Positions 1 to 45,668 of a DNA stretch of 45,668 nt are shown here, piece by piece; the first letter of the stretch is position 1; each line of letters opens with the position of its first letter. Below the pieces are notes generated by a model. It worked only from the letters and a program-made list of their open reading frames with translations. It did no database searches and was not told the origin of the DNA. The DNA is taken from positions 1 through 45,668 of the forward strand of contig JAURWD010000263.1 of the NCBI GenBank assembly GCA_030655145.1. Reading direction: 5' to 3'. A program made the position numbers and the translations under genes. This DNA comes from Ferruginibacter sp. GTDB lineage: Bacteria > Bacteroidota > Bacteroidia > Chitinophagales > Chitinophagaceae.

Positions 1-266
1 AGCAGTCCCAGCTACAATTATGCGGACCATTCCAAACGGGTTAGTGATAATTGACGAGGAAGCTGCTTCGCTCCTCGAAGCTTCGCGATAGAATTATTCC
101 TTTCCTGTTGCTGAAATGATCACACACTTTTCCTTTTCAAAATTAATTCGATCCTGAATTTTTCGACTAAACTTTAAAAATTCCGGTAATAAAAAATGTC
201 ACTGTCTTCAACAGGTGAAGCTAAACCTAAGAGAAATGGAGGGAGGTGAAGTTAAAACAGGATGTC
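1..266. other. Non-coding segment at window start
   Basis: I find no convincing gene here. Around 54-92 the sequence is rich in short overlapping inverted repeats (GAGGA/GC..GCTCCTC and a CGAAGCTTCG palindrome). Near 211-225 there is a small hairpin with arms CTTCA/TGAAG. The segment lies downstream of the minus-strand T9SS gene, so either structure could help end that transcript, but neither is followed by a clear T-tract in that direction. Confidence 0.4.
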
Positions 267-3200
267 TTACTTAAAAAGTACTTTAACCTGCTGCGTGCTT
301 TGATCGGGGCAGGTGATCTGCAATACAAACATGCCTTTTAGTGTTTCATTTTTCACAGCGACCGGAAGCAGGCTCGTACCGCCGGTATGCCGGATCTCTT
401 TCATGAATAAGATAGCCCCGTTATTATTTAGCAGCCTGGCTACGTAAGCGCCTGCTGGCATTTGATTGAATCCAATATTCATAATCCGGTCAACTACCGG
501 GTTGGGGTAAACGCCAATTCCAGTGGTTCCATTTTCCACGATTACCTCCACCGATTTACTGTATTGGAATTGACGATTGCTGTCCATGTAGCGAATGCGG
601 TAAATATTTCTGCCGTAGGCAATGTTTTCGTCCAGGCTGCTGTAGGTTTTTGGCCCTGTAATCGCAGCCGTGTTTCTCAACGAATCTATCGGTGTAAAAT
701 TGATTCCATCCAGACTCTTCTCAACCTGGTATGCATTGCTGGCGAGTTCATTTTGTACGGTCCAGCTTAGCCGGATATTACCTGCTTCCCTTTTCGCTTC
801 CAACTGTGTAAAACTGAACGGCGGTACAGGTGGCGGAACTTGTTTGAAGACAACTTTGAAACGATCTGCAGCTGCACTGGCCGCAGCCGAGGTGATGCTG
901 AAATTATATGTTGACGGCTCCGAAACAGAAAGCCTTGTCCTCTTCCCGGTAAACGCATCCTCCAAATAAGCGGTGAGCCCCTCATTCAGCGCCGTAGGCA
1001 CTAATTCCAGGTTGTAATTGCGTTGAGACGTTTTCGTTAGTTTGATAAAAATGGTGTCCTCTGCGGTGATAACAGGTCTTCTCTCCAACGCATAGGTGCT
1101 TGTGCCGCGGTTGCTTGCGATGGTCTCTTTTGTGTTGATAAATTTTACCGCATCCTGCATATCCAGCTTCTTATTAAAGTTTTCACCGTATTGAACTAAG
1201 AAACCATCTAACAGCACTGATTGGTTATTGGCTCCGGGTAGGGTGACATTAATCGCCATGCCGGGAGTAGGGCCATGTGGACGGAAAGCGGTGAGGTTTG
1301 AAGCAGCGGCCGATTTAACCGTCTCCTGGAAGGTCAGTGAAGCGGATCCCTGCGCTGCCGTTTGCACCCAGAAGGCCTGGCCCGATTGTATGAGCTGATT
1401 TAAGCCTCCCGGACTTGCCGGAGAAATAGAATAAGTGCCGTCGTTATCAACATCATCTACCAGCACGTATCCACCCACATCTGTATTCAGGTAAGGGTCC
1501 CACACGTACATCCGTTTGTGAATGTTATTTCTTGTCAACTTACTAAAGTCTATTAGCGCCGCATACGGGTTGCCGATCATCGTAAAGCCATCAATCACCG
1601 TCGACGCGGAAAATGTTTGCCGCCCGGTTTGCAATTTTCCTTTGCTGCTTAAGGTCGTGGCATTTACGTTCGGAAAAAGGGTGTTAGCATAGTCGCGGTC
1701 ACCGCGTACGAATATAAAGTAGGGGATATTATCCGAAGTGTCTGCCAGGTTTTTTGATAAGTAACTGGTATGGGTATTCGCAACTGTTGAAAGCGCCGTA
1801 CCCATTTTCAGGGAACTGTTGTTGAGCAAACTCCAGTCAAGCCCGTTGGAGCTCATTGGATTCGTAGCCTGTGGCGCAGAAACATAGGTTCCCGTCCCTG
1901 CCTGGAAATTTCCACCGTTCTGCCAGTTATCGAAAACAGATCCGCCCCCGGAAACCGGGGCAGTAAACAATCTCCACGCCCTGCGTGGAGGAAAATATCG
2001 TTGAATGGTAACCTTACCAACTATTGCATTTCCAGTGTTGATGCCGTTGTTAGTGATGTCGTTAACCCTGGCCGTACCGCCTGCATTGGAAACCATCACG
2101 ACCCTGTCGCCAGTTTGCAGGCTGGAATTATTAACCGCACCAAAGGACAGTGCGCCTGACAAGTTCAGCGAGTCAGCAGCAACACTGGCAATTACAGAAA
2201 CACCGGCAGGATTGCTGATAGTGAGATTTTTCACGGTGTTATGAACAAATACATTTCCGGCAACAGTTTGCAGGCTACTGCCATTTAAGTTAAGCGTGCC
2301 ATTCGAAACGTCCAGCGCTCCATTATTCGTGATCGAACCCGCGATGCTCAGGACTGCGTTTGATACGGTTAGCGTACCCGAATAGATCACAAGGTTATTT
2401 ACTATGGCTGTACCCGAAGCAAGTGAAGGTTGAAAACTCCGGTTGATGATGTAGACTGCCGGGCAACTCAAGGTTGGAACGGCGCCGTCCATCCAGTTGG
2501 CTGGTGTATGCCAGTCTGTACTAATGTTACCAAGCCAAACATTTTTGAATGCAAACTGTGCACCATTTGACCAAACAGTATTGCCGCAACCCGAGGGTGT
2601 GCTCACACGCAGCCGGTACGAATTCAACAATACCTGGCTTCCCGGATTATTTACCTGTAATATATTGGTGGTTATGCCGGAGTAAAGCGCGGAGACGGGC
2701 AGGTCTGCCCAGGAACTTCCTCCATTTGAACTTTCTTGCCACTGGTACGTTGCGCCCGTGCCTACCGCTGTAACGGTAAGCGTTGTGTTGCTGCCCATGC
2801 AAACTGCTGATCCCACCGCCTGCGCTGTGATCGCAGCTGGCCGGTTCACTGTAACGGTTGCAGTTTTTGAGCATCCGCTATTGTTTGTGAAAGTGATGAC
2901 GCTTGTGCCTGCTGCCACCGGGGTGATGATACCGGCATTACTTACAGTGGCTACACCAGTTGACGCTGATACCCAGGCTGACATTGGTGCCGGCGTACCC
3001 GTCGCAATTAATGCTGTGATATTACCCATGCAGACAGTTGTGGTACCGGAAATCACGGGTATTGCTGAAACAGTGATCAAAATAGTTTTAGGACAACCGT
3101 ATGTGTTAGTAAAGGTAATGTTGCTTGTACCCGCTGCTACCGGCGTAACAAGCCCGGTGTTACTTACAGTGGCTATCCCCGTTGAAGCTGACACCCAGGC

Positions 3201-4805
3201 CGGTGCACTTGCAGGAGTTCCGGTGGCCAGCAATTGAGTGGTGTTGTCCATGCAAACGCTGCTGCTGCCGGAGATCACCGGGAGATCTGCAACAGTAACT
3301 ACAACAGATTTAGTACAGCCAACATTGTTAGTGAAAGTGATGGTACTTGTGCCCGCGGTAACCGGCGTTACAAGCCCGGCGCTGTTTACTGTAGCGACGC
3401 CTGAAGAAGCTGAGACCCATGGTGTTGCAGCTGCCGGCGTACCAGTAGCACTTAATGTTGTCGTACTTTCCATGCAAACGGTGGTGGTGCCGGAAATGAC
3501 CGGTACCGTAAGGACCGTGATAAGGGCAGTTTTCGAACAACCGTTGTTGTTAGTATAAGTTATTGTTGTAGTGCCTGCTGCTACACCTGTTACCAGGCCC
3601 GTGGAGCTCACTGTAGCGACACCTGTGGCAGAAGACTGCCAGGGCGAAGCGCCTGCGGGAGTACCAGAGCCTGTAAGTTGTTCCGTGACATTTGCACATA
3701 GGCTTAGTGTGCCTGTTATAGAAGGGGCAGTATTGACGGTAATTGTTTTGACTGCGGTTCGGGCAGAACTGGGACAACTCCCGTTAAAAGCCTGGGCGTA
3801 ATAATCCGTCGTTGTGGCGGGATTAATGGTGAAGTTGGCGCCACTGGCTGATGATCCGATGCTGGTACCACCGACCGCCTGGTTATACCAAAAAATGGTG
3901 CTGCCTGCTGAGGTGGTACTGATCGTTGTGCTTGCCGGAGCACAGGTTGAACTCGGCCCTGTGATCGTAGCAGGAGTCGCCGGCGTACTGTTCGTACTAA
4001 CACTCGCGCTTTTCGAGGCAAAAATATTTCCGTTTGCACGGATCGTGCAGGTAATTGTATAAGTGCCCGCCGCGGGGGAAATGGTGGTCGAAGCAGTTGT
4101 CGTAGAGTTCGTATTGTTGGCTGAAAACGTCCCTGAGGACGGGCTGATGCTCCAGGTATAATTTAACGAAACATCAGGATCAGTGCGGTCAGGCGTGATC
4201 GTTAGTGCTAGCGCCGCATTACATGCAGGCGAATTAGAGGAGATAGTGAACTGTGGTAATCCACCAATCTCGTTAAAATCTGCAAACGAGAACGCGGCAA
4301 CATTCGAATTATCGCTGGATACTGAAATGATCGTCGTACCCACGATCAATCGCTGGGAAGCATTTCCATTTCCTACCGTTGGCATAAGCCCCGGAGCCGT
4401 ACTGGCAATAGAGATCGAAATTCCACTTGAGAAAGTAAGGTCACTGTTATTGGTCCAATAGATCTGGCCGCTGGGCCCGTTGATAACCACACTTGTAAAA
4501 CCCAGTAAGGAAACATTCGATGAAAGCGTAAGCGTACCGTTGATCGTGAGAATACCAGATTGCCCTGTTAGCGCGGTTGCGTTGATGTTAGCGCCGGAGG
4601 CAATGGTATAGTCTGCATATGCAGGGATAGAAAATGCGATAAAAAGAAAAATGGAGATAACGAGGCGGTGTATCCGCGGAAGTTTCCGCGTGGGCTTAGC
4701 GTTCGAAAAAATACCGAATGTAACCGATCCGGATTCATGGCTTAATTCAGCGGCACGCATCACCCCATGACTGAGCGGTGTTAGGTTGGATGCTGAATTT
4801 TTCAT
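267..4805 (-). CDS. T9SS-exported multi-domain Ig-like repeat protein (1512 aa)
   Basis: Large secreted adhesin-like protein of unknown binding partner. The N-terminus is unusually long before the hydrophobic export segment (residues about 45-65, ending AYA). Then come a low-complexity Ser/Thr/Asn-rich part, an Ig-like segment (about 280-355), four tandem BIG2-type repeats of about 74 residues (about 358-652) each ending in a GC-x-K-T pattern, another Ig-like segment, a large middle region, and a C-terminal type IX secretion sorting domain starting near GIGVYPNPV and ending KVLFK. The YPNP signature and the Bacteroidota context support T9SS export and surface anchoring. The ATG is preceded by an AACAGG stretch. 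There is no functional link to the CAZyme genes beyond location. It could be an adhesin, a cell-surface scaffold or a gliding-related protein; the specific role cannot be read from sequence. Confidence 0.9.
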   Translation of the reverse strand: MKNSASNLTPLSHGVMRAAELSHESGSVTFGIFSNAKPTRKLPRIHRLVISIFLFIAFSIPAYADYTIASGANINATALTGQSGILTINGTLTLSSNVSLLGFTSVVINGPSGQIYWTNNSDLTFSSGISISIASTAPGLMPTVGNGNASQRLIVGTTIISVSSDNSNVAAFSFADFNEIGGLPQFTISSNSPACNAALALTITPDRTDPDVSLNYTWSISPSSGTFSANNTNSTTTASTTISPAAGTYTITCTIRANGNIFASKSASVSTNSTPATPATITGPSSTCAPASTTISTTSAGSTIFWYNQAVGGTSIGSSASGANFTINPATTTDYYAQAFNGSCPSSARTAVKTITVNTAPSITGTLSLCANVTEQLTGSGTPAGASPWQSSATGVATVSSTGLVTGVAAGTTTITYTNNNGCSKTALITVLTVPVISGTTTVCMESTTTLSATGTPAAATPWVSASSGVATVNSAGLVTPVTAGTSTITFTNNVGCTKSVVVTVADLPVISGSSSVCMDNTTQLLATGTPASAPAWVSASTGIATVSNTGLVTPVAAGTSNITFTNTYGCPKTILITVSAIPVISGTTTVCMGNITALIATGTPAPMSAWVSASTGVATVSNAGIITPVAAGTSVITFTNNSGCSKTATVTVNRPAAITAQAVGSAVCMGSNTTLTVTAVGTGATYQWQESSNGGSSWADLPVSALYSGITTNILQVNNPGSQVLLNSYRLRVSTPSGCGNTVWSNGAQFAFKNVWLGNISTDWHTPANWMDGAVPTLSCPAVYIINRSFQPSLASGTAIVNNLVIYSGTLTVSNAVLSIAGSITNNGALDVSNGTLNLNGSSLQTVAGNVFVHNTVKNLTISNPAGVSVIASVAADSLNLSGALSFGAVNNSSLQTGDRVVMVSNAGGTARVNDITNNGINTGNAIVGKVTIQRYFPPRRAWRLFTAPVSGGGSVFDNWQNGGNFQAGTGTYVSAPQATNPMSSNGLDWSLLNNSSLKMGTALSTVANTHTSYLSKNLADTSDNIPYFIFVRGDRDYANTLFPNVNATTLSSKGKLQTGRQTFSASTVIDGFTMIGNPYAALIDFSKLTRNNIHKRMYVWDPYLNTDVGGYVLVDDVDNDGTYSISPASPGGLNQLIQSGQAFWVQTAAQGSASLTFQETVKSAAASNLTAFRPHGPTPGMAINVTLPGANNQSVLLDGFLVQYGENFNKKLDMQDAVKFINTKETIASNRGTSTYALERRPVITAEDTIFIKLTKTSQRNYNLELVPTALNEGLTAYLEDAFTGKRTRLSVSEPSTYNFSITSAAASAAADRFKVVFKQVPPPVPPFSFTQLEAKREAGNIRLSWTVQNELASNAYQVEKSLDGINFTPIDSLRNTAAITGPKTYSSLDENIAYGRNIYRIRYMDSNRQFQYSKSVEVIVENGTTGIGVYPNPVVDRIMNIGFNQMPAGAYVARLLNNNGAILFMKEIRHTGGTSLLPVAVKNETLKGMFVLQITCPDQSTQQVKVLFK
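2847..3735 (-). repeat. Four in-frame tandem repeats of about 222 bp (BIG2 domains)
   Basis: The start of each repeat (encoding a phrase like PVISGTTTVCM) recurs at about 221-222 bp spacing, near 3712, 3489, 3267 and 3046. Each unit encodes one Ig-like domain with conserved GTP, TGVATVS, AGTS.ITFTN and GC.KT positions. The repeats lie wholly inside the T9SS gene and keep frame. Such arrays can change copy number by recombination. Confidence 0.85.
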
Positions 4806-5323
4806 GCCCTGTTAAAGATGGAAATTGGATAAAAACGCTTGCCGCGATCTTGCCGGGGCAACTAAAAATCAAAATAATTTATCTGCAATAACTTTTGAAC
4901 TTCTAACTATCTGACCTTCAAAATCTTCTAAGCTGATCTCTTCCCGCTTTATTTGAGTGCCCGGTAGTAATATGTCTACAACGGGTAGCAAACGCTATCT
5001 CTGTAACTTTATTACGTGGAACAAGTTAAATTCCACAAAAAAACTCGAAGTCTTTCGACAAGCTTGTAGTCAGGGCATCGACAGATCCACACGCCTGGTC
5101 ACTTTGTAAGTTCTCTCACACGATTTTTGGGGAACTTATGCCCGAAAACATGATTTAAATCACAAAAACTCGCTCCTTCAAGAATTTTGAACAGCTCCTG
5201 CTGGTTTTACGACATTGGGAAATTTCTGGCGGAAATATGCCGCGCAGGTGATCGGGTGATTATTATTTGTTGGAAAAAGACACCTGGGGGTAGTCGTTCC
5301 GGGTGTTAATGGAAAAGCATTCA
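4806..5323. other. Intergenic region, no gene recognised
   Basis: About 520 bp between two minus-strand genes. I see no ORF with credible coding features, no tRNA and no clear terminator. It must hold the promoter of the T9SS gene and the end of the cyclase transcript, but I could not pick out a convincing TTG-N17-TAnnTTTG pair. Confidence 0.4.
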
Positions 5324-6412
5324 TCAGGTAGGCGTGACCGCATGTAACAATATTTTCTCCTGTCTTCCTCTCAATTCACTTTCGCCGATCGCATCAAAAG
5401 CATAGGTTGAATCGCCGAGTAGTTTTCTCAAATCTTCTGAAATGAGCAGGTCGGACTGGTGGTGATTGCACAGCGCCTGGATTCGCGCCGTAGTATTCAA
5501 TACGTCACCGGTAAAAATGATGTCTTTTTTATTGATGCCGATCTCACCGGTGGTCACCCTGCCAACATGAAGACCGGCCTTGAAGTCCGGAATCACGCCA
5601 TAATTTTCCCGGTAATAACCAGATCTGTTTTGAATGGCTGTTTTCATGTTGAAAAAACAGGTGATGCAATTGCTGTTACGCACGCCATCGTTCATTTTCC
5701 AGGACACAACAATCTCATCACCCACATACTGGTAAATTTCCCCGCAATGATCAATGATCGGTTTTGCAAAATCAGCATAGTAATCACGCAGCAGCTCAAA
5801 ATATTTCACATGCCCGAGGCGCTCGGCAATGGTGGTGGAGGCCTTCATATCAAGGAACATAAAGATCCTTTCTTCCTCCGTCGGCCGATGATATTTTCCT
5901 GTGAGAAAATTATGGAGTACCGCCTGGCCCATATTTTCTCTTACCTCATTATAAAACTGCGAAACCAGGATGATCGATCCAATGAAAATAAGCACACTGA
6001 TAAATGCAAACTTGGTAATGAAGGCCAACACGGCTTCCCAAACGTCTTTAGAAAAAATGCCCGATCGCATTTCCCGCGCATTCGTGATCATCGTTAGCAA
6101 CAGCACAAACAGAACCACCGCAACGAGATAGATGAGAGATTTGAAAATAATCTTTTGGCTAAAGCTTCGCCTGCTAAAAAGGTCATTGAAATAAAGTATT
6201 TCCAGCACGCCAATGAGCAATCCAGTGATAAGTGCTAAGGCTGGGGTGATGAAAATGTTTGTGTGGAAATTATAGGTATTTCCCGAAGATGGATAAAAAC
6301 CGAGGTTGGCGAGTAATCCCTTTTCCAATAGCGTATAGACGAAACTAAATACGAACCAGATGAGGCCAAAGGGAATGATGCGGGAAATATTATTTTTTAT
6401 CGCGGGAGACAT
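5324..6412 (-). CDS. Membrane-anchored class III adenylate/guanylate cyclase
   Basis: Makes a cyclic nucleotide (cAMP or cGMP) from NTP. The N-terminal half has about four transmembrane segments (for example IIPFGLIWFVFSFVYTLL, ALALITGLLIGVLEILYF, SLIYLVAVVLFVLLL and FAFISVLIFIGSIILV). The C-terminal catalytic domain shows the two metal-binding aspartates (in FMFLDMKAST and YQYVGDEIVV), a following HVGRVTTGEIG stretch, and the transition-state N/R pair in FTGDVLNTTARIQ, so it looks active as a homodimer. The open frame extends 12 codons upstream to a TTG, but the ATG at 6412 (MSPAIKNN) puts a short cytosolic tail before the first membrane helix and is the better start. There is no visible sensor domain apart from the membrane part. 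It is not in an operon with neighbours. Substrate (ATP or GTP) is undetermined. Confidence 0.88.
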   Translation of the reverse strand: MSPAIKNNISRIIPFGLIWFVFSFVYTLLEKGLLANLGFYPSSGNTYNFHTNIFITPALALITGLLIGVLEILYFNDLFSRRSFSQKIIFKSLIYLVAVVLFVLLLTMITNAREMRSGIFSKDVWEAVLAFITKFAFISVLIFIGSIILVSQFYNEVRENMGQAVLHNFLTGKYHRPTEEERIFMFLDMKASTTIAERLGHVKYFELLRDYYADFAKPIIDHCGEIYQYVGDEIVVSWKMNDGVRNSNCITCFFNMKTAIQNRSGYYRENYGVIPDFKAGLHVGRVTTGEIGINKKDIIFTGDVLNTTARIQALCNHHQSDLLISEDLRKLLGDSTYAFDAIGESELRGRQEKILLHAVTPT

Positions 6413-6706
6413 ATCGGGCAAAGTAGCCAATACCGACGTACAAAGCAAGCGGGCGTCAACAATGCGCTTTGCAGCCCTTCCATTATGATAGGCGAACTTT
6501 TATAAATTTCGAGTATGGTGGGAACATCAACCTCGCCCATGATCACTTAACTTTACGCCTTGTCTGACATCTTTTTTTATGTAGTTATTTTTAATTGCAG
6601 CAACAAGCGGAACGATTTCATTTTTTTGTGAAATTCCATAAACTTTGGCTTGCCCGAATAACCACCATAACAATGTTCATTTTTCAAATCAACCAACCTA
6701 CAACTG

Positions 6707-8251
6707 ATGAAAAAAATAATCGCCTCGATCTTTTTGGTAAGCCTGGTGCATGCGTTCAATTCTGTTTTTGCCCAGGAAAATCAATTAACAAAGAAAGAAC
6801 AACAACAAGGTTGGAAATTATTATTTGATGGTAAAACAAGTATGGGTTGGAAAGGCGCATTCATTGAATCTTTTCCAACCAAGGGTTGGAAGATTGAAAA
6901 CGGAATCTTAATGGTTGAACCATCGGGTGGGGGTGAGTCCACAAATGGCGGCGACATTGTGACCTTGAAAGAATATGGAAACTTTGAATTGATGGTTGAT
7001 TTCAAACTCACACCCGGGGCAAATAGTGGCGTCAAATATTTTGTTGCGTCTCAACAGGCAACTCCGTCTTCACCAAGGTCGGCTTTTGGATTGGAATTCC
7101 AGGTGCTTGACGATGAAAAACATCCCGATGCGAAATTGGGTAAAAATGGCAACCGGACTATTTCTTCATTATACGACTTGATTCCCGCTATCAACAACAA
7201 ACCCAGCAAGCCTATTGGTGAATGGAATACCCTGCGCATCGTGTCGAATGGAGCGCATGTTGAACATTGGTTGAATGGAATTATGGTACTGACGTACGAA
7301 CGCGGTAGCGAAGCTTTTAAAACATTGGTTGCAGGCAGCAAGTATAAAGACATTGATGGATTTGGTTTGAATGAAAAGGGGAGAATTTTATTGCAGGATC
7401 ACGGCAACCAGGTTTTTTTCAAAAACATTAAAATAAAAGAAACAACGGCTGTCAAAGATTCCAGGAATGGAAAGTTGCTCAAAGAAGTCCCTGGCATTGT
7501 TTCTTACACTTACCGCAATAGTTTTCAGCGGAATTTCGAAGCAACACTTGATACCATCAGATCGCTCGGTATCACCAACATCGAGTTTTCCAATCTTTTT
7601 GGAAAATCTGCCGCTGACATAAAAAAAATGCTGGATCAACGCGGCATGCGCTGCTCCTCCTTTGGTGTGAGTTACGACGACCTGCTTACCAAAACAACTG
7701 AACTCGCTGAAAATGCACGAACGCTCGGTGCTTCGTATGTACGGGTAGCCTGGATACCTCATGAAAAAAATAAGTTTACGATCGAGCATGCAAAGAAGGC
7801 CGTCCAGGATTTCAATGCTGTTGGCAAGATTTTGAAAGAAAAATACCACCTCAGTTTTTGCTACCACAATCATGGCTACGAAATGCAACCCTACGAGAAT
7901 GGGACCTATTTCGATTACATCGTGAAAAATACCAACCCGGCTTTTGTAAATTTTGAACTGGACATTCTTTGGGCTTTTCACCCGGGCAAAGATCCCGTTG
8001 AGTTGTTGAAAAAATATGGCCCCCGTTTTAAGTTGATGCATGTTAAAGATCTGCGTAAGGGCATCAAAGGTGATTTCAGCGGTGGTACACCCATTGAAAA
8101 TGATGTAGCGCTTGGGTCGGGCCAGATCGATATTGCCGCAGTGATCAAAGCGGCTCAACAATCCGGCATCAAAAATTTCTACATTGAAGATGAAAGTAAC
8201 GAGGTGCATTTGCAGGTGCCGGTGAGCCTGGCTTTCCTGAAATCGCTCTGA
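6707..8251 (+). CDS. Secreted DUF1080 (3-keto-glycoside hydrolase-like) fused to sugar isomerase/epimerase barrel
   Basis: Two domains in one exported protein. A signal peptide (residues 1-22, ending VFAQ) is followed by a DUF1080 beta-sandwich (about 33-245: WKLLFDGKTSMGW, GWKIENG, FELMVDFKL, NSGVKYF), a fold related to concanavalin-type lectins and found in 3-keto-disaccharide hydrolases. The second half (about 258-510) is an AP-endonuclease-2/xylose-isomerase-type TIM barrel with a likely divalent metal site: Glu in NIEFSNLF, His in CYHNHGYE, Asp in FELDILWAF, His in LMHVKDL and Glu in FYIEDESNE. The pairing suggests cleavage or rearrangement of an oxidised sugar, but the substrate is unknown. 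It precedes the pectin operon by 286 bp with its own upstream region, so it may be a separate transcript. Confidence 0.85.
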   Translation: MKKIIASIFLVSLVHAFNSVFAQENQLTKKEQQQGWKLLFDGKTSMGWKGAFIESFPTKGWKIENGILMVEPSGGGESTNGGDIVTLKEYGNFELMVDFKLTPGANSGVKYFVASQQATPSSPRSAFGLEFQVLDDEKHPDAKLGKNGNRTISSLYDLIPAINNKPSKPIGEWNTLRIVSNGAHVEHWLNGIMVLTYERGSEAFKTLVAGSKYKDIDGFGLNEKGRILLQDHGNQVFFKNIKIKETTAVKDSRNGKLLKEVPGIVSYTYRNSFQRNFEATLDTIRSLGITNIEFSNLFGKSAADIKKMLDQRGMRCSSFGVSYDDLLTKTTELAENARTLGASYVRVAWIPHEKNKFTIEHAKKAVQDFNAVGKILKEKYHLSFCYHNHGYEMQPYENGTYFDYIVKNTNPAFVNFELDILWAFHPGKDPVELLKKYGPRFKLMHVKDLRKGIKGDFSGGTPIENDVALGSGQIDIAAVIKAAQQSGIKNFYIEDESNEVHLQVPVSLAFLKSL

Positions 8252-8299
8252 TAGCGCGGCGTGGTTCTTTTCACCTGCTGTGCATCGTTATTTCTTTTT

Positions 8300-8327
8300 T
8301 TGTTTACCTGAAATAACTTTAAGTTTT
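8300..8327 (+). promoter_or_regulatory. Candidate Bacteroidota-type promoter upstream of the pectin operon
   Basis: TTG at 8300-8302, a 17-nt spacer, then TAAGTTTT at 8320-8327, which matches TAnnTTTG at seven of eight positions. It points toward the pectate lyase gene, about 210 bp upstream of its ATG. This is a by-eye match only; AT-rich spacers make chance matches possible. Confidence 0.3.
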
Positions 8328-8408
8328 CAAAATTGATTTTCTCCCAAACAGGAATGAGCCATTACCGTCTCTTGACCTCACTCGTATGTCAATTTATCTG
8401 CAAGCAAC

Positions 8409-8430
8409 ACCTGTTAAAAATTTAACAGGT
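8409..8430. promoter_or_regulatory. Perfect 22-bp palindrome, candidate operator of the pectin operon
   Basis: Two perfect 10-bp arms, ACCTGTTAAA and TTTAACAGGT, separated by AA. It sits 108 bp before the pectate lyase ATG and about 80 bp downstream of the candidate promoter at 8300. There is no T-tract after it and the arms are AT-rich, so an operator for a dimeric repressor fits better than a terminator of the preceding gene. No regulator gene is present in the window to pair with it. Confidence 0.5.
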
Positions 8431-8537
8431 AGGTACATGATGGTTTGAGCAGCTGTAAGAAATATTTTTACCCTTCATACTCCCTTCACACTGCGTTGTG
8501 GCGCCTTGGTTCCGCAGCATGCAGGTAATGAAATATT

Positions 8538-9980
8538 ATGATTGCGGCTAAGCTTACACATATAAAAAATATTTTCTTTTTCCTGCTTTGGACCTGCGCC
8601 ATTTTTGTACTATTTAACGGTAATGTATATGCGCAGCAGATCGCATTTCCAGGCGCCGAAGGTTTTGGCAAATATGCCACTGGTGGCAGGGGCGGGCAAG
8701 TGGCCGAAGTTACTAACCTAAACGATGATGGTCCCGGGAGTTTCAGGCAGGCATTGGCCTCATTTCCGGGTGAACCTTTAACCATTGTCTTTCGCCTTGG
8801 CGGCATCATTGAATTGAAATCACCTCTTCAAATTAAACGCTCGAATCTAACCATTGCAGGGCAAACGGCACCTGGTGACGGCATCTGCCTCAAAGGTCAT
8901 TCGTTCATCCTGAACGGGGCTGCAAAAAACGGTAATCAGGGCAATATTATCATCCGCTATATCCGGTCCCGCCCGGGTAGTAAACTGGCAAAAGGCGTGT
9001 ATGGGTTCGACATGGAGAACTGCCATGACGTGATCGTAGATCATTGCTCCTTTAGCTGGGCCAATGAAGAATGTGCCGCCATGTACGATACCAAAAATAC
9101 CACCTTGCAATGGTGCATTGTAAGTGAAGGATTGTACAATGCCGGGCACATGAAAGGTCACCGTGGATATGGCGGCGTGTGGGGTGGACAATACGCTTCT
9201 TATCATCACAACCTAATCGCTCACCAGAACAGTCGCGCCGTACGCTTCAATGGTGGTCGTGCGCATGATACCATGGCGCTTATCGATTATCGGAACAATG
9301 TCATCTACAACTGGGGCAACGAAAATGCGGCCTACGGCGGCGATGTAAAACTTGCGGGTGCCATTTCACAAGTGAATATGGTAAACAATTTTTACAAGCT
9401 GGGTCCTGCGACCCCGGCAGTTTTAAAATTTATCCAGGTGATGGATGCCGGCAGTGCCTCTACCGGTGTAACGGCCTGGTTTCTATCCGGCAACCAGATG
9501 TATGGCGATGAGAAACGCTCAAAAAATAACTGGCTCGCCGCAGATATCAATGAGATTCCGTCCGATCAAAAAGCGGCAGCGAAGGCAAGTAAAGAATTTA
9601 GGATAAGCTCACCCGTTAGTACACATACGGCAACACAGGCATTCGAACTCGTGCTTAGGCAAGCTGGAGCAATGTTGCCTGTAAGAGACTCCGTCGATCT
9701 CCGGCTAGTCCAAGAAACAAAAACAGGTACAGCAACCGGCATGGGTAGTTTTGGCAAGCCGGGCATCGTCGATGATCCTTCGGCTGTTGGTGGGTGGCCA
9801 ATTTATAAAACAGGGGTTGCCCCGGAAGACAAAGACCATGACGGCATGGCCGATGCCTGGGAACTAAAAAATGCGTTAGATCCTAACGATCCGCAAGACC
9901 GGAATAAACTCGCAGCTGATGGATATACCCTGCTTGAAAAATATTTAAATGAAGCGTTCATCCATCCCCAATCAAAATAA
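8538..9980 (+). CDS. Secreted pectate lyase, PL1-like beta-helix with C-terminal Ca-binding tail
   Basis: Likely cleaves polygalacturonate by beta-elimination. An uncleaved or long signal region (residues 8-32, ending VYAQ) precedes the typical PL1-like N-terminal block AFPGAEGFGKYATGGRGG (36-53) and VTNLNDDGPGSFRQAL. The parallel beta-helix runs to about 330, with VIVDHCSFSWANEE at 165-178 and a basic RAVRFNGGR at 233-241 that could supply the catalytic arginine. Residues 431-470 form a tail with DKDHDGMADAWE and LDPNDPQD, resembling a calcium-binding thrombospondin-3/EF-hand-like repeat. It is the first gene of a close-packed operon; the next start follows within 10 bp. The PL1 subfamily cannot be assigned by eye. 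Confidence 0.85.
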   Translation: MIAAKLTHIKNIFFFLLWTCAIFVLFNGNVYAQQIAFPGAEGFGKYATGGRGGQVAEVTNLNDDGPGSFRQALASFPGEPLTIVFRLGGIIELKSPLQIKRSNLTIAGQTAPGDGICLKGHSFILNGAAKNGNQGNIIIRYIRSRPGSKLAKGVYGFDMENCHDVIVDHCSFSWANEECAAMYDTKNTTLQWCIVSEGLYNAGHMKGHRGYGGVWGGQYASYHHNLIAHQNSRAVRFNGGRAHDTMALIDYRNNVIYNWGNENAAYGGDVKLAGAISQVNMVNNFYKLGPATPAVLKFIQVMDAGSASTGVTAWFLSGNQMYGDEKRSKNNWLAADINEIPSDQKAAAKASKEFRISSPVSTHTATQAFELVLRQAGAMLPVRDSVDLRLVQETKTGTATGMGSFGKPGIVDDPSAVGGWPIYKTGVAPEDKDHDGMADAWELKNALDPNDPQDRNKLAADGYTLLEKYLNEAFIHPQSK

Positions 9981-9987
9981 TAAGCTG

Positions 9988-12798
9988 ATGCACATCGAAC
10001 AGGTAAATATCGCCGGCAAGAACAGGTTAGTGTTTACCCGTGCTGTATTATTTTTTATACTGTTAGCTTGCACCTCTACAATGGTGGCCACACCCCCTAA
10101 ACAAGCACCTGCGAAATCGGTTTCAATTGTTGTTACAAACACCAATACCCGCTTGGGTTTTGGTACCGGCCGCCTTTTCTCGACCTTAACTCGTCTTGGT
10201 TACAAAGTGACCTTCCTCAAGTATAACAGTACGGCATCCACCAGCCCAGTGATCATCGTCGGAACTGCTGGAGATAAATTGTTGAATGGCCTGCCTTTCT
10301 ATGACCCGAAAAAAGCGCCGACAGCAAAAGAAGGTTTTGAGATCACAACCAATAAGCAAACCATATTGGTAACCGGAGCCGACGCTTCGGGTACTTTGTA
10401 TGGTTGCCTCGAACTGGTGGAACAGATCAACAAAAACCGCGGCCTGCCCGCAAATATCGAGGTTGCTGATCAACCCGAGATGGTGTTGCGGGGTGCTTGT
10501 ATCGGTGTTCAGAAACCTTATTACCTGCCGGGGCGCACGGTCTATGAATATCCCTACACGCCCGAAACTTTTCCTTGGTTTTACGACAAGAAGTTATGGA
10601 TCCAATACCTTGATTCGATGGTGACAAACCGCATGAACTCTTTGTATTTGTGGAACGGGCATCCGTTTGCTTCGTTGGTGCGGTTAAAAGATTATCCATA
10701 CGCGGTTGAAGTTGACGAAGCAACCTTTAAGAAAAATGAAGACATTTATAAGTTCCTCACAACAGAAGCGGATAAACGCGGAATTTGGGTGATCCAGATG
10801 TTTTATAACATCATCGTTTCGAAACCTTTTGCGGCGCATCACAAGATCAAAACCCAGGAACGCGAACGTCCGATCATCCCGTTGATAGCGGACTACACCC
10901 GCAAATCAATTGCGGCCTTTGTAGAAAAATACCCGAATGTCGGATTGATGGTTTGTCTCGGCGAAGCCATGGAGGGTACCGGCAATGATGACATTGAATG
11001 GTTCACAAAAACCATTATCCCCGGCGTGCAAGATGGCTTAAAAGCGCTGGGAAAAACAGCCGAACCACCAATAGTGCTCCGGGCTCATGATGCCGATGCC
11101 CCGGCTGTGATGAAAGCGGCCTTGCCTTTATATAAAAATTTGTATACCGAAGCAAAGTTTAACGGGGAGGCACTAACGACCCCGCGCCCACGCGGAACCT
11201 GGGCTGCCTTACATCAAACACTCAGCAAGCTGGGAAGCGTACAGATCGAAAACGTGCACATCCTTGCAAACCTTGAGCCTTTCCGATATGGCTCAGTTGA
11301 TTTTATTCAACAGTCAGTAAAGGGTATGCACGAAGTTATGGGCGGAAACGGGATGCACCTGTATCCCCAGGCTTCCTACTGGGACTGGCCATACAGTGCT
11401 GATAGTGTATCCGGTAAACGCTTGTTGCAAATTGAACGTGACTGGATCTGGTACAAGGCCTGGAGCCGCTACGCCTGGAAAGCCGGCCGCTCGCGAGCCG
11501 CCGAAATTGATTACTGGAGTGGGTTATTGGCGACCAAATTTGGATGTGATCTCGAAACCGGGAAGTCCATCTTGAAGGCATACGAAGAGTCAGGGGAAAT
11601 AGCGCCGAAATTATTGCGCCGCTTCGGAATCACTGACGGTAACCGGCAAACGCTTACCCTCGGCATGTTGATGACCCAGTTAATAAATCCTTACCGCTTC
11701 GGGTTGTTTACGTTGTTGTACGATGGAGAAAGCCCTGAAGGCGAAATGCTGACGCAATACGCCGAAAAGGAATGGAAAAAAGAAGCGCACCACGGCGAGA
11801 CCCCGGTGCAAATCATTAATGAGGTGAAATCACATGCAACCAATGCGGTTGCGGCGATTGAAAACGCGGCGGCTAACATCACCCGGAACAAGGATGAGTT
11901 TGACCGCCTGAAAAACGACATGTATTGTTACCAGGCACTGGCCCGGCATTTTGCAGATAAGGCAAGTGCTGCCTTATCCGTTCTTCGGTATAAATATTCC
12001 AGCAACGTGCAGGATCTCGAGCAGGCTTTACCGTTATTACAAAACAGCGTAAAGGAATATCGGAAACTCGCCGATCTGACAAATAGTACCTACCTGTATG
12101 CGAACAGCATGCAAACACAGCAAAGGAAAATTCCTATCAGGGGAGTGGATGGTACTTTCAAAACCTGGAGAGAAGTGCTCGTGCCTTTTGAAAATGAACT
12201 AAATCATTTCGAAAAAACCATTGACTCTTTAAGAAACAATCCCGCGAAAGCGGTTAGCGCAAAACTTCCATTCAAAAAAGCATCGGTAACCCTGCAGGGA
12301 GCAAGCCGACAAGTGTATAGAACGGACAGTCTATCAAAACCATTCACAGATACCGCAGCTTCGATCCGATCTTTAGCGAGCGAATTGAAAGGACTTGAAG
12401 GAGTTCAGTTTTCTGTGAGCGAGCAAATGGCTAACGGAACAACGCTTGAATTCGCTAACACACAACCAGTGCAGGTGTTGGTTGGCTTTTTCAATCCTAA
12501 AACTGCAGCGTTTACAACCGACACCAGTTTTCTGAAAGTTCCCGAGCTGGAAACCAATGCGAGTGCGAATGATTATGGCCAGGCTGAAACCAGGATCGCG
12601 AATGGAGTGGTCATCGGCACGTTGCCACCGGTAAACGTTCACAGCTACACTTTCCCGGCAGGCAGAAATACGTTGAAGCTGGCAAAAGGGATTTGCCTCG
12701 TGCTCGGTTTTATTCCTGCAACGCAGGTGATCAATGCGTACGATGCCGGACTCACTGAAACCGGCGCTAAAAAAGAAATTGACTGGCTATTTGAATAG
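9988..12798 (+). CDS. GH67-N-domain glycoside hydrolase, probable alpha-uronidase (alpha-galacturonidase-like)
   Basis: Exported glycosidase, about 936 aa from the chosen ATG. An in-frame ATG at 9949 overlaps the pectate lyase gene, but the ATG at 9988 gives a normal signal peptide (AVLFFILLACTSTMVAT) 8 bp after the previous stop. Next comes an alpha-glucuronidase-type N-terminal alpha/beta domain (roughly SVSIVVTNTNTRLGFG to DASGTLYGCLELVEQI), then a TIM barrel (starting at LRGACIGVQKP) with acidic motifs VCLGEAMEGTG and ILANLEPFRYG, then a helical C-terminal part. The fold is that of alpha-glucuronidases, but the pectin setting (PL1, GH28) suggests an alpha-linked galacturonic acid substrate. 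The specificity is inferred from neighbours, not from residues. Confidence 0.7.
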   Translation: MHIEQVNIAGKNRLVFTRAVLFFILLACTSTMVATPPKQAPAKSVSIVVTNTNTRLGFGTGRLFSTLTRLGYKVTFLKYNSTASTSPVIIVGTAGDKLLNGLPFYDPKKAPTAKEGFEITTNKQTILVTGADASGTLYGCLELVEQINKNRGLPANIEVADQPEMVLRGACIGVQKPYYLPGRTVYEYPYTPETFPWFYDKKLWIQYLDSMVTNRMNSLYLWNGHPFASLVRLKDYPYAVEVDEATFKKNEDIYKFLTTEADKRGIWVIQMFYNIIVSKPFAAHHKIKTQERERPIIPLIADYTRKSIAAFVEKYPNVGLMVCLGEAMEGTGNDDIEWFTKTIIPGVQDGLKALGKTAEPPIVLRAHDADAPAVMKAALPLYKNLYTEAKFNGEALTTPRPRGTWAALHQTLSKLGSVQIENVHILANLEPFRYGSVDFIQQSVKGMHEVMGGNGMHLYPQASYWDWPYSADSVSGKRLLQIERDWIWYKAWSRYAWKAGRSRAAEIDYWSGLLATKFGCDLETGKSILKAYEESGEIAPKLLRRFGITDGNRQTLTLGMLMTQLINPYRFGLFTLLYDGESPEGEMLTQYAEKEWKKEAHHGETPVQIINEVKSHATNAVAAIENAAANITRNKDEFDRLKNDMYCYQALARHFADKASAALSVLRYKYSSNVQDLEQALPLLQNSVKEYRKLADLTNSTYLYANSMQTQQRKIPIRGVDGTFKTWREVLVPFENELNHFEKTIDSLRNNPAKAVSAKLPFKKASVTLQGASRQVYRTDSLSKPFTDTAASIRSLASELKGLEGVQFSVSEQMANGTTLEFANTQPVQVLVGFFNPKTAAFTTDTSFLKVPELETNASANDYGQAETRIANGVVIGTLPPVNVHSYTFPAGRNTLKLAKGICLVLGFIPATQVINAYDAGLTETGAKKEIDWLFE

Positions 12799-12804
12799 CT
12801 CAAC

Positions 12805-14388
12805 ATGACGCGGACTAAATCAACCTTGTTACAACATCACATGACAATTATAACTCAAATGCGTTCGTTTTTTTGCTTCTCGATCTTGTTCTTTACCGGG
12901 ACAGTCTTGTACGCACAATCATTTTACAACGTAACAAAATACGGCGCTAAAAAAGACAGCAGCGCTAAGGCAACCGCTGCTATAAAGAAGGCGATCGCGG
13001 CAGCGTCAAAGGCCGGCGGAGGTACTGTTTACTTTCCAGCCGGTAAATACCTCACCGGGGCCATTCACCTGGAATCAAACATTACCATTTTCATAGACGC
13101 GGGTGCGGAACTGCATTTCAGTGACGATTTCAATGACTACCTGCCCATGGTTGAAAGCCGCTACGAAGGAGTAGATGTAATAAGTTTTTCTCCACTATTT
13201 TATGCCTACAAAGCCGAGAACATTACCATTACCGGCCGCGGGTTAATTAATGGTCATGGAAAGAAATGGTGGGATTTTGTTGAAGGATACAAGGAGGGCC
13301 AGCCCCGAAGTAAATGGCAATTCCTGTTTGACAGCCTGAATAAAAAGATCCTCTTGCCCGATGATGCACGGCAGATGAAGAGAGGGTTTTTGCGCCCACC
13401 GTTTATTCAACCTATGTATTGCAAAAATGTGTTGATCGAAGGCATCACCATAACCAACTCACCGTTCTGGACGGTCAACCCCGAATTCTGCGAGAACGTA
13501 ACCATTGATCGCGTAACCATCAATAATCCTCCTTCGCCCAATACGGACGGCATCAACCCGGAATCCTGCAAATATGTGCACATTTCTAATTGTCATATTA
13601 GTGTCGGTGATGATTGTATTACGATCAAATCCGGTAAGGATGTGCCGGGTCGGACCCGGAATATGGCCGCGGAAAATTATACCATTACAAACTGCACCAT
13701 GTTGAGTGGACATGGGGGCGTGGTCATCGGTAGCGAGATGAGTGGCGGCGTTAAAAGGATCGCGATCAGTAATTGTATTTTTGATGGAACTGATCGCGGG
13801 ATCCGCATTAAAACCGCCCGAGGCCGGGGCGGTGTTGTAGAAGACATCCGGGTTGATAACATCGTTATGAAAAACATTCGCGACCAGGCGATCGTTTTAG
13901 ACATGGAATATGCCCAGGTAAAACCCGAGCCTGTCAGTGAGCGGACACCGCAATTCAAAAATATTCGCTTCAGTAACATCACCGCGTACACGAAGGAAGC
14001 CATGTACATCAATGGCCTGGCAGAAATGCCGGTGGCGGATATCAGTTTAACCGATGTTGTATTTGAGGCCGAAACCGGTATCGTTCTAAAGAATGCCCGT
14101 GATATTTCCCTCATTAATGTGCGGGTTAATAACGGTAAAGGTTCTGCGATCATTGCTGAAGAATGCGACCGGGTAGAAATTAATGGCTTCACTTCTAAAA
14201 CGCCAAAATCGGGAACGCCGTTGATCCGCCTGACGAATGTTACGCACGCATTGGTACATAACTGCTGGCCGACGAAAGAGACCGAAATTTTTGCAGAGAC
14301 AAAGGGCGAAAAAACTTTGAACATTAAATTTTCCAACAATGAACTGGGCACAGCAACACTTGTACAGGCACCAACCCTAAACAAATAA
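12805..14388 (+). CDS. GH28 polygalacturonase family enzyme
   Basis: Hydrolyses galacturonan or rhamnogalacturonan linkages with inversion. All GH28 signatures are visible: NTDGINPES, GDDCITIKSG (paired catalytic aspartates), SGHGGVVIGSE (catalytic histidine region) and RGIRIKTARGRGG. The beta-helix begins with FYNVTKYGAKKDSS. The signal peptide is best explained by the third in-frame ATG at 12859 (MRSFFCFSILFF...YAQ); the upstream ATGs at 12805 and 12841 would only lengthen the n-region. It lies 6 bp after the GH67-like gene and 6 bp before GH95, so it is co-transcribed. Whether it is exo-acting or prefers rhamnogalacturonan cannot be decided by eye. Confidence 0.92.
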   Translation: MTRTKSTLLQHHMTIITQMRSFFCFSILFFTGTVLYAQSFYNVTKYGAKKDSSAKATAAIKKAIAAASKAGGGTVYFPAGKYLTGAIHLESNITIFIDAGAELHFSDDFNDYLPMVESRYEGVDVISFSPLFYAYKAENITITGRGLINGHGKKWWDFVEGYKEGQPRSKWQFLFDSLNKKILLPDDARQMKRGFLRPPFIQPMYCKNVLIEGITITNSPFWTVNPEFCENVTIDRVTINNPPSPNTDGINPESCKYVHISNCHISVGDDCITIKSGKDVPGRTRNMAAENYTITNCTMLSGHGGVVIGSEMSGGVKRIAISNCIFDGTDRGIRIKTARGRGGVVEDIRVDNIVMKNIRDQAIVLDMEYAQVKPEPVSERTPQFKNIRFSNITAYTKEAMYINGLAEMPVADISLTDVVFEAETGIVLKNARDISLINVRVNNGKGSAIIAEECDRVEINGFTSKTPKSGTPLIRLTNVTHALVHNCWPTKETEIFAETKGEKTLNIKFSNNELGTATLVQAPTLNK

Positions 14389-14394
14389 GAATTC

Positions 14395-17238
14395 ATGCGA
14401 CAAGTAACTCAGCATACATTTTACATTCCAAGCAGGCTGTTCTTAAAAACGATATTCGTTGTGTTTCTCGCCTTTGGCAACCAGCAAATTTTCGCACAGG
14501 AATTGAAGCTGTGGTATAAGCAGCCGGCCGTAAAATGGACGGAAGCCCTACCGCTCGGAAATGGACGAATTGGCGCCATGGTATTTGGTGGAGCAGTCGA
14601 AGAAAGAATTCAGTTTAACGAGGAAACTTTGTGGACCGGCGGACCAAGAAATTATAACAAGAAAGGCGCCTACAAATACCTTGACAGCATCCGTCAACTA
14701 CTATTTGAAGGCAATCAGAAAGCCGCAGAAGCCTTGGCCGAAAAAGAATTTATGGGCCTGAAAAGTGCGGATGGCGATAGGGAGAAATGGGTAAAGGACA
14801 TGTTTGCCCTTAAAGGAATCAATGGTGATCCTGCTGCGGAAAAATTCAGTGACGCCGGTTGGAAAACCATGCCCATGCCGGCTTATGACGGATGGGAACC
14901 AAATGGTTTTGACGGACTCGATGGAGCAGTTTGGTTGCGTACCTCTTTTGAATTACCCGCTGCCTGGCAGGAGCAGGATCTTGTGCTTGATCTTAATCGC
15001 ATCCGCGATTATGACCGCACTTTTATCAATGGAAAACTTGCCGGCAGCCAACAAAACCAGGAGGCCAGGAAATACATCGTCAAAAAAGAATTGCTACATC
15101 CCGGCAAAAATATCATCGCTGTGCAGGTGATCAATTTTTCTGACAGGGGAGGTATCGGTGGATACAAAGACACCTCGCGGCACATTGGTATTTATCCGTT
15201 AGGAAAAGAAACGGAGAAATTATCCCTGAACGGGGACTGGAAATATTTTATCCAAAACGACGAGCCGCCGGTAACCGGAGTGTACGAGGCAAGCTATCAA
15301 CCGTTTGGTGATCTGCACCTTCGTTTCAACCATCAGCAAATCACCGACTATAAGCGGGAGCTTGATCTGGCTAATGCGATTGCAGCCACGACTTACAAAG
15401 CCGATGGCGTAAGTTATCGCCGCGAATATCTCGTAAGCGCGCCGCACCAGGCGTTGGTGATGCAGCTCACTGCATCTTCAAAAGGGAAGATCAATTTTGA
15501 AGCATCATTATCCAGCCCACATAAAAAATACGTGATCACGAGAATAAATAACAACACCATTTCCCTGCATTTAAAAGTTGCAAACGGTGCCTTGCGCGGA
15601 GTTAGTTACCTGCAGGTTAAAACCAGTGCTGGTTCGGTTGCACTGCAAGCAGGCAAACTCGTTATCTCGAATGCCGACACTGCGACCCTTTACCTCGTCG
15701 CCGGCACAAACTTTAAGAATTATAAGGATGTCAGCGGCTATCCCGCTGCCAAATGTATCTCCGCTTTGAAGGGGCTTAACGGCCAGGCCTACACGCGAAT
15801 AAAAAATGCACACATCAAAGAATACGTGCAGCACTTTAATACACTGAAAGTAAACCTCGGAAAGGAAGACAGAAGTGATCTTCCCACCGATGAACGAATT
15901 GATGCTTTTGCAGGTTCACCCGATCCCGCGTTTATGGCGCTTTACCTGCAATACGGAAGATACCTGCTGATCTCATCTTCCCGCCCGGGTACCGGTGCGG
16001 CCAACCTGCAAGGCATCTGGAATGATCTGTTAATGCCTCCCTGGGGAAGTAAGTATACGACCAACATAAATGCACAAATGAATTATTGGCCGGCAGAATT
16101 ATTGAATCTTTCAAACCTGCACCAGCCTTTATTTGAAATGATCAAAGAGCTTGCGCAAACAGGCAAAGAAACGGCGCGGGAATACTACAATGCACCGGGT
16201 TGGGTGTTGCATCACAATACCGATATATGGAGAGGAACAGCGCCCATCAACGCGGCGAATCATGGCATTTGGGTAACGGGGGCGGCCTGGCTCTGCCAAC
16301 ATTTATGGGAGCATTATGCTTTTACGCAAAACAAAAAATTTCTGAAAGACACGGCTTATCCCTTGATGAAAGAGGCCGCAAGATTTTTTGATAAAAACCT
16401 GGTACAAGATCCAAAAACCGGCACACTGATAAGCTCGCCTTCCAACTCGCCCGAGCAGGGTGGCTTGGTTGCTGGTCCAACTATGGACCACCAGATCATC
16501 AGGCAACTCTTTAAGGTCACCATTGAAGCGGGCAGGCTTCTCGAGGTAGATAAAAATTTTCGGGATTCATTACAGGATAAACACGACCGGATAGCGCCGA
16601 ACAAGATTGGCCGCTACGGGCAACTGCAGGAATGGATGGAAGATGTGGACGACACTGCCAATAAGCATCGGCACGTTTCCCACCTGTGGGCACAATACCC
16701 GGGCAATGAGATCAACTTTGATGAAACACCCGAATTGATGAAGGCCGCCCGTCAATCATTGCTCTATCGCGGTGATGCCGCCACGGGTTGGAGCCTGGGC
16801 TGGAAGATCAATTTATGGGCTAGGTTTAAAGATGGCGATCACGCGCTGAACCTGGTAAAAATGCTGATCAGTCCTGCGGCAAAATTTGGGGCGGGCTCTT
16901 ATCCTAACTTATTTGATGCACACCCGCCTTTCCAGATCGATGGTAACTTCGGTGGCGCTGCGGGTATCGGCGAAATGCTGGTGCAAAGTCATACCAAATA
17001 TATTGACCTTTTACCGGCCCTCCCGGCAATTTTGAACACGGGCAACATCCGTGGAATCTGTGCACGTGGAGGCTTTGTACTGGACCTGGACTGGCAAGAT
17101 GGGAAACTGGTTGAGTGCATTGTTAATTCGCTGGCAGGCCAGGATTGCCAACTGCGCTATAACGGCAAGACGATTATTTTAAAAACAGGTAAGGGAAAGA
17201 AATACAAGCTGAATGGTTCGTTGACAGAGGTGAAATGA
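14395..17238 (+). CDS. GH95 alpha-L-fucosidase/alpha-L-galactosidase with inserted jelly-roll module
   Basis: Inverting glycosidase removing terminal alpha-L-fucose or alpha-L-galactose from plant glycans. After a signal peptide (ending IFAQ) the GH95 N-terminal domain starts normally (LKLWYKQPAVKWTEALPLG, FNEETLWTGGP). It is broken at about residue 121 by about 178 extra residues (122-298) and resumes at YQPFGDLHLRF. The insert reads as a galactose-binding-like jelly-roll (AVWLRTSFELP, RDYDRTFINGKLAG, HPGKNIIAVQV). The catalytic barrel keeps the family motifs NINAQMNYWPAE, HHNTDIW, SPSNSPEQGG and FQIDGNFGG (aspartate). The stop overlaps the next start (ATGA), implying translational coupling to GH2. 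Normal GH95 proteins are about 750-850 aa; the insert explains the extra length. Confidence 0.9.
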   Translation: MRQVTQHTFYIPSRLFLKTIFVVFLAFGNQQIFAQELKLWYKQPAVKWTEALPLGNGRIGAMVFGGAVEERIQFNEETLWTGGPRNYNKKGAYKYLDSIRQLLFEGNQKAAEALAEKEFMGLKSADGDREKWVKDMFALKGINGDPAAEKFSDAGWKTMPMPAYDGWEPNGFDGLDGAVWLRTSFELPAAWQEQDLVLDLNRIRDYDRTFINGKLAGSQQNQEARKYIVKKELLHPGKNIIAVQVINFSDRGGIGGYKDTSRHIGIYPLGKETEKLSLNGDWKYFIQNDEPPVTGVYEASYQPFGDLHLRFNHQQITDYKRELDLANAIAATTYKADGVSYRREYLVSAPHQALVMQLTASSKGKINFEASLSSPHKKYVITRINNNTISLHLKVANGALRGVSYLQVKTSAGSVALQAGKLVISNADTATLYLVAGTNFKNYKDVSGYPAAKCISALKGLNGQAYTRIKNAHIKEYVQHFNTLKVNLGKEDRSDLPTDERIDAFAGSPDPAFMALYLQYGRYLLISSSRPGTGAANLQGIWNDLLMPPWGSKYTTNINAQMNYWPAELLNLSNLHQPLFEMIKELAQTGKETAREYYNAPGWVLHHNTDIWRGTAPINAANHGIWVTGAAWLCQHLWEHYAFTQNKKFLKDTAYPLMKEAARFFDKNLVQDPKTGTLISSPSNSPEQGGLVAGPTMDHQIIRQLFKVTIEAGRLLEVDKNFRDSLQDKHDRIAPNKIGRYGQLQEWMEDVDDTANKHRHVSHLWAQYPGNEINFDETPELMKAARQSLLYRGDAATGWSLGWKINLWARFKDGDHALNLVKMLISPAAKFGAGSYPNLFDAHPPFQIDGNFGGAAGIGEMLVQSHTKYIDLLPALPAILNTGNIRGICARGGFVLDLDWQDGKLVECIVNSLAGQDCQLRYNGKTIILKTGKGKKYKLNGSLTEVK

Positions 17239-20200
17239 TGACTATTATTAACTGCACATATCGAACTGTTTGCCAGTTTCTGATGTCGAAAGCTGCGGCG
17301 GCAAGCGAATTCATTCTGTGCACCATCACCTGCTTTTTTATTTTAGGATCGTCGGTGGCGAGGAGCCCGGCCGGGCCGAGAAAAATCATTTCCCTCAACA
17401 ATAACTGGAGCACCACCGCCAGCGAAACCAACGAATCCCGTTTGACTGGTTTTGAAAAAGCTTCTTTCATTACAACAAACTGGAAACCAGTTTCGGTTCC
17501 GCATAACTGGGATGGATATGAAGGATTTCGAAGGCTGCGCCATGGTAACAGGCATGGCTATGCGTGGTATCGCAAAACTTTCCGGCTGCAGGAAAACCGT
17601 AGCGCCAAAAAATTCTTTTTGTTTTTCGAAGGTGTGAGTTCTTACGCAACGGTTTGGTTGAATGGCCGGCAAGTTGGTTTCCATGCCGGGGGCAGAACGA
17701 GTTTTACGCTTGATGTCACTTCAGCTGTTTATACCAATGGGCGTTCGAACCTGTTGGCCGTACGGGCCGATCATCCTGCCAATATTCAAGATCTGCCCTG
17801 GGTTTGTGGCGGCTGCTCGGACGAACGCGGTTTTTCCGAAGGCTCTCAACCGATGGGTATTTTCCGGCCGGTGCAGTTGATGATCACGAACGAAGTTAAG
17901 ATCGAACCGTTTGGTGTCCACGCCTGGAACGATACCACCGTCAATGAAAAAACTGCCAGCATTCATGTGTCAACGGAAATAAAAAATTATGGAAATGCTT
18001 CCAAAAAAATAGAGATCCTTAATCGCCTGGTCGATCGGAAGGGCAGGGAAGTAGCTGCCGCAAGAAGTAGTATTAGTTTAGCTAGCGGTAAGGAACAAAC
18101 GCTAAGACAGGATCTGGCCGGGCTCAAGGCGCCGCAACTTTGGAGCATGTTAGATCCTTACCTCTACACACTCGTTACAACGCTTCGTTCAAATGGAGTA
18201 GTGCTCGATGAACTGCGCACTAAATATGGCATCCGGAAGATCAAATGGCAGGTAGGTAAGACTGGGTTGCCGAATGTTTTTTTATTAAACAACAAGCCGG
18301 TATTTATCAACGGGATCGCGGAATATGAACACCAGTTGGGCAACAGTCACGCCTTTTCTGCAGCGCAGATTAAAACCCGCGTACAGCAAATAAAGGCAGC
18401 CGGCTTCAACGCGCTCAGGGATGCACACCAGCCGCATAACCTGGCATACCAGCAGTATTGGGACAGCCTCGGAATTTTATGGTGGACCCAGCAATCGGCC
18501 CATGTCTGGTATGATACTCCTGGGTTCCGCAAAAATTTTTTAACCCTCCTGACTGAATGGGTCAAGGAAAGAAGAAATAGCCCCTCGGTGATCATGTGGG
18601 GACTGCAGAATGAAAGTAAGCTACCAGAAGATTTTGCAAAAGAATGTACCGAACTCATCCGGCAACTGGATCCAACTGCTTCTTCACAACGCCTCGTGAG
18701 CACCTGCAATGGCGGAAGCGGAACCGACTGGGATGTGCCGCAAAACTGGACCGGCACTTATGGTGGAGATCCATTGACCTATGGTGCTGATCTTAAAAAA
18801 CAGGTACTTGTTGGAGAATACGGTGCCTGGCGCACGATCGATCTGCATTCCGACAAACCTTATGCACTCGACAGCAGCTATAGCGAAAACCGGATGACCC
18901 ATTTGATGGAAACAAAACTGCGGCTGGCAGAATCCGTCAAAGACAGCGTTGCCGGTCATTTTATGTGGCTGCTCACTTCGCACGACAACCCCGGTCGGGT
19001 GCAGGGTGGCGAAGGCTACCGCGAACTGGATAAGATCGGTCCTGTCAATTACAAAGGATTACTCACGCCTTGGGAAGAACCCCTCGACGCTTTTTATATG
19101 TACCGCTCTAACTGTGTGTCGAAACATACAGAGCCCATGGTCTATATTGTATCCCACACCTGGTCAGATCGTGTCGCCGTTGCCGGTAGTAAGCATAACA
19201 TTGACGTGTACTCGAATTGTGATGAAGTTGAATTGTTCAACGATATAAATTCAGTCTCGTTTGGAAAGCGGAAAAGAAATGGCATTGGAACCCATTTTAC
19301 GTGGGACACTGTGTCGGTACAATTTAACGTCTTGTACGCCATCGGATATGTGAACGGCAGGGCAGTAGCGCGGGATACGATCGTATTGAATCACCTTCCC
19401 GCAGCCCCCGGTTTGAACCGGTTGAAAGGCGAAAAAACTTCCATCCTAAAACCGACTCCCACCTATACTTATCTCTACCGGGTGAATTGTGGCGGCCCCG
19501 CGTTCACGGACGAAGCAGGCCAGTTATGGCAGGCAGACCGGGCGTTAACAGGAAGCAATCAAGCAAGGATTGGATCGCCTTCACCGCACTGGGGGGCAAG
19601 CTCCTGGTCGAACGATTTCCCGGGCATGTCTCCATACTTCGCCAGCCAGCGCAGCACCCATGATCCCATCAAGGGAACCCGCGACTGGAGCCTGTTTCAA
19701 AGTTTCCGCTTTGGCCGGGAAAAACTACGTTTTGATTTCCCAGTGCCGGATGGAGAATACCTCGTTGAATTATTCTTTATTGAGCCGTGGCTTGGAACGG
19801 GCGGAGGTTTAAACTGCACCGGATGGCGTCTATTCGACGTTGCCATAAACGAGCAGGTGGTGCTGAATGACCTCGACATCTGGAAGCTTGCCGGTCATGA
19901 CAAAGCATTGAAAAAATCGATGAAGGTAAAAATCAACGGCGGGCAGCTTTCCATTTCATTTCCAACCGTAGCTTCGGGACAGGCAGTCATTTCAGCCATC
20001 GCCATCTCAACCTTAGATAAGTCAATCAAACCTTACGGACCTGCTCCAGCCTTGTTAAAGATTCTGCAGGCATCCGGTACCGGTAGTACAGAAGTTACAG
20101 AGATAAAAGAATGGTTAAGCACCGGCGTCGAATTGCACAGCGGCAACGGCGCTACGCTGAGTTCCTTACCCGGAAATCTCTTCGGGGCTACCTGGATAAA

Positions 20201-20903
20201 AAGTACCGCCAGTCGTGCAAACAAATTAGCCACGGCTTTTCAATTGACTGGCGATGCCGATGTTTTTATTGCAGTCCACGGAATGTTTGCGACGCTCCAG
20301 GAGTCAATGAAAGGGTTTGAGGATACAAAAACAGTCCTGGAAACAAGTCGCGGTGAAGTTTATCATATTTACAAAAAGCGAATGAGCAAAGGCGCGGAGA
20401 TCAGGATCAGCGGCTCTGAAAATAGCCCTCCCGCTGGAGCAAATGATTCGACCCGGTTTGTGGTAATCGCCTTGCCTGCCACCACCATGGAACCGGCCTA
20501 CGACTTAAAACTAGTGCTGAGTCTGAAGGCTGCCAATGCAACCTTGAAGGGCCCTGGACTCGCAAAAGGACAGGTTGATGGAAAGGACCGGGCCATATTT
20601 TCAACCCCATCCACAGCGAACGTCGTAGAATGGAATTTCAACATTGGAGCCGCGGATATTTATTCTTTTACGATCTCTTATAATAACCCGGACGAGCAAA
20701 CGCAGGCGGGTGTTTTACAACTATTAGAAGCCAGTGGAAAATTATTAAAAGAAGAACCCGTGAGTTTCACGAAAACCCGCGTCGGAAAATCAAACTATAT
20801 CAACTCAACTTCCGGTAGCATGATCAACGCAGGAAATTATCTTATCCGCTTGCTGGCGCCAGCGGCGACAGGACTCAGCATCAATGCACTGGACATACAA
20901 TAA
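17235..20903 (+). CDS. GH2 glycosidase with malectin-like module and extra C-terminal domain (1222 aa)
   Basis: Retaining beta-glycosidase (beta-galactosidase or beta-glucuronidase type). Export signal lies within the first 60 residues; an internal ATG at 17283 (MSKAAAASEF) gives a more compact signal. The order is: sugar-binding jelly-roll (about 80-230: NNNWSTTASET, VSVPHNWDGYEG, ATVWLNGRQVG), Ig-like domain, and TIM barrel with acid/base Glu460 in MWGLQNES and nucleophile Glu528 in VLVGEYGAW. After about residue 740 comes a malectin-like carbohydrate-binding module (YRVNCGGPAFTDEAGQLWQAD to VISAIAIS), then about 240 residues I cannot assign. Its start overlaps the GH95 stop by 4 bp. Length is well above a normal GH2 because of the C-terminal modules. 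Confidence 0.88.
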   Translation: MMTIINCTYRTVCQFLMSKAAAASEFILCTITCFFILGSSVARSPAGPRKIISLNNNWSTTASETNESRLTGFEKASFITTNWKPVSVPHNWDGYEGFRRLRHGNRHGYAWYRKTFRLQENRSAKKFFLFFEGVSSYATVWLNGRQVGFHAGGRTSFTLDVTSAVYTNGRSNLLAVRADHPANIQDLPWVCGGCSDERGFSEGSQPMGIFRPVQLMITNEVKIEPFGVHAWNDTTVNEKTASIHVSTEIKNYGNASKKIEILNRLVDRKGREVAAARSSISLASGKEQTLRQDLAGLKAPQLWSMLDPYLYTLVTTLRSNGVVLDELRTKYGIRKIKWQVGKTGLPNVFLLNNKPVFINGIAEYEHQLGNSHAFSAAQIKTRVQQIKAAGFNALRDAHQPHNLAYQQYWDSLGILWWTQQSAHVWYDTPGFRKNFLTLLTEWVKERRNSPSVIMWGLQNESKLPEDFAKECTELIRQLDPTASSQRLVSTCNGGSGTDWDVPQNWTGTYGGDPLTYGADLKKQVLVGEYGAWRTIDLHSDKPYALDSSYSENRMTHLMETKLRLAESVKDSVAGHFMWLLTSHDNPGRVQGGEGYRELDKIGPVNYKGLLTPWEEPLDAFYMYRSNCVSKHTEPMVYIVSHTWSDRVAVAGSKHNIDVYSNCDEVELFNDINSVSFGKRKRNGIGTHFTWDTVSVQFNVLYAIGYVNGRAVARDTIVLNHLPAAPGLNRLKGEKTSILKPTPTYTYLYRVNCGGPAFTDEAGQLWQADRALTGSNQARIGSPSPHWGASSWSNDFPGMSPYFASQRSTHDPIKGTRDWSLFQSFRFGREKLRFDFPVPDGEYLVELFFIEPWLGTGGGLNCTGWRLFDVAINEQVVLNDLDIWKLAGHDKALKKSMKVKINGGQLSISFPTVASGQAVISAIAISTLDKSIKPYGPAPALLKILQASGTGSTEVTEIKEWLSTGVELHSGNGATLSSLPGNLFGATWIKSTASRANKLATAFQLTGDADVFIAVHGMFATLQESMKGFEDTKTVLETSRGEVYHIYKKRMSKGAEIRISGSENSPPAGANDSTRFVVIALPATTMEPAYDLKLVLSLKAANATLKGPGLAKGQVDGKDRAIFSTPSTANVVEWNFNIGAADIYSFTISYNNPDEQTQAGVLQLLEASGKLLKEEPVSFTKTRVGKSNYINSTSGSMINAGNYLIRLLAPAATGLSINALDIQ

Positions 20904-20939
20904 AATTTTGGCCGAACACACGATGACTAACAACTAACG

Positions 20940-23729
20940 ATGAAGACAATTACTTTTTTATTGGTCCTGGTACTGAGCACTTCCGTTGGAGCGGCCCAAC
21001 AACTGGCCGTTACCCAGCTTACCTGCGAATACAAAAGCAACCCGGCAGGTATTGATAAAACATCGCCAAAACTTGCCTGGCAACTGCAATCAACGCAACG
21101 GAATGTTGTACAGGCCGCGTATCGAATTTTGGTCGCTGATGATCCCGCGTTACTCAAACGCGACCAGGGAAACAAATGGGATAGTAAGAAAGTTAGCAGC
21201 AACGAATCGATCCAGATCAGTTACCGCGGTTCAGCTTTGCAAAATGCCGGCAGGTATTTTTGGAAAGTGATGACCTGGGATAACTACGGCAATAGTTCTG
21301 CCTGGAGTGAGCCCGCAAGTTGGCAAATGGGCCTGGAAGGAACGGCGGCCTGGGCCAATGCCCGCTGGATCGGTTACGAGAAGCTACCAGATTCACTGAA
21401 GCTCATTGTTGGTATTCCAGATCGCGGTCCAAAGACGCTCCCTGTTCCTAAAGATGTTATGCCGATGCTGCGCAGAAGTTTCTCCGTTTCAAACTCGGTA
21501 GCCAATGCCACCTTGTTTATAACCGGGCTGGGCCAGTTTGAAGCCAGCATTAACGGGGTGAAAATCGGCGATCATTTCCTCGATCCAGCCTGGACACAAT
21601 TTGACCAGGAAGCTATGTACGTAACTTTTGACGTAACTAAAAATCTTGCAAAAGGCGAGAACGCAATTGGCGTCCTGCTTGGCAATGGATTTCACCTTAT
21701 CCCGAGGACACGCTACCGCAAAATGACTAACGCGATAGGCTACCCGAAAATGATTTGTCGTTTATTAATCGAGTACCGCGACGGGTCTACACAAAACCTC
21801 GTCAGCGATGAAAGCTGGAAGGCAGCCCGCTCTGCAATTACTTACTCGTCGATCTTTGGTGGCGAAGACTATGATGCCCGCCTGGAGCAGGACGGGTGGG
21901 ACAAGCCAGGGTTTGATGACTCAGGGTGGCAACAAGCCATTGAAGTGGACGGAGCCAAAGCCCTGCGCTCGCAACTGCTTGAGCCCATCAAGTTTTTTGA
22001 AACATTTGTTCCAACGAGAACTACCCGGCTCTCCGACAGCAGCTTTGTAGTTGATCTGGGTCAAAATGCTTCTGCAATTCCATCTATAACGGTGAAGGGT
22101 AAACGTGGCGATACCATCCGTATCCTGCCGGCTGAATTGCTAACTTCCTCTGGTACCGCAAATCAAAAAGCAACCGGTAATCCCTTCATTCTTCAGTACG
22201 TTTTAAAAAGCGATGAAGCTGAGAGTTGGCAACCGCGTTTTACTTATTATGGTTTTCGCTATCTGCAAGTCGTCGGTGCCGTATCGAAAGACATGACGAA
22301 TCCTGCAAAGCTTCCAGAAATACTCGAAATAAAAGGCTTGCACATGCGAAACTCCGCAGCGAAGATCGGGGATTTCACCTGTTCCAGCGAGTTGTTCAAC
22401 AAAACCTATAAGTTGATCGACTGGTCAATAAAAAGCAACATGCAAAGCGTGCTGACCGATTGTCCGCACCGCGAAAAATTGGGTTGGCTGGAGCAGGTGC
22501 ACCTGATGGGCAATTCCATCCGGTACAATTATGATGTTGTCAACCTGCTCAAAAAAACGGTGTACGACATGATGAAGTCTCAAACAGAGAATGGATTGAT
22601 CCCGGAGATCTCGCCTGAATATGTAAAGTTTGATTGGGGAGGAGAAATGTTTCGTGACTCACCCGAATGGGGCAGCACCGGGATTATTTTGCCCTGGTAC
22701 CTGTATGAGTGGTATGGTGAAAAAGACCTGCTCACAGAAGCATACCCAATGATGCAGCGCTACATTAACTACCTGGCCACGAAAGCCACCAACAACATCC
22801 TCACGCAGGGGCTGGGTGATTGGTACGACCTGGGACCCAAAGATCCAGGCGTTTCGCAGCTTACAACCAAGGGAGTAACGGCCACGGCTATTTATCATTA
22901 TGACCTACTTGTACTTACCCGGGCGGCAACCCTGCTCGGAAAAACCGGGGATGCAAACCACTACAAAGCCCTGGCCGCCGAGGTGAGTAAAGCGTTTAAT
23001 AAAGAGTTCTTTAACCCCCGCACCAATCAATACGCAACGGGTAGCCAGACTTCAAATGCCATGGCGCTATACATGGACCTGGTGGCACCGAACAATAAAG
23101 AAGCTGTGGTACGAAACCTTGTCGGTGATCTCCAAAAGAATAATAATGCATTGACCGCTGGCGACATCGGCTACCGCTACCTGTTACGCGTACTCGAAAA
23201 TTCAGGGAGGTCTGATGTGATCTATGCGATGAACAATCGTTCCGACGTTCCCGGATATGGATACCAGTTGGCGAAAGGCGCCACCGCATTGACTGAGTCC
23301 TGGCAGGCATTACCAACCGTGTCAAACAATCACCTCATGCTTGGCCATTTGATGGAATGGTTTTACAGTGGCCTGGCTGGAATCCGGCAGCCAGCCGGAT
23401 CAATAGCTTTCAAAAAAATTGAGATCCATCCTGAACCGGTGGGAGACATCAGCTTTGCCAAAACCAGCCATCAATCGCCCTATGGGCCAATTGTATCTGG
23501 CTGGAAAATAGTTGGAAATGATTTTGAACTAACAATATCAATCCCACCAAATACAACCGCAACCATTTACCTCCCGGCGAAAAATGCAAATCAAATTCTT
23601 ATGAATGGAAAACCTTTTCTTGCCGGTGCAAAAGAGCAACGACCCGTTTTAAAGAATGGAAAAATGCTCGTTAACGTAGGCTCCGGCGAACGCGTTCTCG
23701 TTGTAAAAAATTATAAGACAAAAAGATGA
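20940..23729 (+). CDS. GH78 alpha-L-rhamnosidase
   Basis: Removes terminal alpha-L-rhamnose, as found in rhamnogalacturonan side chains. Signal peptide residues 1-19 (ending VGAAQ). N-terminal fibronectin-like and jelly-roll domains (SNPAGIDKTSPKLAWQL; ATLFITGLGQFEASINGVKIG) lead into the (alpha/alpha)6 barrel with the family signature DCPHREKLGWLEQ, which holds the acidic catalytic region, plus GDWYDLGPKDPG and SWQALPT. A C-terminal Greek-key beta domain follows (AGSIAFKKIEIHPEP, TIYLPAKN). Its stop overlaps the start of the next gene (ATGA). The 36-bp gap before it holds no terminator. Confidence 0.94.
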   Translation: MKTITFLLVLVLSTSVGAAQQLAVTQLTCEYKSNPAGIDKTSPKLAWQLQSTQRNVVQAAYRILVADDPALLKRDQGNKWDSKKVSSNESIQISYRGSALQNAGRYFWKVMTWDNYGNSSAWSEPASWQMGLEGTAAWANARWIGYEKLPDSLKLIVGIPDRGPKTLPVPKDVMPMLRRSFSVSNSVANATLFITGLGQFEASINGVKIGDHFLDPAWTQFDQEAMYVTFDVTKNLAKGENAIGVLLGNGFHLIPRTRYRKMTNAIGYPKMICRLLIEYRDGSTQNLVSDESWKAARSAITYSSIFGGEDYDARLEQDGWDKPGFDDSGWQQAIEVDGAKALRSQLLEPIKFFETFVPTRTTRLSDSSFVVDLGQNASAIPSITVKGKRGDTIRILPAELLTSSGTANQKATGNPFILQYVLKSDEAESWQPRFTYYGFRYLQVVGAVSKDMTNPAKLPEILEIKGLHMRNSAAKIGDFTCSSELFNKTYKLIDWSIKSNMQSVLTDCPHREKLGWLEQVHLMGNSIRYNYDVVNLLKKTVYDMMKSQTENGLIPEISPEYVKFDWGGEMFRDSPEWGSTGIILPWYLYEWYGEKDLLTEAYPMMQRYINYLATKATNNILTQGLGDWYDLGPKDPGVSQLTTKGVTATAIYHYDLLVLTRAATLLGKTGDANHYKALAAEVSKAFNKEFFNPRTNQYATGSQTSNAMALYMDLVAPNNKEAVVRNLVGDLQKNNNALTAGDIGYRYLLRVLENSGRSDVIYAMNNRSDVPGYGYQLAKGATALTESWQALPTVSNNHLMLGHLMEWFYSGLAGIRQPAGSIAFKKIEIHPEPVGDISFAKTSHQSPYGPIVSGWKIVGNDFELTISIPPNTTATIYLPAKNANQILMNGKPFLAGAKEQRPVLKNGKMLVNVGSGERVLVVKNYKTKR

Positions 23730-24829
23730 TACCTAAACTATTTAAAATAATTGTGGGGCTAACCTTCTGGAGTTGGTTACCGAATGTATTATTTGCGCAG
23801 GTTGACCAGGCAACCATGCAGTCAATTTACGACGAAGTAAAAACACCCTACAAATACGGCCTGGTCCTGGCGCCACAAAGTGATTCCAAAAAGATGGATT
23901 GTCCAACAGTATTTCAAAGAAAAGGTCGCTGGTATATGACTTACCTGGTTTTTGATGGCCGTGGTTATGAAACCTGGCTGGCAGAAAGCAACGATCTCCT
24001 TGATTGGAAAACAAAAGGTCCGTTGTTGTCATTTTCAGCCGATACAACCTTGTGGGATGCGCATCAGAAAGCCGGCTATAATGCCTTGACAAGTACGCAA
24101 TGGGGAGGGCAGTACGAGCTGCAGAAATACAAGGGTAAATATTGGATGAGTTATTTTGGCGGTAACCAACGCGGCTATGAATCAGGCCTGCTTTCTATCG
24201 GCATCGCCTACACGCCGAAAGATCCAACCCTTGCGCATGAGTGGACGCGGCATCCCAAGCCAGTCTTAGCTTCTACCGATCCCGACGTTCGTTGGTGGGA
24301 GAATAAAAAAGAATTTAAAAGCTCCGTGATCTGGGACAAGCAAAAGAAAACCGGCTACCCCTTTGTGATGTACTATAATGCCAATGGGGACTCGGCAAAG
24401 GATAACAAAAAAACTCGCTGGTTCGAGCGGATCGGGATGGCGGTTTCGAATGACATGATCAAATGGAAACGATTCAAAACGGAGCCCATCGTTCATCACC
24501 CGGTTGGTATCACTGGTGATCCTGTGATCCAAAAGATCGGCGATGTGTGGGTGATGTTTTATTTCGGTGCCTTCTGGGAAGATCGCAAAGGAGCGTTCAA
24601 TCGTTTCGCCTGTTCCTACGACCTGGTGAATTGGACCGACTGGACAGGCGATAACCTTGTTTCTTCCACCGAGCCTTACGACGAGCTATATGCCCACAAA
24701 TCTTTCGTACTGAAGCACAAAGGAATAGTTTATCATTTTTACTGTGCAGTGAATAATAAAGATCAGCGGGGAATCGCGGTTGCGACTTCAAAAGATCTCG
24801 GGAAAACTAAACTGGGTTTCGCAAAGTAG
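23726..24829 (+). CDS. Secreted GH43-like five-bladed beta-propeller glycosidase
   Basis: Probable exo-glycosidase. A signal peptide (ending VLFAQ) precedes repeated propeller blades (CPTVFQRKGRWYMTYLVFD, GWYLAES-like AWLAESNDLLDWK, YELQKYKGKYWMSYFGG, SVIWDKQKKTGYPFVMYYN, DPVIQKIGDVWVMFYFGAF, AHKSFVLKHKGIVYHFYC). Candidate acidic residues are Asp in KMDCPTVF, Asp in TGDPVIQK and Glu/Asp in TEPYDELYAHK. The blade pattern is that of the GH43/GH62/GH117 superfamily, but I could not place it in a numbered family by eye; it may belong to one of the newer families found in rhamnogalacturonan loci. It is translationally coupled to GH78 by an ATGA overlap. Confidence 0.7.
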   Translation: MIPKLFKIIVGLTFWSWLPNVLFAQVDQATMQSIYDEVKTPYKYGLVLAPQSDSKKMDCPTVFQRKGRWYMTYLVFDGRGYETWLAESNDLLDWKTKGPLLSFSADTTLWDAHQKAGYNALTSTQWGGQYELQKYKGKYWMSYFGGNQRGYESGLLSIGIAYTPKDPTLAHEWTRHPKPVLASTDPDVRWWENKKEFKSSVIWDKQKKTGYPFVMYYNANGDSAKDNKKTRWFERIGMAVSNDMIKWKRFKTEPIVHHPVGITGDPVIQKIGDVWVMFYFGAFWEDRKGAFNRFACSYDLVNWTDWTGDNLVSSTEPYDELYAHKSFVLKHKGIVYHFYCAVNNKDQRGIAVATSKDLGKTKLGFAK

Positions 24830-24855
24830 CACCAAACAAAAACTCAACACTTGTT

Positions 24856-24880
24856 GCAACTGGTATTGATTTGCAGTTGC
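24856..24880 (+). promoter_or_regulatory. Inverted repeat between GH43-like and GH2 genes
   Basis: Arms GCAACTG (24856-24862) and CAGTTGC (24874-24880) with an 11-nt spacer. It lies in the 73-bp gap before the second GH2 gene, the largest gap inside this operon. There is no U-rich run directly after it, so it could be an operator, an mRNA-stability hairpin or a weak attenuator. Confidence 0.35.
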
Positions 24881-24902
24881 CAGCCGTTAAATATTTTTAG
24901 TG

Positions 24903-27323
24903 ATGACGAAAAGATTTCTACCTGTTATTTTGCTGCTTCTATCAATACGCTCATTGCAGGCACAGGTGCGAACTGTTGAAGCTTTCAACAATGATTGGAA
25001 TTTTTTTTTAGGCAATGACTCTGCAGCCTCTGCGCTTTCATTCGGCGATGCCGATTGGCAAAGTTTAAATCTTCCTCACGACTGGAGCATTGCGCTACCA
25101 TTCGATCAAAAAGCACCAGCAACAACGCAGGGCGGAGCGCTTCCCGGCGGGATCGGTTGGTACCGCAAATTGTTTACCCTGGATGGCGGGGATAAGACCA
25201 AACGGATCTTTATCGAGTTTGAAGGGGTGCAACAAAAAAGCGAGGTTTGGATCAATGGTCACCATCTCGGCAAGCGCCCAAATGGTTACGTTACCTTCCG
25301 TTACGAGCTAACGCCATTTTTGAAATTTGATGGATCAAAAAATGTCATTGCAGTTAAGGCCGACAATTCTCAACAACCTAATTCGCGTTGGTATACCGGC
25401 TCTGGGATCTATCGCGATGTTTGGTTTATTAAGACAAACCAGGTCGCCATCGGGCAATGGGGAAGTTTCGTCAGCACCCCGTTCATAACAACCACCGAAG
25501 CCAGGATCAACATTGAAACCAGGCTCGATAGCAGCCAGGCACTGATTGGTCCCTGCTTTATCTACACGGATATTTATGATGCGGCTGGGCAGCTGATTCA
25601 TAAGGAGACAAGAAATCTTGCTGCAAGAAATTTGCTCAAACCGGGATACAACAAACATGTCGTGAACATCACCATTTCAAAGCCGACGCGTTGGTCGATC
25701 GACGATCCTCATCTATACAAAGCCGTCACAACTGTTGTCAGCGGGGGAAAAGTTACCGACCAAACAAGTACGCGATTCGGAATTCGCTCCATTTATTTCG
25801 ACCGGGAGAAAGGTTTTTTTCTCAACGATCAATCCCTCAAGATCAAGGGTGTTTGCATGCACCACGATCTTGGAGCCTTGGGTGCAGCCTTCAACAAAGC
25901 TGCTGCGAAAAGGCAATTAAAAATACTGAAGGAGATGGGTTGCAACGCCATCCGAACTTCACACAATCCATCCGCTCCTGCGTTTTTAGATCTTTGTGAT
26001 GAGATGGGTTTTCTCGTGATGGTGGAGGCATTTGACATGTGGCAAAAAAAGAAAAACAAATTTGATTACTTCCTCGATTTCAAGGAATGGCATGCAAGAG
26101 ACATTGCGGACATGGTGTTGCGTGACCGGAATCATCCTTCTGTGTTTATGTGGAGCATTGGTAACGAGATCCGGGAGCAGTTTGACAGTACCGGAACTTC
26201 CATAACGACTGACCTGGTCAGCATTATCAAAAATATTGATACAACGCGGCCGGTCACTTCCGCACTAACGGAAATGGACACCCTGAAAAACTACATCTAC
26301 CAGGCAAAGGCATTGGACGTGTTGGGTTGGAACTATAATCATTTGATGTACCCGGAATTTCTTAAGCGCTATCCCGGTCAGAAGTTTATTGCCAGTGAAA
26401 CCAATTCCGCGATCGCTACCCGCGGACATTACGATTTGCCTGCGGACAGCCTGCGCATTTGGCCCGCGAAGGGACAAAAGGTTTTTGACAACGGTAACCC
26501 CGATTTCACCGTGTCTGCCTACGACAACGCCATTGCTTATTGGGGCGGCACCCATGAAGACACCTGGAAGACGATCAAGAAATATGATTTTTTATCCGGC
26601 CTCTTTGTCTGGACGGGTTTTGATTATCTCGGTGAGCCAACGCCGTACCCGTGGCCGGCGCGAAGTTCTTATTTTGGCATCGTTGACCTGGCGGGATTTC
26701 CAAAAGACGTTTACTACATGTACCAGTCAGAGTGGACAAAGAAAAATGTGCTGCACCTGATGCCTCATTGGAATTGGAAGGCTGGCGAAACCATCGATGT
26801 GAAAGCCTATTTCAATAACGCTGATGAAGTGGAACTTTTTTTAAACGGAAGATCCCTGGGTACCCGCCGAAAAAAAGGCGATGCACTTCATGTGCTGTGG
26901 CAAGTGAAGTTTGCTCCGGGAATTCTAAAAGCCGGGTCACGGAGAAACGGAAAAACGGTGCTTACCACAGAACGAAGGACAGCTGGAAAGCCCTATCGGT
27001 TACGCCTAACCGCGGATAGAACCACCATCAACGCCAATGGAAAAGACATCTCTTTTATTACTGTAGAAGTATTGGACGAAAATGGCACGTTGGTACCGGA
27101 TGCAGCTGACCTTATCAATTTTGAAGTACAGGGAAGCGGCTTTATTGCGGGGGTGGATAACGGTCTTCAAACAAGCCTGGAATCTTTCAAAGCAAATCAC
27201 CGCAAGGCGTTTAATGGCCTTTGTCTCGCCATGGTTCAGTCAAAAAATACAAAAGGAAATATCGTATTCAAGGCAACTGCGAAGGGTTTACAACCAGCGC
27301 AGTTGGTGCTTAGCGCACGATAA
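24903..27323 (+). CDS. GH2 beta-galactosidase-type glycosidase
   Basis: Retaining beta-glycosidase, last gene of the pectin operon. The ATG at 24903 (after an in-frame GTG) begins a clean signal peptide (RFLPVILLLLSIRSLQAQ). Domains: sugar-binding jelly-roll (WNFFLGNDSAA, NLPHDWSIALPF, SEVWINGHHLGKRPNGY), Ig-like domain, TIM barrel with acid/base Glu422 in MWSIGNEIRE and nucleophile Glu499 in FIASETNSA, then DUF4982-like and Ig-like C-terminal domains (AYFNNADEVELFLNGRSLG; TADRTTINANGKDISFI). The pattern is close to Bacteroidota beta-galactosidases acting on side chains of pectin or xyloglucan. The stop codon is followed at once by a strong hairpin, consistent with the end of the operon. Confidence 0.9.
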   Translation: MTKRFLPVILLLLSIRSLQAQVRTVEAFNNDWNFFLGNDSAASALSFGDADWQSLNLPHDWSIALPFDQKAPATTQGGALPGGIGWYRKLFTLDGGDKTKRIFIEFEGVQQKSEVWINGHHLGKRPNGYVTFRYELTPFLKFDGSKNVIAVKADNSQQPNSRWYTGSGIYRDVWFIKTNQVAIGQWGSFVSTPFITTTEARINIETRLDSSQALIGPCFIYTDIYDAAGQLIHKETRNLAARNLLKPGYNKHVVNITISKPTRWSIDDPHLYKAVTTVVSGGKVTDQTSTRFGIRSIYFDREKGFFLNDQSLKIKGVCMHHDLGALGAAFNKAAAKRQLKILKEMGCNAIRTSHNPSAPAFLDLCDEMGFLVMVEAFDMWQKKKNKFDYFLDFKEWHARDIADMVLRDRNHPSVFMWSIGNEIREQFDSTGTSITTDLVSIIKNIDTTRPVTSALTEMDTLKNYIYQAKALDVLGWNYNHLMYPEFLKRYPGQKFIASETNSAIATRGHYDLPADSLRIWPAKGQKVFDNGNPDFTVSAYDNAIAYWGGTHEDTWKTIKKYDFLSGLFVWTGFDYLGEPTPYPWPARSSYFGIVDLAGFPKDVYYMYQSEWTKKNVLHLMPHWNWKAGETIDVKAYFNNADEVELFLNGRSLGTRRKKGDALHVLWQVKFAPGILKAGSRRNGKTVLTTERRTAGKPYRLRLTADRTTINANGKDISFITVEVLDENGTLVPDAADLINFEVQGSGFIAGVDNGLQTSLESFKANHRKAFNGLCLAMVQSKNTKGNIVFKATAKGLQPAQLVLSAR

Positions 27324-27349
27324 AAAAATATGAGCATATTTTTTTGTGC
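27315..27349 (+). terminator. Probable intrinsic terminator of the pectin operon
   Basis: Perfect 11-bp arms (27322-27332 and 27335-27345) around AG, made of an A7-ATATG stem facing CATAT-T7. GCAC at 27315-27318 and GTGC at 27346-27349 extend the stem past a 3-nt bulge. The GH2 stop codon lies in the 5' arm. The T7 run lies in the 3' arm rather than after it, so it may act in both directions. Confidence 0.6.
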
Positions 27350-27384
27350 CGTTTTTTCTTTCATCTTTACATTTTTCACTTCGT

Positions 27385-27549
27385 CGCATTCGCCTCTGCA
27401 GCCGGCGGGGCTGCGTCATTGCAACGGCGCTGCTTTCTCTTCTTTAAAAAATCTCGCTGCGCTCGATGTTTTCAATCTCGATTCCATCGGGACCGAACCG
27501 AAAGATGCGCCTTATGCAACGACTGGTGCGAGAAATGCAGAGTCAAATT
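27385..27549. repeat. 165-bp GC-rich direct repeat, copy 1
   Basis: About 85% identical by eye to the copy at 27630-27795. It contains a GCAGCC/GGCTGC hairpin near its start. Both copies share a nearly invariant 3' part of about 55 bp starting at ACCGAACCGAAAGATGC. The copies differ by one net base in the middle, so no reading frame is shared along the whole unit; this speaks against a protein-coding repeat. It is markedly more GC-rich than the surrounding AT-rich sequence. Confidence 0.75.
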
Positions 27550-27579
27550 GTTTCACTCATTGACTCTAACTTTTTTTTT
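27539..27579 (+). terminator. Intrinsic terminator-like hairpin at end of repeat copy 1
   Basis: Arms AGAGTCAA (27539-27546) and TTGACTCT (27560-27567) with a 13-nt loop, followed by a run of nine T at 27571-27579. This is a good plus-strand intrinsic terminator. The 5' arm is the last part of repeat copy 1, so the repeat itself may be the end of a short transcript. Copy 2 has the 5' arm but not the T-tract. Confidence 0.55.
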
Positions 27580-27629
27580 CTTTTGTTGCTTTTTGTGTTT
27601 TGATAATTCGTTAAATTAATTCGACTCGG

Positions 27630-27795
27630 CGCATTCGCCTCTTCCGCCGGCGGGGCAGCGTCATTGCAACGGCGCTGCTTTCGCCTCATTGAAAATTCTC
27701 GCTAACGCTCGATGTTTTCAATGCCGACTTCGTCGTCACCGAACCGAAAGATGCGCCTTATGCAACGACTGGTGCGAGAAATGCAGAGTCAAATT
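27630..27795. repeat. 165-bp GC-rich direct repeat, copy 2
   Basis: Second copy, starting CGCATTCGCCTCTTCCGCC and ending GCAGAGTCAAATT. Differences from copy 1 fall mainly in the stem-like early part and the middle (CGACTTCGTCG here instead of the CGATT..CATCG part of copy 1), where a hairpin can still form. No gene follows until the IS element. Between 27796 and 28084 I see no gene, only a 14-bp palindrome at 28051-28064. Confidence 0.75.
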
Positions 27796-28084
27796 TTGAA
27801 AATTATTTACTTTCCAATTTTGTCATTGTGATGAGCGTTTTGTTGGTTTTGATAAACTGTTCGCCGACGAATGAATGAGATGTAGAACGGTAACAAAATC
27901 ACGAAGAAGGAACTGGTAAAAGCGGTAGTTGGGAGTTTCGAATCTGGGTAAACTTTTCAACCGAAGCCAGAAGTACAAGACGCTTAGGTAAACTAAGACT
28001 TTGGAAATCGCGGAAGATCACAGGTACAGGGTGAGAAGGATTAACTTATCAATGACATGTCATTTAAACTGTCGTGGGCGGGCC

Positions 28085-28116
28085 GGTCAAAAAAGGCGGA
28101 GCCATTTTTTTTGACC
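28085..28116. repeat. Hairpin at the edge of the 182-bp tandem array
   Basis: GGTC-A6-GGC (28085-28097), GGA loop, then GCC-A-T8-GACC (28101-28116). The two sides pair almost perfectly, with an extra A and two extra T on the right. The right arm is the first part of the tandem repeat unit, so the array begins with half of a hairpin whose other half is outside it. Confidence 0.55.
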
Positions 28117-28283
28117 TTGATTTTTTTTGTTACTTTTTTTTATCTAAGAAAAAAAAGTAAATAAACTGTTCATAAGTGGACGGATATTTAGCCACAGCAT
28201 TAACTGCCTTTAGGCGAGGCGATATGATAAAGTCGAGTTGATAAGTCCAATGGAAAATGGGTCAAAGATTTCTTCATGTAAAT
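28102..28283. repeat. 182-bp tandem repeat, unit 1 (intact)
   Basis: Unit begins CCATTTTTTTTGACCTTG. It carries a 12-bp-arm hairpin TTACTTTTTTTT (28130-28141), loop ATCTAAG, arm AAAAAAAAGTAA (28149-28160), and ends in GATTTCTTCATGTAAAT. Unit 2 begins exactly 182 bp later. On the minus strand each unit has a short ORF starting at the CAT in CCATTTT (about 23 codons, reading MDLHEEIFDPF); I do not claim it is expressed. Confidence 0.85.
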
Positions 28284-28298
28284 CCATTTTTTTTGACC

Positions 28299-28326
28299 TT
28301 GATTTTTTTTGTTACTCCTATGTTTG
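28299..28326 (+). promoter_or_regulatory. Bacteroidota-type promoter across the IS110 left junction
   Basis: TTG at 28299-28301, a 17-nt spacer, and TATGTTTG at 28319-28326, a perfect TAnnTTTG match. The upstream box lies in the target repeat and the downstream box in the first 10 bp of the IS. Transcription would begin near 28331 and run through the bridge-RNA candidate into the recombinase gene. In a circular form of the IS the right end would supply TTG at 29689-29691 with a spacer of about 20 nt. Confidence 0.6.
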
Positions 28327-28330
28327 TAAT

Positions 28331-28546
28331 AGGTAAAATAGTTCTTTAAAATAGTGTTGAGATACCAATAATTTTAGATTAAAAGTGAAAGTATGAGAGT
28401 TCATTTTGTTACAAGCAACCTTTAGGTATGCTGGAAAAAAGAAATAACCTCATACTTTTTTATCTCTTGGAATTTGAACAGAATGTAAGGAAGCATGCTT
28501 GGTGCTATCCTGAATATCCTGCAGGAGAAAAAATGAAGAGGGATAT
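28331..28546 (+). ncRNA. Candidate IS110 bridge RNA
   Basis: Two consecutive stem-loops lie upstream of the recombinase. First: stem AAAGTATGAG (28388-28397) with CTCATACTTT (28449-28458), extended inward by GTT/AAC. Its loop holds TTTTGTTAC (28404-28412), identical to the left target 28307-28315, then hairpin AGCAACC-TTTA-GGT-A-TGCT (28414-28432), then AAAAAAG (28435-28441), complementary to core plus right target CTTTTTT. Second: stem CTCTT (28464-28468) with AAGAG (28536-28540). Its loop holds ACAGAAT (28478-28484), identical to the IS right end 29701-29707, a bulged-A hairpin (28488-28511), and AGGAG (28523-28527), complementary to core plus IS left end CTCCT. Order and layout match target-binding and donor-binding loops of IS110 bridge RNAs. 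RNA ends are estimates. Confidence 0.75.
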
Positions 28547-28573
28547 CACTTTTTGTACTTTAAAAACATTGGT

Positions 28574-29599
28574 ATGAAAAAGCTTGTAAAACAGATTTTA
28601 GGAATTGACGTAGGTCAAAAAGAATTAGTTGTTTGTTTGGGAAGGATGACGGAAGACTGGGCACCGGAGCTATATGCCAGTAAAGCATTCCCCAATAGTC
28701 TTAAAGGTTTTAATGCCATGGAAGTCTGGGTAAAGAAATTGGTTGACCCCGACGTACCACTTCGTTTTGTAATGGAAGCAACAGGTGTCTACCATGAATC
28801 ATTAGCTTATTATTTATGCGACCAGCAATATGCCGTAAGTATTGTGCTTCCAAACAAGGTCAGCAATTACTTCCGTACGTTGAAGGTTAAAACCATCAAT
28901 GATCAGACCGCTTCACAGGCAATTGCACTTTTTGGACTGGAAAGAAAACTTGAAGATTGGAAACGTCCTAACCCGGTTTACAAGCGGTTAAGGCAACTGG
29001 TAAGAGAGCGTGACCAGTTGATACAGGAAAGAACGATTGTAAAAAACCAGTTACATGCTGAAAAATCAGAAGCCGAACCGGGTGGAACCAGTCTGCTGCG
29101 AATGAAAAAGCGAATAACGTTATTGGATAAACAGGAAGTAGAAATCAAAGAGGAAATACAGCGCATTGTGAAAAAGGATCCGAAAACAAACGAAACTGTA
29201 CAACTGATCAGTACTATACCTGGCATAGGAACATTGACAGCAGTAACTATACTTGCAGAAACAAATGGCTTTGAATTGATCCGAAATAAGCGACAGCTAA
29301 CGAGTTATGCAGGATTAGATGTAGTAGAAAAGCAATCAGGCACATCCGTAAAAGGCAAACCGAGGATATCAAAGAAGGGGAATAAATACTTACGTAAGGC
29401 GATGTATTTTCCTGCATTGTCAGTTATGAGATATGATGAACGGTTTAAAGCACTTTTTGCCAGGTTGGTATCAAAAAATGGGATCAAGATGAAAGCCGGA
29501 GTAGCAGTACAAAGAAAGCTACTGGAAATGACCTACACCATTTTTAAAACTCACCGACCTTACGATAAAAATTATTTGAACAAAGCAGAGGCGGTATAA
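28574..29599 (+). CDS. IS110-family recombinase (transposase)
   Basis: Catalyses RNA-guided excision and insertion of the element. The ATG at 28574 (MKKLVKQILGIDVG) is preferred over an in-frame TTG at 28553 because it starts the RuvC-like domain directly. N-terminal DEDD-type domain: Asp12 (GIDVG), Glu68 (VMEATGVYH), Asp110 (KTINDQ). The usual fourth acidic position is occupied by the QTASQAI stretch (Ala113/Ser114). A coiled-coil-like linker (about 135-200) leads to the C-terminal transposase domain (LISTIPGIGTLTAVTILAE, LTSYAGLDVVEKQSGTS, RISKKGNKYLRKAMY), with Ser255 in QSG as likely catalytic serine. 341 aa is a normal family length with no frameshift, so the gene looks intact. Codon use is more AT-rich than the flanking CAZyme genes. 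Confidence 0.93.
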   Translation: MKKLVKQILGIDVGQKELVVCLGRMTEDWAPELYASKAFPNSLKGFNAMEVWVKKLVDPDVPLRFVMEATGVYHESLAYYLCDQQYAVSIVLPNKVSNYFRTLKVKTINDQTASQAIALFGLERKLEDWKRPNPVYKRLRQLVRERDQLIQERTIVKNQLHAEKSEAEPGGTSLLRMKKRITLLDKQEVEIKEEIQRIVKKDPKTNETVQLISTIPGIGTLTAVTILAETNGFELIRNKRQLTSYAGLDVVEKQSGTSVKGKPRISKKGNKYLRKAMYFPALSVMRYDERFKALFARLVSKNGIKMKAGVAVQRKLLEMTYTIFKTHRPYDKNYLNKAEAV

Positions 29600-29857
29600 A
29601 TAACTAGAAAAATTAAAGCGATCATACACTGACCGCTCTAAACAGGCTGGCTTGTGCCGCCTAAAGAACAAAATTAAAAAAATTAGTATTGGTTCTTAAC
29701 ACAGAATCTTTTTTTATCTAAGAAAAAAAAGTAAATAAACTGTTCATGAGTGGAAGGATATTTAGCCACAGCATTAACTGCCTTTAGGCGAGGCGATATG
29801 ATAAAGTTGAGTTGATAAGTCCAATGGAAAATGGGTCAAAGATTTCTTCATGTAAAT

Positions 29858-30031
29858 CCATTTTTTTTGACCTTGATTTTTTTTGTTACTTTTTTTTATC
29901 TAAGAAAAAAAGTAAATAAACTGTTCATGAGTGGAAGGATATTTAGCCACAGCATTAACTGCCTTTAGGCGAGGCGATATGATAAAGTCGAGTTGATAAG
30001 TCCAATGGAAAATGGGTCAAAGATTTCTTCA
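29858..30031. repeat. 182-bp tandem repeat, unit 3
   Basis: Near-identical to units 1 and 2 but one A shorter in the hairpin right arm and lacking the last few bases (it ends GATTTCTTCA). It contains an intact copy of the IS110 target (TTTTGTTACT at 29881-29890, core CT 29889-29890). After it the sequence diverges for about 70 bp. Confidence 0.85.
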
Positions 30032-30097
30032 ACTGCATTTATGTATGCTGGCTAATCGTAAGTCGGAATTGGTAACCTCACTGAAGAATGTATCAAT

Positions 30098-30158
30098 GAT
30101 TTCTTCATTCAAATCCATTTTTTTGACCTTGATTTTTTTTCTAAGAAAAAAAGTAAAA
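30098..30158. repeat. Degenerate partial copy of the 182-bp repeat
   Basis: Shares GATTTCTTCA, AAATCCATTTTTTTGACC and TTGATTTTTTTT with the full units, then jumps directly to CTAAGAAAAAAAGTAAA, having lost the GTTACTTTTTTTTAT part. It thus lacks the IS110 target. It marks the right edge of the array. Nothing else is recognisable between it and the next gene. Confidence 0.6.
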
Positions 30159-30368
30159 AGACTCTTCGAAAAGGCGCATCCTCAAATACAGGTTCCAAAG
30201 TATGCATGGAAGCTTTATAAAAAAACATAGCTACACTGGATGTTTACAACCCAACCAACCCCAGCAAAAACCCAAAAGCGATTAAACAAAAACCATCTTT
30301 TGTTAACTTTTAAAAAAGTAATAAGACACGCTCCGCAGGATTGGCACGAAATTATCATTAAGTTATAT

Positions 30369-30809
30369 ATGAAGTTCCCCTTCAATTCGAAAACCCCCAT
30401 CATCATCAAACAGAGCATCAAGATCGATGCGCCGGTGGTAAAGGTCTGGTCGCTGTTGACCGGTATCAATCATTGGCATACCTGGCAGGCGGGAAATCGC
30501 AAGGCATATCTCAAAAGCGGGTTGAAAGAAGGGGCAGAGTTCCGAACCACATCCGGCCTGATGAATTTTAAATCCAGCATTCATTCCTGCCAGCAATTCC
30601 ATTCATTTGGCTGGTCAAAGAAAAAACCCGGGTATTTCATTTTGTACAACTGGCGGTTGGAAAGCGACCGTGAAGCCACTAACGTATTTGTTGAACAACA
30701 CGCGAAAGGATTTTTTATCGGGCTGAGGAACACACAAGCCTTAAAAAAGATGGAGGCCAAAGTTGCAAATCGGTTGCGGGAATTAAAGTTAGCGAGTGAA
30801 GGTCAGTGA
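30369..30809 (+). CDS. SRPBCC (START/polyketide-cyclase-like) domain protein
   Basis: Small cytosolic protein of 146 residues with a Bet v1-like ligand-binding fold. It opens with the family pattern IIIKQSIKIDAPVVKVWSLLTGINHWHTWQ, followed by FRTTSGLMNFKSSI and a C-terminal helix (LKKMEAKVANRLRELKL). The open frame extends upstream to an ATG at 30240, but that adds basic, repeat-adjacent sequence outside the domain; the ATG at 30369 fits the fold. There is no signal peptide. Ligand unknown. It stands just right of the repeat hotspot and is convergent with the next small gene. Confidence 0.75.
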   Translation: MKFPFNSKTPIIIKQSIKIDAPVVKVWSLLTGINHWHTWQAGNRKAYLKSGLKEGAEFRTTSGLMNFKSSIHSCQQFHSFGWSKKKPGYFILYNWRLESDREATNVFVEQHAKGFFIGLRNTQALKKMEAKVANRLRELKLASEGQ

Positions 30810-30845
30810 GGCGTTTATCAAAATGAATTTGAACACCAAACCTGC

Positions 30846-31220
30846 CTAGGTTAAAAGCCAGGTATGCGCTTCTTCGTAATTATCAAAAGTGAAGAATTCA
30901 AATCCATGGTTTACACTGACTGTTTCCCAGAAGTCAGCAATCTCTTTGTAGTCTTTCGACATCACGACCGCCAGTTTCAGGTACCTCAGTTCCGGGGGAA
31001 AATTATTTACATATTGCATCACCAGGTCATAATATTGAAAGAGCCCCCTGGGAAAATTTAACTGCGGTTCGTTGATCAATACTTTCTTCAGTCCATGTTT
31101 TGCGATCTCTGCAAAAACGATCCTGCAATGCTCAAAAAGATCAGCGGTGTTCAGCAGGTCTCCCTGCGATTCTATGAGGAGGAAGTTCGTTTTATTTTCG
31201 GCAGTGATGGTAGCGTTCAT
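30846..31220 (-). CDS. Small STAS/SpoIIAA-like hypothetical protein
   Basis: 124 residues, no signal peptide, mixed alpha/beta. The pattern (FLLIESQGDLLNTADLFEHC, KKVLINEPQL, LKLAVVMSKDYKEIADFWETV, FEFFTFDNYEEAHTWL) resembles small STAS-like cytosolic proteins of Bacteroidota in which an alternating strand-helix order ends with a helix containing a conserved Trp. I recognise no catalytic motif and assign no function. It is divergent from the GH43 gene at 31430, with 209 bp between starts. Confidence 0.6.
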   Translation of the reverse strand: MNATITAENKTNFLLIESQGDLLNTADLFEHCRIVFAEIAKHGLKKVLINEPQLNFPRGLFQYYDLVMQYVNNFPPELRYLKLAVVMSKDYKEIADFWETVSVNHGFEFFTFDNYEEAHTWLLT

Positions 31221-31368
31221 ATTAGAGTTGTACGGCAGGCAGGGCCAATTCCTTTCTTTATGAAATGTACATTATTTTTTTGAGGCCAGGTAATCGTGCC
31301 TTTTAAAATGGAAAACTATGATGCTTCTATTAAACAAAAATCCTGTTGCCTGCAGGTCGCTTTCACCT

Positions 31369-31415
31369 GGGGTAAAGTAGCGGAGTGTAAAAAGCAACCT
31401 TTACTTTTACACCCC
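31369..31415 (+). promoter_or_regulatory. Nested inverted repeats just upstream of the GH43 gene
   Basis: Perfect arms GTGTAAAA (31385-31392) and TTTTACAC (31405-31412), enclosed by GGGGTAAAGTA (31369-31379) and TACTTTTACACCCC (31402-31415), which pair imperfectly. TTTACTT (31400-31406) can instead pair with AAGTAAA (31416-31422). The block ends 14 bp before the GH43 ATG, so it overlaps the ribosome-binding zone. It may be an operator or an mRNA switch between alternative hairpins. Confidence 0.4.
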
Positions 31416-31429
31416 AAGTAAAATTTACC

Positions 31430-33589
31430 ATGATCTTATCCCAACTTGTTCCCTCCAAAAATGCGCACAGGAAATTTCTTTGTTTACTGTTAGCCACATT
31501 ATGCGTAGCGGTTAGTAACGCACAAAATTCCGAAGCCGGGTCGCCTTCAACCCAAAAACAAAACGGAAATAACCGAACCTGGACGGCTGATAATGGAAAT
31601 GGGAGTTTCACCAACCCGCTTTTTTATGATGAATTTTCTGACCCAGACCTCATCCGCGTAGGGGATGATTATTACCTGACCGGGACGACCATGCATACCA
31701 TGCCGGGCATGCCCGTCCTGCATTCGCGTGACCTCGTCAACTGGGAATTCCTTTCTTACGCTGTTGACAAGCTGGACTTTGGACCAGCCTACCACTTACA
31801 GGATGGAAAGGATATTTATGGGCAGGGAATCTGGGCTCCAAGCTTTCGTTATCACAAGGGAACCTTTTACATCTTTACGAACGTTAACGGTCAGACGGCC
31901 CAGCTATTTACTGCTACCAATCCCAAGGGTCCGTGGAAACAAAGCCGGATGAAAAAATCTTTCCATGATTTGTCCGTCCTATTTGATGATGATGGAAAGG
32001 TGTATGTCGTTTGGGGCTATGATGAATTGAAGATGGCTGAACTGACGCCAGACCTTCTCGATGCAAAGGAGGGTACAGAAAGGATCATTGTCCCAAAAGG
32101 AAAGGGAGCGGGAGAGGGCTGCCATTTTTATAAGATCAATGGCAAGTATTACATCACGAATACGAACTATGACCCGCTTTGCTACCAGGTATGCCTTCGT
32201 GCAGATAAGCCCGGGGGACCATACGAAATAAATGTAATGAGCGCTGAAGAAAGTCTTGGGGTGGGCACCGGCTGGCGCCTCGGCGACACGCGGAACGGAC
32301 CGCCATTCAAACTGTCACCACCCGTCGACAATTATGTTGGCTGTGTTCCCATGCACCAGGGCGGCATTGTACAAACCCAAAGCGGTGAATGGTGGGGCTG
32401 GTCGATGATGGATTACAATTCAGTTGGGCGACTAACTGCCTTATCACCCGTTACCTGGAAAGACGGCTGGCCGTATTTCGGCCTTGCCGGAAACTTAACC
32501 CGTTCGCCCCGAACCTGGATCAAACCCAATACCGGCTTTACAACACAACCACGTGCTCCCTATGAACGCTCGGATGATTTCTACGCCAACAAATTGAAAC
32601 CAATCTGGCAATGGAACCATGTACCCAATGATGCAAAATGGTCCCTGGCTGAGCGAAAGGGTTATTTGCGCTTACGTTCTCTTCCTGCAACAAATTTCTG
32701 GACCGCACAAAATTCGCTGACCCAACGAGCGATCGGACCTGAATCTTTTGCGACAACGGAAATTGAAACAGCGGGAATGAAACAAGGTGATCTTGCCGGT
32801 CTTGCATTACTAAATCTCCCGTACGCCTCTATCGGTGTAGCCAGGACCAGTAAGGGAACTGTAATAAAAATATTTAACCAGCAGACGGGCGAACAGGATA
32901 GTATTGAAGTGACGGCAAAACGACTCTGGTTGCGGACGCACGGTAATTTTGATACAGATAAGGCCCTGTTCAGTTACAGTGTTGATGGAGAAAAATTTCA
33001 AGTATTGGGCGACACCGTGATCATGCCATTCCAGTTGCGGACTTTCCAGGGTGTGCGATATGCCCTGTTTCATTTCAATAATAGCGGCGCTACGGGAGGA
33101 TATGCTGACTTCAACAATTTCATTGTGAGTGAACCCCGGGCTAGCGGTCTCACGAAGCCTATTCCCTATGATCAATACATCACACTTACCTCGCTTGCAG
33201 ATGGAACGGTGCTGGCCAACTGGAAAGATTTCGTTCGCCCGTTGCCGGCAAACGATCCACTGGTAAAAACGAATATGGCTTACTTTAAAGTACTCGATCG
33301 TGGAAATGGCCGGATCGCCTTGCAGTCAGCCAAGGACAGTGGCTATGTTACGATCGTTGGGGCGGGTGGTATGGCTCAGGTAAGAATTGAAAAAAATGAT
33401 CCCGGTGAAGCGGCTACCTTTCAATGGCAGGATATGTTACAAGGCGACCTGATGTTAATGTCTCTAAGTACGCACAGGTATTTGTTTGCAGACCCGCATG
33501 CTAAAAGTCTTGCATCCGCCGATGCGCCTGGCACCAGGCCTGATCGAAAAGATGGCGCCTGTTTCGCCTGGGAATTGGTGAGGAAATGA
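31430..33589 (+). CDS. Secreted GH43 beta-xylosidase/arabinofuranosidase, three-domain (719 aa)
   Basis: Trims xylose or arabinose from xylan products. Signal peptide to about residue 31 (VSNAQ). The five-bladed propeller (about 48-350) shows the three GH43 acidic positions: Asp in FSDPDLIRVGDDYYL, Asp in DLSVLFDDDGKVYVVWG and Glu in GAGEGCHFYKINGKYY. A beta-sandwich domain follows (about 365-570, with FWTAQNSLTQRAIGPES and GLALLNLPYASIGV), as in xylan-type GH43 enzymes. The last 140 residues (about 578-719: QYITLTSLADGTVLANW, RIALQSAKDSGYV, HRYLFADPHAKS) look like a beta-trefoil/fascin-type module, possibly carbohydrate-binding. It is convergent with the minus-strand xylan operon. Confidence 0.88.
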   Translation: MILSQLVPSKNAHRKFLCLLLATLCVAVSNAQNSEAGSPSTQKQNGNNRTWTADNGNGSFTNPLFYDEFSDPDLIRVGDDYYLTGTTMHTMPGMPVLHSRDLVNWEFLSYAVDKLDFGPAYHLQDGKDIYGQGIWAPSFRYHKGTFYIFTNVNGQTAQLFTATNPKGPWKQSRMKKSFHDLSVLFDDDGKVYVVWGYDELKMAELTPDLLDAKEGTERIIVPKGKGAGEGCHFYKINGKYYITNTNYDPLCYQVCLRADKPGGPYEINVMSAEESLGVGTGWRLGDTRNGPPFKLSPPVDNYVGCVPMHQGGIVQTQSGEWWGWSMMDYNSVGRLTALSPVTWKDGWPYFGLAGNLTRSPRTWIKPNTGFTTQPRAPYERSDDFYANKLKPIWQWNHVPNDAKWSLAERKGYLRLRSLPATNFWTAQNSLTQRAIGPESFATTEIETAGMKQGDLAGLALLNLPYASIGVARTSKGTVIKIFNQQTGEQDSIEVTAKRLWLRTHGNFDTDKALFSYSVDGEKFQVLGDTVIMPFQLRTFQGVRYALFHFNNSGATGGYADFNNFIVSEPRASGLTKPIPYDQYITLTSLADGTVLANWKDFVRPLPANDPLVKTNMAYFKVLDRGNGRIALQSAKDSGYVTIVGAGGMAQVRIEKNDPGEAATFQWQDMLQGDLMLMSLSTHRYLFADPHAKSLASADAPGTRPDRKDGACFAWELVRK

Positions 33590-33709
33590 TCGACAATTGC
33601 GTAGATTCCACAACGCCTCGTATTGTCGTAAAAGGGAAGTAAAGTAAAAGAAAGATAACAAGTCTGCGCAGCAGAGAATGGCTTTTTCATTTCTCCAACT
33701 GGTGTCACC

Positions 33710-34504
33710 TTAATGGTTATGCGCAGTTTTTATAAATTCTGCCACCTCGACCATCGGTGCTATCCAAATGTCCTTTTCCTGTTGTTTTAAATATTCGAGG
33801 AACTGTCGGTGCGCAGGCAGGGAAACATCCAGGCCGTTGCCACCTCCCACTCCGTGAAAAAGCACGACGAGTAAGGAATTGGTGTTGACAGCTTTTTTAA
33901 CCCATTCAATCAATTGTTCGCCGGTATGCCCGTTTACCAGGTAGCAATCCACATCATCGAGTTTTATTTCGTTGAGCTGGTGCATTTCATTGCGCACTGC
34001 TCTCATCGCCAGAAAATCATTTTTTAGCAGCGGTGCAAATGATGAGTCTCCTATCCTGGTATCACCACAAGTGAAGGCGAAAGTTCTTTTTGTTTTGCCA
34101 TCGAGTGCCTGCAATAAAAGATTAGTGGCACGGGTTTCATTCACGATGCGTTCAATGGTGTACTTGCCCAGGTCCTGCTCCGGGCGCACCCATTCTCTTC
34201 CGGGAGTGCCACCGGTGCAGGGGTGATACATCGTATGATTACCCAATTCGTGTCCATGCTGTGCAACACTTTTCCACTCGTTTAAACGAGTGCGCATGGA
34301 TGCTGAAAAACCAGTCACATAGAAAGTTGCTTTTAATCCCAAAGAATCCAGCACGGGTATGGCATTATCCAAATGCTGGTTAATGGCATCGTCGTAGGTA
34401 ATGACAACGGCTGCTTTCTTACCACGCCAGGTTTTATTTGTTTGGGCAGTAGCCTGCATACAGACTAGCAACAGCACCAGGACAGCGAGACAATTTTTTT
34501 TCAT
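33710..34504 (-). CDS. Secreted CE4-type polysaccharide deacetylase
   Basis: Metal-dependent deacetylase, here probably acting on acetylated xylan or its oligomers. The ATG at 34504 (MKKNCLAVLVLLLVCMQATAQ) gives a clean signal peptide; the open frame runs 7 codons further to a TTG. NodB motifs: AVVITYDDAINQH (metal-binding aspartates in the TYDD form), GHELGNHTMYHP (the H-x3-H metal pair) and a late VLFHGVGGG (catalytic histidine region). It is the last gene of the minus-strand xylan operon, 33 bp after CE15. Some family members act on peptidoglycan or chitin; the xylan role rests on context. Confidence 0.85.
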   Translation of the reverse strand: MKKNCLAVLVLLLVCMQATAQTNKTWRGKKAAVVITYDDAINQHLDNAIPVLDSLGLKATFYVTGFSASMRTRLNEWKSVAQHGHELGNHTMYHPCTGGTPGREWVRPEQDLGKYTIERIVNETRATNLLLQALDGKTKRTFAFTCGDTRIGDSSFAPLLKNDFLAMRAVRNEMHQLNEIKLDDVDCYLVNGHTGEQLIEWVKKAVNTNSLLVVLFHGVGGGNGLDVSLPAHRQFLEYLKQQEKDIWIAPMVEVAEFIKTAHNH

Positions 34505-34537
34505 CTTCAGCAATTGAATGTTCAAGATAGTGAATGA

Positions 34538-36082
34538 TTATTTTGGACGTTTCTCGTAGCCTAAAACCTTTCCTGCCCAGGGAATAAAGAATTGAAAGTT
34601 TGGTGCATCTGTATGCCCGCCGTCATGTTGCCGCCAGGCAAGTGGCCCGTCTAAGACGCCAGTTAATACAGGGGGCATTTTCTCCGTATTGTAGTCATTG
34701 CTTACGCCGAGGTCTTTTGCACCTAACAGCTTATAAACAGCGCCAGCCGCGACCGTGGCTTTATAACTACCGACCTGGTCGAGCCATTTGGCATCTCCTT
34801 TTTCCGGGATGCCATAACTCACGAAAACAGGGCGGGGCGCACAAAGCGCTAGCAATTCATGAGCATCGATCGGCAGGTCGCAACCCGTCTTGCTGCCAAA
34901 GGTAGATTCAGCGGCAGCATATTTAAGAAAGTTACCCGCCAGCCAATGATAACCACCACTACCTGCCAGGCTTTCCACCGCTTCACCAAAATTTCGCCGC
35001 TGCAAAGTGACACCACCTTTACCCGAAGAGCCGATCAACCCGATGGCAAATCGCTGATCAAAGGCCATGGCTACCAGGGCAGCTTTTCCATAGCGGGACA
35101 CACCTTCGATGCCCACTTGTTTTGCATTGACGAGGGTATCAGTTTCGAGATAATCCAACACACGGGAAGCGCCCCAGCCCCAGGCTCGTAAAGCACCCCA
35201 GTCAGTTGGTTTTCTTGGCTGGCCTTTGTTGACTAAGCCGATGATACCGCGGGTAAGTCCGGCACCATTATCCGCCTGTATGCTGCCGGTTTCTACTAAA
35301 CAATATCCCCATCCTGCTGCCAGTAACTGTTCTGTTGGAGGTGAGTCACCGGTCGGGGCAGGTGCAAAAAAGCTTGCACCCGGAAGCCGGGTAATGGGAT
35401 TATATGCAGGATAGCGATCGAAGATGATTTTCATTTCCGGATCCTGTTTCACCATCATTTCTTTGAAGGTTGTATTGATCTTTTCCATCTCCGCCAGGCT
35501 AGGTTGCGCCGGGGCGGGGAGCGTAGGAAATCCAAACATGATCAGCACGGGCACCGGGCCTTTTACATTCAAGGGAAGAACAAGTACCATGTTTATGTTG
35601 ACCTGGATCAACGGGTAGGCACTATTGTCAACCCGCCCGGTCATTTGTCGCGCCAAAACTGGAATGCGGCCAACGAACTCGTTGTCCGTGATCTTCGCTG
35701 TCCAGGTTACGCCCGGAGTTTTCGTAGGAATGCTCCCATACATCTCGCTTTCAAAATCGGCTGCGATCTCTGGCCGGCGCAGGTTCCACCAATCTGCCGG
35801 CGTAACTACCTGTTTGCCTTTTTTGCTAACTAAGGCTTCGGGAAGTTTCGGACAAGGATTTGCGATCGTTTCGTCCTCGTTGGCATGGTTAGCATCTTTC
35901 TGATTGCTGCTTGGCCCAGGTCTTAATTTTTTGATGCCCAGTTGTTGCATCATCTGCGCATGATCCTGTTGCGCAGTAAAATGAGTAAGGGGCGGAAACT
36001 TGCTGCTATCAATGGAGGCAGTTTGTCCTGTAACAACGTTGATGCTGATCAGCAAGAGCAGGAGTGGGATAAAATTTTTCAC
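34538..36082 (-). CDS. CE15-like 4-O-methyl-glucuronoyl methylesterase
   Basis: Alpha/beta-hydrolase that cleaves ester bonds between glucuronic acid on xylan and lignin alcohols. It begins with GTG at 36082 followed by signal peptide KNFIPLLLLLISINVVTGQ. Family signatures: nucleophile Ser329 in GIEGVSRYGKAAL (Val where many members have Cys), IGSSGKGGVTLQRRNFGE, DAHELLALCAPRPVFVSYG and catalytic His490 in HDGGHTDAPNFQFF. It has no C-terminal binding module. It sits between the SGNH esterase (54-bp gap) and CE4, forming a run of three esterases. A general acetylxylan esterase of the same fold is the alternative, but the DAHELLALCAPRP block is characteristic of CE15. Confidence 0.87.
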   Translation of the reverse strand: MKNFIPLLLLLISINVVTGQTASIDSSKFPPLTHFTAQQDHAQMMQQLGIKKLRPGPSSNQKDANHANEDETIANPCPKLPEALVSKKGKQVVTPADWWNLRRPEIAADFESEMYGSIPTKTPGVTWTAKITDNEFVGRIPVLARQMTGRVDNSAYPLIQVNINMVLVLPLNVKGPVPVLIMFGFPTLPAPAQPSLAEMEKINTTFKEMMVKQDPEMKIIFDRYPAYNPITRLPGASFFAPAPTGDSPPTEQLLAAGWGYCLVETGSIQADNGAGLTRGIIGLVNKGQPRKPTDWGALRAWGWGASRVLDYLETDTLVNAKQVGIEGVSRYGKAALVAMAFDQRFAIGLIGSSGKGGVTLQRRNFGEAVESLAGSGGYHWLAGNFLKYAAAESTFGSKTGCDLPIDAHELLALCAPRPVFVSYGIPEKGDAKWLDQVGSYKATVAAGAVYKLLGAKDLGVSNDYNTEKMPPVLTGVLDGPLAWRQHDGGHTDAPNFQFFIPWAGKVLGYEKRPK

Positions 36083-36136
36083 TGGTATTTTTTTATGGTG
36101 ACCTGTATGAACAAGTTCCTTTTCGCAGCTATCATT

Positions 36137-38062
36137 TTATTTATCTGTTCTAAAAGGTGAAGCTGGTAATCCCTCTTTGTTGTACAAATTTGGATTGACA
36201 GGGTTGTCGGCCCAGGCATAGCGTATATACATGGGTGTTGGTACTTCATCGCTGGAAATGACCACGGTATTTCCCTCGATGATCGCTTTGGCCCAAGCGA
36301 ATTTCTTGTTAGCGCCTGCGATCGCAAATTCACTCAACGGTTCGCCGTCATTTGTGGTTAGCCCGCCACCGGTACTGGTAAATTCTGCAACAATTTGAGC
36401 ACCTTTCACGGTTGCGCTTTTAAACAATGGACCAGATGCGACGATGTCTTCCTTGTAAGCGCTTTTGAAAGCTGCTAAGGCGAGGCGCTCGCCGACATCT
36501 TTTTTGTTGTCAGGATGAATGTCATTCCATTCGCCAAGGTCAATGGCAACCACCATTTCGGTATTTGGCACAGACAGTGATTTTAGTTGCGCTTCTCTTA
36601 ATGCTGCCCATTGACTTTCGGCAGGTAAATAGTTATAGTCCATAAATCCCGGAAGCTGAACAAAGAGAAAGGGAAGCATACCCAGGTTCCAGTTGCTGCG
36701 CCAGTCCCGGATCAATGCAGGCAAGAGCTTTTCATATTCATCTGCGCGGCCGGTATTAGCCTCACCCTGGTACCAGCAAAAACCTTTGATAGCATAGTTT
36801 ATTCCTGGCGCCACCATGGCGTTATACAAAGCGGCGGGTTGATTCTGCGCATTGATACCACCGCCCGGCCCTCCAGCTGTCGGCGGGAATACCCCTCCAA
36901 CCTTATATTGCCAGGAACCTTCCAGGCCTACCGTGTCAGCGCCGGAAAAAATGTAATACGGTTTATCGGGCACAAAGCCACCCTTGCCACTGGTGTTGGT
37001 AACGCGTACTATGAAAATATTTTTGCCCGCTTTCAACACATCTTTCGGTATGGAATACCTGCGCTGTGGATATTGGTAACCGGTAGTGCCCACCTTTTTA
37101 CCATTGATATATAGGTCATCTGCATCGACAATTCTTCCTAAGAAAACCCTGGCAGCCTGTCCAGCCATGGAAGCAGGCAGTTGAATTTCCCTACGGTACC
37201 AAACGACACCGTTCAGATTGTTGAGGCCCTGGTCTTCCCAGTAACCCGGTACATTGATAGTTCGCCATCCCTTTGGTGAGTAGTCGGCTTCAAACCATTT
37301 TTTCTGCCCAAGTCCCGCATCCACCGGTGTAGTGCGTTTAAGATTTGATGCTGACTTTCTATTGAGATCATTGACATACGCGGTGTCTTTATTTTTCTCG
37401 ATCCTGCTGGTTAAACCAGGAAATTGGTTGAATCCCTTTTCGCTAATCCAGGCTTCAATCGGGGTGCCGCCAACACTGGCATTGATGATGCCGACGGGGA
37501 CAGCATATTTTTCATGAATTTTTTTTGCGAAGAAATAAGCGACGGCAGAGAAGGGGCGAACCTCATCTCCAACGGCTGCCCTCCAATGACCGGTGGATAA
37601 GTCTGCTTGCGGCCCTGTGAGGTTTGTTACCGTTGGAACCCAGAACTGGCGGATCTGCGGGAAGTTTGCCGCAGCAATATCTTTCGCATAGGTGACGTCA
37701 TGAATGTTCATCTGGTGCACCATATTACTCTGGCCACTGCAGAACCAGACATCACCAAACAGGATGTCCCGAAGGGTAATTTTATTTGTTGCGTAGATCT
37801 CCATTTCGAAAGGACCGCCTGCCTTGGTGGGTGGCAGGTTGACCATCCAGTTCCCCGCTTTATCAGCAGTGGTTTTATACACTTTCCGGTTGAAACGGAT
37901 GTTTACCTTTTCCCTTGCCGATGCCCATCCCCATAATTTTATCTTTTGATCCCGTTGCAATATCATGCTGTCGCGGATGAGGCGTGGCAATCTTACCTGC
38001 GCTGCAAGATCCTGCGTGCAGACGGCAAGTATAAATAGAAAGATCCATGATTTGAAGGTCAT
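36137..38062 (-). CDS. Sialate O-acetylesterase-like (CE20-type) esterase with nested jelly-roll
   Basis: SGNH-type acetylesterase, here probably removing acetyl groups from xylan. Signal peptide residues 1-21 (ending LAAQ). Beta-rich N-terminal domain (QRDQKIKLWGWASAREKVNI), then the esterase domain with nucleophile Ser112 in WFCSGQSNM, continued at VGIINASVGGTPIEAW. It is interrupted by a jelly-roll module (about 257-385: WYRREIQLPASMAG, DADDLYINGKKVGTTG, KAGKNIFIVRVTNTSGKGG) and resumes with YAIKGFCWYQGEAN and the late Asp/His in GEWNDIHPDNKKD. Such nesting is known for this family. Of the two xylan-type functions (xyloglucan or xylan deacetylation), the neighbourhood favours xylan. Confidence 0.87.
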   Translation of the reverse strand: MTFKSWIFLFILAVCTQDLAAQVRLPRLIRDSMILQRDQKIKLWGWASAREKVNIRFNRKVYKTTADKAGNWMVNLPPTKAGGPFEMEIYATNKITLRDILFGDVWFCSGQSNMVHQMNIHDVTYAKDIAAANFPQIRQFWVPTVTNLTGPQADLSTGHWRAAVGDEVRPFSAVAYFFAKKIHEKYAVPVGIINASVGGTPIEAWISEKGFNQFPGLTSRIEKNKDTAYVNDLNRKSASNLKRTTPVDAGLGQKKWFEADYSPKGWRTINVPGYWEDQGLNNLNGVVWYRREIQLPASMAGQAARVFLGRIVDADDLYINGKKVGTTGYQYPQRRYSIPKDVLKAGKNIFIVRVTNTSGKGGFVPDKPYYIFSGADTVGLEGSWQYKVGGVFPPTAGGPGGGINAQNQPAALYNAMVAPGINYAIKGFCWYQGEANTGRADEYEKLLPALIRDWRSNWNLGMLPFLFVQLPGFMDYNYLPAESQWAALREAQLKSLSVPNTEMVVAIDLGEWNDIHPDNKKDVGERLALAAFKSAYKEDIVASGPLFKSATVKGAQIVAEFTSTGGGLTTNDGEPLSEFAIAGANKKFAWAKAIIEGNTVVISSDEVPTPMYIRYAWADNPVNPNLYNKEGLPASPFRTDK

Positions 38063-38113
38063 CCTGAACTTTTTGAAATGAATGAAGGCAGTTACGTCCC
38101 TGCGTTTTTTTCG

Positions 38114-39148
38114 CTACTCACGGTAAGGGCTAATTGTTTTTATGTTTCCGGACGCATCGTACTCAAGTTCGGTCATTTTGATGCTGCGCAAATGGGTTAC
38201 TCCTTTACTTAGGCTACTATCATGATAAAATAAATAATGCTTGCCTTCGAAGCTACAAATTGAATGGTGCGAGGTCCAACCTACCACAGGATTGAGAATT
38301 CTCCCCGCATAGGTGAATGGACCGTAGGGGGAACCTCCAATTGCGTAGCAAATAAAATGCGTATCACCGGTAGAATAAGAGAAATAATATTTGTCCTGGT
38401 ATTTATGCAGCCAGCTCGCTTCAAAAAAACGACGGTCTGTGTCGCCCGCCAGGAGGGGATCTCCGTTTTCATCTATGATGAGAATATCTTTTGGAGCCTC
38501 GTCAAACTCGAGCAGGTCATCCCTGAGTCTCGCCATTTTCGGACAAAGTGCAGGTTCATCATCCGCTGGCAGGTGCACCAATGGGCCCTCACCTTCAGCA
38601 ATAAATTCGCCGGCTCTCCACCGCTGCAGTTGTCCACCCCAAATGCCTCCAAAGTATAAATAGTAGCTGCCGTCCTCATCTTTGAAGACCGCCGGATCAA
38701 TCGAAAAACTGTGCTGAATCGCTGCAGGCCGGGGCGTAAACGGACCGGCAGGAGAAGAGCTGGTAGCAACCCCAATGCGAAAGATGCCATCGTGCGCTTT
38801 AGCCGGAAAGAATAAGTAGTAGGTCCCCGCTTTTTCGGTTGCATCCGGCGCCCACATTTGTTCTTTGGCCCAGGGAACATCTTGTACATGCAATGCGATA
38901 CCATGATCGATCGTTTTGCTCCCCGGAGAATCCATAGAAATAACGTGGTAATCTTCCATAGCGAAATGACTGCCCAGGTCATCAAACGGGACATTCGATT
39001 CTACGTCGTGCGAAGGGTAGATATAAATTTTGCCATCAAACACATGGGCCGATGGATCCGCTGTATAAATATGTGTTACGAGGGGTTCCGAAATTGACTC
39101 GCTGATCAGTTTGTCAAAATTGATATATTCAATACTTGCTTCCGGCAT
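38114..39148 (-). CDS. Cytosolic GH43 beta-xylosidase/arabinofuranosidase
   Basis: No signal peptide: the protein starts MPEASIEYINFDKLI, so it acts on imported oligosaccharides. GH43 acidic residues: Asp in YTADPSAHVFDGKIYIYPSHD, Asp in SIDPAVFKDEDGSYYLYFGG and Glu in FFEASWLHKYQDKYYFSYS. 344 residues is a single-propeller length without the C-terminal sandwich. The gene lies directly after the GPH symporter gene in the operon (34 bp), a classic transporter plus intracellular xylosidase pair. Sequence style is that of the xylosidase/arabinosidase subfamily with dual activity. Confidence 0.9.
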   Translation of the reverse strand: MPEASIEYINFDKLISESISEPLVTHIYTADPSAHVFDGKIYIYPSHDVESNVPFDDLGSHFAMEDYHVISMDSPGSKTIDHGIALHVQDVPWAKEQMWAPDATEKAGTYYLFFPAKAHDGIFRIGVATSSSPAGPFTPRPAAIQHSFSIDPAVFKDEDGSYYLYFGGIWGGQLQRWRAGEFIAEGEGPLVHLPADDEPALCPKMARLRDDLLEFDEAPKDILIIDENGDPLLAGDTDRRFFEASWLHKYQDKYYFSYSTGDTHFICYAIGGSPYGPFTYAGRILNPVVGWTSHHSICSFEGKHYLFYHDSSLSKGVTHLRSIKMTELEYDASGNIKTISPYRE

Positions 39149-39182
39149 ACTTTAATTTTAGGTGAAATCATGCTTCATAATA

Positions 39183-40619
39183 TCAGGCTCGTCTCGCCTT
39201 CAGATCGCTTTCGATCTTAACCTCCAGCTGCCTGTTGATCTTATAGAAAAATAGCAAACAGACACCCAATAAAAATGGCAGCGCCGGGAAAACACTCACC
39301 AGCAATTTGGTACTTTGAATGGCTGTTTCTGTTTGCACCGCGTCACTGTTCGGTACATAATTGAAGATGCCTAAGATCCAGGCAACGAGGGCGCTTCCCA
39401 CACTCAGCCCGACTTTCAGGCCAACCATCATCGCGGAAAAAATGATTGCGGTGGCCCGGCGGTTATTTTTCCATTCACTATAATCCGCTACGTCTGCGAT
39501 CATTGCCCACAGCAAGGGTATTGTAATCCCATAAAAAAATCCATGCAAAATCTGCGAAAGAAAAATAAGTTCTACGGCCGTTTTTGAATAAAAATAAAAG
39601 AGGATGATGAACACCGTGGAGATCAGTAAGGCAACACCAAAGACATCTCTTTTGCCGTATTTGTCGGCAAATCTTTTTGACAAGGTAATGCCAACGATCA
39701 TGAAGAGAATACCGCCCGCGTTGAACAAACCAAATCCTGCCGAGACCGGATCTTCTCCAAAAAAATTAACCCCGATATCTGAAAGGAAACGGAGGATGGG
39801 GGTGATGAAGCTTGTTAACCTTTCTTTGTCGACATAGTTCTTAAAATAATACACGTACGAACCGCCCTTCATAGCAAGTGTAATAAATACCAGCGTGGTG
39901 AGCGTCAGCATGATGATCCAGGGCCTGTTTGCGAAAAGATCGCCGAGGTCTTCTTTCACGCTTGATTTTTGTTCGGGCGTTGGTACAATGCGTTCTTTAG
40001 TGGTAAAAAAAGTAACCAGTAACATCAGCGTGCCGATCACCGCCAGCCAGGTCATTACTTTCTCGATGCCAATCGCTTTGTCGCCACCACCAGCCGATTC
40101 GATGATGGGCAACATAAAAACCTGAACAAAGAACTGGGCAAACATCACCGCGACAAACCGGTAGGCCGACATGCTGTTCCGTTCTTTCATGTCGCCGGTG
40201 ATCACGCCACTAAGGGCGGAATAGGGTAGGTTATTGGCAGCATATAAGAGTAACAGTAACGAATAGGTGATCACTGCATAAATTACTTTTCCCTGGTAAG
40301 AAAAAGCAGGTGTGCTGAATGCAAGCAGGGCGATCACGCCAAGGGGCACGGCGGTCCAAAGTATCCAGGGCCGGAACTTGCCCCATTTCGAAACGGTGCG
40401 ATCTGCGATGGCACCCACGATCGGGTTGAAGACAAAGGCAGCAACCAGCCCAACAGAAAGGATCAACGCCGAAGCATGATTTGCTTTCAATCCATAAATA
40501 TCAGTATAGAAATAAGCGAGGTAGGTCATCAGTGTTTGAAAGACGAGGTTCGCGGCAAGGTCGCCGAGACTGTAGCCGATCTTTTCAACAACAGATAATT
40601 TTTGTGCAGACAGGTTCAT
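39183..40619 (-). CDS. GPH-family (MFS) sugar:cation symporter
   Basis: Inner-membrane importer of glycosides, pentosides or hexuronides with a cation. 478 residues with about 12 membrane helices and the family opening VEKIGYSLGDLAANLVFQTLMTYL, then the FNPIVGAIADRT...WGKFRPWILW loop between helices 2 and 3, and the cytosolic loop RFADKYGKRDVFG. In xylan loci these transporters import xylo-oligosaccharides or aldouronates. It is placed between GH10 and the cytosolic GH43. An extra segment around NFFGEDPVSAGFGLFNAGG is a loop between helices. Confidence 0.92.
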   Translation of the reverse strand: MNLSAQKLSVVEKIGYSLGDLAANLVFQTLMTYLAYFYTDIYGLKANHASALILSVGLVAAFVFNPIVGAIADRTVSKWGKFRPWILWTAVPLGVIALLAFSTPAFSYQGKVIYAVITYSLLLLLYAANNLPYSALSGVITGDMKERNSMSAYRFVAVMFAQFFVQVFMLPIIESAGGGDKAIGIEKVMTWLAVIGTLMLLVTFFTTKERIVPTPEQKSSVKEDLGDLFANRPWIIMLTLTTLVFITLAMKGGSYVYYFKNYVDKERLTSFITPILRFLSDIGVNFFGEDPVSAGFGLFNAGGILFMIVGITLSKRFADKYGKRDVFGVALLISTVFIILFYFYSKTAVELIFLSQILHGFFYGITIPLLWAMIADVADYSEWKNNRRATAIIFSAMMVGLKVGLSVGSALVAWILGIFNYVPNSDAVQTETAIQSTKLLVSVFPALPFLLGVCLLFFYKINRQLEVKIESDLKARRA

Positions 40620-40653
40620 GTGTTGGGTTGGTTAATGGTATGAATTCCGGTAA

Positions 40654-41760
40654 TTAATTTTTTAAGGCGAGTACAGCGTGGTACGCGGGTTTTGGTGCAA
40701 AGGCACGATCAAACAACAGCGGGTAATTTGTTCTGCCCGGCACGGGCCAGCCATTGAGCCAGCTTTGCCCATCATGCACGCCCCAAAAAGTTACGCGGGT
40801 AATTTTGTCTTGGTGTTTAAGGAATAATTTAAAGAGGCTCTCATAATCTTTTGCCTGTTGTTGCAGCAAACTATCCGGGATGCCGCTCTTGTACGGATTT
40901 AATGAAGGGTTGGCCGCCATGGTTTGATTTACGTCCGCACCGCCGAAAGATCTCGGTAGCATTTCAATATCAACTTCAGTGAACATCACCTTCAGGCCGA
41001 GGGCATGGTAGGCAAGAATACTTTCTTCTATGTCTCTCAAAGGTAGCTTGCCTAAATGCCAGTGCCCCTGTATACCAACACCATCGATGCGCACACCTGC
41101 TGCCTGCACCTTTTTAACAAGTGCAATACAGCCAGCACGTTTCTGCGGTTGTTCATTGTTATAATCATTGTAGTATAATTCAGTATTGGGAGCATGCTGT
41201 TGGGCCAGGCGAAAAGCTTCGGTAACATAATCTTGCCCGAGTTTTTCCAGGAAGATAGATTTACGCATGGTGCCGTCTTCATTCAAGGCTTCGTTCACTA
41301 CATCCCAGGAAAAAACTTTGCCGCTGTAGCGGGAAGCAATTGTGCTTATATGATTTGTAAAAAAAGTTTTGAAGGAATCAACGCTTACGATTTTTCGTGC
41401 GAACACCGGCAGTTGACTGTGCCAGACAAGGGTATGCCCATTGACCGCCAGGTTGTGTTCCTTGCCAAATGCTACAATTTTGTCCGCCAGGTTGAAATCG
41501 TATTTATCCCAGCCCGGGTGAATATTTTCAGCCTTCATACAGTTTTCCGGCGTAACGGCGTTGAATTGTTGCAGGATGAGCGCAGTGGCTTTAGCATCTT
41601 TTTTTTCGATTTGTGCAGTGTTCAGGGCGGTGCCAATAAGGAAATCTTTTTGGTAGGCTTGCTTGAGCGAGGTGTTTGTCGCCGTTGTTTGCGCCTGGCT
41701 GAAGCTGTAAATACAGCAGCTAAGCATAGCCGTTATTATTGTTTTTTTCGGAAAATGCAT
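40654..41760 (-). CDS. GH10 endo-1,4-beta-xylanase
   Basis: Cuts the xylan backbone with retention. Signal peptide residues 1-24 (CCIYSFSQAQ); the two cysteines before the cleavage region make a lipoprotein possible but the spacing is not a clear lipobox. The (beta/alpha)8 barrel is complete: FNAVTPENCMKAENIHP, NGHTLVWHSQLP, acid/base Glu157 in WDVVNEALNEDG, nucleophile Glu262 in VMFTEVDIEML and FWGVHDGQSWLNGWP. 368 residues is a single-domain GH10 without binding modules. It lies 30 bp after GH115 in the same operon. Confidence 0.95.
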   Translation of the reverse strand: MHFPKKTIITAMLSCCIYSFSQAQTTATNTSLKQAYQKDFLIGTALNTAQIEKKDAKATALILQQFNAVTPENCMKAENIHPGWDKYDFNLADKIVAFGKEHNLAVNGHTLVWHSQLPVFARKIVSVDSFKTFFTNHISTIASRYSGKVFSWDVVNEALNEDGTMRKSIFLEKLGQDYVTEAFRLAQQHAPNTELYYNDYNNEQPQKRAGCIALVKKVQAAGVRIDGVGIQGHWHLGKLPLRDIEESILAYHALGLKVMFTEVDIEMLPRSFGGADVNQTMAANPSLNPYKSGIPDSLLQQQAKDYESLFKLFLKHQDKITRVTFWGVHDGQSWLNGWPVPGRTNYPLLFDRAFAPKPAYHAVLALKN

Positions 41761-41790
41761 GTGGATATTTATTGATTTTAGGAATTGTTT

Positions 41791-44331
41791 TTAAAGTTTG
41801 TTCATGTTCGCTGCTACGGGTGGGCCCAGGTAAAAAGAAGGCATCCCACCAAAATCGGCGACGAGTTTTTGCACGACCACCCCGCTGTTCACCATCCAAT
41901 ATTTGATCGTGTGTTTGCCCGGTTTGGTGATATCGTGGGAACTCGTTTTGATAATGATATTTTCTGCTACCCATTTGTTCCACACGCCACTGATGCTGTT
42001 TTTATCTTCCTTGTTGATACTGATGATCTGCGGTGATTCATCATCTATAGAGATGGCGTATTGCAATCCCTTTTCTGCACCGTGGAAGTTGAGCGTGGGC
42101 GAGAAGTAGGTATGAATCTTCACTTCACCCGTGCTGACGGTTTGGACGGTGTACTCCAGGTGCGGTGATCCCGCTGCGGGTTGCTGTCCAGGTGCCGTTA
42201 CCGGGAAGGTTGTTACGGCAGAGCCCGTTCTTCCATGGTCTGGTAAAACTTTCCAGCTGATACCTTTTCCGCTGACAGACCGGGTAAAATGATCCGCTTC
42301 CAGCGAAATATATTTGTTCATTTCCACGAAGACGTTTCCATCTTTTGTACGCTGAATAGTAGCCGAAAGCGGCGGAGCACCTTGCCAGGTACGTTTATTA
42401 ACGACGGCAGAATCTTTCGGTACATATACGACTGCGGGCATTTTGTTGAAGGGTGGTTGCTGCCAGTACGTATAGCCAATGTGTGTCTGGCTTGCGAGGT
42501 GGTTCCACTTTCCACCGTTCAGTTGATGGTATCCCATCGACCACATCGAATCACGCAGGAAGTATTGTTTTACCTTGTCTGCATACATATTAGCTTCAAT
42601 GTCTTTTTCATTAGCCAGCTTTTTGTTCAGGGCAGTTGCATAATATAGTTGATACAGGTTTTCCATGGCCCTTACCGGGTATAGAACCAACTGATAAAAA
42701 GCGCTTTTGCAAGCTGATGGCAACAGGCGTTCAATGCTGTCAGCTTGCTTTTTCAAGACACTGTATTCATCCAGTACGCGGCTCCACTCGCCGGTTTCGA
42801 GGCTGTAGGTATTTGCATCCAATAACTCGGGTTTTCTCCTGCTGTTATGTTTCGCATATTTCGCCAGCAGGTCAGCAATTGGTTTCGCGTGTTTTGTTCC
42901 GAATTGTGCTGCTGCCCATTTAATGGTGTATAGCTGCAAATCTGCCGCACCGATCTTTGCCGGATCCCAGGCATAATCTAAAAAGAAGGAGATGGGCAGT
43001 TCCATCGGCTTGATATCGCCGACATTGACGATCCAGATGTTTCGCACATTGTGTTCCCAGGCAAGATTCATCTGCTCCCATATCCGCGGAAGCGGGTTGG
43101 TGTTGATCCATTTATAGTTGCGTGGCCCGCCGACATAATCAAAGTGGTAATAAATTCCATAGCCACCTTTACGCAGCGGATCCGTTGGCTTTGGAAGCTT
43201 GCGCAGGTTGCCCCAGTTGTCGTCACATAGCAGCAGGGTAACGTCGTCGGGTACCCGCATTCCTTTTTCATAATAATCCTGTACTTCTTTATACAGCGCC
43301 CACAGCTGCGGCGTTTCTTCAGCAGGTTTGCCGGTTACGTCGGTTATAATTTCCCGCTGGTCTTTTACTATCCTTTCCAGCAACGAGGTAGCAGTTTCGC
43401 GACTCATTGGTTCATCCCCATCACCACGCATGCCGAGGCTCACAATTTTTTCATTCCATGCCCGTTCCATGCCGGCACGCCAAAAGTTTTGCAGACCGTC
43501 CGCGGTACTATCATAGTTCCATTTTTGTTTTTTGCCATAACGACGCCATTCATCATGTGCCCGCATCAGTGGTTCGTGGTGCGAGGTGCCAATGACGATG
43601 CCATATTCATCAGCTACTTTGATATTGAGTGAGTCATCATCATAGAACGCATTGCCCCACATAGCAGGCCATATATAGTTCGACTTCAGTCGTAACATGA
43701 GTTCAAAAACTTTCGCATAGAATTTATGGTTAAAGCCGCCGAATTTTTCTTTGCTCCAATTGCTGAGTGCAGGTGCTTCATCGTTAATGAAGATGCCACG
43801 ATATTTTACCTTGGGTGCCTCGGTAATGTTTGCGCCCTCATTGATGTACAAGGAAGTCTTTTTTTGAATAGGTACATCGGCCCACCAGTACCACGGCGAA
43901 ACGCCCATTTGTTTGGATAGTTCAAAAACACCGAACGCAGCGCCACGTCGGTCACTGCCGGCTATGATAAGATTTGCATCGATGACCTGCAGCTGGAAAG
44001 CTTCCCATGTCCCGTTTGTAACGTCACTGGTTAAGCGCTTTTTAGCGGCCAGTTCTTTTATAAAAGCAGCGTTGCTGATAGTTCCGATAATGATTGAGTG
44101 CTGGGTGGCCGGATTTACAACAGCGCTGATCGGCACCTTTTTACCCGTGACCGCTTCTATGTCTTGTTGCAACAACCCGGCTGCTTTTTTCACCAGGTCA
44201 AAATCGTTATTATCAACCACGATCGTTGCTGCAGCCAGGTCAAACCTGGTTTTTGATACAGAAATTATTTGTGCTTTACTCCCGGAGAAGAAACTAATAA
44301 AGGATATGGCAAGAAAGATCGTTTTTAACAT
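41791..44331 (-). CDS. GH115 xylan alpha-1,2-glucuronidase
   Basis: Removes (4-O-methyl)glucuronic acid from internal as well as terminal xylose units of glucuronoxylan. Signal peptide MLKTIFLAISFISFFSGSKAQ. Typical blocks: N-terminal IIIGTISNAAFIKEL and GAAFGVFELSKQMGVSPWYWWAD, barrel KVKYRGIFINDEAPALSNW, LRLKSNYIWPAMWGNAF, TSHHEPLMRAHDEW, LLCDDNWGNLRKLP, YYHFDYVGGPRNYKW and NVGDIKPMELPISFFLDYAW. The C-terminal domain (ISLEADHFTRSV) is a family-specific beta-sandwich. 846 residues is the usual length. It is co-directional with GH67 and GH10. Confidence 0.95.
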   Translation of the reverse strand: MLKTIFLAISFISFFSGSKAQIISVSKTRFDLAAATIVVDNNDFDLVKKAAGLLQQDIEAVTGKKVPISAVVNPATQHSIIIGTISNAAFIKELAAKKRLTSDVTNGTWEAFQLQVIDANLIIAGSDRRGAAFGVFELSKQMGVSPWYWWADVPIQKKTSLYINEGANITEAPKVKYRGIFINDEAPALSNWSKEKFGGFNHKFYAKVFELMLRLKSNYIWPAMWGNAFYDDDSLNIKVADEYGIVIGTSHHEPLMRAHDEWRRYGKKQKWNYDSTADGLQNFWRAGMERAWNEKIVSLGMRGDGDEPMSRETATSLLERIVKDQREIITDVTGKPAEETPQLWALYKEVQDYYEKGMRVPDDVTLLLCDDNWGNLRKLPKPTDPLRKGGYGIYYHFDYVGGPRNYKWINTNPLPRIWEQMNLAWEHNVRNIWIVNVGDIKPMELPISFFLDYAWDPAKIGAADLQLYTIKWAAAQFGTKHAKPIADLLAKYAKHNSRRKPELLDANTYSLETGEWSRVLDEYSVLKKQADSIERLLPSACKSAFYQLVLYPVRAMENLYQLYYATALNKKLANEKDIEANMYADKVKQYFLRDSMWSMGYHQLNGGKWNHLASQTHIGYTYWQQPPFNKMPAVVYVPKDSAVVNKRTWQGAPPLSATIQRTKDGNVFVEMNKYISLEADHFTRSVSGKGISWKVLPDHGRTGSAVTTFPVTAPGQQPAAGSPHLEYTVQTVSTGEVKIHTYFSPTLNFHGAEKGLQYAISIDDESPQIISINKEDKNSISGVWNKWVAENIIIKTSSHDITKPGKHTIKYWMVNSGVVVQKLVADFGGMPSFYLGPPVAANMNKL

Positions 44332-44382
44332 TCAAAAGTTTTTTGATGACCGGGTAGGTGCAAGAGTTGCGACTCGGATTCT

Positions 44383-45132
44383 CTAAAAGCCGATACTGTT
44401 TCCTCCATCTACCGGCAGTACCACGCCGGTAATGTATTTTGCGGCGTCGCTGGCTAAGAAGTAAGCGGCTTCGCCAATATCTTCCGGCTGACCCATATAG
44501 CCCATCGGCGTACGGCCGAAAACCTTTGCCTTGCGCTCCGGGTCAGTGTTCAATGCAACCTCCGTCATGGCAGAATAAATAAAACCCGGTGCGATCGCAT
44601 TTATGCGTATACCCTTTGGCGATAGTTCTACTGCCATGGCTCTCGTCAGGCCATCGATCGCTGTTTTGCTCGCGCTATACGCGATCACCTTTGGCAGGCC
44701 ATATTGCGCCGCCATGGAACTGATATTAATGATGTTGCCCGAGCCGGTTGTCAGCATGTGTTTCACTACTTCGCGGCTCATGGCGAAAACAGCGTTCAGG
44801 TTGGTCGTTAGTACATTCGAGAATTCTTCGTCTGTTACTTCTGTAAAATCTTTTTTGTGGTTGATTCCCGCATTGTTTACCAGGATGTCGATCTGCCCAA
44901 ACTGGTCCAAAACCCTTTGTACAAAGGCCGGGATCGAACCCAGGTCGCTTACATCGCAGGGCATGGCATAACAGCCTTCACCGAGCTGCTGTTTTGCTGC
45001 CTCGAGTTTCTCTTTATTTCTTCCGACAATCACTGTCTCAATTCCATTGTCAACAAATTTTTGTGCAATAGCGAGGCCGAGGCCAGAGCCACCGCCGGTA
45101 ACAATCGCTACTTTTTTTCTCCCTTCCGTCAT
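44383..45132 (-). CDS. SDR-family NAD(P)-dependent oxidoreductase
   Basis: Cytosolic classical short-chain dehydrogenase of 249 residues: TGGGSGLGLAI cofactor loop, NNAG in VNNAGINHKKDF, catalytic Ser in NIISSMAAQYG and Tyr/Lys in YSASKTAIDG, C-terminal AAYFLASDAAKYITG and VLPVDGGNSIGF. Located between two glucuronidase genes, it probably reduces or oxidises a product of glucuronate or pentose breakdown; an SDR-type fructuronate (mannonate) reductase is one precise possibility, a gluconate-5-dehydrogenase-like role another. Specificity cannot be told from sequence. Confidence 0.88.
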   Translation of the reverse strand: MTEGRKKVAIVTGGGSGLGLAIAQKFVDNGIETVIVGRNKEKLEAAKQQLGEGCYAMPCDVSDLGSIPAFVQRVLDQFGQIDILVNNAGINHKKDFTEVTDEEFSNVLTTNLNAVFAMSREVVKHMLTTGSGNIINISSMAAQYGLPKVIAYSASKTAIDGLTRAMAVELSPKGIRINAIAPGFIYSAMTEVALNTDPERKAKVFGRTPMGYMGQPEDIGEAAYFLASDAAKYITGVVLPVDGGNSIGF

Positions 45133-45158
45133 TTTATTTTAAGTTGATTTTTGTTTAC

Positions 45159-45668
45159 TTAATTGCCAGGTGCATAGGGGAAGCGCAGGCTTTGATAATA
45201 TTCCAGGGGCCTGGCTGGTTTTTCGTAACCGGCAGGAAGCGGGCGTTTACTAAATGTTTGGAAATACTGCAGGCAGGCATTCCTCCACCAAATGGCCTCA
45301 TCATGTTGTATTTGTAATAGCATTGAAACCTGTTCAAACCGTTGCTTGTCCACATAACGCTGCAGCGCTTTCCAGGTTTGTTGCATCTTCGCAACCCGGT
45401 CTCCCCCTGTGTAATAGTTGTAACACAATTCGTCCCAAAGCGTTCTGCCGGATCTCATTTTAAAACTCCAGGGAACATGATGAAACCAGAGCAGGTTTTT
45501 TTCTTCGCAGGTCTGCATGTCTTCCCAAAGTTTCCTTGCTTCCGGGTGATATTGGGCAAGCGCATTGCTTCCCGTTTCCGTCCGGTTGAAACCTATGCCA
45601 ACACTATCTGCTTTGTGGTAATAAACAGGATTCCATTCGGGGCGCTTCTGGTCATTCACCCAGGGGGC
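45159..45668 (-). CDS. GH67 alpha-glucuronidase, C-terminal part (gene runs off the window)
   Basis: Only the last about 170 residues are present; the reading frame stays open to the window edge, where the codons before the GTG at 45659 read Pro-Trp, so that GTG is internal and not a start. The segment shows GH67 C-terminal blocks: YYHKADSVGIGFNRTETGSNA, LLWFHHVPWSFKMRSGRTLWDELC and YVDKQRFEQVSMLLQIQHDEA. GH67 removes (methyl)glucuronate from the non-reducing end of xylo-oligosaccharides, complementing GH115. It is the most upstream gene of the visible operon, 26 bp before the SDR. Signal peptide and catalytic barrel are outside the window. Confidence 0.9.
   Translation of the reverse strand, partial: APWVNDQKRPEWNPVYYHKADSVGIGFNRTETGSNALAQYHPEARKLWEDMQTCEEKNLLWFHHVPWSFKMRSGRTLWDELCYNYYTGGDRVAKMQQTWKALQRYVDKQRFEQVSMLLQIQHDEAIWWRNACLQYFQTFSKRPLPAGYEKPARPLEYYQSLRFPYAPGN

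Follow-up and report, generated by a model that had tools for sequence, protein, structure and literature searches.

The question raised by this locus is whether the non-coding region in front of an IS110 recombinase gene encodes a readable bridge RNA, and whether a recombinase that lacks one acid of the DEDD tetrad could act with it. The window, which is the whole stretch of DNA that was analysed, comprises 45,668 nt of Ferruginibacter sp. (assembly GCA_030655145.1, contig JAURWD010000263.1, forward strand). Very probably, the locus is an insertion sequence of the IS110 group whose long left end encodes a bridge RNA and which works by the whole mechanism proposed below. This conclusion rests on sequence, namely the ends, the target, the guides, the comparative fold, the covariation of guides with targets, and the conserved junction boxes, from which we infer the circle, its transcription, binding, and recombination. 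The initial annotation had already read the region as a bridge RNA with target and donor guides, and that reading was supported by the covarying loops, the near-constant donor guides, and the comparative fold. The element, its gene, and the adjoining host DNA are as follows.

28315 to 29707, forward strand: IS110 element, including the left core CT (28315-28316) and ending immediately before the right core CT (29708-29709), delimited by uninterrupted repeat copies and by similar ends in relatives.
28102 to 28314, forward strand: host repeat left of the insertion, forming the left half of the target (repeat comparison; 31 genome matches).
29708 to 30152, forward strand: host repeat right of the insertion, in tandem copies (repeat comparison).
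28574 to 29599, forward strand: IS110 recombinase of 341 aa, with D12, E68, D110, and S255 kept and the fourth acid replaced by A113 (PF01548 and PF02371; IS621 and ISCro4 matches).

The ends of the element were fixed independently of the guides, by comparison with host-repeat copies that carry no insertion (28102-28155 and 29858-29911). Without the element the site is ..TTTTGTTA-CT-TTTTTTT.., and the inserted element begins with CT followed by CCTATG and ends with ACAGAAT followed by CT. The insertion is thus centred on a CT core, with zero target duplication beyond the core relative to the uninterrupted repeat copies. The left non-coding end (259 nt) is longer than the right (108 nt) and holds the RNA, which is the arrangement of the IS110 group and not of IS1111. 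The reversed 14-base target pattern also occurred twice in the same genome, which was counted against the preferred explanation. The surrounding repeat is an array of 181-bp units at 28102-30167 with a palindromic end (TTACTTTTTTTT...AAAAAAAAGTAA) and 31 matches in the genome. A different host repeat, with letters resembling the target of the sister element described below, is present at 27500-27565 and 27746-27811, in two copies that are 89% alike. A scan of viral contigs found no close relatives, and seven plasmid records with relatives of 37-39% identity (E 1e-60) were set aside.

The four guide stretches were read directly from the sequence at the coordinates that had been claimed for them.

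28404 to 28412, forward strand: left target guide TTTTGTTAC, a copy of the left flank at 28307-28315 (7/7 on its own flank; 0/18 other flanks equal).
28435 to 28441, forward strand: right target guide AAAAAAG, the complement of CTTTTTT at 29708-29714 (5/5 beyond the core).
28478 to 28484, forward strand: left donor guide ACAGAAT, a copy of the right end at 29701-29707 (sequence; conserved in loop 2 and in right ends).
28523 to 28527, forward strand: right donor guide AGGAG, the complement of CTCCT at 28315-28319 (left ends compared with loop 2 in 21 elements).

As had been proposed, the left target guide copies the left flank through the core C with 7/7 pairs; pairing stops there, the next base being A where T is required. 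The right target guide ends in AG opposite the CT core, and AG was found at this place in 21/21 elements. Its A-tract match was rightly described as weak by itself, since one of 18 foreign right flanks scored as well as its own. The left donor guide does copy the right end of the element, with the refinement that the copy stops before the core (GT in the RNA against CT in the DNA). The right donor guide may extend discontiguously to A28514-U28515, by analogy with IS621. The donor handshake base of the window element (A) misfits its target base 7 (A); over the relatives the donor-loop handshake fitted in 10/19 elements versus 6.5 expected, and 381 of 20,000 permutations were as good.

The bridge regions of 21 non-identical elements, including that of the window, were aligned, and their ends were located by conserved letters. 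Each left guide was compared with the left flank of its own element at whichever offset scored best, and each right guide with the right flank of its own element at one fixed position, with 1 for a pair and 0.5 for a wobble, the right score covering five bases past the invariant core. Identical copies (L038, L102, L111, L113, L115), L101 with its duplicated loop, the distant L043, and the elements whose left end was not found (L104, L084, L048-L051) were excluded from the counts. The left target guide (n=19) had a mean of 6.05/7, compared with 3.95 for permuted flanks, and was perfect in 7/19; the right (n=19) had a mean of 4.5/5, compared with 1.88, and was perfect in 12/19. None of 20,000 permutations reached the observed mean on either side, in agreement with the earlier judgement that the guide matches are unlikely by chance, and dropping near-duplicates (leaving 17 left and 15 right elements) did not change the result. 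The window element scored 7/7 on the left and 5/5 on the right. Left guides missed in L034 and L035 (4/7 each), L036 (4.5), L064 (5), and L088 (5.5), L103 reached 6/7 only when out of register, and the right guide of L060 missed at 0.5/5. With these exceptions, the expectation that loop 1 covaries with the insertion flanks was borne out, relatives at other sites having mostly loops that match their own sites. The right flank of L060 starts with CTCCTATC, which resembles its own left end and is perhaps a rearranged junction. The left end of L039 holds a long palindrome, CCTCCATGTTTGTTGGGG..., resembling the element's own end letters. L101 has a tandem duplication of the target loop in its left end, which lies about 340 nt 5' of the gene; the two copies share the left guide, differ slightly in the right guide, and precede a single donor loop, an arrangement that may be a bridge RNA with two target loops.

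Donor guides were near-constant among near relatives while target loops differed. The left end was CTCCT in 17/21 elements, every one of which had AGGAG in loop 2, and the four with CTCGT (L042, L088, L063) or TTCGT (L089) all had ACGAG there. Because the four ACGAG elements lie outside a well-supported group of 29 protein-tree rows that holds the remainder, this donor covariation is probably a single evolutionary event, and hence gives thinner support than the target covariation.

A sister IS110 in the same genome (C221), with a protein 64% identical, has the same ends and donor guides as the window element. Its target, ATAAGGCGC-CT-CTTTCGG, lies in a different host repeat, and the guides of its loop 1, TATAAGGCGCCT and GAAAGAG, match that target; the exact 14-base target has one uninterrupted match, on the same contig as the sister. 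The initial annotation had named an unchanged loop 1 at different sites as evidence against itself, and the comparison came out in its favour, the sister's loop differing with its target. In genome G513, five copies identical over 1402 bp occupy five sites, all of them GGCTGT-CT-AAAAAG, a target with nine uninterrupted exact matches there and none for the reversed pattern.

The fold was derived by comparison over the same 21 elements.

28387 to 28459, forward strand: target-binding stem-loop, with unpaired A28398 in the stem (13-pair helix, 95.9% of cells paired).
28414 to 28432, forward strand: hairpin dividing loop 1, with bulged A28428 (helix 2, two-sided changes at 6/7 pairs).
28462 to 28544, forward strand: donor-binding stem-loop (closing helix, 95.2% of cells paired).
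28489 to 28510, forward strand: hairpin dividing loop 2, with bulged A28507 (helix 5, two-sided changes at 7/8 pairs).
28381 to 28388, forward strand: 5' strand of the outer helix, partner to 28546-28553 and in competition with the target stem at its last two bases (helix survey, 21 elements).
28546 to 28553, forward strand: 3' strand of the outer helix (helix survey, 21 elements).

The consensus fold comprised 39 pairs, with 95.6% of cells paired and two-sided changes at 31/39, and none of 500 shuffles reached it on any of five measures. Sliding the helix partners lowered pairing to 45-52%, a comparison in which the fold is favoured over the slid versions by having been derived from the same alignment. 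The two stem-loops in series, each with an internal loop split by a hairpin with a bulged A, were thereby upheld, A28428 and A28507 being present and the helices supported over the 21 elements. These bulged bases may correspond to the A nucleotides that are flipped out in both modules of the IS621 bridge RNA, as described in PMC11208158. Whether a fold leaves the guides accessible, the check that the initial annotation had set, gave a divided answer: in the comparative fold all four guides are open within internal loops, and the single-sequence fold partly buries the two left guides. In the latter fold (28326-28573; -55.4 kcal/mol, z -2.43, 4/200 shuffles as good), four bases of the left target guide, 28404-28407, are paired to 28441-28444, and of the left donor guide five bases out of seven are paired to 28516-28521; on the right, the donor guide and the six A of the target guide stay unpaired. 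Since guide bases are paired in it, the free RNA may need protein or DNA for opening.

The outer helix, which encloses both stem-loops, had at least 6 contiguous pairs in 20/21 elements, with a mean energy of -9.7 kcal/mol for own strands versus -7.3 for foreign ones. The own partner beat 20/20 foreign strands in L039, L116, L042, L088, and L063; in the window element 10/20 foreign 3' strands were as good as its own. A covariance model had two matches in the genome of the window, both of them left ends adjoining their recombinases, and found no solitary bridge RNA in that genome. In genome G055 there was one additional truncated left end (L127), of the L124 kind, located at another site whose left flank is nearly identical; no adjoining recombinase was found for it. 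Rfam gave no match in the window at the gathering threshold; two mir-1 matches below it were rejected as chance-level. Judged by its letters, the RNA is an IS110-type bridge RNA adjoining its recombinase, a kind published in 2024.

Two conserved boxes at the ends would be brought together in a circle.

28319 to 28326, forward strand: TATGTTTG, the -7 element of the predicted circle-junction promoter (sequence, conservation, consensus TAnnTTTG).
29689 to 29692, forward strand: TTGG, the right-end -33 element, which circle formation would place 20 nt from TATGTTTG (20 right ends).

Among 20 right ends, TTG stood 19 to 17 bases before the core (T 20/20, T 19/20, G 19/20), and the left ends of relatives carried TATGTTTG or TATGTTTA. 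The Bacteroidota promoter is given in the literature as TTTG (-33) and TAnnTTTG (-7), with the -7 box at -12 to -5. The circle junction would thus form a Bacteroidota-type promoter, and the published placement predicts a transcript start at 28331. IS621 and the seekRNA elements are likewise described as having a promoter at the circle junction; the boxes of the window element are of the Bacteroidota type, unlike the sigma-70-like ones of IS621. For ISEc21 and seekRNA of the IS110 and IS1111 types, PMC11187229 reports that the non-coding region is required for circle formation and target choice; those elements come from E. coli and have -35/-10 junction boxes, compared with -33/-7 here, and that paper nowhere uses the word stem Bacteroid.

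In the proposed mechanism, excision would join the element ends into a circle, in which the -33 box of the right end meets the -7 box of the left end, and the junction promoter would drive transcription of the RNA, starting near 28331, and then of the recombinase gene behind it. Loop 1 would pair with both strands of TTTTGTTA-CT-TTTTT in the dispersed host repeat, and loop 2 with ACAGAAT-CT-CCT(AT) at the circle junction. Recombinase dimers would then exchange strands at the CT core through serine S255, the predicted target for recombination being TTTTGTTACTTTTTT / TTTTGTTACTTTTTTT and the predicted donor ACAGAATCTCCTAT / ACAGAATCTCCTATG.

In the recombinase, the PF01548 (RuvC-like) and PF02371 (Tnp) domains were both above cut-off. 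The full DEDD tetrad was not found, D12, E68, and D110 being present and the fourth position being A113, which aligns gap-free with D105 of IS621 (IS110 group, E. coli; PDB 8WT6-8WT9; printed chain numbers offset by two); by alignment, the ISCro4 transposase (PDB 9T56) keeps D there. Among the best 120 of 7719 proteins, the window included, the fourth position was A in 115, S in 5, and Asp in 0, and D12, E68, D110, and S255 were kept in 120/120. In a tree set of 55 loci, all 21 with at least 45% identity were without D (A 14, S 3, C 3, M 1) and 33/34 below 45% had it. In the protein tree of 67 rows, from which nine duplicates, matches under 240 aa, and matches with a stop were excluded, the rows without D formed one clade of 33 (support 99/98) plus the distant L071. 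The latter (G058; 27% identity) also lacks the fourth acid (DDRSAS), apparently independently. A compensating acid was sought in clade-specific acidic columns, including E163 (21/21 versus 3% of 32 outside) and E318 (90% of 21 versus 0/32), and none was established as an active-site residue. Close to the lost acid, position 115 is Q in the window, whereas 83 of the best 120 of 7719 proteins have E there. A literature search whose reach stopped short of subscription papers and preprints found no IS110 clade without the fourth acid. By homology and anatomy the element is an IS110 variant and not a strict DEDD recombinase. Its variant character lies in the active-site change and, less surely, in the outer helix and the Bacteroidota-type junction promoter; the helix may not be new, as other IS110 RNAs are said to have diverse structures.

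The left end lies directly 5' of the gene, with about 20 nt between its outer helix and the ATG, as might be expected of a structured leader that regulates recombinase expression, in which the guide matches would be incidental. Such a leader is very unlikely, since it would explain neither why loop 1 varies from one insertion site to another within conserved helices nor why the donor end and loop 2 change in step. That loop 1 was instead copied from target DNA as a by-product, without guiding insertion, would agree with left guides that are copies of the flank. The right guide, however, is a reverse complement beyond the hairpin, so one copying event cannot yield both, and the five identical G513 elements have one loop and five sites all matching it; we regard copying as a very unlikely origin of the loop.

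The bridge RNA could also be real and the clade's recombinase catalytically dead, with a D-bearing IS110 helper moving the element in trans. According to PMC11208158, mutating D11, E60, D102, D105, or S241 of IS621 abolishes recombination, and the window copy, with Ala at the D105 equivalent, could for that reason be inactive, as could the clade as a whole, in which the acid is missing throughout the 21 tree-set loci and the best 120 of 7719 proteins. A helper might be at hand in G513, where 5 of 23 PF01548 matches are the identical copies and 9/9 of those checked among the other 18 bear D. Those checked are, however, about 30% identical, and neither the genome of the window (two PF01548 matches) nor G055 (one) has any match outside the clade. 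A dead enzyme also fits poorly with dN/dS values of 0.06 and 0.09 in two close clade pairs, similar to 0.10 in a D-bearing pair, and with the 120/120 conservation of D12, E68, D110, and S255. In the two clade pairs the Ala codon was unchanged or changed synonymously. The low dN/dS together with the five identical G513 copies suggests live elements, with a helper possible in G513, and we consider a dead recombinase served in trans unlikely.

The locus is best read as encoding a bridge RNA together with its bridge recombinase, both of the published type and probably active with a reduced set of acids, in which D12, E68, and D110 with S255 would suffice for catalysis. With moderate confidence we favour the reading that a large Bacteroidota clade recombines without the fourth RuvC acid: the D105-type Asp would have been lost at the base of the clade and replaced by Ala, Ser, Cys, or Met, and D110 (IS621 D102, which holds the serine loop) would partly take over metal or water coordination. 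As mutation at this position abolishes recombination in IS621, the missing acid offers a sharp test of the composite RuvC-serine active site. The sister pair would represent natural reprogramming within one genome, with shared donor guides and different target loops. Because its guide code is readable by eye and explains where the elements insert, the clade would offer bridge systems from Bacteroidota.
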